Assembly: GCF_000002425.4 (NCBI RefSeq)
Contig: NC_037256.1
Coordinates: 16,340,830 to 16,404,829 of the forward strand
Direction of reading: 5' to 3'
DNA: 64,000 nt
DNA from: Physcomitrium patens
Taxonomy: Eukaryota > Streptophyta > Bryopsida > Funariales > Funariaceae
A program made the position numbers and the translations under genes. Position 1 is the first letter of the stretch. Each line of letters begins with the position of its first letter. The notes below the pieces were generated by a model that saw only the letters and a list, made by a program, of their open reading frames with translations, was not told the DNA's origin and made no database searches. Below are positions 1 to 64,000 of the stretch, piece by piece.

Positions 1-1406
1 CAAAGTAGTTCTTAGCGTTGGGATTGTGTTAATTAATGTATAGCTTTTCTCCGCGCTGCAGTGCACAGGGAAGAGAAGATGAGTGAGTATGTTTCTGAAA
101 ATCAGGCTTTTCTCTGGAGAATCTGCATATAGTGATCATCACGTGGGATTAACCAACATTTTAAAGCAAAATACAGTTCCTTTGTTGGTGTCTACCATTT
201 TCTGGGGAGAAAATTTTGAGTTGGTAGTGTTCACAATTTGTAGTCATTGAGATCTTTGAAATTGGTAGTCCTAGCTAGCTTGTTAACAGGACTCATGTAA
301 GCATTCTATTACCCTGATCAGATCAGTCATTGAGACACTGCGTGCAAGAGTGTAGGTTTAGAGTCTTCTGTAATGCGGAGCAGCAGCAGCGTCACATACT
401 GCGTGAGATCTATTGGATTTCTTTCAGGTAGGGATGTGAAGTAACCAGCCAGTGGCAGATTAACGGAACTCGATTTATCGCTATTGGCGCGCTGCATTTT
501 CTCATAATGATTCTAGATTCAAGAGCTACGATCGTAACATGTTATAGGTGCGTTCAAAAGGCTGTTTCCAGCCTCAAACTTTTATTGTGCGTCAAGATTT
601 GCAACGGATGTCCCATGTCAACTTTCTTCTAGTCTGTTTAGAGCTAAAACAAGGTGAGAGTCACTTTGCACAGAATGAAGCATCACATCATCACTACGTC
701 CAAATAAATATTAAGCAGGGGTTGCTAGAAACAGACGGTAGAGTGGCAAGATGTATCCAGAATGCAGAAAAAGTCAAATTCGGGGCATAAACGATGTGCA
801 GGGAACTAAAAATTAACTTGTCTTCGTTGATCTGGGATTGCTCAATTATGTTGCTAGAGATCAAAAACTTTTAGCTTTTGATGCACACACATGCTGCGTA
901 ACTTTAGCTTAAGACGTGCTTCATGTATGCAAGCCTTTAGGCCAGACAGGCGGGAGAATTGTTGCTGGTATTGTTACTTGGGTATGCCAAAGTAATCTTG
1001 TAGGTTTTCTTCTAAATAGTCGTACTGAAAGGATCGCTCATGCCTATCGACTGTACTATTGTTGTGTCAATTTTTACTTAAACCTGGAATCCAGCTTATC
1101 ATACCATTAACAACGAGGCAACCTACTTAGTTTTAGAACTCAAAATACGTGTGGATCATGGGAAGCGGAACATTTAAAGTATGTGAAGCGCTGCAAAAGA
1201 ATCAAACAACCATCTGGACCCACAATTAGTGGCTAGTTTAAAGTCCGTTCAGAGACGAACTCGTACATGGATTTCTTAGATTTCTTCTCTACATCCACTT
1301 TGAGGTGCTGACTCTGTCTAACGAATATGTTATGTGACACAGGTTTGAGAAGACCTGAAAAAAGTGAACAATTACTGCAGTCATCCGTGAAAGGAGACAC
1401 GGCGCA
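1..1406. other. Upstream region / probable promoter and 5' UTR of the RSL gene
   Basis: No protein-coding gene is recognisable here. The stretch lies directly upstream of the RSL start codon on the + strand and has ordinary base composition, unlike the AT-rich repeat islands further right. Two short open frames (548-790 and 916-1110) have no recognisable similarity. If the transcript begins far upstream they would be upstream ORFs, but the transcription start cannot be placed from sequence. A 5' UTR intron is possible and cannot be resolved. Confidence 0.5.
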
Positions 1407-3511
1407 ATGACCGATCTAAATTCGAGCTTGGAGTCGCCAGGGTCGTCAGTGGAAGAGACCCCAGCTGCTGCGAATTCCGTGGCTACGTCTTGCGAGGCTA
1501 TGATGTGGGAGGCGTGGAGTACACAACCATCCACTGGAGATGAAGCTTCCACCAGCAAATTAGATCTGCTCCCAGAGCTCGTGTCGTCCTCCAACTCTCG
1601 CCTCTCCTTTCAGCAGTCTGATTTGCTCTCTAACATGCTGTCGAGCTTCCACCCTCTTTCTCAGCATAGCTCGGCCGGTTTCGAACTTTCTCATAACCGA
1701 GGCGGCAGCGAGCATTCCCCGGAGTTCTTGCAGGAAGGCAGCTCCGAGGCCGACACTGAAACCTCATCTTTCGGAGACTTGTACATAAATCGACAGACCT
1801 CCAGAAATTCCTTTCTAGGCAGCATTGCGTGCCCCTTGCCAAGCAACCACTCCGATTCCGGAAAGAATATTAGACGAGAGGACCTATCTAACCAACTGGG
1901 TGCGAAATCTTCAGCACCCCTTCAGTTGTGGCAATCTCTTGGACCCGAGTCGCCTTCCTCTCCTCTCGCTTATCATAACATTGGGTATCGACACTCTCAC
2001 GGAGAAAAATGGGAGACTGGGAGCCAGTCGCACTCACCATGGCCAACAGTCAGTAACACGTCGTCAACTATTCAACTGCTAGGAGGACGCGCAGCAGAGA
2101 ATGAGGTGATCCAGGTCCTCAAGAGTAATGACTCGGAGATATCCAAATCACTGGCGACTCTCCAACAATATGGCGATCATGGGCGACAACTCAATTTAAA
2201 TCACTCTAGCACAACCAACCATCCAGAAGTGATTTACTCGTCCAAATTCGGACCCAAGCCAAGCGCCTCCAGTCACACCGATGTTTTAATGAGTTCCACG
2301 AACAGCAGTTTTCTGTCAATCCCCACTGCTTGGTCGACACCCGAGTATTCAATGTCCGGACCAAGCACCAGGTCCGAACAGTTTATGAACTTCGTCCGAA
2401 TAGCTCAAGAGCAAAATTCGGTGCCGATCTCCGGGCCGTCCCCCATTCTTGGTAGCTACGTAGGTTGCAGTAACAGATCCAAGTCTGGAATCTCAAGAGT
2501 TGTCTCCCAAGAAACTCCAACAGCAAAGAACCGCCTCCTTGCTTGTGAAGGATCCAGTGGTCCAGCTCCTAAGCGACCCAGTTATGCTGCCCACAGCGAT
2601 TCTCATGCCGATCAAGCAGCTGCAATGTGGAGTAGCCCTAATCTAAGGAGGTCCAGCTTCCCTTCAATTCTGACATCCCAGGCAATGGAGATTTACGCAA
2701 TTGGTCCCGCTCTGAACACCAATGGCAAACCGCGAGCACGACGTGGTTCAGCGACTGATCCGCAGAGTGTATATGCCAGGGTAAGCCACAAGATATCACT
2801 CATTCGTCAATCTTTTTAAACTTAGTGTTTACAAATGTGTGTTCGATTAATGTCTGATTGAGTGAAAGGTGGTAGCCGCCTTTGTCTGGATCCTTGTAGT
2901 TTCTGACTCGTTCTAGCCACACACTGTCTCAATTGGTCGGTTAACTGATGTTTCTGTATTGCTCAATGAGCTTGGTGTAAGTGCAGCATAGAAGGGAGAA
3001 GATCAACGAGCGCTTGAAGACATTACAGCACTTGGTACCAAATGGAGCTAAGGTAATACACATTAAAAATCGCCGAGGCTCACTTGGAACTTCATAGCCA
3101 GGCCTTCATTGAAACTGAATGCAAGATTAGAGGGTTAGATTCTGAAGAATCAATGCTGGTGAACTGGTCAGTGTTTTCGAACTCTAATCACTTGCTTAAA
3201 TTTTCCGTTTCAAACAGGTAGACATCGTGACCATGCTTGACGAAGCCATTCACTACGTCCAATTTCTGCAGCTCCAAGTGACGGTATTTCCATTGGCATT
3301 ACATTGCATTAGCAAATCATGATACTGCTTCTTGTGGAGAATGTAGAGAGTTTAATATTTGAGAATCTGAAGACTAACTTTGACTTCTGAATTGATCTTT
3401 CAGCTGTTGAAGTCGGATGAATATTGGATGTACGCCACTCCGAATACATACAAGGGCATCGACCTTACAAATTCCCCTCCTCAAACACAGAGACTGCAGT
3501 CCAGTGCGTAG
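1407..3511 (+). CDS. RSL: bHLH transcription factor, RSL class II (root hair defective six-like)
   Basis: This is a DNA-binding basic helix-loop-helix regulator of the RSL family, nuclear by family; moss members control rhizoid and caulonema development. I read four exons, 1407-2780, 2987-3052, 3218-3283 and 3404-3511, all joined in phase 0 with GT/AG borders, giving 537 aa. Exon 1 encodes a Ser-rich, poorly conserved N-terminus of about 440 residues, ending in the family signature GSATDPQSVYAR. The bHLH follows: HRREKINERLKTLQHLVPNG on exon 2 and VDIVTMLDEAIHYVQFLQLQ on exon 3. Exon 4 carries the RSL-specific tail LLKSDEYWMYATPNTYKGID and ends in TAG. H, E and R of the basic region (HxxxExxxR spacing) are present, as needed for E-box binding. 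The class II assignment rests on recalled family sequences. The start is the first Met of the long frame; nothing upstream extends it. Confidence 0.93.
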
Positions 3512-5364
3512 GACAGACGATCGACCTGTTGGAGTCGAAGATGCCTATTGCAGACAGAGAAGATTAAATTTGAAGCAGGGAAAATGCAGACATAAATTGG
3601 TCTCTTCCAGCCAACATTATTAACCAGGATAAATCCTGCATGTAGCTTGCCGGTGACTCATAACCCATCTGCCCCGTTTTGATTGCTTCAGCTCATTTCC
3701 ATTTCAGACCATTTTTGACAAGAGGTATTGATAAGAGCTGAAGGCATCAAAACTGAAATTGAGCAGTAGTCATTGTACAAATTCAAAAATCACTTTAATA
3801 ATATGAGTTTGAGATACTTGACTTGATTGCAGTACTCTTGCGATAATACGAGTGAATAATTAGCCAGTTCAGAAATCAGTATGAAGCTGGTCATGCACAC
3901 AAGAAGGCAACTGATGAATTTGGCCAACATCTTTACTACAAAGGCGGAATTCTCAGCCATTCATTGATGCATCGTAGTCCACTCTAGTTTCAATTTCTGA
4001 ATATGGATGAGGAAAAAATAGTGTTTTTGGTTCGAAATGAGATCATGAACTTCACGTTCCTGCAATAACTGCAACCCACCTTGAGCTCTCATTGGGAGTA
4101 AAGGTGCTCTGATTTTCAACCTAGTGCATTCAAATAGTCAGCGATTCTATTACTCTCTCCTCACCCATCTAATTCATTTAAAGTAGATATCTGTTTAATC
4201 CGAGTGACAATCTACAATCTTTGACAACTCCTAGCTCATTTCGACTATTCTGTACTCACCACCATGCAGACGGACCACGTTTCTGTTGAGTAACTGGAAC
4301 TCTGTTATCTAGAAAGAGTGTCAGAAAAATGAAATAAAATAAAATAAAAATCACCAAATGGAGAGCAGATTCTGTTGAGCACCATGTTGTTCAGCCTTAA
4401 AAATGAACACATAAAACTAAGAAGGAGAGGGTAATCCGCAATAGAATTCCTTGCCCCTCAAATCATGTCACATTATTGCTCTATAAGTATTCATCCTAGG
4501 AGAATGCCAATGACAATTAGTGGAAACTAAGGACTGGACTGGAAGGGGTTTTGAGCAGCAACATTACAAGGTTGGAATTACGTGTGCAGTATGGAGCTTG
4601 TATCGCTGTCAAGCTGCTGGAAATAGAATGGTCTAGAATTTGACAAGAATAGGGATAATGCCTCTATCGACACATTATGGAAGCCGATTTTATCGATGTG
4701 CCAGGGATTAGATGAGCCAATAGCTGTCTTCATCATCCACATGAGCAACAGAAGCGCTGCCATTACCACGTGGAACTTTGCTAAAAATCCTGAAATTTTT
4801 ACTGCACTTTCGTAACCAGTTCAATAAGAAGTCACACTGTAATCTGACGCTACTTACACTTCCCTCATGATTCATTATCCCTGGATGTTAAGTTTCGCTG
4901 AAAAATATTTTATCCTCAGGTGGTCATCAACGACCAGTATCGATAGAGCTAAGTCCGTTTTGAGAGCACTTTACCAACGATCGATAGAAGAATCGGGACG
5001 CAAGCATGAAATTGAACTGGACGATAACTGCCCAGATTGGTTGCTACTACTCCGAGCACCTTTTTCTGTCAAGGTGGTGTCTACTGAAGCAGTACCCCGG
5101 CATTCTGCTAGCATGCTCATCAGCCCCTTAAGCTCCACGATTCTCAGCCATCACCCCAGGTGATTTTTCTGTAGTTTTTTGACGGTGCCCAGTGAATTTG
5201 GTTTATTTCACCAAAAGCGAGGTAAGAGTGATAGACGCCCACCTGCAAGAGTATTGTCGAACCCTTTCTGCGGGAAGTTAGGGCAGTTATTCTAACTGCG
5301 AGACGTGCTCAAATTTTACATTGTTCATGAAAGACAATGGACCTTACCTATCATTAACAATTGG

Positions 5365-5397
<33 letters not shown>

Positions 5398-8110
5398 AAT
5401 AAAAACGTAACTGAATGAAGTAGAACCTATTCGGAGGTTTCTAATGGAACGCGTACTAAACAATACATCCTGTGTCAGAGACTGGAAGTTGTTCTACACG
5501 AAAACTAACCCAGTCAGCTGAAGCAATAATTGATGCCAGTATTATCATCCTCATTACAGCTTTTTGGCAACTGCATGTTGAAAGCCTCCCTTTGAGAAGG
5601 ATGGAGGAAACGAAACCACGCCGAGTTAACCAGCGAATTGGACACGTCAGTTCCGCAAAACTGAGGATGGTTTACACACGATGCTGCCACTCTGAAGCAA
5701 GTTTTGTAGTCATTTTTACTTGTGTGGATACACTTCATACTTCGTTGGCAAACACCTATGAAACTACTAGTTCTAGTAGCAACTGCGAGACCCCACATCA
5801 TCAGGTAACGAAGAGGTGGGCGTGACGTTCAGAGCAACACGGGACGGATATATTCAGATTTGCGAGAATTTCAAAAAAGAACTGCAGTTGGAAGTTCGGA
5901 GTGGTTTTCGGTAACATGAGCGCTACCTCCCAATTAGTAGCCAGAGAATTAGACTGCATATACAAATCAGGACAAGGAATTTTGACGCATGGCAAACTTG
6001 AAGGCCAAGCTTAAATGATATTGTGAAGATGCTGCGTGAGCCTTGACCACATCAAGGCGAGTCCCAACAGGTGCCATTGTCGGTACTATCACCACTGGAT
6101 TCAATTGTCCTGCTCCAAAGAATTGGGAATAACGCACCTAAACATTTTCTCGCACGAAAACTATCATAGTTGGCCCTTGTTTCCAACGTGGACAAGACAA
6201 GCAGTCATGCAACGATTCAGTCCCTAAAAATAAGGCATTTGTGTCGGAGAAATCCATCTCATTGGTGCTGATGTTATAGGACTGAAACTTGCAGTCTTGG
6301 ATATTGTGGGTGAAGATCGTGGTGGACAAGAAGTTTTGGTATCACAGCCACAATTCGTTTGAACGCTTGGGTTTGGCATGAAGGTGTGGGAAACAAGGCT
6401 GTGATTGTTGTACATTGTAATGGTGATTGGAGCAAGTAGGTGATTCTGTCGCAATCAAAATCCAGCTAAGTTAGGTCTCAAGTTCTTAGGGTATCTCTTA
6501 GGGTTTGGAATGTTGATTTAGATGAAATGTATTAGAGGTGGTAGTACTTTGTGAGAGGATCACACCTCCCTGATCGGTTAAATGATAAACAATGGAATTA
6601 TTGTAGATGTGAATGAATGGGTATAACAAACAAACAATGATTCACACAAAAAGAGCACACATGGAGACTGATTGGTTATACTTAACAAAACTAATCTCTA
6701 ATGATTTTTTTCTTGAATCCATATGAAGTTCTTCCAAAAATTTATTGAAAATAACACTTGAAGAAGTTGAGATGAATCAATAGGTAATGCCTAGAGAAGT
6801 TGAATTTCTATTAAAATACATTATAATTACTTGTTTTGTAGGGTAGACAAAAAATCCAATATAAAATAGTTCACACATTTGTTTAGTTGAATTAAAAAAT
6901 TCATTGAAGATTATATCATTTTTGGCAAAAAAATTGATAAATCTATATAATTTTTTTTGTTCTAATTTCTAAATTATATTTCTTTTGATCTTTATTTCTA
7001 TTAAACTTAAAATCTAAATTTTAATTCCAATGTTATATAGGATTTAAAAAATGACAATGGTATTAGAATTATCAAAATAATTAATTGGATCATTTTAAAG
7101 GATGTATTAGACAAATTCCTCAAAATTACTTTGTTAATATCAATTAATTTAGAATATATTTTAGAAACTAGTTAAAATAGTAATAAATATAAAGTTTTTG
7201 ATAGTCTTTTATTAGAATTTTAAAATAATTAAGAATAAGAATTATAAATTAATAATCTAATTACTAATAAAAATAAACAATATCTATTGGCTACAATTAT
7301 CTTCTAATTAAGTATTATTTTTTATAAAAAAACAAATCAAAATATCAAAGACTACAAATTCTTTTTAAATTTAAAATAAAAAAGTTATAACCATTAAAAA
7401 AATTGATATACAAGTTTTATCAATTAAAATAAGAAAAATGATAGATATTTATGATGCATAAGAGATATAATTTCTACTAAAATTACATACATACAAAAAA
7501 TATAACCAAACCATAAATTTTTTATAATAGTATAAATAAATAAATAAATAAATAAATAAATAGAATAAGACTATCTTATAGTAGTATAAACAAAATAAGG
7601 TAGAAAATAAGCCAATTTAATATATATATTTCACAATATTTCGAAATTACAAGATACATAAATAGATGATGATTTTAGAAAAAAAATTCTAAGTATATTC
7701 TTTCAATTAAAAGAATTTCAAATCTTCTTTAGTAAAGAATGCAAAGTTGATACTTAATTTTAATTAATAATAGGACATAATACCATCTTTATTTAGGAAG
7801 TATTAATAAAACTTAATGAAGTTATGACTATTGTTGAAAGAAACAAAGTTCTAAATAAATATTTTTAACTACAAATACAAAAAATTTAGAAATTATGAAT
7901 AACTCTTTGTTACATTGGATTTAATTACAAGAAATTTTCAACATATTTTAGTTAGACAAAACCATGTGAATTGGTCCACAAAAAAAATACTAGAAGTTGA
8001 AAAAAAACATGATTATTAGATAATACTCAATTCTTCTATAGATCAGCATAATAATCCATGAAGTGATAGTTATATAATGTATTTTCGAATTAGTTCTATA
8101 TGTGAATTTG
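3512..8110. other. Intergenic: RSL 3' region grading into AT-rich repeat-like DNA
   Basis: The first few hundred bases are probably the RSL 3' UTR. No conserved protein is recognisable. The open frames at 4867-5163 and 5472-5825 have no known motif, no good splice context and no family resemblance. A simple repeat of AAT then AAAT units lies at about 5367-5403. From about 6700 the DNA becomes strongly AT-rich with long A/T runs and an AAAT tract at about 7524-7561. This is typical of decayed transposon sequence, but I could not assign it to a family. Confidence 0.5.
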
Positions 8111-8815
8111 TATCATGAGCATACACATTTACATAGACGAAAGGAGTTAGATAGAAGTAAATAGAATTAAATAAATTTGATAATATCTTATGGACTTGCT
8201 TCTTAGAAGCTTCACAAACATGGAATTAAATTTATATATATTTGTAGGTAAAACTTGGCCAAGTATTGTATATGTTTGTGATTTACATTTCAAATTGGTT
8301 ATGTGGAGCATATATAAGAAATTTGATTTGAAATTTGAACATGTATTGGAGGTCTTAAAGAATGTTGCTATGTAATTCACAGTTATACTGTATAAATGGA
8401 GTCAAGATAGAGGCCTTCTTTACTCTTATTAATATCTTTTTTAGCCTTAGTTTTGTTTCAAGTGTTTCTAATTTTCTTATCTTAAGCAATAGCTATTTTA
8501 ATTTTTAAAATTATATTATTTTTGAGTGATTATCTACTCTTTTTTGTGATATAAGACTATATTGACTTTTTGGTTGTTTGTAATTCATATACTAGACATT
8601 TGACAAGATTTTTAATTTATTATTCTTATTTTATTTAAAAATAATTAAATTACCTTCTTTTTTTTGTTATGCTTTAAAGGTTGAAATCTACCTATCTTTA
8701 AATTAATAAATCTTTAAATTTACCTATCTTTTTATTTTTTGACATTGATTCTTTCTTAAAGACAATAGATTATATCTTTTGTGAATTTTTTTATTTGATA
8801 TTAGAAGTTGCATAT
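8111..8815 (+). mobile_element. Old Ty3/Gypsy element (B-like), left part: 5' LTR and leader
   Basis: The 5' LTR spans about 8111-8598. It resembles the LTR at 18673-19174 along its length and is a decayed relative of the family B LTR at 59464-60024, sharing the 'TTTACATAGACGAAAGGAG'-like start and the 'CTCTTATTAA..' block after the TATA region. The leader that follows (TTTGACAAGATT...) aligns with the family B leader GATTGACAAGAGTG. The leader stops at 8815, where a family A element inserted, and resumes at 15042. The join reads like the intact family B leader around 60111-60142. It is heavily decayed and clearly older than its insert. Confidence 0.75.
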
Positions 8816-9213
8816 TATCACGGACACATAAATACAGACTCGAGATCTAACAAGAAGTTCAAGAAGAACTAGCAAGAACTAGATTAATCAGATGAATACA
8901 AGAACAATACCAGAGAGGTGAGCTAGAGCTCCAAGAGATGTGTTGTTGAGACTAAAGAACTCTTCAGCCTCGATTCCAATATATACTCTTATTTAGGAAG
9001 CTTCTCAAGCAACTTCTACCAACTAGGAAGCTTCTAGAAGGTTCCAGAGACTTGCTTCTAGAAGATTCTAGAAACTTGTCTCTAGAAGGTTCTAAGGACT
9101 ATGTCCCTAACATCTTCTACCAACTAAGAAGCTTCTAGAAGGTTCTGGAGACTTGCTTCTAGAAGATTTTAGAAACTTGTCTCTAGAAGGTTCTAAGTAC
9201 TTTGTCCCTAACA
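8816..9213 (-). repeat. Family A 3' LTR (398 bp)
   Basis: This matches the LTR at 14538-15036 but is 101 bp shorter, because it holds one fewer copy of a 101-bp internal subrepeat. In element orientation it begins TGTTAGGGACA and ends near CGTGATA (ancestral CA lost by transition). It contains many TTCTAGAA and GAAGCTTC palindromes in heat-shock-element spacing. Confidence 0.92.
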
Positions 9214-12200
9214 TCACCCCCTCCTATAACTTCGAGGTCTCTGAGAAGCAATGTTGTTGTTAATCAGTATCAACGCAAGAAAATGAAGATCTGTCGCATA
9301 ACGTCTACTATGAACTCCAACTGTTGTTCACGAGGCAAGTGGTTCATCGGCCCTTGAAGCCAACGGTAGTAGCCCACTCCTTCGACTTCTGACCAAGCAT
9401 GAACTTCCGTGTCTTCATTGTGAAATTATCCTGCAAACACGCCTTTTGGCTGACCATTGTAAGCAGGCTCGAACTCAAATACAATCACCAGTGATCGGTT
9501 ACTCGATATCCTTCGTCGTCGTCATAGTGTAGGTGGTTCTTCATCTTGGGGTCGCCTTTGTGAGCTAATCGGTTGAGATAATCTGACTGGCATAATATCT
9601 ATTTCTTGGCTATCTATATCAGAAGACCAAACTATGGCTACTGAAAAAAAATTCTACTTTATCTTGGAGAAAATAACTACATCAATTGTGAATTTTGGTG
9701 GTGCTCTCCCCCTTTCTTATATTCTTGGGTGAGCAAGCTTTAGAAGGAAGCTATCGTCGAACCGGCTTAGGTTTATGAGGATGTTGTTGATAAAACTCCT
9801 GTACCTTTTGTAGTGCATTTGCGAGATTTTCAACTAGCTCCCACGTTTGCTCATTAATATCGTAGCCGCACCAATGAACAAGATACTCCAACTTGCCCCA
9901 TCTTCGTCGTGAATCCAGCACCTTTTCAACCTCGTATTCCTTGTGGTTCTTGATCTCAATACTAGGTGGTAGACATTGTACTCTTCTAGGAAAAGACGAC
10001 TCTCGATAAGGCTCCAACAGAGAAACATGAAAGACTGGATGTACTTTCATAGAAGCCAATAATTCCAGACGGTACACCACTGGATTGATTTGCTTCTGAA
10101 TGATAAATGGTCACAATCTTCGATAGTCCAACTTATCACATGGTCGCTTGATCTTGATATTCCATCAAAGAAGCCATGCTTTATCTCCAATTTTGAAAGT
10201 AGGTGCTTGATTCCAAAATCTATCTACAGACGTCTTGTAGGATTCTTGAGCAGATTGTAATTGTAGCTTCAACGTATTTTGAAGCTTTGATAGTTGTTTC
10301 GCAAATCTTTTAGCTGTTGGTTTGTTATTTGTTGACAGACTCAATAAATCAAGCTTCGGATGATACCCATAGTTCGAAAAGAATGGTGTGTATTGAGTCG
10401 ATGCATGGAAGGTGTTATTATATACAAACTCAGCTAGCGGCAGATATGCGATCCAATCGTCTTACTGATAGTTGATGCTGCATCGTAAGTATTGTTCGAA
10501 GATTTGGTTCACCCGTTCCGTTTGGCCGTCAGTTTGAAGATGAAAAGCCGAAGAAAACTTAGTATCCACCTTCAGTATCTCAAAGAGAGATCTCCAAAAC
10601 TTTGATACGAATTGGGTTCCTCGATCTGATACGATATCATCTGGTAGTCCATGATATCGATACACATTATCGAGAAAGAGCCTTGTTGTGACTTCATTGG
10701 ATGATATCTTTTTGCAAGGGACAAAGTACGCTATCTTTGTAAGCCGATCTACCACGACAAAGATGCTGTCAAATGAATTCGATGATGGCAGGTCAGTGAT
10801 GAAGTCCATGGAAACTGAAGACCATCGTCAACGTAAAATCGGCAATGGCTATAGGAGTCCATGAGGGCGATGCCGAGGATTCTTGGATCTTAAACAGATG
10901 TCGCAGGAGAGGACAAAATCTTTCACATCCTTCCACATTTGGGGCCACCAAAAATCTCGAGAAATAAGCTCCAAGGTCTTATTGAATCCAAAATGTCCCA
11001 CAGCTGGAAAATCGTGGCGAGATTGAAGAACTCGGAGTCATGCTGGTCCTTTTGGGATATACAACCGCTCTTCACAGTATAAAAGATCTCTTTCCACCTT
11101 GAACTTGTCGTCATTGGCACGCTGCTTGATATCAATGGCTACTGAATCTTTAATGGTCACGGCATGTACCTAATTCAAGAAGTCAGTATCAATTGGCATA
11201 GCAGTAGCGCAAAGCCAAAATTGCTTTGGCTTCAACGACATCATACATTATTGATCAAATGTCGCTTCTCCAGCCTTTGGTACAAGATACGATCTCCTCG
11301 ATAAGGCATCAAATAGTCCTTGCTGCTTTCCAAGTCGATAAGTGATAAAAAAATCAAACCTAGATAGTGACATACTCCACCGAGCTTGACGTCAATTTAG
11401 AACTCGAGCCGACATGAAATACTCCAAATTCTTGTGATCTGTGTATATGGTCACTGCGTGTTTAGCTCCTTCAAGAAAATGACACCATTCTTGGAAAGAA
11501 TCCACTATAGCAAGAAGTTCCTTATCGTGGATCTCATAATTGATTTCAGCATCAGAGAACTTTCGAGAATAGAATGCAACTAGATGGAGCTTCTTGTCTT
11601 CTCCCATTTGTAAAAGTACAGCTCTCAAAGCAAAATCCGAAGCATCAATTTCTAAATAAAAGGCCTTTGTAAAGTCTGGATGTACCAAGATTGGAGCCGT
11701 AGTAAATGCGGTCTTTACGTCTTGAAACGCCTTCTCCACTAGAGGTCCCCATTCCAGCTTATCCTTGCATGTCAACCAAGTGAGAGGAGCAGCAACTTGA
11801 GAGTAATTCTTGATGAAGATCTGATAGAAGTTGGCAAAACCAAGAAAGTATTTTACGTCTCTAACCGTCTTCGGAACCTCCCAGGACACGATTGTTTCCA
11901 CCTTCTTGGGGTCCATCTTCAAGCCTTGAGTAGTCGCAATGAACCCCAAAAATTCCATCTCTATTTGGTGAAATAAACACTTTTCCAATTTGGCATATAG
12001 TCCTCGCTCGCTAAGTTTCTCCAAGACCAAACAAACGTGCTTTTCATGCTCTTCCTCGTTTTTGGAGATTATCAGAATATCATCCAAATAGATGACAATA
12101 AAATCGTCAAGGTGCTCTCGGAAAATGTCATTCATCATATGTTAAAAGACCGCTGGAGCATTGGTAAGACCAAAGGGCATGACATTATACTCAAAATGGC

Positions 12201-14281
12201 CATACCTTGTACGGAACGTTGTCTTCCACTCATCTCCTTCCTTGATTCGTACAAGGTTGTAAGCTCCTCTTAGATCAATTTTTGTAAAGATCCTTGCATA
12301 TCCAAGTTGTTCTAAGAGACCAAAAATCAAGGGTAATGGGTAACGATTCTTCTTTGTTACCTTGTTGAGGCCTCGATAGTCCACGCACATCCGCAACGAG
12401 CCATCTTTCTTCTTCACAAATAAGATGGGTGCCCTAATTGACGATTTTGAATGACGAATGAAGTTCTTGGCTAGATTCTTGTCGATGTACTTCCGCAACT
12501 GTGCCAACTCTATCTACGATAGATTGTAGATTAGGCCAAAAGGCGGTTGTGCTACTTCTTGCAAGTCTATGGTGCAATCATATGGTTGGTGTTCCGGTAG
12601 CATGTCTGCATTCTTCTTTTGAAACACGTCTTTAAAATCCTTATATTGCTCTGATATACTTGCTGTCGAGATCTTCTCCGCGGTAGTTGGAGTCGCATAA
12701 ATGACAAACGGTGTGCCTTCCTTGGACGATCTTATAAACGCTCTTGCTCCAATGAATAAGGATTTCTCTATTCGGGGTTTTTCTACTAGGCTTGCTCTTG
12801 GGTGGTTTTGTGGGAAAGGTCATCTTCCGCAACCTCCAATCTATGGATGGGTTATGCTTGTCCAACCAAGAAAGACCAAGAATAACAGAATTTGATGGGG
12901 TTCTAATAATATTGAAAATAATATGACTACTATGGCCCTTAAACGTCACTTCTATAGGTTCTGATTCGTGGGTGACACTACCAGATAATAAAAGTCATCC
13001 ATCTATGATGTCAACGTAAACAGGTTTGGATTTTTGTATTAAAGGGATCTTATGACGCTTCGCAAATTCTTTGTCTTAGAAACAAGCAGATGCTTCTGAA
13101 TCTAATAATGCTAAGGTTCTCAATTTTTGAGGGCCAATAAACAAAGGGATTATAAAGCAGAGGGCAAGTTGAGCGAAAAGAAAGGAACCTGGTTGTTGTT
13201 GCAATATTTTACTGTCTAGCCGCACGGTTCCTATTGTGGCTGGGCATCCTCGTTTTCCTGAATAAATGCGCCCTTAGTCTTGACAATACGTCGATTTTGC
13301 TTCTTGGGATAGTTTCCAACTTTGTGGCCTTTTTCACCACAATACAAGCATAGACCTTCCTCCATACACCGCTTTTTTTCTTCTAGAGTAAGAGATTTGA
13401 CACGTACTGCATCAATTTGCATATCTTCTACCTCTGAATGTGAATTCGTACTGCTTGTCAACATAATTGGGGCGTGGCGAACTGTATGTTGTCTTAAGCG
13501 TTGATCTTGGTGGCGTTGGAATAGGCGGTAATTGCACTTCACAGCTTGGCTAATAGCTTTGTTGAGCGTTTGTGGATCAAGAAGAGTTAACAGCAAATCC
13601 TTCACATCGTCCCTTAAACCCCAATAGAATTGACTCATCAACGCTTCTTCGTCCGAATTGATGTTGCATGCTAATTGCCTGAAGTCCGATGCATAGACTG
13701 ATGTAGAGCGCATCCCTTGTCGTAGTGACCAGATCTTTGTTGTAGCCCATCGAACCTTATTGTGTTCACCAAATGCTTCTGCAGAAGCCTCCAAAAAGGT
13801 TTCAAAGTTGTTTAGTATGGACGATTGTTTCTCAAACAAAGGAGCAAACCATGATAGAGCTTGCCCTGTAAGTAAGGTTCCAACAAGCCCAACACGTGAC
13901 TCCTCCGTTGGATAGCGCTCGAGCTGTAAAACTGTTATCAACTTGATTTGGTTGAAGAATCCTCAAAACTTGGAATACGTACCATCGAACTTATCTGGAA
14001 GGCTAACTCGGGGCTCCTTATGTTGTAGAACCAGCTGTGCTTGTCGAACCTGAGGTAAAGTTGCTTCTCCAAGTGCAGAAGTTTGAGGCTAGTGCAACCT
14101 AGATTGTGCCATCCCAGATGCTCCATCATTATGCAACCTTGCCACGACTCCTTCAATCTCTGTAATTCTTTGCGATAACGTAGCGAGGGCATTCATGATA
14201 GCATCCAACTCGGACTCCGAACTTTCCGTCATAGTAATGACTTGGCCTCCGACCATTCTAAGAGAAGGACAGAAATGACTC

Positions 14282-14520
14282 TACAAGAAGACAATATTGG
14301 TTTAGAGGAGGATACTCCGCAACCTCTAAAATGCCTTAAGAGCTTTAAGAAAAAGGAGTAATCCACTCTCTCTAAGAAGAATAAGACTCCAATATTGTAA
14401 CAAAAGAAGTATCAGTTTAGAGGAGGGTAATCCGCAACCTCTAAAATGCTAGTACACTTCCAAGTAGAGGGATAATCTATACTGTAACGAGGAAGAAACT
14501 AACTCTGATATCTGAGGTGA
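14282..14520 (-). other. Stem-loop leader and primer site of the family A element
   Basis: Between the 5' LTR and gag are inverted repeats TTTAGAGG/CCTCTAAA at 14301-14330 and again at 14416-14445. Each loop carries the motif that reads GYGGATTACCC (or a close variant) on the element strand. At about 14501-14515 the element strand reads GATATCAGAGTTAG, resembling the initiator-Met-tRNA primer site TGGTATCAGAGC. It lies about 25 nt inside the LTR end rather than next to it. Confidence 0.7.
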
Positions 14521-14537
14521 GTGAAGTCTCGACAAAC

Positions 14538-15036
14538 TGTCACGAACACAGAAATACAGACTTGAGATCTAATAAGAAGTTCAAGAAGAACTGGCAAGAA
14601 CTAGATTAATCAGATGAATACAAGAACAACACCAGAGAAGTGAGCTAGAGCTCCAAGAGATGTGTTGTCGAGACTGAAGAACTCTTCAGCCTCGATTCCA
14701 ATATATACTCCTATTTAGGAAGCTTCTCAAGCAACTTCTACCAACTAGGAAGCTTCTAGAAGGTTCCAGAGACTTGATTCTAGAAGATTCTAGAAACTTG
14801 TCTCTAGAAGGTTCTAAGGACTATGTCCCTAACATCTTCTACTAACTAAGAAGCTTCTAGAAGGTTCCAGAGACTTGCTTCTAGAAGATTCTAGAAACTT
14901 GTCTCTAGAAGATTCTAAGGACTATGTTCCTAATATCTTCTACCAACTAAGAAGCTTCTAGAAGGTTCTAGAGACTTGCTTCTAGAAGGTTCTAGAAACT
15001 TGTCTCTAGAAGGTTCTAAGTACTATGTCTCTAAGA
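14538..15036 (-). repeat. Family A 5' LTR (499 bp) with 101-bp subrepeats
   Basis: On the + strand it starts TGTCACG and ends CTCTAAGA. It contains a TATA box read as TATATATTGG on the - strand near 14700. Between the TATA box and the outer end lie tandem 101-bp units (14821-14921, 14922-15022 and a further copy to the left). Each unit includes heat-shock pentamer arrays and an internal copy of the LTR-terminal motif TGTTAGGGACAT, in decayed form. Confidence 0.92.
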
Positions 15037-15041
15037 CATAT

Positions 15042-18000
15042 TACCTTCTTCTAATTTGACTAATTCAAAAATAATATAGAAATAAAAGGATAAATTATGG
15101 ATTTATTAAAAATTAATAGAACTAACTATATAATTTTATTTTCATGTAGATTTATTGAAATTGATTAATATAGAAATAAGAGGATAAATTATGGATATTA
15201 TTTTTGCCAAAAATAAGAATAGATTAGTAAGTATTATAAATCTTCACAAGCTTGTTAACACTCTTAAGGTAGAAATTCCACATATTATCAACATTAACTA
15301 TAGATGTACTTTTCTTATACATATAAAAGAACTCAATAATGACATTCAATGTCTATGCTAAAAAGTTGTGCAATTAAGAGAAGTAAGTATATCAATCTCA
15401 CAACTAAATAAAAGAAGTCTTGCTATTACAAATAATAGAGAGGCAAGTATTAGTATGTTGGAAAAATCTAATGGAAGAATATCAATTTTTTGAAGATTTT
15501 TATAACAAGTCAAGTTCTATCTAGAGTTGTATCCTTTTCAATATCTTGATGGATTTATTCAAGTTGGGTTCAAAGACACACTTCCATTTGGAAGTTCTCT
15601 CTTTTTGTTTGTACCTTTGATGGAAAATGATTTATAACTCTTATATGATCTAAATTCATTCTTAAAAGTATTTATGGCCATATTTAGAAAAAGTGATTAA
15701 AAATAATAATAAAGATTAAATTTCTATTTTTGTAAAAAAAATTAAAATTAGTTATTATATATATTGTTGAATTTCAATACCTTACTTGCAATGAAGATTG
15801 GAATGATAAAGTACTTATTAATCAATTTTGATATGGATTAAAAAATAATGACATATATTAATTATTAATAATATTAAAATTAGACTTATTAAAATAATTT
15901 ATTACTCAAGCCATTACATTAAACAATCAACTTATTGAAAGATATGAAAAACATAGATTTAAATATAAAAAAATAAGTCAAGTCATGAAAACAACTCTTA
16001 AGTTTTCATAAAATTATTTAGTAAGATAAAAACTTAAGCAAATTGATATGGTATATTTCAAACCTCTCATTAAAAAAAACTATTTAACATCATTAAGGAA
16101 GATTGTGCTTATATTTTAAAAAAACTAAGCATATTATACAACATTTTTTGAAGAAGCAATGTAATTACAAAATAAGGAGCATTGTTGCCAAAGAAAAAAA
16201 TGTATTGGAAAATAAGTTTATCTAGATATGATAAAAATAGCATAAGTAGAATCTTATCCAAAATCTAGTAAAGATTTTATTTTCTATTTTTATTTCTTAT
16301 CTTATTTTATAATAAATATATTTCTAGGACCAAATAATTACAAAGCCTTTATTTTATTTCATTTAAAAGCTTACATTTGAGATTTTCCAATTCCTATAAG
16401 ATCTTTATCAAGGACCTTTCACAAGTTATAAATTCACTTTCATTTTTGACTTATAAAAAAATATTAAATAAAATAAAGAAACTAAAATAACTTTTGAAGC
16501 TTTGAAGATAGCTTTTATTATAGCCTTGCTCTTATATTGCATTGATTTTTTTATAGAGATAGATAAATTAGACTTCATTTTGAATAGTGTTATCAAAAAT
16601 AGAAAAAAATGAAAAATTTCATTCTATAGCTTTTTATTAAAAAACATTTTAACAATTGAGATTAATTATAAGATTCATAATAAAAAATTATTTACAATTA
16701 TAGATTCATTTCAAGAATGGTGCTATTATTTAGAAGGTGCTTCTTATCTAATCATTGTTTATATAAAGCTCAAATTTTTTTTAATATTTTATATCAATAA
16801 ATATTTTAAATTATTTTTAAATATACTAAACTATATTTTTATCAAGATTTTGATTTAATATTATATATCAATTTAAAAAATGGAAAAATTTATCACATGT
16901 TATTTTTAAATATTCATAGCTTATACTAAAAGAAAAAAATAATTTTTGATCAACAAAAAATAATTCTTTTGAAGCCAAAGATATTTCATCTTTGAACAAT
17001 AAAAAAAATATTGATTATAGATTCAATATTTTTTAATCAAGTTCAATCAAATATATCCTTAGATTTTATTGTTCATGATATTAAGAATAATCTATTTAAA
17101 TCTAATAGTATTTTTAAATTTAAATTTAAAAAAAATCTATTCTATTTTGAGGGAAATTTTTTATATTTTAGAAGGTAAAGAACAATTACTTATTTTTCAA
17201 ACTTATCACAATTTTTCAATTGCAAAAATTTTTGAATACAACAAGACCTTAAAGTTAATATCAAAAGATTTTTAGTGGCTTAAATTATAAAAGGTAATTA
17301 AGATTTTGTACAATTATGTTATATTTATTCAATATTAAAAATCCTTGATCATTGATCTTATAGACATTTTTAACCAATAACTATACAAAAACAACTATGG
17401 TCTTTTATTTCTATACATTTTATTGTGGATCTTCCAATCTTATATTTATATGGTTTTATATTTATAATAGTAAATTGTTTCACTAAGATGGCATATTTCA
17501 TACTAAATATAAAAAATATGACATAAAAAGAATCAACTAAACTTTTCTTTGATAATATTTTTTTCTATCATAGATTACCAAAGAATATTATATTGAATAC
17601 AAAGACTCAATTTGTATTAAGGTTTTTAAGAATATTTTTTAAGATATTGAAAATAAATATAGAATTATTTTTGGCTCTCTATCCTCAAATTAATAGACTT
17701 ATAGAATAAATAAATCGAATTTTAAAATAACTTTGAGATATATCATTAATTACCATCAAGATGATTAGGTAACTCTTTTGCCATTGTCAAAGTTTATCTA
17801 TAATAAAATTGTATATTTTTCTATTCAAAAATTATTTTTTAATACTAATTATGATTATCATCCACAATTTAATATTATTGACTTTACAATAATTGATAAT
17901 TCAATAGCAAAAAAATTGGCAAATCATTTATTAAAGTTACATAAAAAAATAAAATTATAATTAAAAGATATTCAAGAACAATTAAAGATTAATGGATATA

Positions 18001-19174
18001 TTTATTACAATGAACAACTTCAATTTCACTTTAGCAACAAAATATTATTACTTTATTATAATAGCAAGATAATTTGTCTTTATAACAAGTTGGATTATTG
18101 TAAATTGTGACAATTTTTTTATTTGTAAACAAATCAATTTAGTTTCTTATTAATTATACCTATCAAAGTTTATGAAGATTTATCATGTCTTTCATGTATA
18201 TATTTTTTGAGCCATAAAAGACAATAGATATACTAAACAAAAGACAAATATCATCTCTTATAGAAGTAGATAATAATTAGAGTTTAAGATTAAAGAAGTC
18301 TTAGACTCAAGGTGATACCAAAATAAGTTGAAATATCTTACACATTGGTTCAAATATTATATTAGTGAACACACTCTTTAGCAATATTATTAAAAATAGG
18401 AACATTAAAAATATTTTTCAATAGGAATATTTTTAATGATATTTTTGATATTTTATTTAAAATAAATTATAAAAGCTTCAACAATGATTAATTATTATGT
18501 TGGTCTTTTTTGTTTTAGTATGAGATACTATCAATGGTTGAAAAAAACCTAACATCTACCTTAGAAGAAAAGAAAGATTAAAATATGTAGTAAAAATAAT
18601 TTATTGTATTTTAGATTTCTTCAACATGTCATCATTGCTCCTTGCAAGATTCATCTCTAGAAGGGAGAGCAATGTCATAGACATTTACATTTACTTAGAT
18701 GAAAGGAATTAAATAGAAGTAAGTAGATTTGATAATATCTTATGGATTAGCTTCTTAAAAACTTCATAAACATAGATTTGATGTTATATATGTTTCTAGG
18801 TGATTAATAGGTTGAAAACTTAGCCAATAAGTTAGCCATATATTACACATATTGGTGACTTGTATTTCAAATTGGCCAAGTAGTATATATGTAAGAAACT
18901 TGTTTTATAATTTGGACATGTGTTAGATATACTATAGAATATTGTTATGTAACTCTTATTTAGATAGTACAAATATAGGCAAGAGTGAGGTCTTTTTCAC
19001 TCTTATCAACACCTTTTTTGTTCTTAGTCTTGTTTCAAGAGTTTCTAGTCTTTTTATCTTATATAATAGTCTTTCTAATTTTAATATAATATTATCTTTG
19101 AATAACTATTTATTCTTTTTAGTAATACAAGACTGTGTTGATTTTTTGGTTGTTTGTGATTTATATCTTTAAAA
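15042..19174 (+). mobile_element. Old Ty3/Gypsy element (B-like), right part with 3' LTR
   Basis: This continues the element that starts at 8111. Decayed gag-like sequence (about 15.2-16.1 kb) is followed by pol remnants. RNase H-like sequence around 16.6-16.75 kb (IDSFQEWCYYLEGAS) and integrase-like sequence around 17.1-17.75 kb are the clearest. The 3' LTR is about 18673-19174. Candidate target duplication ATTTG (8106-8110) / TTTTG (19175-19179) is weak. The body is extremely AT-rich, with many lesions, and looks incomplete. It must predate the family A insertion inside it. Confidence 0.78.
18673..19174 (+). repeat. B-like 3' LTR
   Basis: This starts TGTCATAGACATTTAC and aligns with 8111-8598, including the TATA region and the block with CTCTTATCAACACC. 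The right boundary is uncertain by a few bases because the ends have decayed. Confidence 0.75.
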
Positions 19175-20239
19175 TTTTGTATAAAATTTTATTTTAAATT
19201 AAAAGCACTAGATTCTAAATAGCTATATTTAATCTTAAAGAGTAAAATATAAAACCAAAGCATTAAAAATATATTTTTTAAAAAATATAATATAATATAA
19301 TAACAATATATTTTAATTTTTTAATAAATAAATAATTTTATTTTTTATATATATATTATTTGCTAAAAATATATATAACAATAAAAATCACTTCTATTTT
19401 TATTTTAAAAAATTCATGATATCAATTATTTTCAAAATATTATTATTACTTAAGAATTTGAATTTATCAATTTATTTTTTTAAAAGTATTTACAATTTTA
19501 TAAAAAATATCAATTTAAAATTAAAAAAATAAAAATAATAATCTATTTTAAAAAATAATAGTACAATACTTCTATTTTAAATTAAAAAGATTTAGAATTT
19601 TAAATTAATGATTATAATATGACTCAATATGCTTCTTGGTCTCTTAAATCTTATAATGCATAATACCATGTCAATTGCTTTACAATATTATTTCATCCAT
19701 CTTATGAATAGTGTGCTTATTTTAGTCATAGCTATATTATCCTTTCATATCAAGTGATTCCAAGTTCCTTAACTTAAAGAATTCTTTAAATTTCTTACAT
19801 ATCTACATGTAGATATTAAAGAAACATAACTTTAATATTACAATACATAGTATTAATAACGTTGCACACAAAGAGAGTATGGAATAAGATTGCTGTCACT
19901 TCCAACATCTATTACTTATAAGTGGTAGTTGTTGCTCTTAATAACAACTTCCATCTTTTGACTTTTACATCCATCTAAGGATATACTAAGTATATTCTTT
20001 GATATCTTATCAACTATAAAGATATGCCTTTAGCATATCTTTTATATTCTAGGATCTTTTGTCAACTCATCTACTTCAAGAATATTCTAAAGCATATAAT
20101 TTATATTCTCATTTGATCATTGGATATTTTTTAGTTGATCCTTTATGTTCTTGATCTTAACTCTTGGCCCTTAACTTCATCTCTTTTTTATAAGATGCCT
20201 TCCCGCATATTAAGATTCAATTTTTTTACTATTAGTAAT
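19175..20239. other. AT-rich spacer between two nested-element clusters
   Basis: No gene is recognisable. About 19.2-19.6 kb is almost pure A/T. About 19.6-20.2 kb has somewhat richer sequence with repeated TATTCT/AGCATAT words that could be a decayed repeat of unknown family. I see no coding motif on either strand. Confidence 0.5.
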
Positions 20240-20769
20240 TTTTATGGACATTCAACAAGAAGATTTTAAAAATATTTTGTTAGATTTTAGAAGGTTTCAA
20301 AAGATTTTTAGAAGGTTCTTAAAATATTCTATTAGATTTTAGAAGGTTTCAAAAGATTTTTAGAAGGTTCTTAAAATATTCTATTAGATTTTAGAAGGTT
20401 TCAAAAGATTTTTAGAAGGTTCTTAAAATATTCTAGTAGATTTTAGAAAGTTCTAAGAGGATTAAAGAAGTTATCTAAGAAGTTTCTTACGATTGCTTCA
20501 TCTTCAGGTAACATGGGAACTTCTCAAGGAGCTTTTTAAAATTACTTCTCATTAAAGTAACATGAAAACTTCTTAACAAGCTTCATAATACCTAATATAT
20601 ATTGGAGTCATGATTGAGGAGATCTTTAATTTTAACAATATATATCTTGGAGCTTTAGCTTACTTCTCTTCGTGTTGATCTTATACTCATCTAATTTAAT
20701 TAAGTTTTTTGTAGCTATCTTGTTGAAATTCTTTCATTCAACTTCTTGTTTGATTTTTTGTATAATATA

Positions 20770-20817
<48 letters not shown>

Positions 20818-20818
20818 A
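20240..20818 (+). repeat. Old family A 5' LTR with 52-bp tandem repeat and TA tract
   Basis: The LTR end GATA is followed by GTTTGTCAAGATTGC, matching the family A leader start GTTTGTCGAGACTGC. It contains three 52-bp tandem units (20281-20436) and a long TA tract (about 20765-20814) that lengthen it. The repeated GATTTTAGAAGG and TTTCAAAAG words are decayed heat-shock pentamers. Confidence 0.82.
20281..20436 (+). repeat. Three 52-bp tandem repeats
   Basis: Units start at 20281, 20333 and 20385 with TAGATTTTAGAAGG. The three copies are identical apart from the last base of the third, although the surrounding LTR is highly diverged, so the duplication is more recent than the decay. Confidence 0.93.
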
Positions 20819-20938
20819 GTTTGTCAAGATTGCCTTCTTTTCAATATAAGAACTTAATCTTTCTTGATAGAGAGTAGATTATCTCTCTTTTTGAAGGCAT
20901 CTAGGTGCTTGAAAGGTTGTAGAGTACCATCTTCTAAA

Positions 20939-20941
<3 letters not shown>

Positions 20942-20981
<40 letters not shown>
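20942..20981. repeat. TA microsatellite
   Basis: An uninterrupted alternating A/T tract inside the leader of the old family A element. Companion TA tracts lie at about 20765-20814 (in the LTR) and 21882-21923 (in the gag region). Confidence 0.95.
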
Positions 20982-20984
<3 letters not shown>

Positions 20985-21877
20985 AAAGATAGCTAGAAGT
21001 AAAGATGTTAGTATAGTTGAATCTCTTGAGTCCAAGTTAGATGTTATTATAAACACATTAAATGCTTTAGCTCGTAGAAGTATAAAAATTGAAGGATTTT
21101 TTGCAAGATTTTATAGTAATATAAGACCTCGAACAAGTCAACCTATAATGCAACCACTTCCTCAAGCTTTTACATTTAAAGAAGCAGTGGCACCTATACT
21201 TCAAGAAAAAAATTTACCTATTCAATAATATAAAGAACCACAGATTAGTCTTCTAAAAAAAATTAATAGTATACATTCAAAGTTTTGAAGGTTTGTTAAT
21301 CAAAATTTATTGATAACTTTTTTATAACTTAATCATTATCCAAAAAAAGAATCGTGAGTTAATTTAGTTAGAATCTTGCTCATAGGACAAGTCTTATCTT
21401 GATTTGTTCCTTTATTTGAAAAGAAATCTCCAATCTTGAGAAACTTTGAAGCTTTTGTAGAAGCATTTGCTTACGTATTTGAAAAACATGAAAAGGTTCA
21501 ATAGGCAGCAATAAAGATTTGCTCATTATTTCAAGGATCAAGCTTTATATTGATTTATACATCTAATTTTAGATAATTGGCTTGTAATATCAATTGAAAT
21601 GAATAAGTTCTTATGAATCAATTCTATTGGAGATTAAGAAATGATATAAAAGACATATTACTATCAGTATCTAATCTTTAAATATTCAATAAAGCTATCA
21701 ACTAAGTTGTGAAGTATGATAATCAATTATTTTAATGTCATCAAGATCAATGTTTGTAGACTTTGACAAAGCAATGCACTTAAAATTTGTACTGTGCTGC
21801 TTCAATAAATATATTACTTCTACAATCCGCAGCTAAAGATGTGTAAATTGATGTGATATGGTTTAAATCTCTTATAA

Positions 21878-21881
<4 letters not shown>

Positions 21882-21923
<42 letters not shown>
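21882..21923. repeat. TA microsatellite
   Basis: An alternating A/T tract in the 3' part of the old gag region. It probably grew from a short AT-rich seed after decay. Confidence 0.95.
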
Positions 21924-21927
<4 letters not shown>

Positions 21928-23878
21928 TTCAATAAGGCCTATACTTATATTGAAGTAAAGAAGGTCATAAATCTAGAAATCATTTGAAGAAACAATATAC
22001 AATGAGGAATAAAAGTACAATTATTTAAGAAAATAAAGAGGCCTAGCTACAATAGGGACCGTACAGCTAGACATTTCAATACCTCAAATTCATCAAGGTC
22101 TCTCTATCTCTATCCAATTTCTTTTTATTTTACTATATCTTTATATCTTGGCCCACAAAGACTATAAATAAATACCTTGTCAAATTTAAAAGCATATTTT
22201 TGCTTTTTAGATGAATTTTTTTTTAACTTCATGAAATTTCTCTAATACAAAAGTCAAAACTTCTACATGTAGAAATAATAGATGGTCGACCTTTATCTTC
22301 AAGCAATATTATTCATAAGACCATACTACTAGAAATATCATTTGAAGGCTATAATAGAAAAATAATATTTAATATTATTAGAACTCCATCAAATTCTATC
22401 ATATTAGTACTTTTGTGGTTAAAAAGATATAATCTATCTACAGATTGGAGGTTTCATAAGATTGAGTTTCTTGTAGAATTCCTCTAGATAAAACCTATTA
22501 AAAAGTTATCAACAACAAAGCCTTTATTTTTAGAAGCAAGATTTTTTATAAAGATGACTAAGTAAAAAATACCATTTGTTATTTATGCAATTCTAGCTTA
22601 TGAAGAAAAAAAATTTGTAGTAGCTATCTTAAAGCAGTGTAAGGAGTTTTAAGATATCTTTAAAAAAAAAAATATTGACCATATGTTGTACCATTAATCT
22701 TCAAGAAGGGGCTCAACTATCATTTGGCCCAATCTACAATCTACTACAGAACAAGTTTTTGGTATTAGAAGATTACATCAATAAAAATCTTACAAAGAAC
22801 TTTATTTGGCATTCCAAATCTCTAACATGAGCAGTAATATTTTTTGTAAAGAAAAAAGATGGATCTTTATAAATGCGTGTTGATTATTAGAGCTTCTAAA
22901 AAATAATAATAAAATATTGATATCCATTACCATTGATATCAAGGCTTTTGAAGCTAGTTGGTCAAGTCAAGATCTATATCAAAATAGATTTCTTTAGATC
23001 ATATAATTTGATATAGATTAAAAAAAGAGATTAATAAAAGATAGTATTTTAGAAAAAGTATGGACATTTTGAATGTAATGTCATATCTTTTGGATTGATA
23101 AATGCTCTAGCTATATTCTAGCATTTGATGAATGATATTTTTTAAGAATTCTTAAATAAGTTTGTTATTTGCTATCTTAATGATATCTTAACCTATTTCA
23201 AGACTCTTGAAGAACATGAAGAATATGTGAGATTAGTCTTGCAAGCATTATGATATGAAAGATTATATATCAAATTAAAAAAATATATATTCCATCAATC
23301 TAAATTAATTTTTTTTAGATATATTATATCCAATGAATGCTTGTTGATGGACCTAAAGAAAGTTTAAGCTGTAACAGAGTAGATAATTTCAAAGATACTA
23401 TGAAATATATAATATTTCTTTAAATTTGTTAATTTCTATTGGATATTTGTCAAGAATTATTTCTAAATTGCTGCTTCTTTCATTTGGTTAACATCGAAAG
23501 AAAAATTGCAATAGAAACTTCAAGTACAAAAGACTTTTCAAGATTTGAAACTAACTTTTATTACAATTCCAAACTTATTACATCTAGATTTCACAAAGGC
23601 TTTTTATTTGGAAAGTGATGCTTTTGACTTAGCATTAAAAGTTATATTATCATAAATAGAAAAAAATAAAAAATTTCACCTACTTATATCTTATTCTAAA
23701 ATAATTATAACTATAAAAATTAATTATGAAATTCACCATAAAGAGCTTCTTGCAATTGTAGACTCTTTCCAAGAATGACATCACTTTTTGGAAGATGCTA
23801 TACATCCAATGATTTTATATACAAATTATAAAAATTTAAAGTATTTTATATTAGTTCTAATTTTGAATTATTACTAAG

Positions 23879-24408
23879 TGTGAAGGAGATGAATCTTGAA
23901 GAAAGAAAATCCTCAATACACTCTTGTATCACTTAAAGAAACTAGAAAGTCACTCAAAGATGATATAATATTGAACTAGAATGGCTATTGCCAAAAATAA
24001 GAAGACTAGAAAGTCTTGAAACAAGACTATGGACTAGAAAGGCATTTACAAGAGTGAAGAAGGCTTCACTCTTATTTCTATACATAATCTTAATTAAGAA
24101 CTGTGTGGCGATGTCCTATAAGACCTCCAAAACGTGTTGACTTTGTAAGACACATATCTTAACTTGCAAGACAAGTTTCCTATATGTATGGCACATAGTT
24201 AGCTTATTCTGTAAGCTATTAATATGTGGTTAATTTGTTGATCAAGTTTCTAATCTATCAATCAACTTCAAACATATTTAAAGTCAAAATAGCATCTAGA
24301 AAGTTTTTAGGAAGCTTTTCTAGAAGGTATTATGAAATTAATCTACTTTTATTTACTTCTATCTAATCATATAGATATTTATTAAAGTACTTATATACAT
24401 CTGTGATA
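23879..24408 (-). repeat. B-like 3' LTR
   Basis: This is colinear with the LTR at 56174-56722 and, more distantly, with 59464-60024. It keeps the AAGAGTGAAGAAGGCTTCACTC inverted-repeat region (written here as two arms, AGTGAAG and CTTCACT) and ends CTGTGATA, the decayed complement of TGTCACGG. Confidence 0.85.
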
Positions 24409-26602
24409 TTATCTCTCTTTCTAGGAATGAGTTCTATGAGGAGCGGTCTTCATATGTTGAAGAGATCTAAGATGTAACGAATTATATATGCTACATAGTC
24501 TAATCTTTTTTCTCTTAGAAGATGGTTAATAGGTCTTTTCAGCCATTGATAGTGTCTTATACTAGGACAAGAAGACCACCCTCTTATTTAATTGTTGTTA
24601 AAGCCTTTGTAACTTCCTTCAAATAAAATATTTGGAATACCATCAAAAATTGTTCCTACCTTTGATAAATCACCAAACATCGAGACTCTCTTCTAAAGTT
24701 GTCATATCAAATATGTTAAATCTTGCCATCTCCTTCACATGTTATATCTTGCTATCCATGACAAAGTCATGGATGATAACCATAGTTGGCAAAAAATGGT
24801 GTTTGTTGAATGGAAGAATATATTGAATTATTGTACGCAAACTCTGCCAATGGTAGAAGAGTTGTCCAATCATCTTGATGGTAGTTGATGATATACCTCA
24901 AGTACTACTTCAAAACTTAATTCATTTATTCTATTTGCCTATTAATTTGCATATGAAAAGTCAAAAAGAGCTTTATATCTAACTTTAATATCTTGAAAAT
25001 GATTCTCCAAAATCTTCATATAAATTGAGTCTTCCTATTTGATATAATATCTTTAGACAATCTATGATAGTAATAGATGTTGTTAAAAAAAAACTTAGTC
25101 ATTTCTTCACATGTGATAGATTTTATACATGGTATAAAATATGCCATTTTGATAAAATAATCTATTACCATGAATATAGAATCATACAAACCTAAGACTA
25201 AAAGATTCATAATAAAATCCATAGAAATGGAAGACCACGGTTGTTCTAGAATAGGTAAAAGTTGAAGAAGTCCATAAGGTCAATGGCAAGTAGTTTTGGA
25301 TCTTAAACAAATATCACATGATTGTACAAAGTCTTTTACTCCCTTCCACATTTGAAGCCACCAAAAATCTTTAGATATTAGCTCCAACGTCTTGTTGTAT
25401 CCAAAATATTTGGTTGTTGGAAAGTCATGATAACTTTGAAGAACATATAATTGTGCCCTACCTTCTAGAATGTATAATTGTCTCTTGAAATAGAATGGGT
25501 TTTTTTAAAATTTAAACTTGAAAATATCATGAGACTTAAAAGAATTATTCTTGATATCATGGACAAGAGGATGAGATGACATACTTGATTGAATTTTCTT
25601 AACAAACATTGAATTAATGGTTAATTTTGATTTTATTACTCCCAAGTGAAAATGTTCTAGCTTCAAGAGATTTTTTTTTTATTGATCAAAAGATACATTT
25701 TCTTCTTTTGGTACAAGATAAGAACGTCTAAAAGGACATCCAACAAACCTTGTTATTTTTTGAATTCATAAGTGATCTTGTAATCAAATCTTGATAAGAG
25801 CATGCTCCAACAAACTTGGCAATAATTTAAAATACGTGCTAATATGAAATTTTTAAGATTCTTGTGATTTATATATACGGTGACTGGACTCGAGGTGCCT
25901 TCTAAATAATAATGCCATTCTTGAAATAAATCCATGATTGTGATGAGTTCTTTGTTACGGATCTCATAATTAATCTTGATTGCTAAATTTGTTTTTGAAT
26001 GAAAAGCTATTGGATGGAATTTGTCATGTGCTTCGATTTAAAATAATATTACACCCAAAGCAAAGTTTGATGCATCTATTTCCATAAAAAAATACCTTGA
26101 AAAAGTCAACACAATATAAGATTGGTATACAATTAAATTCTTTTTTTAAAGTATCAAATGATACTTTGGCTTCTTCACTCCACTTAAGTTTGTTTTTACA
26201 AATCAAACGTGTAAGTGGAGTTGCAATTTGAAAAAAATTCTTAATGAAAATTTTATAGTAATTGGCAAAATCCAAAAAGCATTATATGTCTCTTTTGGTT
26301 CTTAGAATCTTCCAATCTATGATAGTCTAGACCTTCTTTGGATCCATTTTTAGTCCTTTATTGGAAATAATGTATCCTAAGAAGTCAATTTGAGTAGTAT
26401 AGAATACATACTTTTTTAATTTTGCATATTTTTTATAGATTTATTTTTGTATAGATCTTTGTTTGATTCAATTGATCAAGAAGTCTTAAAATCAAAGATA
26501 GATGATATCTATTCTTAATGGTGATCTTGTTGATTTTTCAATAGTCTATATACATCCGCAAAGATCCATCTTTTTTCTTCACAAATAAGATCAGAGCTCC
26601 AA

Positions 26603-27928
26603 TGTCATATTATGTGTTATCATGCTTAGGTATGTACTAGGTACTTAGCTATGGAAGGTGATGTTGTATTTCACAAACATCAAAAAAAATCCTAATAGGT
26701 TTCATCTATATGAGAAGAATATAATTCAAATTCCAATTCAAAAGTGCTAAAAAACACTCTTTTTAGTAGCCTCAATCACACATAAACCTCAATTATTTTG
26801 TTACTTTCATATTAAAGTAATTTAGATTTTTCTTATAAGCCCCAATCCTAATCAATGAGCTTTAATAAGCTATAACTTCTAATTTGACCATCCACTTGAT
26901 GTAAAGTTTTGCATGCAATTGTCAATATAAGTCTTCTATATGCTCAAGAATTTTCAGCCCAATCCAAGAAAATAGATTTTGAAAAAACCTCCAAAAATTG
27001 CACTGATGGTACTCAGCTGCCAACTTGAAAAGTGAAGCAAAAATTCGAGTAGTTATTTCTCTTTTTCCAACTATTAACTTTGATTCAAAATTGGTATGCA
27101 GCTTGATCTTTAAGTCCTTCAATTCCATGCCAAATTTTACCTTGATCCGACTAGTAGATCTTTAGATATCGTAGAAACTCTATCCAACTCTAAACTACCA
27201 ACTTCCGAAACCCTCTTGTATTAAAAACTAGATATCTCTAAATCACATTATTAGATTATTACAAAATTTTTTATACACTTATCACACTCAATGATCCAAA
27301 AAATTTAAAAATTTTGAATCATAGATGTTACACCAATTGTACAAACTAACCAAAATTTCTAGCCCTAGTTATATTATATAAAATCCAAATCACCAATACA
27401 AACCCTGACTTTGAACAACAATTGTCCAATCCTCTAAAATCCTACAAAAAAAATCCTTCTGCCTTTCGAAAGAGCTTTAATTTAACTCTCAAATCCATAT
27501 CTTTGAACCTCAAATGTCTCCCTAATTTGCCCTAGGCAGTCATTGTAGTGACCATAAGTCTGATTTCGACCTTGCTTTACAAACAATCAACTCCTAGGTA
27601 TCGATCTAATCAATCCTAGGGATTTTTTAGCCCAATCCTACCTTCAACTTGATCTTAGTATCAACCATATCAATCATTTATCTCTTCTATCTTGATTTTA
27701 ATAATTTATGGTCTTTTTAAGGCAGTAAAAGAGTTTCTATATTCTAAAAGGTAAAAATATTAACTAACTTTTATCTACTTGCTATTAAGTCAAGAAAATA
27801 AGCTAAGAAGCTTTTATAAAAGCCTTATTAAAATATTTTAAATTCTTTTTGAACTAATATAATAGAATATTAATTAAAAAATTATTTTTAGTTATATTTT
27901 CACCATATAATCGTATCACAACACGACA
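26603..27928 (-). repeat. Putative solo LTR (about 1.33 kb) of an unrelated LTR family
   Basis: The block begins TGTCATATTATG and ends CAACACGACA, forming TGTC...GACA ends. It interrupts the reverse transcriptase region of the surrounding element exactly: the flanking pol sequence joins cleanly across it. Flanks CCAA (26599-26602) and CTAG (27929-27932) both derive from CCAG by one transition, suggesting a 4-bp target duplication (5 bp if one LTR base is reassigned). No coding motif is seen inside. I infer a solo LTR; a non-autonomous insertion of another type remains possible. Confidence 0.6.
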
Positions 27929-29828
27929 CTAGCTAGAGATTTAAAATGACGTATAAAATTCTTAGCAAGGTTTTCAATAATATACTCCTTGAATGCAACC
28001 AATTCATTTTGTCATAGCCTATAAATTGGTCCAAATGACAGTTGAGCCTCTTTGTGAAGATGGATAGAACAATTATAAGGACAATGCTTTGGAAGAATAT
28101 CTACGTTTTTCTTTTCAAAAACATCCTAGAAATCTTGATACTCACTAGAAATACTACTTGATGTCTTCTCACTATTAGAAATAGGCATGGCATATAAAGC
28201 AAAAGATAATTCTTTTTTTTGTGGTATGCATAAAAGCTTTCATATCTACCACTAAGGATTTGGATGTACTAGACTTATATATTTTTACTTGACTAATGGG
28301 ATTTTGTATTAAACTTTTGTAATAAAGATTATATTTTTGTAATTAAGATAATTTTAAAATAACTGGATTAGATAGAGATCTTATTATATTAAATATTACT
28401 ATATTATTATGATCTTTAATTTTTATATCTAAAGGAACAATCTCATGCATACCATCTCTAGAAGATAGCAAATAACCATCTATGACTTCTGCATGTACAA
28501 GTTTAGTTTTTTTTATTAACAATATCTCTTCTTTTTTAACATAATCTTTGTCTACAAAATAAGTTGAGGCTCTTAAACCTAATAAAGCTAAGACTTTGTG
28601 ATTTTTTGGTCCTAGATAAACTTCTATTGTAAAAAAAAGGTGAAAGATCTGAAGAGAGAATAGGACCTTTACTAGGAGTTATGCGAGATTCCAACCACAT
28701 GGTCCCTATTCTAGCTAGAGAATTTTTTTTTCCAATATCTCATCTTCTTTGGCAACCATGCTTCTCATTTTGTAATTGCGTTGTTTCTTTAGACAATGTT
28801 GAATAGTATGTTTAGCTTCTCCACAATATAAGCATAAGCCCTTTTGATGTCATCAATTCTTTTCCTACTTTGTGAGGAATTTAAAATGTATTGTATCAAT
28901 TTGCATTAGTTTTGGCCTTGATGAATAAGTTTTTAAAAACTTAGAAGCTGACGTCATTATTTGATTTGTTCTTCTTCAACCAAATCTTTGTTCTTGATAT
29001 CTTTTAAATAATTAATTCTCATATGCAATGGCTTAAGCAATAAATTGTTCCAAAGATTCTATCTTGGATATTATCAATAACAAGTCTTTGACATTATCCT
29101 TCAATCCATATCAAAATTGATTGATAAGGGCTTTGTCATTTCAATCCATGTCGTAAGTGAGGTTTTGGAATTCATTAGTATATATAGAGGCTGACAATGA
29201 TCCTTGTTGTAAAGATAAGAATTTAGTCTTTGCTACTTTTTTTTTTATCACTTTCTCCAAATGTGGCCATAAATAATTCTAGGAATGAGTTTAAATCATA
29301 AAAGAGTCACAAATCTTTTTCCATTAAAGATACAAATCAAAAAAGAGCACTTCTTGATAGAAGTGCACCTATAAATATGACTTGAGTAAATCCATTAGGA
29401 TATTGAAAAAGATGCAACCTTAAATAGAGCTTGATTTCTTGCAAAAATCCTCAAAATTTTGATCTTATTCCGTCAAAATTCTTAGGTATACTAATCCTTG
29501 TCCCTATCATATTTATAGAAGCAAAAATTCCTAGATTTGATTGTAAGGACAATCTACTTGCTTCCTTCAATTGCACAACTTCTTGTAGTAAACTCTAAAC
29601 TTTTTCTATAGGCGTAGGCATAATATGTCCATGATTCACATTAGAAATACGTGAGATTTTCATTCTTATAGTATTGACAAGATCATGAAGATCTACAATA
29701 GTTCCAAATCTATTCTCACTTCTATTGAGAGTAGCATCCATTATCTTTCCTTCCATATACAACTCAAACAAATTCAAAAAGTTAAATTGAAAGAGAGTAA
29801 TCTGCAACCTCTAATAAAAATTTAAACA

Positions 29829-29851
29829 AAAAAGAGTAATCCACTCTTTTT
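29829..29851 (-). other. Perfect leader stem-loop in the old B-like element
   Basis: Arms AAAAAGAG/CTCTTTTT (8 bp) enclose a 7-nt loop that reads TGGATTA on the element strand. It lies between the LTR and gag and is preserved although most of the element has decayed. Confidence 0.7.
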
Positions 29852-31714
29852 AAAGAAAAGATTAGTGTTAGAAAATAAGATTTTTTTTTTAAAGATGGAT
29901 AGTCGGCAACCTTCAAAACGTGTTGACTTTGCAAGATATATATCTTAACTTGCAAAGCAAGTTGTCTATATGTGTGGCACATACTTAGCTTATTCTGCAA
30001 GCTACTAACATATTGTTAACTTGTTGACCAAGTTTCTAACCTATCAATCAACTACAAACATATGTAAAGTCAAAACAACATCTATGAAGCTTCTAAGAAG
30101 CTCTTTTAGAAGGTATTATAAAATTAACCTATTTTTATTTACTTCTATCTAATCATATAGGTATTTATTAGAATACCTATATATATCTGTGATACCAAGC
30201 TTGCTAGAATATGTCATTATCTCATTTTGATTTTGTGATTACATATCAACTAAAAAAGCAACAAAGACCATTAGATGTTTTATCAAAGAAATCATACCTT
30301 GCTTTAAAGGCCAAAGAAAAAAAAAATTAATCAACAATATACCACTCTCTTGAAGCCAAAATAATTTTATCTTTGTACTATTTCTATGATTATACTTGTT
30401 GATTCAATTTTTTTCAAAGAAATTTGTATAGTGTGAGCTAAAGACTAATTAATTTGTAATATCAAGCAGTACGCTAACTAAGAAAAGTTTAAGTTTTTGG
30501 AACATCTTTTGTATTTTTAAGATTGTTTATATATTTTGGAAGGACCAATGCAACTTTGTGTTCTTTAATCTTATCATGACTTTCCAGTTGTAGGACATTT
30601 TGGATTTAACAAAACATTGGAACTTATCTCTCAAGATTTTTAGTGGCGTTAAATGTAGAAGTCCATGAAGGACATTGTTTTCTCATAGAATTTCCAACAT
30701 CATCCTTATGGACTTCTACAGCCACTTCTAATCTCAAAGCAACTATGGTCTTTAATATTAATGGATTTTGTTATTGATGTGCTACTATCAGCTACATTTG
30801 ATTCTATCTACATTGTTGTAGATTGACTTACAAAGATAGCATATTTTATTCCATGAAAAAAAGGTAAGTCAAATAGTATTTATAATGTACCATCAACTAT
30901 CAATAAGTTAACTGGACCTTATATTTATCTTGAGTTAAATTTGCTTATAATAATATTTTTTATGCTTTGACTCAAAAAACACATGTTTATTTCAATTATG
31001 GTTACTATCTAAAGCTTGATTTGTTTAGTTATATCAAAGGATGAAAATCTAGTAGTTGAAGATCTTATAAAACAATTGTTATAGCTCCAAACAATTTTGA
31101 AGCTTTGTTTACAAGTAACTCAAGATTCTTATAAAACATCTTTAAAAAAATTTAGAAAAAAATCCCTTGGTTTTGAAGTTAGAAATAAAGTATGGCTTCT
31201 TTTACAAAATATCAAGACAAATTGGACTTACAACAAGTTGGACTACTAAAGATTGGCATCATTTTATATTCAAAAACAAATCAATCTAATTGCTTATTGG
31301 TTGGAACTACCCACATCTATAAAGGTACATCTAATCTTTCATGTTTTTCTCTTAGATACTTATTCAAAATCAATTATTCTAAAAAGCATACAACCATCAC
31401 CTCCTTGCATTGAAATAGATAATCATGTAGAATGAGATAGAAAAGATCCTTGATTCTTCATGAAGAAGAGACAAGTTGGAATATTTTATTCATTGATGCA
31501 ACTATGATATCAATAAGCGTATGTGAGAACTAGCAAAAAAATATAATTAATGTGCTGCAAAAAGTATAAGAATTTCATTGATGCTATCCTCAAAACCTAA
31601 ACCTATTTTAAGATGAGTTCTTTACAAAGTTACTACTAGGATGTAGTATATAACAAAGAAAGTAGATATGAAACCAATGTTCTTTGTAGAACTTGGAATT
31701 AAAAGAAGAAGTGA

Positions 31715-32167
31715 TGTTACGAACATCCAACAAGAAGATTCTAAAAATATTTTTAAAATATTGTATTAGGTTTTAAAATGTTTGAAAAGATTCTTAAAAA
31801 GTTTTAGAAGATTTTTAGAATATTTTAGGAGATTCTAGAAAGTTCTAAGAAGATTAAAGAAGTTGTCCAAGAAACTTCTTAGGATTGCTTCGTCTTCAAG
31901 CAACAAGGAACTTCTCAAGGAACTTCTTAAGGTTGCTTCATCTTCAAGCAACATGAGAACTTCTGGAGAAGCTTCCTAATACCTAGTATATATTAGAGCT
32001 AAGGCTAAAGGAATCTTCAATCTCAATGATACATCTCTTGAAGCTTTAGTTCACATCTCTTAGTGTTGATCTTGTATTCATCTGATTTAATCTTCTCGTT
32101 AGTTTTTTTTATTGAAACTCTTCTGTTCAACTTCTTCTTTGATCTCTTGTATAGTATATGTGTAACA
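31715..32167 (+). repeat. Old family A 3' LTR
   Basis: This starts TGTTACGAACATCCAAC and ends GTGTAACA. It aligns with 20240-20818 without the 52-bp triplication or TA tract. It keeps a 'TATATTAGAGCTAAGGC' promoter-like region and CTTCAAGCAAC subrepeats. Confidence 0.83.
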
Positions 32168-33450
32168 ATAACTTATCTAAGATAATGTCTTCTATAAGGT
32201 AACTTATTTTATTTTCACTTTTATTTTCTTATTAATAGTAGATATAAAGATTCAATGGACCATTATAAGAAGACCTACATTGCAAAAAAATTACCTAGCC
32301 ATAGATACCTAATGTTAAATGGCTTGATTATCAATAAAACATCATGTGTGCAATTGAGATGATACAATAACAATCAAACATCTTTAAAACAAAAGACAAT
32401 GTTTTTTTTTAATTTTATTTATTTAATTTCTATACTTCTTAGCCATATTATCATTCAATTAAAAACCTATTGTTTGTTGATGAATAATATTTGTGAAATA
32501 TATTTATATTATTATATAAAATAATTGCAATACTTGTATCATTATATTTTGTATTGTTACATGTACGTAAAGTTCAACATTTGTATTCTTGGTATAATTG
32601 GCATATTGTAATTAAAAAAGCTTGAGATTTTTCAATAAAAAAAAATTAATTAAGGTCAAAGTGGTTCTAAATAAATGATATTAATGTTATTTTATTTATG
32701 TTTAAGAATTTGCATAAAATTCCCAAATGTTTAATTTCTACCTCTTCATACAACAAATTCTACAATTACAAATTTAACAGACTAAAATCTAAGTCTGTTC
32801 TTTTAATGCAAATATTGCAGCATGCATGTGTATATATATATCTTTATTTAATTTATTTACTTATTTATAATTACTCTGTTATGTCAATTGTAGATGGATC
32901 GTTTGAATAATTTTTTAAGTATATATTTAAGTAGATATTTAAGTGGTAGCTAAAACTAGGCGATTGATTGTCTTGGCCACCTGACAGTCTAAATCCAGAA
33001 TCCTTCATGAGTCAATCCTAGTTCAATCCAACTCATGAGCGAACACAATGATAAAATATCACAGATGAAAATAAGTACGCTACATAAATTTACCCAGCAC
33101 AACCACGCACCCTCGCTGCAGAGGCTTGCAATATAATGAGTATGAGAAGCTAAACAAGTAAAACAAGTCCAGCCTTTCGTGCCCCGAGATCAGATCCAGG
33201 AACCGTCGCAGTAGCAGCAACAATAAACAACCAAGTGGAAACTGCCTTTTGTCATGAGAGACTTATCACAAAACCCTATTCCAGAAAAATAAGAATCACA
33301 GAACGTGATCGATACCAAGCGTATGCTGAGGAATTTGAGAGACTCTCGGAATCTAGAACCGGGTACACAATAATGATTAAAACTAAACCTCGTCTGAAAC
33401 TATTGATAGTACATGAAAGATCTCTTCAGCCAGCTATATAATTACAGCAC
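32168..33450. other. Intergenic, AT-rich grading to normal composition; eIF3c 3' flank
   Basis: About 32.2-32.9 kb is AT-rich with no recognisable gene. From about 32.95 kb base composition returns to that of the genic regions. The last few hundred bases before 33451 probably form the eIF3c 3' UTR on the - strand. The small + strand frame at 33235-33441 has no recognisable similarity. Confidence 0.5.
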
Positions 33451-36400
33451 TCAGAAGCGGTTACTACCTACCCTTGACAAGCTAACCATGCGACCACCAG
33501 CGTCTGCTTGTTGAACTCCCCGGTTGTTAATCCCAGATGCTGGCCCTGCCTGATAAGGTGTTCGGCCTGCACTGCTGTAAGCATCCTGGTAACGGGTGCT
33601 CTGGTAGCCACTGTTGTAGCCGCTCCTTCCTTGATTACCACGGTTGTAATTGTTAAAGCCACCCTGGTTGTCTCTCGCACCCCGTCCTCCGGCCTGGTTG
33701 TCACGTCCACCGCGACCGCCTCGGTTGTTCCTAAAACCACTGCGGTTTCCTCCAAAATCACCCCCACGTCTGCCACCCGCTGCATCAGCGTAGTCTTGAC
33801 CCTCCTTGTTACGTCGCCCTAATCCCTCCAAGCCACCGCCACCAGTGCGAGCATCGAAAGCCTTCTCGTTGCTCTCCACAAGCACATTCAGCTTTTCAGC
33901 GAACTGGGAGGCCAATGCCTGCAGCCGAGTGGGTTCCATATTATGGGTCACAACGCACCTGGTGGGCTGGTCCCAGCTCGCGTGAAGCTCCTCTGCGATC
34001 ATCATCTTGCTTACGATACTATGCACCTGGGCCTCCGGCAATCCAAACATCACCATCAGCTGGTCCAGGCTCAATGACTCGAAGTATGGGGAGTACGTGA
34101 AGATATACGTCCGCAGGGCTTCCTCTTGCAGCTTCTCCTGCAACATCTCCATGATCGATTCCCGCTGCCCAAGTAGCCTCCACACGTCCATGCTCTGAAT
34201 CACTTCCACTGCCTTCTTCCAATCACCTTTGCTCAATGCCCGCGTCGCTGCCATCACATGGTCACGCACGTTCTCTGGAGGCCCCGTGAACATCTGTTTC
34301 TCATTGATATCCAGCAGCCTTCGAAATGGCTTGCTGATCATTTTGCGCTTCATATCATGCACGCTTGATGCCATGTTAGGAACCTCCAAGAGCATTGCGG
34401 TGATCAGATGCACCGCCTCTAGTAGCTCTAAGTTGATGTGCATGTGAAACGGCATCTGTCGTCTTCTCTCCAGTTTCTCCTGCTCGGGATTCTTCTCGTG
34501 GTATCGACTCTGTGATACTCCCTGCGCTAACAATTCTTTTACGCGACCCCCGGCATATAACTCTGACAGACAGTTGTGCGCCTCTGTCACCAAGGACTCA
34601 CGGAATGCGCACAATCCCAGCTGAGCCATCGCCCTGTTGAACAGAATTTGCGTCGAGATGTCCATGTTCATCACGGACTCCTGCAGATGACTCATCAATA
34701 GCAGGTCACGAGCAGTGTAAAACTCGTCAGAAATAGCGTGCTGATAAATATCGCACAGCATGGCTCGAGCCCTCGTTCGCTCATCCCCATGCTTGTAAAT
34801 CAAGGTCACCAGCTGATCCATCAGCTTCCTATTGACGCTTGGAAATGAGGGCCTGCGCGGAACGATCTCGGGGGTCAGCACGAAGGGAGCAGGCCCCTTC
34901 GTTTCCGTTGATGCCTTCATCACCGCTTCACCGTCCTTCTCCTCGCCATCCTCGCCTGCCACAATCTCCGCAGCTGCACCACCTACACGGCTCTGCAGCT
35001 CCGACAGCTTCCTCATAGCCTCGTATACCTCCTGCGGCTTGTAGTACACATGCTCCACTCGCCTCAAAGCTACTCGAGCGGCTGCCCTCATGTCACCCAG
35101 TCTCTCCACATATGCCTGCACATTCTGGGCCAGTGTCATGAATAAAGGCTCGTCCCGAAGCCGCTCCACATAATCCTTGGTGTGTGGGTCGATGCACTGC
35201 AGGCTCTTAAACAATTCGTCATCGATACGCTCCAAGAAGGCAACCATGTTACCCCACACGTGAATGGATCCCTCGTAATCTGCTCCCTTCTCTGTCTCGT
35301 TCTCTGCCTCAGGTTCAGAGGTCTCGTCCATTTTGATGTTCGGGTATTGTGCTAGAATATCCAAAATTACCAGCACGTTCTGCACGCACTTCTTCCATAC
35401 GGCAATGGGCATGTGTGTGTTCAAGCTTGGATTCACGTCAAACTGCGCGGACACTACGTGCACCATCACCTCCAGCTTCTGGGCGGGCGTCTTCGCACAC
35501 CTCGCCAGGTAGGACAACTGCTCCACCTGCTCGGCACGATCTGTACCCTTTCGTCCACGAGCCACGATGATCTCCTTCAGCTTCTTGTCCACCATCTCCC
35601 ACGAAATCTGGCCGGGATCCATTTTCGGAAACATCTCCTTTGGTTTCTTCTCGGCAGACGTCCAGCCCCCTCCATCGTCCTCTTGCTCCTCATCCTCTTC
35701 ATCCGAATTCATTGTGCGTTCCACAATGTCATCGTCACTGAATCCATCGGCTGATTCGGCATCCTCATCGTCTTCATCGATCTCATCTTCCACTTCTGAT
35801 TCCGGGTTAGCCCTAAATTTTTCGATATCAGCCTCGAACAATTTGTTATTCTTTTTCAGCTTTTGTTTCATGTAATTCAATGACTTCGCATTGCTGGGGC
35901 TCATCTTCTTCTTCGCATCCTTGTTCACCAGAGTCGCATTCAAAAAGTCCTCAAGCATCACAAGGGCCTTAATATAAATGCGAGGTGCGGTCACAGATTC
36001 TGTCACCCGGTTCACCTTCTCCAACTGCTTATTTAGCCGCTCAAAACTTTCTTGTAGCTGAACCCAATCGTTGATTTTCATGTAATTTTTCATTTGCTCT
36101 GTAGTCTGCACCAACTCGTCGAACCGCTTGTCCTTAGCAGATCGAACCATCCGAGGACCTTGGTCGTCAGATTCATCACTGTCTGAATCACCTTGAAGGT
36201 ACTTTGATGGAAGAGCACCTCCACCCTCACCACCGAGGGGGATGTCATCTTCGAGATCGGATACTTCCTCCTCCTCGCTCTCGCTATCACTCTGTATTCA
36301 AACAGAAAATTCAGCCCAATTCCAAATCCACCCTATCATAACAGTATGCTCTTCACCTCACCGACGACCCATAGATTCAGTGCACTCTCTCGGCATCCCA

Positions 36401-36629
36401 AGAATATCAGCATATAGGATCATATGCGCTTGTTACTAAAACCCTAACTTCCTGGATACCAAGACTGAAAAGCACATCGTGCAAAGCCACTCTTACTGTA
36501 TTCAGCAGACGGCATTACATGAAAGACAGGAAAACCCTGTAAAATTTAAAGTACAGAAAAGCAACCGAAAATGCCATAAACCGCACGAAATTGAGCTAAA
36601 AAGTTTAAAAATATACTAGAATGAAACCT

Positions 36630-36673
<44 letters not shown>

Positions 36674-36726
36674 ATATCACAAAAAACTAGAGAACTTACA
36701 TTTTGAGTCCAAAAACGGGACGCCAT
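33451..36726 (-). CDS. EIF3C: Eukaryotic translation initiation factor 3 subunit C
   Basis: eIF3c is a core cytosolic subunit of eIF3, which recruits mRNA and initiator tRNA to the 40S ribosome. Exon 1 (36700-36726) encodes MASRFWTQN, and exon 2 (33451-36291) continues in phase 0 with [16 protein letters not shown], giving 955 aa, close to other plant eIF3c proteins. Order: acidic Ser/Glu N-terminus, eIF3c N-terminal domain (from [13 protein letters not shown], about residues 57-600, with an acidic insert [15 protein letters not shown]), PCI domain (about 660-800, with [18 protein letters not shown] and VVTHNMEP), then an Arg/Gly-rich tail (about 845-955) typical of the plant and animal subunit. 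The 408-bp intron carries an AG/CT microsatellite. The upstream Met is preferred over an internal one at 36150 because it restores the conserved plant N-terminus. It is divergent from the BAG gene. Confidence 0.97.
36634..36671. repeat. AG microsatellite in the eIF3c intron
   Basis: About 19 AG units lie within the single eIF3c intron (36292-36699), close to its 5' end. On the sense strand of the gene it is a CT tract. Confidence 0.95.
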
Positions 36727-38219
36727 GTTGAAGTCTCTGGATGAAGCGGGCGATATCAAACTGGAAAACAAAGCACGAGAGATTGGGAGCGAACGCCGTG
36801 ACGATGGGATTGAGGAAACGCGCGGTGCAAGGAGGTGCGGCGCAGAGCAACAACCTCTCGAAGAGATCTTGCCGAGGGAGATTGAGGCATATGACCCTCG
36901 CCAAACCCTAGTTCATCCATGAGCTTCCGCAAACAACTAATTCATCCATTTTTCATTCATCAACAATTCGGTTTTCGCAACCAGAACGGCCCAAGCCTGA
37001 AAGGTACAAAGTCAAAGAAAAGTTGAGTAAAAAATAAGGATTCGTAATCAATGCATCTTCAATAGCAATGAATTTTCTTCTAAAATCTGGTTTAATTCAA
37101 ATTTAAAAACCGTAAACAAATATTACAATCGTTAGAAGTATGTCTTTGTAAGAATCTATGTCTTTTAAAGTCTATTCATTCTTTCTTCTTATTTTATTTT
37201 TGGATTTAGACATTAGGACCAAAAATTCATAAAAAGTTTCACACAAGTTCTCATCTCACAGACTTTGGTGTGCATTGTCGCACAAGCAACACTGACCTGG
37301 AATGACTGCCGTGCACAACAAGCATCGATCATTAACCGAATTACCCGCTCCGTGTCCCACTCCCTCCGTCTGAGGTTTCAATCCCATGCCTCGGTTGCAC
37401 TGCCATTTGTTTCCCTTCCCCTAGTTGTTTAGATTGCAGCTAAGTTTAGGGGGCCAGGTTCTGGCGACGAGAATCACGACAAGGGAGTGCCGCACAACAC
37501 AGAACAGTCTAACACAACGCCTCGACTTGTGTGCATGCAAGGCTCCCTGACAGAGGAAAAACGGTTTGAGAAGCTAAAATAAATTTTGAAAAAAAACAAC
37601 CGACACACACGACCTATTGATACCCTGGATCAATATCCAGTTTTCAATGCCCTGTGCCAAGTCAAACCTGGAAACACATCCACCTGAATACTGGAGAATG
37701 TTTTTATGGAAGCCCGATTATTGTGAAAGGACATTCGGAAGTTTCTGAGACTGCAGGTTTGGAGCCGAAACGTCCAAATTCGACATCAACTGGGATCTGA
37801 GTTGGCATGCCAAGTATCCCATAAGATACGCCACATCAGCATAGTTTGGATATTTATTGTCCTAGTTGGCAGGTGCATTGCGACCTTCCGAGGCTGTATC
37901 ATTCGCGAACATTCCAGAACACAGTTGAAGCTTCCTGGGCCTGTTCTTTTCCAGAGACTTGAACCGCACTTTGCTGTTTCCCCATACAAATTGCCCGTTC
38001 TGCATCGGCAAGCCAGTGTCCCGAGTGTTTGTTTTGATTCTGTGACGAGGTGTGAGGCTTAGCGCTGTAGTAGGTGGTTGTGGATACGTGGTTACATTTT
38101 TGAGGAGGGTCGTTGTGATCTCATCTAAAGAGATTCTTCCCTAAATCGGAGTAGAGTCGCTTGTTTGTTGATTGGATTGATTGTCGCTGTGAGGGAGAAG
38201 TTGAAATACGTAACAAATT
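36727..38219. promoter_or_regulatory. Divergent promoter region between eIF3c and the BAG gene
   Basis: This 1.5-kb spacer separates two head-to-head genes, so it should contain both promoters and both 5' UTRs. No coding gene is recognisable within it. A strong heat-shock element lies at 37902-37919, about 300 bp upstream of the BAG start codon. Start sites cannot be fixed from sequence. Confidence 0.7.
37902..37919 (+). promoter_or_regulatory. Perfect four-unit heat-shock element
   Basis: The sequence reads TTCGCGAACATTCCAGAA: four alternating TTC/GAA pentamer cores at exact 5-bp spacing, which is the canonical high-affinity heat-shock-factor site. A further GAAGCTTC half-array follows at about 37927. 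Position upstream of a BAG-family co-chaperone fits heat control, as known for Arabidopsis BAG6. Confidence 0.8.
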
Positions 38220-40145
38220 ATGGGAGGAGGACTTTTTGATAGTATGTTGGATCCTTACAGCACTGCGTGCATGTATCCTAGGGCGCAAACGAGGGGTCGG
38301 TATTATCGGCCAAGGTCTCCTGCGTATGATTATCCTGGTTTTACTGGGATGCCAGAGAATCGCGTCTTTTCGAGTGAGGTTAAGGAAACTCCTGTTGGGA
38401 GGGCTGTAAGGACGATTCCTGTTACAGATGGAAGTGCACCTGTGGCGATGTCGCGAAACGTGGATCGAGTAAAGACGCCGCCTGAGCTTGAGAGGTTTGC
38501 GAGTAAGGAGCTAGCCGCAAGGAAGATCCAAGCTGTGTACCGTGGTTATTCCGTGCGAAGGACTCAACCTCTGAAACACTTGAGATTGACCATGAAAGTC
38601 AAAGAGGAGCTGAAGAAGTTGAAGTTGAAGTTGGAAGGGGAAGAACAGAGGAAAAAGCTTTGTAGTGACCCGCAGGAAAGAATTAGGTGGACGGAAGGTG
38701 TCATGGCATTGCTATTACGGTTGGATCAGCTGCAAGGTGCGCATCCGGATGTCCGAATCATACGTAAGGCAGTAGCAAAAGAACTGATAGCATTACAGGG
38801 ACAGCTCGATTCCCTCTCCGATTCCTCTGAAGAGCACAGTGTTGGAGATGCACCTGAAGAGAACATTACCATGCGGGATGCAGCGGGTGAAGGGACGAAA
38901 ATATTTCATGATGACGCAAACATTCCTGCTGTAGAAACCACGGAGGGAGTGGAATTCAAGAACAACATTTCGCAGGAATTGAATGATTTTGAAAATAAGA
39001 ACTTTGCACCGACAGTACAGGAAGCAGATGATATCCATTCTGCCCTCGAGGTCAATCAGACTAAGTATCAGAGTTCTGTATTAGAGGAGGGCAACGAGAT
39101 GGATGAGAATAATTCTGATGACATCAAGGTCAATGAGAATTTAACACCGGAGCATCAGTTACCTGTGGAGGTGAGTGCCTCAGTCGCCGCAGATTGTCAT
39201 GAACAAGCTGCTTCGTTCCATAGACCAATAGGTGAGAGCGCGAATACAAATGTGGAACGAGTTTTGGAACCATGCTCTTCAGAGACTTCTTCTGAGATTT
39301 CAATTGGTGAAGGAAATGAAGAAAGAATGCTGGGTTCAAATCCAGCCCTCGACTTGGCAGAGGGAGATAAGGGAAGTGTATTTCGCACGGAAAATCACAT
39401 TACCGGAGAGGGCTGTCAAATAGACGATGCAGTGGCAAGTGCACCCTGTAAAGATTCTACTGAAGATCCAATCGCAGTCAAGAATGAGGCAACAGTTCCT
39501 GTCGAGAATGATCGCAGCAGTGAGTTGGGTCACACCACGAGGAGTGAAGCAGAGAGACCAATGATTGAAGTTGAAAAGCCAGAGCTCAATACTGCACCAA
39601 ACTCTTCCGTGGATGGTTTCTATCCTGATGCTCTCATGCGTCTGGAAGGGAGAGAGGATGATGCAGGACTGCCGGATCTAGGTGGAAGATGGATGATTTC
39701 AGCAAGTCCTTCGAAAACTCCTTGTCTGGAATCGCAATGCGCTGCGAGTTTGGAAGTTGGTCAGTCTCAGTCTCCAACTGCAGAGAATTGTAATGCTTTG
39801 TCGAACCGTGCGCTGCTGCAGCAACTGCTCGAGGAGAATCGGAAACTGAAGGATGTCGTTGGGCAAGTGTTACACTGGGGGAAGCAACAGAATGATATTA
39901 TTTACAATTTAGCTAGCCGGATCGAAAAACTGGAGGAACACCGGCCCCAAGCAAACATGTTGCATGAGGAGAAAAACAAGGGCAGGAATGGAAGTAGCAC
40001 TGAAACATATTTGGCTGGCGATAGGGGAAGATCACTCCCCAGGATGGAGAGAAATCGCAGGAAAGGAAGGTCGAGGCATCGGTTCCAATTAGGTTACTTA
40101 GATCCAGAAAATTGGCTCTCGGCAGATTCAGACGAATGTTTTTGA
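38220..40145 (+). CDS. BAG6: BAG-domain co-chaperone with IQ motif, BAG6-like
   Basis: BAG proteins bind the HSP70 ATPase domain and promote nucleotide exchange; the plant-specific IQ+BAG subgroup also binds calmodulin. The intronless 641-aa frame starts MGGGLFDSMLDPY. An IQ motif IQAVYRGYSVRR sits at residues 103-114, followed directly by a BAG domain (about 120-199: helices from LRLTMKVKEELKKL to ELIALQGQLDSL). A long acidic, probably disordered middle (about 200-545) is followed by a C-terminal coiled coil LLQQLLEENRKLKDVV...NLASRIEKLEEH (about 560-605) and a basic tail. This order, including the C-terminal coil, matches Arabidopsis BAG6 rather than the short BAG5 or BAG7. It is shorter than Arabidopsis BAG6. 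A four-unit heat-shock element about 300 bp upstream suggests heat induction. It is divergent from eIF3c and convergent with the J-protein gene. Confidence 0.9.
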   Translation: MGGGLFDSMLDPYSTACMYPRAQTRGRYYRPRSPAYDYPGFTGMPENRVFSSEVKETPVGRAVRTIPVTDGSAPVAMSRNVDRVKTPPELERFASKELAARKIQAVYRGYSVRRTQPLKHLRLTMKVKEELKKLKLKLEGEEQRKKLCSDPQERIRWTEGVMALLLRLDQLQGAHPDVRIIRKAVAKELIALQGQLDSLSDSSEEHSVGDAPEENITMRDAAGEGTKIFHDDANIPAVETTEGVEFKNNISQELNDFENKNFAPTVQEADDIHSALEVNQTKYQSSVLEEGNEMDENNSDDIKVNENLTPEHQLPVEVSASVAADCHEQAASFHRPIGESANTNVERVLEPCSSETSSEISIGEGNEERMLGSNPALDLAEGDKGSVFRTENHITGEGCQIDDAVASAPCKDSTEDPIAVKNEATVPVENDRSSELGHTTRSEAERPMIEVEKPELNTAPNSSVDGFYPDALMRLEGREDDAGLPDLGGRWMISASPSKTPCLESQCAASLEVGQSQSPTAENCNALSNRALLQQLLEENRKLKDVVGQVLHWGKQQNDIIYNLASRIEKLEEHRPQANMLHEEKNKGRNGSSTETYLAGDRGRSLPRMERNRRKGRSRHRFQLGYLDPENWLSADSDECF

Positions 40146-41017
40146 ATCTAGAATTAGAGACTAGTTGATGTCCGCAAAATCATGAACATAAATACAGTTT
40201 TTTTTTGTGAATAATATGTTCAATTTACACCTCAAATACAGGTTCTCAGATCATGATTGCGAAATTTCATAAAAAAATCTAGAATCTTGTTTGTAACCAT
40301 TTGTATTATTATTTCAAAAAAAAATATGTGTAATTTAATTTTTTTAATTTTTTTTTCTGAGATCTATTCTTTGAACATAGATGAATCAATGGCGTTTATG
40401 TGAATACTGAATAAGTATGAATACAAATTGTTATATGTCTTTTTAGAAATCAAAAGTATAACTTAAATGATTGTCATGTAATGAATGTCTAAAGCGTGCA
40501 ACAGCTCTTGAAGCTCATTGTACTCGGAACAACAGATGGATAATGTGTCAGCATAAGATCAAACCCAAGTTCTGTCTCAAATACAAACACTTTCTTTGGT
40601 TACACTTCCAAGAGTATTCCGAAAAAATTAATTAAACAGAACAATTAGTATTGTCATGTGAAATTTCATACCAATCCTCACTAGTCTTCAGTTTTCACCG
40701 AACACACTCCTGTGCAAACGATTCAACCATTTTTTTTCCTTTCAACTTGTTCAGGTAGGTGCACAGTTTTACCAGGAATATTGAACGAGGCACTGAATTA
40801 TTGTCATGCTGTAATTAGTCAACTGCTGCAAACTTCTTGGTCGCGCTTCATTTTCATGTATCATACTTGAACAATGTGCCAGTTCAATGGCTACAGAACA
40901 GACAAGCTAAATAGTAAAATACAAGCTATGCATTGTAGCAATAAAGTAAATGAGGATATTCTAAACAGGTGGAATAATATACATTACAAACCCACAAACC
41001 AGAGAATTGGATTGTAC
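40146..41017. other. Intergenic between convergent BAG and J-protein genes
   Basis: Holds the 3' flanks of two tail-to-tail genes. A/T runs at 40198-40360 are compatible with polyadenylation regions. No gene recognisable. Confidence 0.6.
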
Positions 41018-42974
41018 CTACGAGTGCTCGTCATCAAGCTCAAGCCCTTCGGCTTCCAAAAGTTGTTGCACCAGCTTCTTCTGTGCTTCTTCTCGTGCCT
41101 TCCTATTCATTATGTCCCGCTTCTTCAATACGAGTGCTTGTCGCCTGATAGTATTCTCGAAGTTCGCTACAGATGCAGCCTTCTCACGAGCAAGGATGCG
41201 ACGCTCTTCTTCCGGATCCACCTGCATTACTCATCCACTCTTAATCAAGTCTTACAATACAAGTACAACTGATAAGATGCCACAGTTATTAGTTCATACG
41301 CTTCTGGTACGAAATGCTTTCCTTACCTCCTCAAAGCAAGGAAAACAACTACGAGGATCTTAAAAAGCTTGACAGAAGTGGCACATAACACGTGTTTGTT
41401 CGCCAGCTTTTTAAGCCTAGGGATGAGATAAACAGTAGACCAGACCCTGTTAATCAGCAAGATTCCTCATTGTGAGATACACAACATGACTATGCCGCGG
41501 TACCTTGTCTCGGGCGGCACGACGAGCTTTCAGATTCAACTCACGCATCTGTTGCTCAGCCCATGCAGATGCCGCCATTTCCCCTCTTTGTTCAAAACTC
41601 TTCCTCTTCTTAATCACCCAATCCATCCAAGCAGACGACGCCTGTGCACACCAACAGATTATAAATGCGCAAGTACACCAACGACGAACACATAATTAGG
41701 CAAATCTGATCAGCTTTCGACTCTCATAATGCCCTTCCGAAGAACAGAGAAAATACTCACTGTTATTACTCCTAGAAGAAGTATTTACCAACATTTAATG
41801 AACATGTCCAGACATGACGATTTAGTACATAACCAGTGTCCTTTCACAACAGATAGTTCAAAAGGCATAGAACATTTTCAAACGGATTCATAACGAAGGG
41901 TCCAATCCAAAACAAAAAAACCCCACGTATGGTGCACTGAATTCACCTTCAAGGGGTTCGTTCGATGGTCGATATCATATTGTCGGCGCTGGTCACGGTC
42001 CATAAGCAGTTCATATGCCGCCTGGATCTGAATAAAGTAAGATTCTGGAGTCTCTCCTTTTTTGAGTTCACCACTCCTTTGGTTGTACACTGCAGATATA
42101 GCATATAACCGAAAAGGATTACACAAGGACATATGTTGAGGAACTAATCTTTCCAGAAAATTTCCTTAACACCAGAGAAGCTTGGCAGAATCGTGGAATC
42201 CTTGTTTACTCACTATAGAGATATACCAAAAACCACAACTCACCGTCGGGGTGGAACTGCTTGGCCATTCGACGGTATGCTCCTTTAATCGTATTCTCGT
42301 CTGCGTCCCTTTCAACTCCTATTCTCTCGAAACACATACCCCGAATAGACACACCAAGTCTCCATTCAGTAACGAAGTCCAAAACATGAAGTTAAAGAGA
42401 GGAACAATCCTACAATATCTGCATAATTACTATTCTCAATTCCAATGCTACGACACACAAGCTCGAACTTTTGCCCTTTCACAGATTTTAAGTTCCAATT
42501 TGCCAAGAACTCTAATTATTCTTACTGAAACTGTACTCCATTAAGTTAATGCATATGAGCTTTCCAGTCGTCTGCAACTCAACTCTTCACTACGCCAACT
42601 AGTTGCAACATCCAGACACCGTGACGCTCACCTAAAGTTTCATAAGGTGATTGATCTGCATCCCATCCCAAATTCCGAACCGCGTATGTGCGCGTCCAAT
42701 TACGCTGGTCCTTCCACCGCAGCGACCCCTTCCGCCTCCGGTTTCGCGGTGTTTCCAGCGCATGGTTGAAACCCGAAGCGCTGCACGAACTTCCAGGTGA
42801 GGAGCACAATCCCCTCGAGCCATGAGCTACCGCGGCAGAATCCAAACAGAGCTGCGGTTTCAGTAGCCCATGCCTCGGACGTGACCTCACGGCGTACCAC
42901 GCACAGAAAGACGACAGAGGAACTACGAACAGCGGCCCCGCACGCGACACGGTCGACATTGTCACCATTTCCAC
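41018..42974 (-). CDS. Chloroplast-type J-domain (DnaJ-like) protein, five exons
   Basis: J-proteins stimulate HSP70 ATPase activity and deliver clients. I read five exons on the - strand, 42632-42974, 42244-42318, 41947-42089, 41504-41641 and 41018-41221, with matching phases and GT/AG borders, giving 300 aa. Residues 1-70 are rich in Ser and Arg and poor in acidic residues (MEMVTMSTVSRAGPLF...), as in plastid transit peptides. The J-domain (about 108-178) runs from QSPYETLGVERDADENTIKG through the catalytic HPD (137-139) to AAYELLMDRDQRRQYDID. A plant-conserved region follows: ASSAWMDWVIKKRKSFEQRG, then VDPEEERRILAREK and a C-terminal LVLKKRDIMNRKA...LLEAEGLELDDE helix. There is no zinc-finger or C-terminal substrate domain, so it is a class C J-protein. 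It resembles an Arabidopsis plastid DJC protein (possibly DJC73), assigned from memory only. Confidence 0.9.
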
Positions 42975-44271
42975 ACGGATTCCAAACCTCCTCCTTCACC
43001 ACAATTACGACCTCCGCCAGCGCCAACCCTAAATCGGAGAATTCGTCTACATCCGAACACACACACACACTCACACTAACACACTTCCACTAACATGAAG
43101 CTCCGGAACAAAATCGGCGTGAATTTCTGAGATTCATACCACTCGGCAGTGGCACCATCGTATGGTTGGTAAGTGCAGGTCAACAAAGGAAGGCCGAAAC
43201 GCCTGATCCTAAATTTGGCACTGCTCGCACTGATGTTGTATTGACGGAAAGCTTGCGATATGTGAACGAATGCGCTCTGAAACCTTTCTCATTCACATGT
43301 TTCCTCAGCTCGAATGCAGAAAGTTCTATAGTATAGATTGCTTCATTTCGAGGTGCGGCAGTTTGCAAATTCTTGCACTAGGTAGTGGCATCAGTCTAAT
43401 AGAGTGTCTGGGAAGGTCTAAAAGTAATAAAAGCAAGTTATCACCGATATTGTCGACTGGATTCATGTGAGTAAAAAGCTGTGCCGTGATCTGTGCTTAA
43501 TTTAATTTTAAAAATAAGATACTCTAGTTTTTAGGGAGCTACAATGAGAGTGATCTCATGGCAGTGCAAAACAGGGGTAAAAGAGACCACGTGGAACACG
43601 ACAACAGAATAAAAACTATAAAATAAAAATAAATAAAAAATTGCCTCGCATCCAAACAGCCGATAAAACAATGGACGATTGTGGTAAGCTAAAATGATAA
43701 AGCTCCAGAGACGTCCAGATCAAACTGGGCCTTGGCACCTGGGTAATGCCACTTCCATTAGGAAGTACCATTCCAAAGTGGCCGGTTTGCATTAATCCAG
43801 AAATATGTGAATATATACAGAGTCCTTTCACAAGTCTCTCGGACTTGTTGCAGTCTGAAGGAGAACATGCGAGCTTGGAGAGGAGTTCACGAATACCTGG
43901 CACAAAACTTGACACTGGAATGATTGAACCCAGTACATAAATACATGTAAATAAATACGTTGTAATCGAGAGCTAGCGTGAATCATCGCTGCTCGGAAGG
44001 TTTGGAACAAATACGTTGATGTCTTCAAAATGACTGAGGGTCTGACTTGTAGTCTACGAAAGTAGACCGAAGCAGAGATTCATTACAGCCGAGACGATTC
44101 ATTGCCTGAGGTTGAAATAGTCCCGCTCCTTTGTGGGTTAATGTGTTGAACACATGGAGCTGAAGAGCTCATCGTACCAGCCAAAGTCTTAGGGTACGAA
44201 GGCTCTGGAAATTTCAGTCTCAGAAGGAGCATCGCCAGGAATGGAGAAAGGCAAAAAAAAAGGAAGGACCT
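42975..44271. other. Intergenic: J-protein promoter side and AIRP2 3' flank
   Basis: No gene recognisable. The first part should hold the J-protein promoter and 5' UTR on the - strand, including a short CA tract at about 43058-43082. The last few hundred bases are probably the 3' UTR of the RING gene. Short open frames here lack recognisable motifs. Confidence 0.55.
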
Positions 44272-47024
44272 TCATTTAGTGTGGGCATCATAGATTGCAA
44301 AGATGCTTTCAGAAACTAAGAGGGGAAGCTTGTCGATGTACATGAAAAGTCTTTGCAAGTTGTCACGGGCAATAGAAACCATGTCTTGGATTTCGCCAGA
44401 ATCTGTAAATATCCATAAATCTCGAGAATCCACTCGCTTCAAACTGTCACGGCAGAATGGACATGATTGAGAACGAGCATGCCTGCACACACCGTCCAAC
44501 TGTCAATGGAAAAAGCAAGCGTGTCCACGAACCCAGACGACAGTTACAATGAAAGTGAATTTACAAAAGCTCAAAAATGCTAGAGTAACGATAACTACTC
44601 GAGGTATAATCCACAAGAGTGCTAGAAATCAAGGCGTAAAAGAAGACGATTCCAACTCTGAATCGGCTTGAAGTCACGAAACGCTCCCCAAAATATGCAC
44701 CATCAAATCATGATAAAGACACTACATTCGTGATACTCATGTTAAGCAGATCCTGGACAAAGATGAACAGTAACTAGCGAGCCTGGAATCTAAGCTAGAA
44801 AGCAATCGATAGCAACATACACTACCGTCGGTGTTGAAGGGCAAACCTCGCATTCCAACTAAATACATGGAGGGATTTATCTCTGTATTATCGTCAACCG
44901 TACTGATTGTTTGTCGTGTAACCTCCGTGTGTCCTTTAGAGCAAGGTACTCAATGACATAATGTGGTACATACAGGAAGAAATTGTAGGAACTGAGGGAT
45001 ACAAAAAAAGCTAGAGCAACAAGTATTCCCTGTAAAGTCAAGCACCATCCATTAGGACTAGCTGCTGGATAAGTGTAGGAATATACCATTCACGATAGCA
45101 TTTAAGGCACATGGCATGGTTGCAATCAGGAAGCGCAATCTTGGTATTGGTCTCCATGCAGATGCCACACTCTTGCTCACGTTCTAGGTCAAGCTCTGAC
45201 ATGAGACCGCGCTCTTCGTCCACTTTTTTCTTGTACCGCTCTTGACACACAGCCTTTTGCTTCATATCTTCCATCTCTGTAATACCACCTTGCAGCTGCT
45301 GCAGTGAAGGGTATATATAGGCTGCAGGGAAAATTCAGACATGGTGTTATAATGTATTATGTGAGAAAGAAAATTGTAACTAAACATAACGGAAATAACA
45401 CAGCTATGAACTTTTATGGTCGTACGTCGTTCATTCTTCAGGCTCTCGATACCCTCCGCTCAGAAAGTGGACAAAAGTTTAAGTAGGGCTTCATGCGTAA
45501 AACATAAAGGACGCTGCAGAATAATGCTGAGGGGAAATAAACATACAATAGAACTCACGAAGACTAGCTTTTCTCTCATGTGTTGACATTGTTGTGGTCC
45601 CGTCGAGGTACACCTTCATCCAAACAAAAATCTCAGATACTTGTCAGAACCTTAAAAATACGCACCAATGAACTAACATTGACGTCTCAAATTACAAACC
45701 AGCCCAAAAAATGTAGGGCTATTAATAAGAAACTACATTCCTGGAGACTGCCCCAATTCGTCAAACCGGTTGAACTGCAATTACGAACTCGTCGAGTAAG
45801 TCTACAATCAAAGAAAACTTCAGTTACTACTTGATAAATGATAATCCCACTCAAAAGTTTGCTCAAGTCAATGTAGAAAACGGGTTCCACATTCTCTCAT
45901 CCGAAAGCAGTGGTCATTACCAGCGTTGGGACCGAACCTGGAAGCATTATTCACTGTCTAGACTACTCCATTTAAGAAGATGGAAAGGCCTAAGAAAATT
46001 TTCTACACGCTAACGTGATAGATTATTCTACGTAACGACCACCTATCCAGGTACTGGTCAAGCCCTTGCGCACACACGCGCGAAAGCACAAAAACAAAGA
46101 CTCGGAAAGCCCAGGGCGAAACATCCCACGAAGAACTAAAAACTTCGTAAATGTACCAACTCCTGTTCCTTGTCATTACCTTAACAACTCCACTTCACCT
46201 CTTGCATGATGAAAAAAATCGTGAATAAATACGACCGAAACTCCCTAAAATAAGCCACGGGATAAAGAATGCTGGTTAGATTATGAGAGCAAAGCACCTT
46301 GTATATGAGAATTCTTAGAAGCCCAAGGGCACCAGCCAGACTGCAGTTCGTCCACCGAACCAGAAAAAGCAGGAAATGAGCAGCAGGACTGTATGCCAAT
46401 CTCATTTGAAGACACGCTCCGTCATAATCTCTTGGAAACTCTGATGCCCTGCAAGAAAAACTCCAGTTTCGTATCATGACTTTTCATCCGACGCTGGTAC
46501 CGATTCAGTTGCTGAGTGTGCAGTGGAACTTATTATCTCTCTTCGTACACAAGGAAAAACTGCTGATGAACTCATGACACCTTTCCGATATCGCGAGGCT
46601 TAACGACAAAAACAAACGAATATATACACCTTATTTGGCATGTCTAAGATCTCATCAAAAAAATCAACGTTATGCCAATCACTTGTCCGAGACGGATCAA
46701 AAATCTAACAAACAATCAGGAACGGGTAAAACATGCAGGAGTGCGCCACGACACAGGAGCACAAAGAAAGGGCAATGCCGAGGGCTACCCCAAAGTGGAA
46801 ACGACATATATTCGAAATAAGCGTTTTTTTTTCTAGGAGAAATCCACATATCTATTCCTATTACACCAGAAAGGCAAACGACACGAGAAGATAAGTAAAA
46901 AAATGAATGCACTGGAAGAAAGAGGTAATCGAGCTTACAGAGTATTAGCATGTTGAATGTCAGCCTCCAAGGACTTGAGAGACTCCTTGTAGGACTTCCC
47001 CAGGCCCATTCCTAGGAGAATCAT
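44272..47024 (-). CDS. AIRP2: RING-type E3 ubiquitin ligase, AIRP2-like
   Basis: Homologous to plant AIRP2, a cytosolic C3HC4 RING E3 ligase that acts positively in ABA and drought responses in Arabidopsis. Five exons on the - strand: 46939-47024, 46298-46448, 45547-45613, 45087-45321, 44272-44482. Phases match, giving 249 aa against about 242 in Arabidopsis. The N-terminal family region includes SYKESLKSLEADIQHANTL, DYDGACLQMRLAYSPAAHF and LAGALGLLRILIYK, then VYLDGTTTMSTHERKASLRE. The RING spans 153-190 with all eight ligands: C153, C156, C168, H170, C173, C176, C187, C190. The conserved tail SCPFCRDSLKRVDSRDLW...NLQRLFMYIDKLPLLV follows. A second in-frame Met (start 47009) is closer to the Arabidopsis start, so the first few residues are uncertain. 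An ABRE-rich island lies about 3 kb upstream. Confidence 0.93.
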
Positions 47025-50000
47025 CGCGCTGCTTTTCCGAAAGTTCTCGAACTGATTGTTGATGCCAACAACCAAAAGTAGGAAAACCTTTCTACTTGAG
47101 AAAAAGCAAGGCACTGCCTTCGAGAACTCTAGTATCCAAATGTATTGCGAAAAGACCTCAGGAACTGCACTTTAGCTACAAAACTTACAATCTAACGAAC
47201 AGGAACTAGACCAGCAAAAGATGAGGAAATATGGCAGGGACAGCCTATAAAGACCTATGAAAACACCAAACAACGGCCCAGGATACTAAGTTATTGTAGT
47301 CATTTACAAACCCTCGCTTCTCTCTCAACATAAATGTACAATATTCAACAATATTCAAGATAATAAGCCCCAGTATCTTCCCACTCTGCAACCGTCGAGA
47401 CTATGACCCAACGAACAGTTCACCTCCCACAGAGTCCTAATGACAAAAAGTATTACCGATCTAAGAGCCTGCTTTGACGAGGCTGCAGCACCGTCAAAAG
47501 CTCCAAGGGAGTCAATTCCACCGAAGACACTCTAAGACCATAACAGCGCAAATTATCTCAACCCTGCGTTGCTGAGTACGTACGGTCCCGACAGCAGTGG
47601 AATTTTCCGGAAATCCAATTTTGAGAACTATCGGACAAAAGTTGCGCAGAATATTCTCATTTTTGAACCACTTGAAGTCTCGTCACTGTCTCCGGAACTG
47701 AACGGCAACCCTCAGAATCGCTTTACAGCAAATGCCACCATATACAGAAATATAACGATCGAGGAGTCATCGTTTCGTATCTGATCGCGGACGACTGCGT
47801 GAAAACTTCATGGCCTCCACTGCAGCAATGCAGAAAGACTCCAATGTTGAGCCTGTACACTCTTTACAAAAACGTGACCAAGCAATCGTCTAGGACGCTG
47901 ATTTGGAGTTTCTCCAAACATCGACGTAATGGACACTATGCTTCTACTTGAAATAATCAAGAAGCGTGTACCAAGGGTGATATCCTGTAAAACACTCAAC
48001 TGTCTCATCAAGCACCAAACAGCCTCCACTTCCACGGGAGAAACAAGGGAGTTACATCAAAACTGGAGGAAATGTCTGGGAATCATTTGATGAGGACCAT
48101 AACTGTCCAGTATTCAGCTCCTCGGCGATAAAAAATTCATTGAATTTTTGTTCTTTCCTCGTACAACTGCAAACGATGCAGTCTAGGCCCACCCGATAGC
48201 AATAATACCGTACCGTGCCGGCTTGAACCGTCATTCAACTTTCGATAACTAACAAAAGGGAAGACTCCGATCATAGAAAGTGAACCCGCTCTACGGAATA
48301 CGTGATGGAATAACATCAAGTTCCGCACTGCAAACAACCAAGGCCGCAATCTAAAGCCACGATAATAGACCCCCAGCGACGCAGACGACGTCCGAGAGGC
48401 TCAAAACCACCACCTCGCAATATTATCACAAAATTTATCTCCCAAATTCCCCTCCTCTCCTCCCTCCTCGTTCATCACCACCACGTCGTTCTCCTCCAAT
48501 CCTCAAACTATCCGCACCTCGCACCATCTTCCCAAAACCCGTTCGTTCATCGTGCAACAACATTCTCTCACCACTCTACTTCTTGGAATCCAATCCTCTA
48601 CCTCACACATGTTCTGACACAAGCAGCCACTCCAAGCGAGCGCTCGAACGTCGCCACCACCTGCGATGGCACCAAAGCCGTCATCTGCCAAACTAGTTCC
48701 TCTCCCTCTCAGCTCTTGTCTCCGTCCCCCTCTAATTCCACCTCACTGTTCCGCCGCGATTCTCAACCGTCTCAACCGGCGCGTGATCCCCTAAAACCAC
48801 AACGACGTTTGCAATCCAGGCACACACAATCACAAAATCGAAGCTCCCAGCAACACGCATCGATCATCGATGCAAATGTAGGGGAGATGCTGTGAGAGAA
48901 GACGGGTAGGACCCCAACCGCTCGTCACAAGAGCCTCCTCTTCTCCATTTCTCTCCCACTCTGCTTCCCCCACTCCCGCTCTCTCTCTCTGTCTCTATTC
49001 ATCGGCCAAGTCGGTACTCTGCACAGCAGGTCGGTACCTAAATAGGTCGCAAATCCTCATCCATCTACGTCTCGAACATAATACGTATGCGTATACCGTC
49101 CATCCATGTCCTCGCCTACAAAACCCATCTTGATAACTTATACAATACCACACTACTCAGGGCTGTTTGTATTTTATCACATTTTCCATCGTATATATAG
49201 ATATAGAGAGGGTTTCACTATACATAAATATAAATATAAGTATATATGTATATATGTGTGTGTGTTTATACACGTAAGTATGTATGCTCGAATTGATACT
49301 ATTTTGAAAATATACATCAGTATATTATAACTAGCAAACAAATAAGAATAATCATGGTAGTTTTAGACATGGGCATTTTTGTGTCATTTTTTCTTATTTT
49401 CGGTTAAGTTACTTAAAGGTACATTGGAGTAACATCCTGAAAACAAATAGCTAGACCTAAAATGATATCATGGTTGTAAAACTCTATTATTCTTCAATTC
49501 TCGAAGATGTATAGAGTATGTATCGGTGCTGCAATGTTTATACTGCTTTAAGTTTGAACTCGAAAGTAATTCATCTGATGGATTCTTTCCCACTTGCTTC
49601 TTTTAACACACTGAATTGTTTCAGTGCTATTTTGGGATGTCATACATCTTCGAATAAAAATTAATAATAATCAAAACTCATTACTGTGACCATTCATTTT
49701 GGAATGGAATGGGTTATTTATTGGATCAAGGAAATTTATTCATTAAATTAGCTATATATATATAAATAAATATATATATGTATATATATATGTTATGATC
49801 GGAGACTTCCATTTTCACATTGATCTCCGTCTTGTTAACAGCTAAGTATTTCCTACTAAGTTTTAAAACATCAGCGGAATGATAAAATGCATCTGGGGTT
49901 TACACAATAACACTATAGAGTATCAGTTTAAGATATACGAGCGCAGCCCGGGTATCGATTGAGGGGGGTGGAACGAGGACAAGGCGGTGCCCTGGGAACA

Positions 50001-50091
50001 GATTGGGTGTGTTGACCGTGCACAAGCTCGGGTTTAGGGCATTGCCAGAGCGCGGGCATGAAGGAGAGGCTTATCCACTCGGGCCGCACGC

Positions 50092-50139
50092 CACGTGATT
50101 TCGTGACGTGGCCATCTGATTAGGCATGGGAGCCACGTG
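50092..50139. promoter_or_regulatory. Cluster of G-box/ABRE sites
   Basis: Three ACGT-core sites lie within 48 bp: CCACGTG (50091-50097), GACGTGGC (50105-50112) and CCACGTGG (50133-50140). The CACGTG and ACGTGGC forms are the standard bZIP (ABF/ABI5) and bHLH binding sites. They sit in a GC-rich island of about 300 bp inside AT-rich DNA, about 3 kb upstream of the AIRP2-like start codon. Which gene they serve is not shown. Confidence 0.6.
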
Positions 50140-50599
50140 GGCCTGCCAGGGGCAGTGCATTGCACCCCTATTTTTAGCTTTAATTTGGAGTTCCCTGGAC
50201 TTGCTTTGTCACAAGTGGAGTGCTCTATTATTACACAAGCACTTGAGTAAAACTTCTTTCTTTTCCTGTATTCCAAAATAAAACTATTATCAGTTTAAAT
50301 CCCAGTTTTTAAGTTTTACATTTATCTTGTAAATTTTAAATCATGCGTACTAATCTCTATGAAATACATATACATACATGTGTATCCAATCTTTCTTTCA
50401 GTTCCATATGCATTAAGTGTTGTCAAATTAAGTAACATAAAACTGTGAAAAGTATATTAATGAACATGTAGAATCACTCCTTGGTTTGATTGTGCATGTG
50501 CGCATTCTCGGAATTTTAACGTCTTTTGTGTAGTTTCCATCTTTTTAGAAGTTCTTCTTTCCTATCACTTCTGTCCTTTCATCTTGTTGGTACACATGC

Positions 50600-50626
50600 A
50601 AAAAAAAAAAAAAAAAAAAAAAAAAA
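50600..50626. repeat. Poly-A tract (27 bp)
   Basis: 27 consecutive A. No retroposed gene or SINE body is recognisable immediately upstream, so it is treated as a simple repeat. Confidence 0.95.
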
Positions 50627-50700
50627 GAATACTATGAGGATAAATTTGTATTTTCAAGGCATCAAGGTACATTCTATTACAGTTAATGGTTTCGACTTTT

Positions 50701-50703
<3 letters not shown>

Positions 50704-50732
<29 letters not shown>
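50704..50732. repeat. TA microsatellite followed by TTA/TTG repeats
   Basis: Alternating TA tract, then short ATT and GTT repeats to about 50760. Confidence 0.95.
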
Positions 50733-50734
<2 letters not shown>

Positions 50735-50980
50735 TTGTTATTATTATTATTGTTGTTGTTTAGAATGATAGAGATTGGACTGCATACACTGAGTTATCTC
50801 TTCCATCATTTTATTTCATGTAGTTATGCCTTAATGAATTTTATTATACTACTAGATGAATATGTATTGTTGTTACAGAAAGTATAATTCAAATGAAGCA
50901 TTTTTTGAGCTAAAGAATATTTTTCAAATACAAATACAATATAATATAAATAAAAAGAAATAAAATACACAATGGAGCTT

Positions 50981-53900
50981 TTAGCTACTTTGTAGGTATA
51001 CCCTTGCTATTATCACGGATAACATATAAATAAAGTAATTGATTTTATTCAAGGAACTACTTGTGAAAATATAAAAGACATTAAATTATATTAAAAAATC
51101 ATAAAAGTACATTAAGACATTCAAAGATGTACTAAATTCAATAAACAAATAAATTATATATTACTAATATTTATCTAATTAAAACTAATAGAAAAATCAT
51201 ATTTAGCATGGAATTTAAATTGTTGTTTTTAGGAAGAAGAATCTTGATAGAATGGGAGGAAGTGCATCAAGAGATTGATACATACAGTTAAAAAATAGGT
51301 TGTTATAGATCCATACTAATGAGCTTCACTGATTGTCCTTGAAATTTGTTGATTGTTATTGCAAATGTAAGACGGATAGGAAATTGTTTTTTCTTTAGAA
51401 TGAACAAAAATTCTTTTGTTGTGGAAGTTAATATAATCCATGGGATGAACACCAAATTTCCAGCAAGTTTTCATCTAAGAATTCTTGCTTTAAGAACTTG
51501 ATCCATTAGTCATGCAATTACCAATCAGATTCTATTGTAAAGTCCTTGGCAAGGAGCAATATTTCTTAGTAGCATCACTAGAGTTTCAATCTTAAGACAA
51601 AGCCTTGATCTGGGCATTCTAGATGGATTAAGCAACTTGATGAATTTGACTCAATAAACATTATTGTTGTCGATACCATCTTTGACAACAACTTCATCAA
51701 TGCTTAATTATTCTTACTTTTTTTCTAAAAAATATGACTATAATCTTTTCATTAGTATCCTTTGTATTATTATTCTATGCAAATAAAATGATTCTATCTC
51801 TTAAGAAAGCATTATTTGCTATACTATCTTTTGTTAGCCTTAGATAAACAACATTAATTAAAGACACTAATTGTTGATCAATAATCATGTGATTAAGAAG
51901 CGAAATTACATTATTAGGCAATAAGTTTGTACCATTTTCAATCTAGCAAGTAATAAATAGAAATATTAGTCAATAATAATATTTAAATGCACCACCATTA
52001 ATATAGATAATATTTGTGTGTACATTCTATAATTGAAGAAGCCAATTAGTAGATTCAATATTTGCTTGAAATGTTCTTGAATTCAACCTCATGTTTTATT
52101 TTAATGTATGGATTTTTATTTGAAGCCAAAGTATTGAACGTTGAAAAGATGTTAATACAATTTCTTCTTATATTCCTTTCTCAATCATTAGCAATATTTG
52201 GCAAAAATTTCCACCAAAAACTATTGTAGCTCTTCCAAGTGGACAATCAATATCTCAAATGACTCTAAAGGAACAATCAATTGCCTCAAGACAATAATGA
52301 TATTGCAATAGAAGTTCATTCCAAATAATAAGCAAAGTTTGGCAAATAAACTCAACATGATCAAAATTCTTAATAATTGAACAAAAAGAGTCTTTATTAC
52401 AGTGCGGTAGAATCTTGAACATATAATGGATGGTTCTTCATTTCTCAAGTAGCAATGCGGTAATTCTTGATGATGCAACACATATGATTTTTTTTTGCAT
52501 CAATCAAAATTTAATTGCCAAAGTGTTGTAGACAAATGTCTCACTAATTCATATAGGTCTATTTAGAAAAAACATGCATCTATATTCTTCCACTATAGAG
52601 GCTATAATATCATCATATGCCTTTCTTTGTTGAAGATTCAATTGTAGAATATAATTCAAATTGTTGAATGTCCCATGCTCTATTTTTAATAATAAAATGA
52701 TTTCTTTTAACTATCGTATTTTAATAGTTTTTTAATAATGGTATTGGAAGAAATTGTGCAAGCATTCTATTGGAGTCTTGTAAAATCTTATCTAGCAAAA
52801 AAAGTCCTAAATATTTAATTTATTCATCCATTGGATTTCTAATTCCATATTTTCTTTGCAAACAAGCATTGAAATCATCTAAAATGCTTTTTCAAAATCT
52901 TTTCCATAAGTTTAAAAGATTTAGTAGATTTTTGCATATTAACAAAATAACAATTAATGCCCTCAATTGAAATCTAGTTTGTGTTTTTGATGCCTCTTCT
53001 AAATATTGTTGTCATTCTATACTATCTTCAAGCAAATTTAAAGCTACACATGCACTTTTAATGTTGGATGGAAAAATCCATGAGTATTTAGTATTCAAAT
53101 GATTATGGACCTTTAACATGGATTCAAAAAAATTAAATAATATATTTCTTTTAGTTTCAAATTTACAAAATATATTTGTCCAATAACAAATCCACATTTT
53201 TTTAAAGTCTATATCTTTCTTATCTTATGCCAAACAAAATTTTGTATAAAATATTAGTATGTATTTTGTCTTGCCATTGCCATTGTTTTACATGGGTCAA
53301 AAAATAAATTTAATATTTTTTTTATCTTTTAATACGTTTTAAAATTGCAGTTGCCTTGTCATTTGGATCATATACCTCTTGATGCATTCCTGGAAGATGA
53401 ATGGCCAAAAAAACAACACTTAGTATTTCTTCATGGATTTGCATACTAAAAAGTTTCCAAGTAACCTTTGAAGCTCCAATGTATCTTGTATCCAAATATT
53501 GTTTGATCTCATCTTATTGGTTTTCAAATTGTATTGTATTGCAATTATGGCCTTTATAGATATACTTTTGGATCTACTTGACAACACAAATAGATGCACA
53601 TATCTCAAAATTAATGTGACAATTGTACTTCTAAAATAGTTTTGGACAAAAATAAACAACATCTTTGTTGTCAACAACTATTCTTCAAACTTCAAATATT
53701 CATCTATCTTTTCTTCATTAATATTGAGGATATTCATTGATATTTATTGTTGTTTCTTCTACAAATATCTTTGAATATATCTTTATATATCAACCATCTT
53801 CCATTCAAGATTCTTGAGGATTTTGTATTTTGTATAGATTATGTACCATGCATTATAGAATGACTTCAAGTAGCTAGTAATTATTGTCTTTATCTAAATT

Positions 53901-54400
53901 TTTTGCAAAAACAATATAATTCACATTTTTAGCACATTTAATCTTATTTTTTGAATCCAAAATAATTAACATAGGTATATTAAATAGATTTCTTTTTTGA
54001 AACTCAATAGTATCAATATGTATAATAATATGACCAAAGATAACTTCTTTCTTTATATCTTTCATAATTACAGGTCTCTTGAATTCAAATACATATGCAA
54101 CCAAATCTTTTTGGTCACTTGTTCATTATTTTTGAAGCAATTCATTCAAGATTTTGGACCATCCTGGATTTGTTGTCATTTTCATAAAAATATCAAGATA
54201 TTGATAAAACCTTGTAATTTCTATAGAATCTTGAAGTGTTTCTATCATATATCTTACACTTCAAATATGTAATGATAGAAGTAAGATCTTGTGTCCTAAA
54301 TTATTTAATTTATATTGTCCTTCTTTAGGCCCAAGGCTTTGATGAGTTACAATAATATCCACCAATCCCTGATACAAATCAGCACTAAGATTTCATTGAT
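50981..54400 (-). mobile_element. Decayed Helitron with Rep and PIF1-type helicase remnants
   Basis: The - strand carries scattered but colinear matches to a plant Helitron transposase. From 54104 down: DIKKEVIFGHIIIHIDTIEF then QKR, the Helitron Rep N-terminal region just before the HUH motif (which is degraded here to LFNIP). Then a PIF1-type helicase: LNLQQRKAYDDIIASIVEEY (about 52.60-52.66 kb), ETFVYNTLA near the Walker A site (the GGTGK itself is lost), CVASSRITALLLEK (about 52.47), WNELLLQYHYCLEAIDC (about 52.3), GRATIVFGGNFCQ (about 52.2), and the C-terminal [18 protein letters not shown] (about 51.35). Stops and frameshifts are numerous. A weak hairpin ACCCTTG/CACGGAT at 51000-51020, about 16 bp inside a TTAG (complement CTAA), is a candidate Helitron 3' end. 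The 5' end was not found. Confidence 0.82.
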
Positions 54401-55240
54401 TGTAATGTAGATATTACAAATATGATTGCTTAGTTGTTGCCCATCTATTAACTCTAAATTCTTATGATAGTTTTTTTCTATGTAAAATTGTAGAATACTT
54501 GGTAGGCTTTTAAAAAAATTATTAAATAAAATAAACTATTTGAATATTATTGTTGCATCTCCAATCCTCTTGTCTAGCACCTTCTCTTTCTTAAACAATA
54601 TCCATTACTATATTTTGCGCCTTTAGGTAAGAATGCCATCCAAAGATTCTATATGGAAAAAAAAGAATATAATGAAGGGACAAATAAGCAAGTTGATCCT
54701 TATGAATCATTTCTAACAGTTCATTAGTATATACTCAAATAATAATATCACATTGTATTATACTCTGGTCTATCTCTAAGTAATATAATAGCAATTTCTT
54801 CAAAAATAATAGAAATATTATATTAAAATTTATTGCTCTCATTTATAAAGTGCAAAGAAAGAAGAAGATCTACTTCTACTACACCTTCATTTTGCACCCA
54901 AGATAGTATTTCATGTATTTTTTTATATAATATAATAAATGGTATCGTAAAGCATTAAAAAATGTGCATCAAAGATATTTAGAGGGTAATTAATTTTACT
55001 AATAGGAAGGGGGAGGAGGAATACAATATTAATACATTTAAAATTTGAATAAAATTTAGAATGTAAAATTAATATCTTAAATGGATTATTCAAGCTTGAG
55101 GGTATTATCTTTTAGGATAAATATCCAATTCTATAATGATTTAAGAGAGATATTAGGAGAAGATTTAGAAGATGGATTTTTGGCATCGAGGTTAATTTTT
55201 TTTTTAAAAAAAGGGAGGAGGGAGGGATTAGGATTGAAAG
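54400..55240. other. AT-rich DNA upstream of the Helitron remnants
   Basis: No gene recognisable. It may include the 5' part of the Helitron. The 60-codon frame at 55081-55263 is Gly/Arg/Glu-rich low-complexity sequence without a known motif. Confidence 0.4.
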
Positions 55241-55960
55241 GAGAAAAAAGGGAGGGTTCCTAGAATTTTTGAAGAACAAACAAGATTCTAGTTGGTTTCA
55301 AAGTTTTGAAGGCTACTTGCAAAATTTTCATCTTTTTGTTCTGAAATTTTGAAGGAAGTTAGATTGTATTGTTAGCTTTATAACAATCTATAGCATCCAA
55401 AAAATAGAGCTATGAGAAGGGAGAACCATGCAAATATGTAAAAGAAAGGTCACTAGAGTTTTTAGTCAGTAAGATTCAAGACTGATTGTATTATTATCTT
55501 TCTAAGAAGCTATTGCATATAAAAAAAAATAGTGCCATGAGGAGGGAGAACCATGCCAATTTGTAAAAAGAGAGTTTCTGGAATTTTTTGGCAATAAGAT
55601 TTAAGACTGGTTAGAGATTTCTATATCATTTCTTATATTTTTTTTCTTCATATTTTGAAATTTTGAGAAAAATTGGATCTTCTAGTTAGTTATTCAATAA
55701 GCTATTTTATGCAAGAAATAGAGCTATGAGGAGAGAGATCTAAGCAAATTTATGAGAAGAGGGTTGCTAGAGTTTTCTGAGTGACGAATTGAAGACTGAT
55801 TTGGATTTTTTTTGTGATTTACTAGATTTTCTTTTTTTTATTCTGAGAATTATGAAGAAGCTAGAACTCATTGTTAGCTTTCTAAAAAGCCTTAATATGC
55901 AAGAAGAAGAGTTGTGACAAGAAAAATCCAAGTTGATTTGTAGATAGGGATTTTGAAACA
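55240..55960. repeat. Degenerate tandem repeat, about four units of 150-240 bp
   Basis: Each unit repeats the order: an ATTTTGAAGAAGNTAGA-like stretch, TTGTTAGCTTTCTAAGAAGC, GCAAGAAATAGAGCTATGAG, GAGGGAGAACCATGC, and GATTTAAGACTG. Copies are visible from about 55320, 55480, 55680 and 55850. Spacing varies because A/T runs have changed length. Function unknown; such arrays occur inside large LTRs of plant Gypsy elements, but no LTR ends were found here. Confidence 0.7.
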
Positions 55961-56173
55961 GCAATTGTAGCAAACAATTAATTTTTTTTTTTTCCTTCAT
56001 TTGTCTTTTTTTTTTCTCAAGTTTTTTTTTATGGAGTTTAACATTTTTTTATTTTTTTATTTTTAAGCTAAGCTCAATAAGCTAAATTTTTCCTAGATTG
56101 AAAAAATAATAAATGAATTATAAGTATTTTAATTAGATGAAGTTTAGATTTAAGATTTGAGTTAGGGATTGGA

Positions 56174-56812
56174 TGTTAAGGACATGAATCTCAAAAAAAG
56201 AGAATCCTCAATATTCTCTTGTGTCATTGAAGAGAACTAGAAAGTCACTCAAAAGGTAATGTAATATTAACTAAAATGGCTATTGCTAAAAATAAAAAAA
56301 CTAGAAAGTCTTAAAACAAGACTAAGGACCAGAACAACATTGATAAGAGTGAAGAAGGCTTCACTCGTGCCTCCATATATGCTCTTAACTAGAAGCTACA
56401 TGGCAATGTCTTACAGGACCTCGAAAACATGTTGACTTTACTAGCCACATGTCTTAACTTGCAAGACAAGTTATCTATATTTGCGCCACATGGTTAGTTT
56501 GTTCCACATGCTATTATGTATAGTTAACTTGTTCTATAAGCAACCAACATGTGGTTAACTTTTTAACCAAGTTTCTGACCTACAAACTTATCTAAAGTCA
56601 AAACCACATCTATGAAGCTTTTAGAAAGCTTCAATCAAAGACTTTATAAAATTAATCTATACTATCCTACTTCTACCTAATCATATAAGTAATTATTGAA
56701 ATAAATATATATGTCTGTGAAATTATCCCTCATTCTAGAGATGAGTACTACGAGGAGTGATTTTCATATGTTGAAAAAGTCCAAGATGCATCAAATTGTA
56801 TTTGCCACATAG
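56174..56812 (-). mobile_element. B-like Gypsy element fragment: 3' LTR plus adjacent internal DNA
   Basis: The LTR is 56174-56722, starting TGTTAAGGACATGAATC and ending CTGTGAAA. It is colinear with 23879-24408. The internal sequence beyond it (TTATCCCTCATTCTAGAGAT...) also matches the copy at 24409-24500. The sequence breaks off at 56812, where a family A element inserted. The remainder presumably lies beyond the right end of the window. Confidence 0.83.
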
Positions 56813-56839
56813 TGTTAGGGACATATTCCTTAGAACTTT

Positions 56840-57130
56840 CTAGAGAGAAGTTTCTAGAACCTTCTAGAAAACAAGCCTCTGGAACCTTCTAGAAGAGAAG
56901 CCTCAGGACCCTTTTAGAGAGAAGTTTCTAGAAGCTTCTAGAAGGGAAGTCTCTGGAACCTTCTAGAAGAGAAGTTTCTAGAAGCTTCTAGAAAGGAATC
57001 CCCTGGAATTTTCTAGAAGCTTCCTAGTTAATAGAAGTAGCTCGAGAAGTTTCTAGAACCTTCTAGATAGGAAGCCTCTGGAACCTTCTAGAAGCTTCCT
57101 AGTTAATAGAAGTAGCTCGAGAAGCTTCCT
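56840..57130 (+). promoter_or_regulatory. Heat-shock-element array in the family A LTR
   Basis: Repeated runs such as TTCTAGAACCTTCTAGAA and TTCTAGAAGCTTCTAGAA give alternating TTC/GAA cores at exact 5-bp spacing, four or more units long, in many places across about 290 bp just upstream of the TATA box. Related arrays occur in every family A LTR in this window. This matches the heat-shock-factor consensus seen in single host promoters, here repeated many times. Confidence 0.8.
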
Positions 57131-57139
57131 AAGTAGGAG

Positions 57140-57179
57140 TATATATAGGGATCGAGGCTGAAGAGTTCTTCAGTCTCGA
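57140..57179 (+). promoter_or_regulatory. Family A LTR core promoter with adjoining hairpin
   Basis: TATATATAG at 57140-57148 is followed by arms TCGAGGCTGAAG (57152-57163) and CTTCAGTCTCGA (57168-57179) around a 4-nt loop AGTT. The single mismatch would be a G-U pair in RNA. The expected start site, about 30 bp from the TATA box, falls inside the right arm. Confidence 0.65.
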
Positions 57180-57332
57180 CAACACATCTCTTGGAGTTCT
57201 AGCTCACCTTTCTGGTGTTGTTCTTGTACTCATCTGTTTAATCTAGTTCTGCCACTTCTTCTTGAACTTCTTGTTAGATTTCAAGTCTGTATTTTGTGTC
57301 CGAGACAGTTTGTCGAGACTGCACTAACTTGA

Positions 57333-57346
57333 GATATCAAAGCTAG
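57333..57346 (+). other. Candidate tRNA primer-binding site, offset from the LTR
   Basis: GATATCAAAGC resembles the initiator-Met-tRNA complement TGGTATCAGAGC. It starts 25 nt after the LTR end GAGACA, not directly next to it. Confidence 0.5.
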
Positions 57347-57355
57347 TTCTTTCTT

Positions 57356-57542
57356 AGTAGAGTGTGGATTACCCCTCTACTTGAAGGTATACTAGCATTT
57401 TAGAGGTTGCGGATTACCCTCCTCTAAACTGATACTTCTTTTGTTACAATATTGGAGTCTTATTCTTCTTGGAGAGAGTGGATTACCCATCTTCTTGAAA
57501 TTCTTAAGGCATTTTATAGGTTGTGGATTACCCTCCTATAAA
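57356..57542 (+). other. Repeated stem-loops in the family A leader
   Basis: Three clear inverted repeats: AGTAGAG/CTCTACT (57356-57381, loop 12 nt), TTTAGAGG/CCTCTAAA (57399-57428, loop 14 nt) and TTTATAGG/CCTATAAA (57513-57542, loop 14 nt). Every loop carries G(T/C)GGATTACCC. A fourth copy of the loop motif (about 57479-57488) has a weak stem. The array lies between the primer site and the gag start at 57586. Confidence 0.8.
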
Positions 57543-59463
57543 CCAATATTGCCTCTTATAGAGTCATTTTTGTCCTTCTTTTAGAATGGCCGGAGGTCAA
57601 GACATTAGTATGATAGAAAGTTCGGAGTCTAAGTTAGATGCTATTATGAATGCCCTCGCTACGTTATCACAAAGAACTGCAGAGATTGAAGGAGTGGTGG
57701 CAAGGCTTCATAATGATAGAGTATCTGGGATAGCACAATCTAAACAGCACCAGCCTCAAACTTCTGCACTTGGAGAAACAACTTTACCTCAGGTTCGACA
57801 AGAACCACTAGTTCTACAACATAAGGAGCCTCGAGTTAGCCTTCCAGATAAGTTCGATGGAACACGTTCCAAGTTTCGAGGATTTGTCAATCAAATCAAG
57901 TTGATAACAGTTTTACAACCCGAACGATATCCAACGGAGGAGTCACATGTTGGGCTTGTTGGAACCTTACTTACGCGACAAGCCCTATCATGGTTTGCTC
58001 CTTTGTTTGAGAAACGATCATCCATATTAAACAACTTCGAAACCTTTTTGGAAGCATTTGGTGAACACGATAAGGTTCGATGGGCTACAACAAAGATCCG
58101 GTCACTACGACAGGGGATGCGTTCTACATCAGTCTATGCTTTGGATTTCAGGCAATTAGTATGCGACATCAATTGGGATGAAGAAGCGTTGATGAGTCAA
58201 TTCTATTGGGGTTTAAGAGATGATGTGAAGGATTTGCTATTAACTCTTTCTGATCCACGAACGCTCAATGAAGCCATTAGCCAAGCTGTGAAGTGCGATA
58301 ATCGCCTATTCCAACGTCGCCAAGACCAACGCTCAAGACAACATATAATTCGCCATGCTCCAACTATGTCGACAAGCAGTGTGAATTTGCATTCAGAGGT
58401 GGAAGACATACAAATTGATGCGGTATGTGTCAAATCTCTTACTATAGAAAAAAAAAAGCGACGTATGGAGGAAAATTTATGCTTGTATTGCGGTGGAAAA
58501 GGCCACAAAGTCGGAAACTACCCCAAAAAGTAAAATCGAGGCATAGTTAAGACTAGGGGAGTATTCGTTCAGAAAAACGAGGATGCCCAGCCACAGTAGG
58601 AACCGTGCGGCTGGACAATGAAATATTCCAACAACAATCAGGTTCCTTTCTTTGTGCCTAACCTGCACTTTGTTTTACAATCCCTCTGTTTATCGGCCCT
58701 CAAAAACTGAGAACCTCAGCACTACTAGACTCAGGAGCATCTGCTTATTTTTTAGACGAAGAATTTGTAAAGCGTCATAAGATCCCTTTAGTAAAAAAAT
58801 CAAAACCTGTTCATGTTGAGGTCATAGATGGGCGACCTTAATTGTCTGGTAGCATCACCCATGAATCAAAACCTATAGAAGTAATGTTTAAAGACCATAG
58901 TAGTCATATTATTTTTAATATTATTAGAAACCCATCAAATCCTATTATTCTTGGTCTTTCTTGGTTGAAAAAATATAATCCATTGATAGATTGGAGGTTG
59001 CGGAAGATGACTTTTTCCACAAAATCATCCAAGAAAAAACCTAGTAAAAAACCTCGAAAAAAGAAATCCTTATTCATTGGAGCAAGAGCGTTTATAAGAT
59101 CATATAACGAAGGCACTCCATTTGTCATTTATGCGGCTCCAACTACCGAGGAGAAGATCTCAACAGCAAGTATACCGGAGCAATATAAAGATTTTGAAGA
59201 CGTGTTTTAAAAGAAGAATGCCGACATACAACTGGAACACCGACCATATGATTGTGCCATAGACTTGCAAGAAGGAGCACAACCACCTTTTGGCCCAATC
59301 TACAATCTATCGCAAACGGAGTTGGCAGAGTTACGAAAGTACATCGACAAGAATCTAGCCAAGAACTTCATTCGTCATTCAAAATCATCAGCTGGAGCAT
59401 CCATCTTAATTGTGAAGAAGAAAGATGGATCATTACGGATGTGTGTGGACTATCGAGGCCTCA

Positions 59464-60024
59464 TGTCACGGCCATAATCATGTAAGCTAATAATTACATA
59501 TAGAAATAGGTAGAAGTAAGTAAAAGTAGATAAAAGTAAGTTAATTCTATAATATTTAATATAGAAGCTTCCTAGAAACTTCCTAGATGCTGCTTTGACT
59601 TTATAGGTGTCTTTAATTGACTTTTTGGATTAGAAACGTGGTCAACAAGTTGGCCATGTGCCACACATGTTGTTAGCTTGAAGATCAAGCTAACTATGTG
59701 GCCCATACGTAGAAAAACTTGCCTTGTAAGTCAAGGCATGTGTCCTACAAAGTCAACACATATTGGAGGTCCTATAGAACGTCACCACGTAGCCCCTAAT
59801 TAGATAGTATATATAGAGACAAGAGTGAAGGCTTCTTCACTCTTGTCAACTCCTTTCTTGCTTCTAGTCTAGTTTCAAGGGTCTCTAGTTTTCTTGTCTT
59901 TTGGCAATAGCCATTCTAGTTTCTCTTTTCAATATACATACTTATTATTCATATTTTGTTACTTTTCTTTGAGTGAAGGCTTACTTGTCTGAACTGTTTT
60001 TTCATCGAGTTCTTGTCCTTGACA
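59464..60024 (+). repeat. Family B 5' LTR (about 561 bp)
   Basis: Begins TGTCACGGCCATAATC. The right end is set at CCTTGACA by analogy with family A, whose LTR ends are fixed by target duplications. The 3' LTR lies outside the window, so the right boundary is inferred. TATA box TATATATAG at about 59808-59816. Related decayed LTRs are at 8111, 18673, 23879 and 56174. Confidence 0.85.
59818..59847 (+). promoter_or_regulatory. Perfect 13-bp hairpin after the family B TATA box
   Basis: Arms GACAAGAGTGAAG and CTTCACTCTTGTC enclose a 4-nt loop GCTT. It begins one or two bases after the TATA box, the same position and geometry as the family A hairpin. Decayed versions are visible in the older B-like LTRs near 24050 and 56350. 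Confidence 0.75.
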
Positions 60025-60045
60025 GATTGACAAGAGTGTACTTAC

Positions 60046-60142
60046 AATATCAGAGCTTTGTTTTTCTTGAGTGAGAGTGGATTACCCCTTTCTCTTCACA
60101 AGACATAAGCGTATTAGAAGTTTGCGGATTATCCACTTCTAA
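60046..60142 (+). other. Family B leader: primer-like site and stem-loops
   Basis: ATATCAGAGC (60047-60056) resembles the initiator-Met-tRNA primer complement, 22 nt inside the LTR end. GTGAGAG/CTCTTCAC (60071-60099, one bulged T) and TTAGAAG/CTTCTAA (60114-60142, loop 15 nt) present the loop motifs TGGATTACCCC and GCGGATTATCC, as in family A. Confidence 0.72.
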
Positions 60143-63100
60143 ACTGATATTGTTCTTAGTATCTTCTTTGTTATCAAGTCTTTGTTTTCTTTTGTCTTGA
60201 GCAGTATCAAACAAATTTTTCTTCTTAGTATCATTATAGCAGAGCTTCTTGAAATGAAGAGTGCAATGGCACAAATGCAAGAGCAAATGAGGGAGTTAAT
60301 GCTTGCGATGCATCAACTCAATTCACCAACACAGGAAAGAACAAGAATAGCAGAAAGTGAGGATATAGAGATGATCGGAGCTGCTTCAACATCTACAACA
60401 AATCACTTTCCTTCTCCAAATGCACAACACCCTATAAGCACTAGAGAACCAAGAATTGCCTTACTTGAGAAATTTGATGGTACGAGAACAAAGCTTCGAG
60501 GGTTCATCAATCAAGTACAATTGGCAATTGAACTTCAACCGCAAAGCTATCCAACTCCAGGATCACAAGTCAGGTTTATTGACACTCTACTTTCTGGTTC
60601 TGCATTATCGTGGTTTTCGTCTTTTCTTGAACAACGAAATCCAATATTGGACAATTTGAAAGCTTTTTTGGCGGAGTTTCGATCTATGTATGGTGAACAC
60701 GATGGAACTCGTGTTGCAACAAATAAGATCCGAATTCTGCGACAAAGAAATCACTCGGTAACACTGTATGCTTCACAATTTCGACAACTTGCAATTGACA
60801 TTAAGTAGGATGATGCTGCATTCATCAGTCAATTTCTTTATGGATTGTAATACAAAGTAAAGAAATTGATGCTCAACTTACCTGATCCTCAAACTTTGAG
60901 TCAAACAATCGATTTTGCAATAAAATGTGATAATCGACTTTTCGAATTTCGATCCGAGAATCATTTATGGGAACCTCAACGTTATTACTCAATGGCAACA
61001 TCAACATCTTTGCCAAACGTACATTTGGAAGTAGAAGACATGCAAATTGACGCGGTACGTTTTAAACCCCTAACTGAGCAAGAAAAGATTCGTCGTCGTC
61101 AAGAAGGATTATGTTTATATTGCGGAGAACCTAAGCACACTGCTCAACATTGTCCAAAGAAGCGACGCAACTATAAAATGAGGGGTACGACGGTCAAAGA
61201 AAACAACATGTCAGAAAACGGATTCGTCCAGCTACCATAGGGACTGTGCAGCTGGAACCTTGTACAATTCCTAATGAAGGTCCTATCCTCTCCTCAGAAC
61301 CCTCTCCTTGTTTTATAATAGACTTATATTTAGGACCTAAGAATTACAAAGCCTCTGCTTTATTAGATTCGGGAGCTTCAAAATGTTTTTTAGATGAACA
61401 ATTTGTTAAAAGTCGTAAAATACCCTTTGTACAAAAACCTAAACCAGTACATGTAGAAGTCATAGATGGTCGTCCCTTGTCTTTTGGAGATGTCACTCAT
61501 GAAACTCATCCTATAAAAGTAACAATAGACGGTCATGATAGCTACATAGCTTTTAACATAATTAAATCCTCGTCCAATCCAGTTATTTTAGGTTTATCCT
61601 GGCTAGAAAAATATAACCCTCGAATAAATTGGAATTCGCGTAAACTTGACTTTCTCCAGAGCGTTATTAATAGTTCTACTAACCAAGTAAAAAATTATAA
61701 GTCTAGTATAGTAAAACCCGTACTGATAGGTGCAAAAGCATTTATACACGCAGCAAAAGAAGGATCAACTTTTGCTATTTATGCTGCACCTATTTCTGAA
61801 AATGTAAAGACTTCAAGTGGCATTCCAAGTCAATATCAGGAGTATCAAGACGTTTTTGAGAAAAAGAATGCAGATATTCTTCCTGAGAATCGCCCATATG
61901 ATTGTTCAATCGACCTCAAGGAAGGAACTCAGCCACCATTTGGACCAATTTACAGTTTATCGCAAGATGAGATGGTTGAACTCAAGACATATATTGACGA
62001 GAATTTAGCAAAGAATTTCATACGCCATTCAAAATCTCCAGCAGGAGCTCCAATTCTATTCGTAAAGAAAAAAGATGGATCTTTACGAATGTGTGTTGAT
62101 TATCGAGGACTCAACAAGATCACAATCAAGAACAGGTATCCATTACCTTTGATATCAGAACTCCTTGATCAGTTGAATCAAGCTAAGATCTATACAAAAA
62201 TAGATCTAAGAGGAGCATATAATCTAGTACGGATCAAAGAAGGAGATGAATGGAAGACTGCATTTCGAACCAGGTATGGACATTTCGAATATAATGTCAT
62301 GCCGTTTGGACTCACGAATGCACCAGCTGCTTTTCAACATCTCATGAATGATGTATTTCGTGAATTCTTAGACAATTTTGTCATCTGCTATCTAGACGAT
62401 ATCCTGATCTATTCTAAGAACGTCGAAGAACATGAAATACATGTTCGACAAGTATTACAAAAACTTAGAGATGCAGGATTGTACGCCAAGATAGAAAAGT
62501 GTGTATTTCACACTACTCAAGTTGACTTTTTAGGATACATCATTTCAAATGATGGTCTCATGATGGATTCTAAGAAAGTCCAAACAATCATGGATTGGAA
62601 GATTCCAAAGACAGTAAGAGATGTCCAATGTTTCTTGGGATTTGCTAATTACTATCGGATCTTCATCAAAGATTTCTCACGAGTTGCAGCTCCACTTACA
62701 CGCTTGACTAGTAAAGATAAATTCCAATGGAATCAAGAAGCGGAAGTAGCATTTGAAGCCTTGAAGACATCGTTTGTCTCTGCACCAATCTTATATCTTG
62801 TTGACTTTTTCAAGGCATTTTTTATGGAAACAGATGCATCAGATTTTGCCTTGGGTGCAGTTTTATCACAAATGGGAACAGATGACAAACTTCATCCGAT
62901 AGCTTTTCATTCAAGAAAATTCTCAGCAGCCGAGATTAATTATGAGATCTACGATAAAGAACTTCTTGCGATCGTGGATTCCTTTCAAAAATGGCGTCAT
63001 TATCTCAAAGAGGCTTTCTTGTCCAGTCACTGTGTATACAGATCACAAGAACCTCGAGTATTTCATGTCAGCATGTGTGTTGAATCGTCGTCAAGCTCGT

Positions 63101-64000
63101 TGGAGTATGTCTTTGTCAAGATTCAATTTCATTATCACTTATCGGCCAGGAAAACAACAAGGTTTGTCTGATGTCCTATCTAGATGTTCTTATTTTACAC
63201 CAAAAGAAGGAGATGCAGCTTTTGAGCACAAAGAACGGTCCTCTTGATACCGGAGCAATTTCATCTCCGAGCAATGAAATCAACATTGACTGTTGATTCA
63301 ACTTTTCTCAAGCAAATCCAGTCCAGTATGTCCTCAGACCCTCTTGTTTATGATATCAAGAATAATTCTTCCAAGTCTCATGATCCTTCTAAGTTCGAGT
63401 TCAAGAATAATCTATTATATTTTGAAGGACGCCTATATGTTCCAGAAGGAAAAGCACGTTTACGTGTTCTTCAAGCACGTCATGACTTTCCAGCAGCAGG
63501 GCACTTTGGATATAATAAGACTTTGGAACTCATATCAAGAGATTTTTGGTGGCCACAAATGTGGAAGTCAGTCAAAGACTTTGTACAATCATGTGATATT
63601 TGTTCAAGATCAAAAATTCCTCATCATCGACCTTACGGACTTCTTCAGCCATTACCTATACCAGAACAACCATGGTCTTCTGTTTCTATGGATTTCATCA
63701 CAGATCTTCCAAGCTCAAGATCTTATGATTCTATATTTGTGATAGTAGATCGTTTCACCAAGATGGCACATTTTGTGCCATGTACAAAATCTATCACAGA
63801 TGAAGAAACAGCTAAGCTTTTCATTGATAATATCTATCGCTATTATGGATTACCTAAAAATATCATATCGGATAGGGGAACTCAATTTGTGTCAAGATTC
63901 TGGAGGACCCTTTTCAAGATTTTAAAAGTGGACATAAAGCTATCTTCGGCTTTCCATCCTCAAACTGATGGACAAACAGAGCACGTAAACCAAGTCTTGG

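Follow-up and report, generated by a model that had tools for sequence, protein, structure and literature searches.

The window analysed here, 64,000 nucleotides of the Physcomitrium patens genome, contains two nested families of Ty3/gypsy retrotransposons. Family A lies upstream of 59463, and the RT region of its copy 1 is interrupted at 59464 by an insertion of family B. The family A LTR ends at 57307, as supported by one complete LTR pair (locus L025), and is followed directly by the primer-binding site. The 5' LTR of family B appears to span 59464–60024, and the element runs off the window. Each family has a primer-binding site complementary to its own LTR. Together with Pfam matches to gag in family A and to RT, RNase H and integrase in family B, which make up a Ty3-type gag and pol, this agrees with the Tcn1/Tf1-sushi group. 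Self-priming has been predicted for most chromoviruses of the moss and club-moss Tcn1 clade (PMC6317226). The main features of the two elements are as follows.

57172–57182, plus strand: family A LTR stretch that would pair with the primer-binding site, read directly
57308–57321, plus strand: family A self-priming primer-binding site, reverse complement of the LTR stretch AGTCTCGACAA
57586–58533, plus strand: gag of family A copy 1, an open reading frame with Pfam matches to Retrotrans_gag (6.9e-10) and Ty3_capsid (27.1 bits, below the cutoff of 29.1)
60027–60038, plus strand: family B self-priming primer-binding site, reverse complement of LTR 59838–59849
61246–63171, plus strand: family B protease-RT-RNase H (Pfam RVT_1, 5.2e-41)

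With the start of transcription placed from the TATA box, 57172–57182 would lie at the 5' end of the RNA. The zinc knuckle of the gag of family A copy 1 is imperfect. Relatives of this gag combine a Ty3-like capsid match with a zinc-knuckle pattern; the Pfam score of the knuckle was below the cutoff of 20.8 bits in two of three relatives (17.2 and 12.5), and the third, a shorter protein, had none. A P. patens protein matching at 87% over 60% of the query is among the 120 of 307 gag relatives listed. The family A LTR also contains, at 56845–57118, an array of repeats of about 25 bases rich in TTCnnGAAnnTTCnnGAA, a pattern typical of heat-shock elements. Provided that family A is RLG1, these repeats contrast with the reported repression of RLG1 by heat shock (PMC7466625). 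Transcription of RLG1 is reported from protonema.

A three-way junction between the primer-binding site and gag

An earlier note on this DNA had described at least three inverted repeats between the LTR and gag that present one fixed loop motif, GYGGATTACCC, on different stems. We find that the unit of the leader is a module of about 110 nt, folded as a three-way junction with a basal helix (P1), a long arm (P2) and a further arm (P3). Modules stand in tandem, one to three per leader of the self-priming elements, between the self-priming site and the start of gag, and the distance from that site to P1 is about 5 bases in family B and about 10 in family A. The window holds these modules and hairpins.

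57331–57438, plus strand: module 1 of family A copy 1 (P1 57331–57339/57430–57438, P2 arm 57342–57396, P3 arm 57399–57428)
57364–57374, plus strand: P2 head of this module, G[U]GG-AUUA-CCC, MS2-operator-like, from direct reading and structure prediction
57409–57419, plus strand: P3 head of this module, G[C]GG-AUUA-CCC, MS2-operator-like, likewise from direct reading and structure prediction
57447–57551, plus strand: module 2 of family A copy 1 (P1 57447–57455/57543–57551, P2 arm 57457–57510, P3 arm 57513–57542)
57478–57488, plus strand: P2 core hairpin of module 2, absent from the stems named in the earlier note
57523–57533, plus strand: P3 core hairpin of module 2, read directly
60044–60153, plus strand: single module of family B (P1 60044–60053/60144–60153 with 10 perfect pairs, P2 arm 60055–60110, P3 arm 60114–60142)
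60077–60087 and 60124–60134, plus strand: cores of the family B module, the latter being GCGGATTATCC
14404–14514, minus strand: module 1 of family A copy 2, partly decayed (nhmmer 95.6 bits)
14289–14399, minus strand: module 2 of family A copy 2 (covariance model 109.1 bits, z −3.36), with P3 TTTAGAGG/CCTCTAAA
20833–20958, plus strand: old decayed module unlike both main families (model 66.9 bits, E 7e-17)
29772–29873, minus strand: remnant of an old B-like module (model 33.4 bits, E 1e-6)

In the consensus, P1 has 8–10 pairs, P2 is a long interrupted arm and P3 has 8 pairs, and at most one base separates the 3' strands of P3 and P1. The same small hairpin, G-[U/C bulge]-GG-ANUA-CC-C, caps both P2 and P3, and in it GG/CC pairs carry an ANUA tetraloop above a bulged pyrimidine; a second bulge or small internal loop sits below this head. 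Alignment of the window modules with other places in the genome showed that the paired stem-loops are closed by P1 as a long-range helix. Its strands are ACAATATCAG and CTGATATTGT in family B, CAATATTGG and CCAATATTG in module 2 of family A, and CGATTTCAG and CTGAAATCG in the third module of L029, which belongs to a three-module family.

The inverted repeats of the earlier note are thus real, with four hairpins in family A copy 1 (57364–57374, 57409–57419, 57478–57488 and 57523–57533), and its family B stems and old B-like copy were likewise borne out. The motif does recur, but as a small hairpin and not as a plain loop, and it is not strictly fixed, with variants GCGGATTATCC at 60124 and GCGGAGTATCC in the copy at 14.3 kb. 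The note had missed P1 and the lower part of P2, and the module at 20833–20958 is an addition to its list.

Module 1 of family A copy 1 has an MFE of −36.6 kcal/mol (z −3.82, none of 200 shuffles as low) and scores 127.8 bits with the covariance model. The corresponding values are −30.9 kcal/mol for module 2 (z −2.77, 2 of 200 shuffles as low), whose single-sequence MFE pairs the P2 tip otherwise than the consensus, and −34.7 kcal/mol for the family B module (z −5.37, 0 of 200; 106.6 bits), where the MFE tips of P2 and P3 depart from the consensus. The decayed module 1 of copy 2 has a broken P2 tip (z −1.62, 13 of 200 shuffles as low), and the three-way junction is absent from the MFE of 20833–20958 itself. 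Across 24 seed modules, all three helices were present in the single-sequence MFE of 18. Adjacent modules overlap by about 10 flank bases, and cmsearch gave one of each such pair; four further weak covariance-model matches (E 0.011–0.48, in LTR repeats) were disregarded. The window contains 16 occurrences of GGATTACCC with at most one mismatch, against 6.5 expected, and 2 of 100 shuffles had as many. One exact GCGGATTACCC at 4429–4439 (minus strand) has no surrounding module (7.6 bits, E 0.66) and looks like a chance match.

Among the copies examined, there is little variation at the bulged pyrimidine and at the outer adenines of the loop. In 76 copies, the loop of hairpin a reads A (75), T (73, with C in 3), T (74) and A (76), and that of hairpin b reads A (75), T (59) or G (17), T (76) and A (76). 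The outer adenines are thus nearly invariant in both hairpins, U predominates at the second loop position with C or G as the alternatives, the third position is almost always U, and the bulged base is U or C (75 and 76 of 76 copies). These figures overstate core conservation, because the loci were chosen for an exact core; nearly all come from one contig. Locus L001 has one AUAA loop. A search of the whole window against Rfam 15 gave no match at curated score, and 57300–57600 gave two matches up to E 10, the better (E 1.2) on the opposite strand and both far below their cutoffs.

Across the 470-Mb assembly, GYGGATTACCC occurs 12,396 times (6,221 + 6,175), compared with 40 (20 + 20) for the reversed control; the purine-bulge form GRGGATTACCC occurs 129 times (70 + 59; control 38, 25 + 13). 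RLG1 of P. patens has 5,092 complete copies (PMC7466625), which suits the number of cores, and we infer that one of the two families, A or B, is RLG1. The G-C to T-A exchange that the earlier note had seen in both arms of P3 is also real: the 14281–14406 copy (minus strand) has TTTAGAGG/CCTCTAAA, and module 2 of family A copy 1 has TTTATAGG/CCTATAAA. Genome-wide, in an exact 30-base setting and with TTTAGAGG/CCTCTAAA as the unchanged form, both sides were changed in 366 places (169 + 197), the 5' side alone in 3 (2 + 1) and the 3' side alone in 4 (4 + 0). Six of the seven single forms lie in first modules, one in a third, and none in the second-module lineage of the double; the singles therefore look like later mutations, not intermediates.

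Evidence for selection on pairing

Base pairing is kept beyond chance in the 24 seed modules. Over 40 pairs, 90.5% of cells are paired compared with 82.4% in shuffles, 21 pairs have changed on both sides (15.1 in shuffles), and 95 cells have changed on both sides (37.6 in shuffles; 11–32 in slid pairings), with 0 of 500 shuffles as high each time. Further pair types were only weakly above shuffles (54 versus 50.1; 32 of 500 as high) on alignment A3, where P1 of the third module of L026/L029 is one base out of register, so that the P1 counts of this module are reduced. RNAalifold gave −49.3 for the 76 copies, compared with a mean of −11.8 (sd 3.2; lowest −22.7) across 100 simulated alignments that shared their tree and substitutions.

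We then followed changes along trees of modules. A first set held the nhmmer modules of at least 30 bits (79, of which 76 distinct); a second held 110 modules minus 14 from the seven single-mutant loci, leaving 96, of which 90 distinct. Columns with gaps in half or more of the rows were dropped (126 of 135 kept in the first set). Because circularity had to be avoided, the structure was the minimum-energy fold of L001 alone, and L001 was dropped from the tree, leaving the other 89 distinct modules. Among single changes on the 87 internal branches, 58 preserved pairing and 40 disrupted it; among double changes, 12 preserved it and one disrupted it. The kept fraction of 0.631 (null 0.427) and the 12 kept doubles (null 2.6, largest 9) were each reached in 0 of 1000 simulations, and 41 pairs were broken where 71.5 were expected. 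On the 86 short terminal branches, which should carry mostly mutations that arose after insertion, singles kept pairing 56 times and broke it 58 times. Here the kept fraction (0.504; null 0.485, 327 of 1000 at least as high) was neutral-like, with 3 kept doubles (95 of 1000 as high). Three long terminal branches were intermediate (kept fraction 0.556 versus 0.491; doubles 4 versus 2.0, 119 of 1000).

The smaller first set gave the same branch picture, with nine internal doubles, three each in P1, P2 and P3. Its terminal doubles were raised, at 8 versus 3.4 on long branches (8 of 1000 as high) and 3 versus 1.3 on short ones. Changes in paired columns were rarer on internal branches (paired to unpaired 148:116, compared with 138:62 on short terminal branches; Fisher p 0.005); the contrast of paired and unpaired columns in the first set, over all terminals and with core columns set apart, gave p 2e-6. 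Eight decoy folds had 0–1 kept internal doubles compared with 12 in the true fold, and only doubles separate clearly: kept singles were far above the null for a slide of −2 (0 of 200 as high) and mildly high for slides of −1, +2 and +4 (7, 6 and 16 of 200), and a slide of −4 stood out on the short terminal branches (2 of 200 as high).

The pairing beyond neutral drift that the earlier note had made the measure of its idea is thus found on internal branches, and its selected RNA structure is supported, for the three-way junction as a whole. The significant single covarying pairs that it had named as support did not appear: none of 7,626 pairs reached E<0.05 in an R-scape-like per-pair test, and its two-set form picked out 1 of 38 structure pairs. 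We attribute this to the small number of independent lineages. Note that the aggregate tests were run after the per-pair test and all rely on a single alignment method, a single tree method and reconstruction by parsimony, and that the double changes rest on about 10 branches.

Inverted repeats can also be corrected by template switching or palindrome correction, in which one arm is copied into the other and no structure need be selected. The few branches that carry double changes and the raised terminal doubles of the first set would suit such a process. However, correction during host replication should strike young insertions, and the short terminal branches are neutral overall; correction would yield only Watson-Crick pairs, whereas G-U cells outnumber A-C cells three to one (79 versus 26 in the 24 seeds); and the shortfall of broken pairs on internal branches also speaks against it. 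Switching during reverse transcription itself is harder to dismiss, but overall we regard arm correction as very improbable.

The excess of G-U over A-C points to the sense RNA, which folds better than the antisense in 21 of 24 seeds, and in the leaders read the core has a single orientation relative to gag. These observations also bear on the idea that GGATTACCC is a transcription-factor site downstream of the promoter, acting as a regulatory repeat in DNA. Such a site would be repeated and highly conserved, as the core 11-mer is, but the arms vary in sequence and stay paired, P1 and P2 covary at a distance, and the preference for one orientation and the sense strand is hard to reconcile with it; we consider it the most improbable of the explanations weighed here. 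The fold is kept, on the sense strand, along lineages that leave progeny, and we are nearly certain that it is a real RNA fold.

Spread of the module among leaders and relatives

Leader groups with one, two and three modules numbered 30, 34 and 4 of 68, a rough grouping that includes the seven single-mutant loci and decayed copies and in which some stretches are shortened. Each genomic RNA therefore presents the small hairpin two to six times. Outside the moss genome, four scans of viral contigs gave no related locus, and one of prokaryote genome contigs gave seven (L001–L007). Plant-type LTR retrotransposons lie in public cyanobacterial assemblies (Synechococcales MAG81, Trichormus bin), and these seven loci are presumably plant contamination of those assemblies. 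L001, whose gag is 76% identical, is probably from another moss, and its leader, in a contig of a cyanobacterial assembly, has one module. L002–L007 (gag 41–48% identical), perhaps from a fern, have short leaders and gave no hit with the covariance model up to E 1, so the module is not a general requirement of the clade. With the covariance model, the genome of L001 gave one module among the 150 of 1,048 first-look candidates scored, and that of L002 gave none among 150 of 2,127.

The left strand of P1 points to another mode of priming at first sight. It contains TATCAGAGC and resembles the primer-binding site for tRNA-iMet; as a working tRNA primer site it was rejected, given that the LTR ends 23–26 bases upstream and the self-priming site comes at once after it. 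In L040 (354–479) and L045 (92–217) this strand is TGGTATCAGAGC, which matches the plant tRNA-iMet primer site in full, and in L047 (344–469) and L048 (349–474) it is one base off. In these four elements the LTR ends 23 bases upstream and the self-priming site is next. The L040-type leader was perhaps captured from a tRNA-primed element.

A role in the start of reverse transcription, with the module aiding the folding of the self-primed complex or stalling reverse transcriptase, would fit this P1 strand of the L040 family and the short distance between P1 and the self-priming site. It is harder to square with a third module that begins 268 bases after the first (L026), and L002–L007 have a self-priming-like site yet no module; we think such a role distinctly unlikely.

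The leader of L029 is a mosaic: over about 250 bases its sequence changes from that of the three-module family to that of family A and then returns. At about 3800–4040, 200–250 bases with the LTR end, primer site and module 1 are closer to family A (97.5% versus 86%), and the LTR and body match the three-module family at about 94–100%. This one case fits co-packaging of RNAs from two families, and equally gene conversion.

Candidate roles of the hairpin array

We found no description of the module in the titles and abstracts of the open-licence papers that our searches listed, and leader RNA structure is not mentioned in the parts of three papers considered here, on RLG1 (PMC7466625), moss Tcn1-like elements (PMC2864245) and the Tcn1 clade (PMC6317226). 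In the sections considered, a recent review of LTR retrotransposons in plants gives no mapped site for RNA packaging (PMC12786077). Retroviruses keep packaging signals in the 5' untranslated region (PMC8096270, PMC4974528), and the moss leaders have structured RNA at the psi-type position between the primer-binding site and gag. This site, and gag relatives with a Ty3-like capsid and a knuckle pattern, point to packaging. We consider it an evenly balanced question whether the array of modules is a multivalent Gag/nucleocapsid packaging signal. Because the bulge and loop are kept and the arms mainly need pairing, a protein probably reads the heads, and the likeliest reader would be the Gag of the element, with its Ty3-like capsid region and one zinc knuckle. 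P1, P2 and P3 would set both heads in a fixed geometry, and the copies of the head would add up, as in a protein-binding array. Reading of the heads would then bring full-length RNA into virus-like particles, in the way that phage coat protein recognises its operator hairpin and retroviral Gag its leader.

Known systems resemble the module in part. Yeast Ty3, of the same superfamily, has a cis-acting sequence in its 5' end and a Gag with one CCHC knuckle needed for RNA packaging (PMC4974528); unlike the self-priming moss families, Ty3 depends on tRNA-iMet. The same source says that the Gag binding sites of Ty1 and Ty3 are not precisely known, and its text on Ty3, in the parts considered, mentions no such module. 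The bifurcated SL4 of the mouse mammary tumour virus packaging signal likewise forks, within the 5' untranslated region, into two apical loops, and Gag binding and packaging require one of them (PMC8096270). In SL4, however, one loop is a dimerisation site that is self-complementary and the other a run of purines, whereas the moss module has identical bulged ANUA heads and is repeated up to three times. The earlier note had suggested packaging, dimerisation or translation control; kissing-loop dimerisation looks the least likely of these, since by inspection the AUUA and AGUA loops are not self-complementary.

The closest likeness of the head is to the R17/MS2 operator. Both have G-N-GG-AUUA-CC-C, in which one unpaired base bulges out two pairs below an ANYA tetraloop; that loop stands on two G-C pairs. 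MS2 is characterised by an ANYA loop and a protruding adenosine (PMC10380284), and a preprint calls GAGGAUUACCC a wild-type-like MS2 sequence (PMC12803234). The bulge is A in MS2 and U or C in the moss module, whose hairpins moreover are paired on a three-way junction and have a second bulge or internal loop below the head. Since no phage origin is suggested, we regard the likeness as resemblance, not kinship. MS2 coat protein tolerated every bulge base except G (PMC12803234, preprint), and its binding to the moss head is therefore possible. We suggest, tentatively and with more doubt than belief, that Gag or a host protein selects the RNA by multivalent binding to tandem bulged ANUA hairpins, the R17/MS2 solution reached independently.

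The tandem identical heads would suit a host protein too, acting in RNA export, stability or protection from decay, as with the RTE/MTE or the ENE triple helix. The RTE and the MTE of MusD serve export (PMC12786077), and the plant element Evade uses structured ENE RNA for stability (PMC12501189). The ENE, however, sits in the 3' UTR, and nothing in our analysis points to a host reader; we consider this role unlikely. Alternatively, the modules could slow or gate scanning to the gag start and so divide the RNA between translation and copying. Three inferred 5' leaders of 409–417 nt (57170–57585, 59846–60254 and 14256–14672, the last on the minus strand) contain no ATG, compared with 3.6–4.5 expected in each. 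Ordinary scanning is therefore likely, and structure in its path would matter. But a mere roadblock needs no near-invariant bulge and loop, and avoidance of ATG suits plain scanning without an IRES or shunt; we find translation control quite unlikely.

Packaging remains the reading that we prefer. Whatever reads the heads, we describe a compact, repeated and evolutionarily supported RNA module in abundant elements of a model plant, so that what selects retrotransposon RNA becomes directly testable. The contrast between internal and terminal branches offers a general way to tell selected RNA structure from the neutral decay of repeats. The near-identity to the MS2 operator would amount to convergence, and those who use MS2 tags in this moss should bear it in mind. 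If the MS2-like solution is true, MS2 coat protein may bind the RNA of these elements, and MS2-tag experiments in this moss could mark their native transcripts; by the same token, the RNA of these elements could be imaged without a tag.
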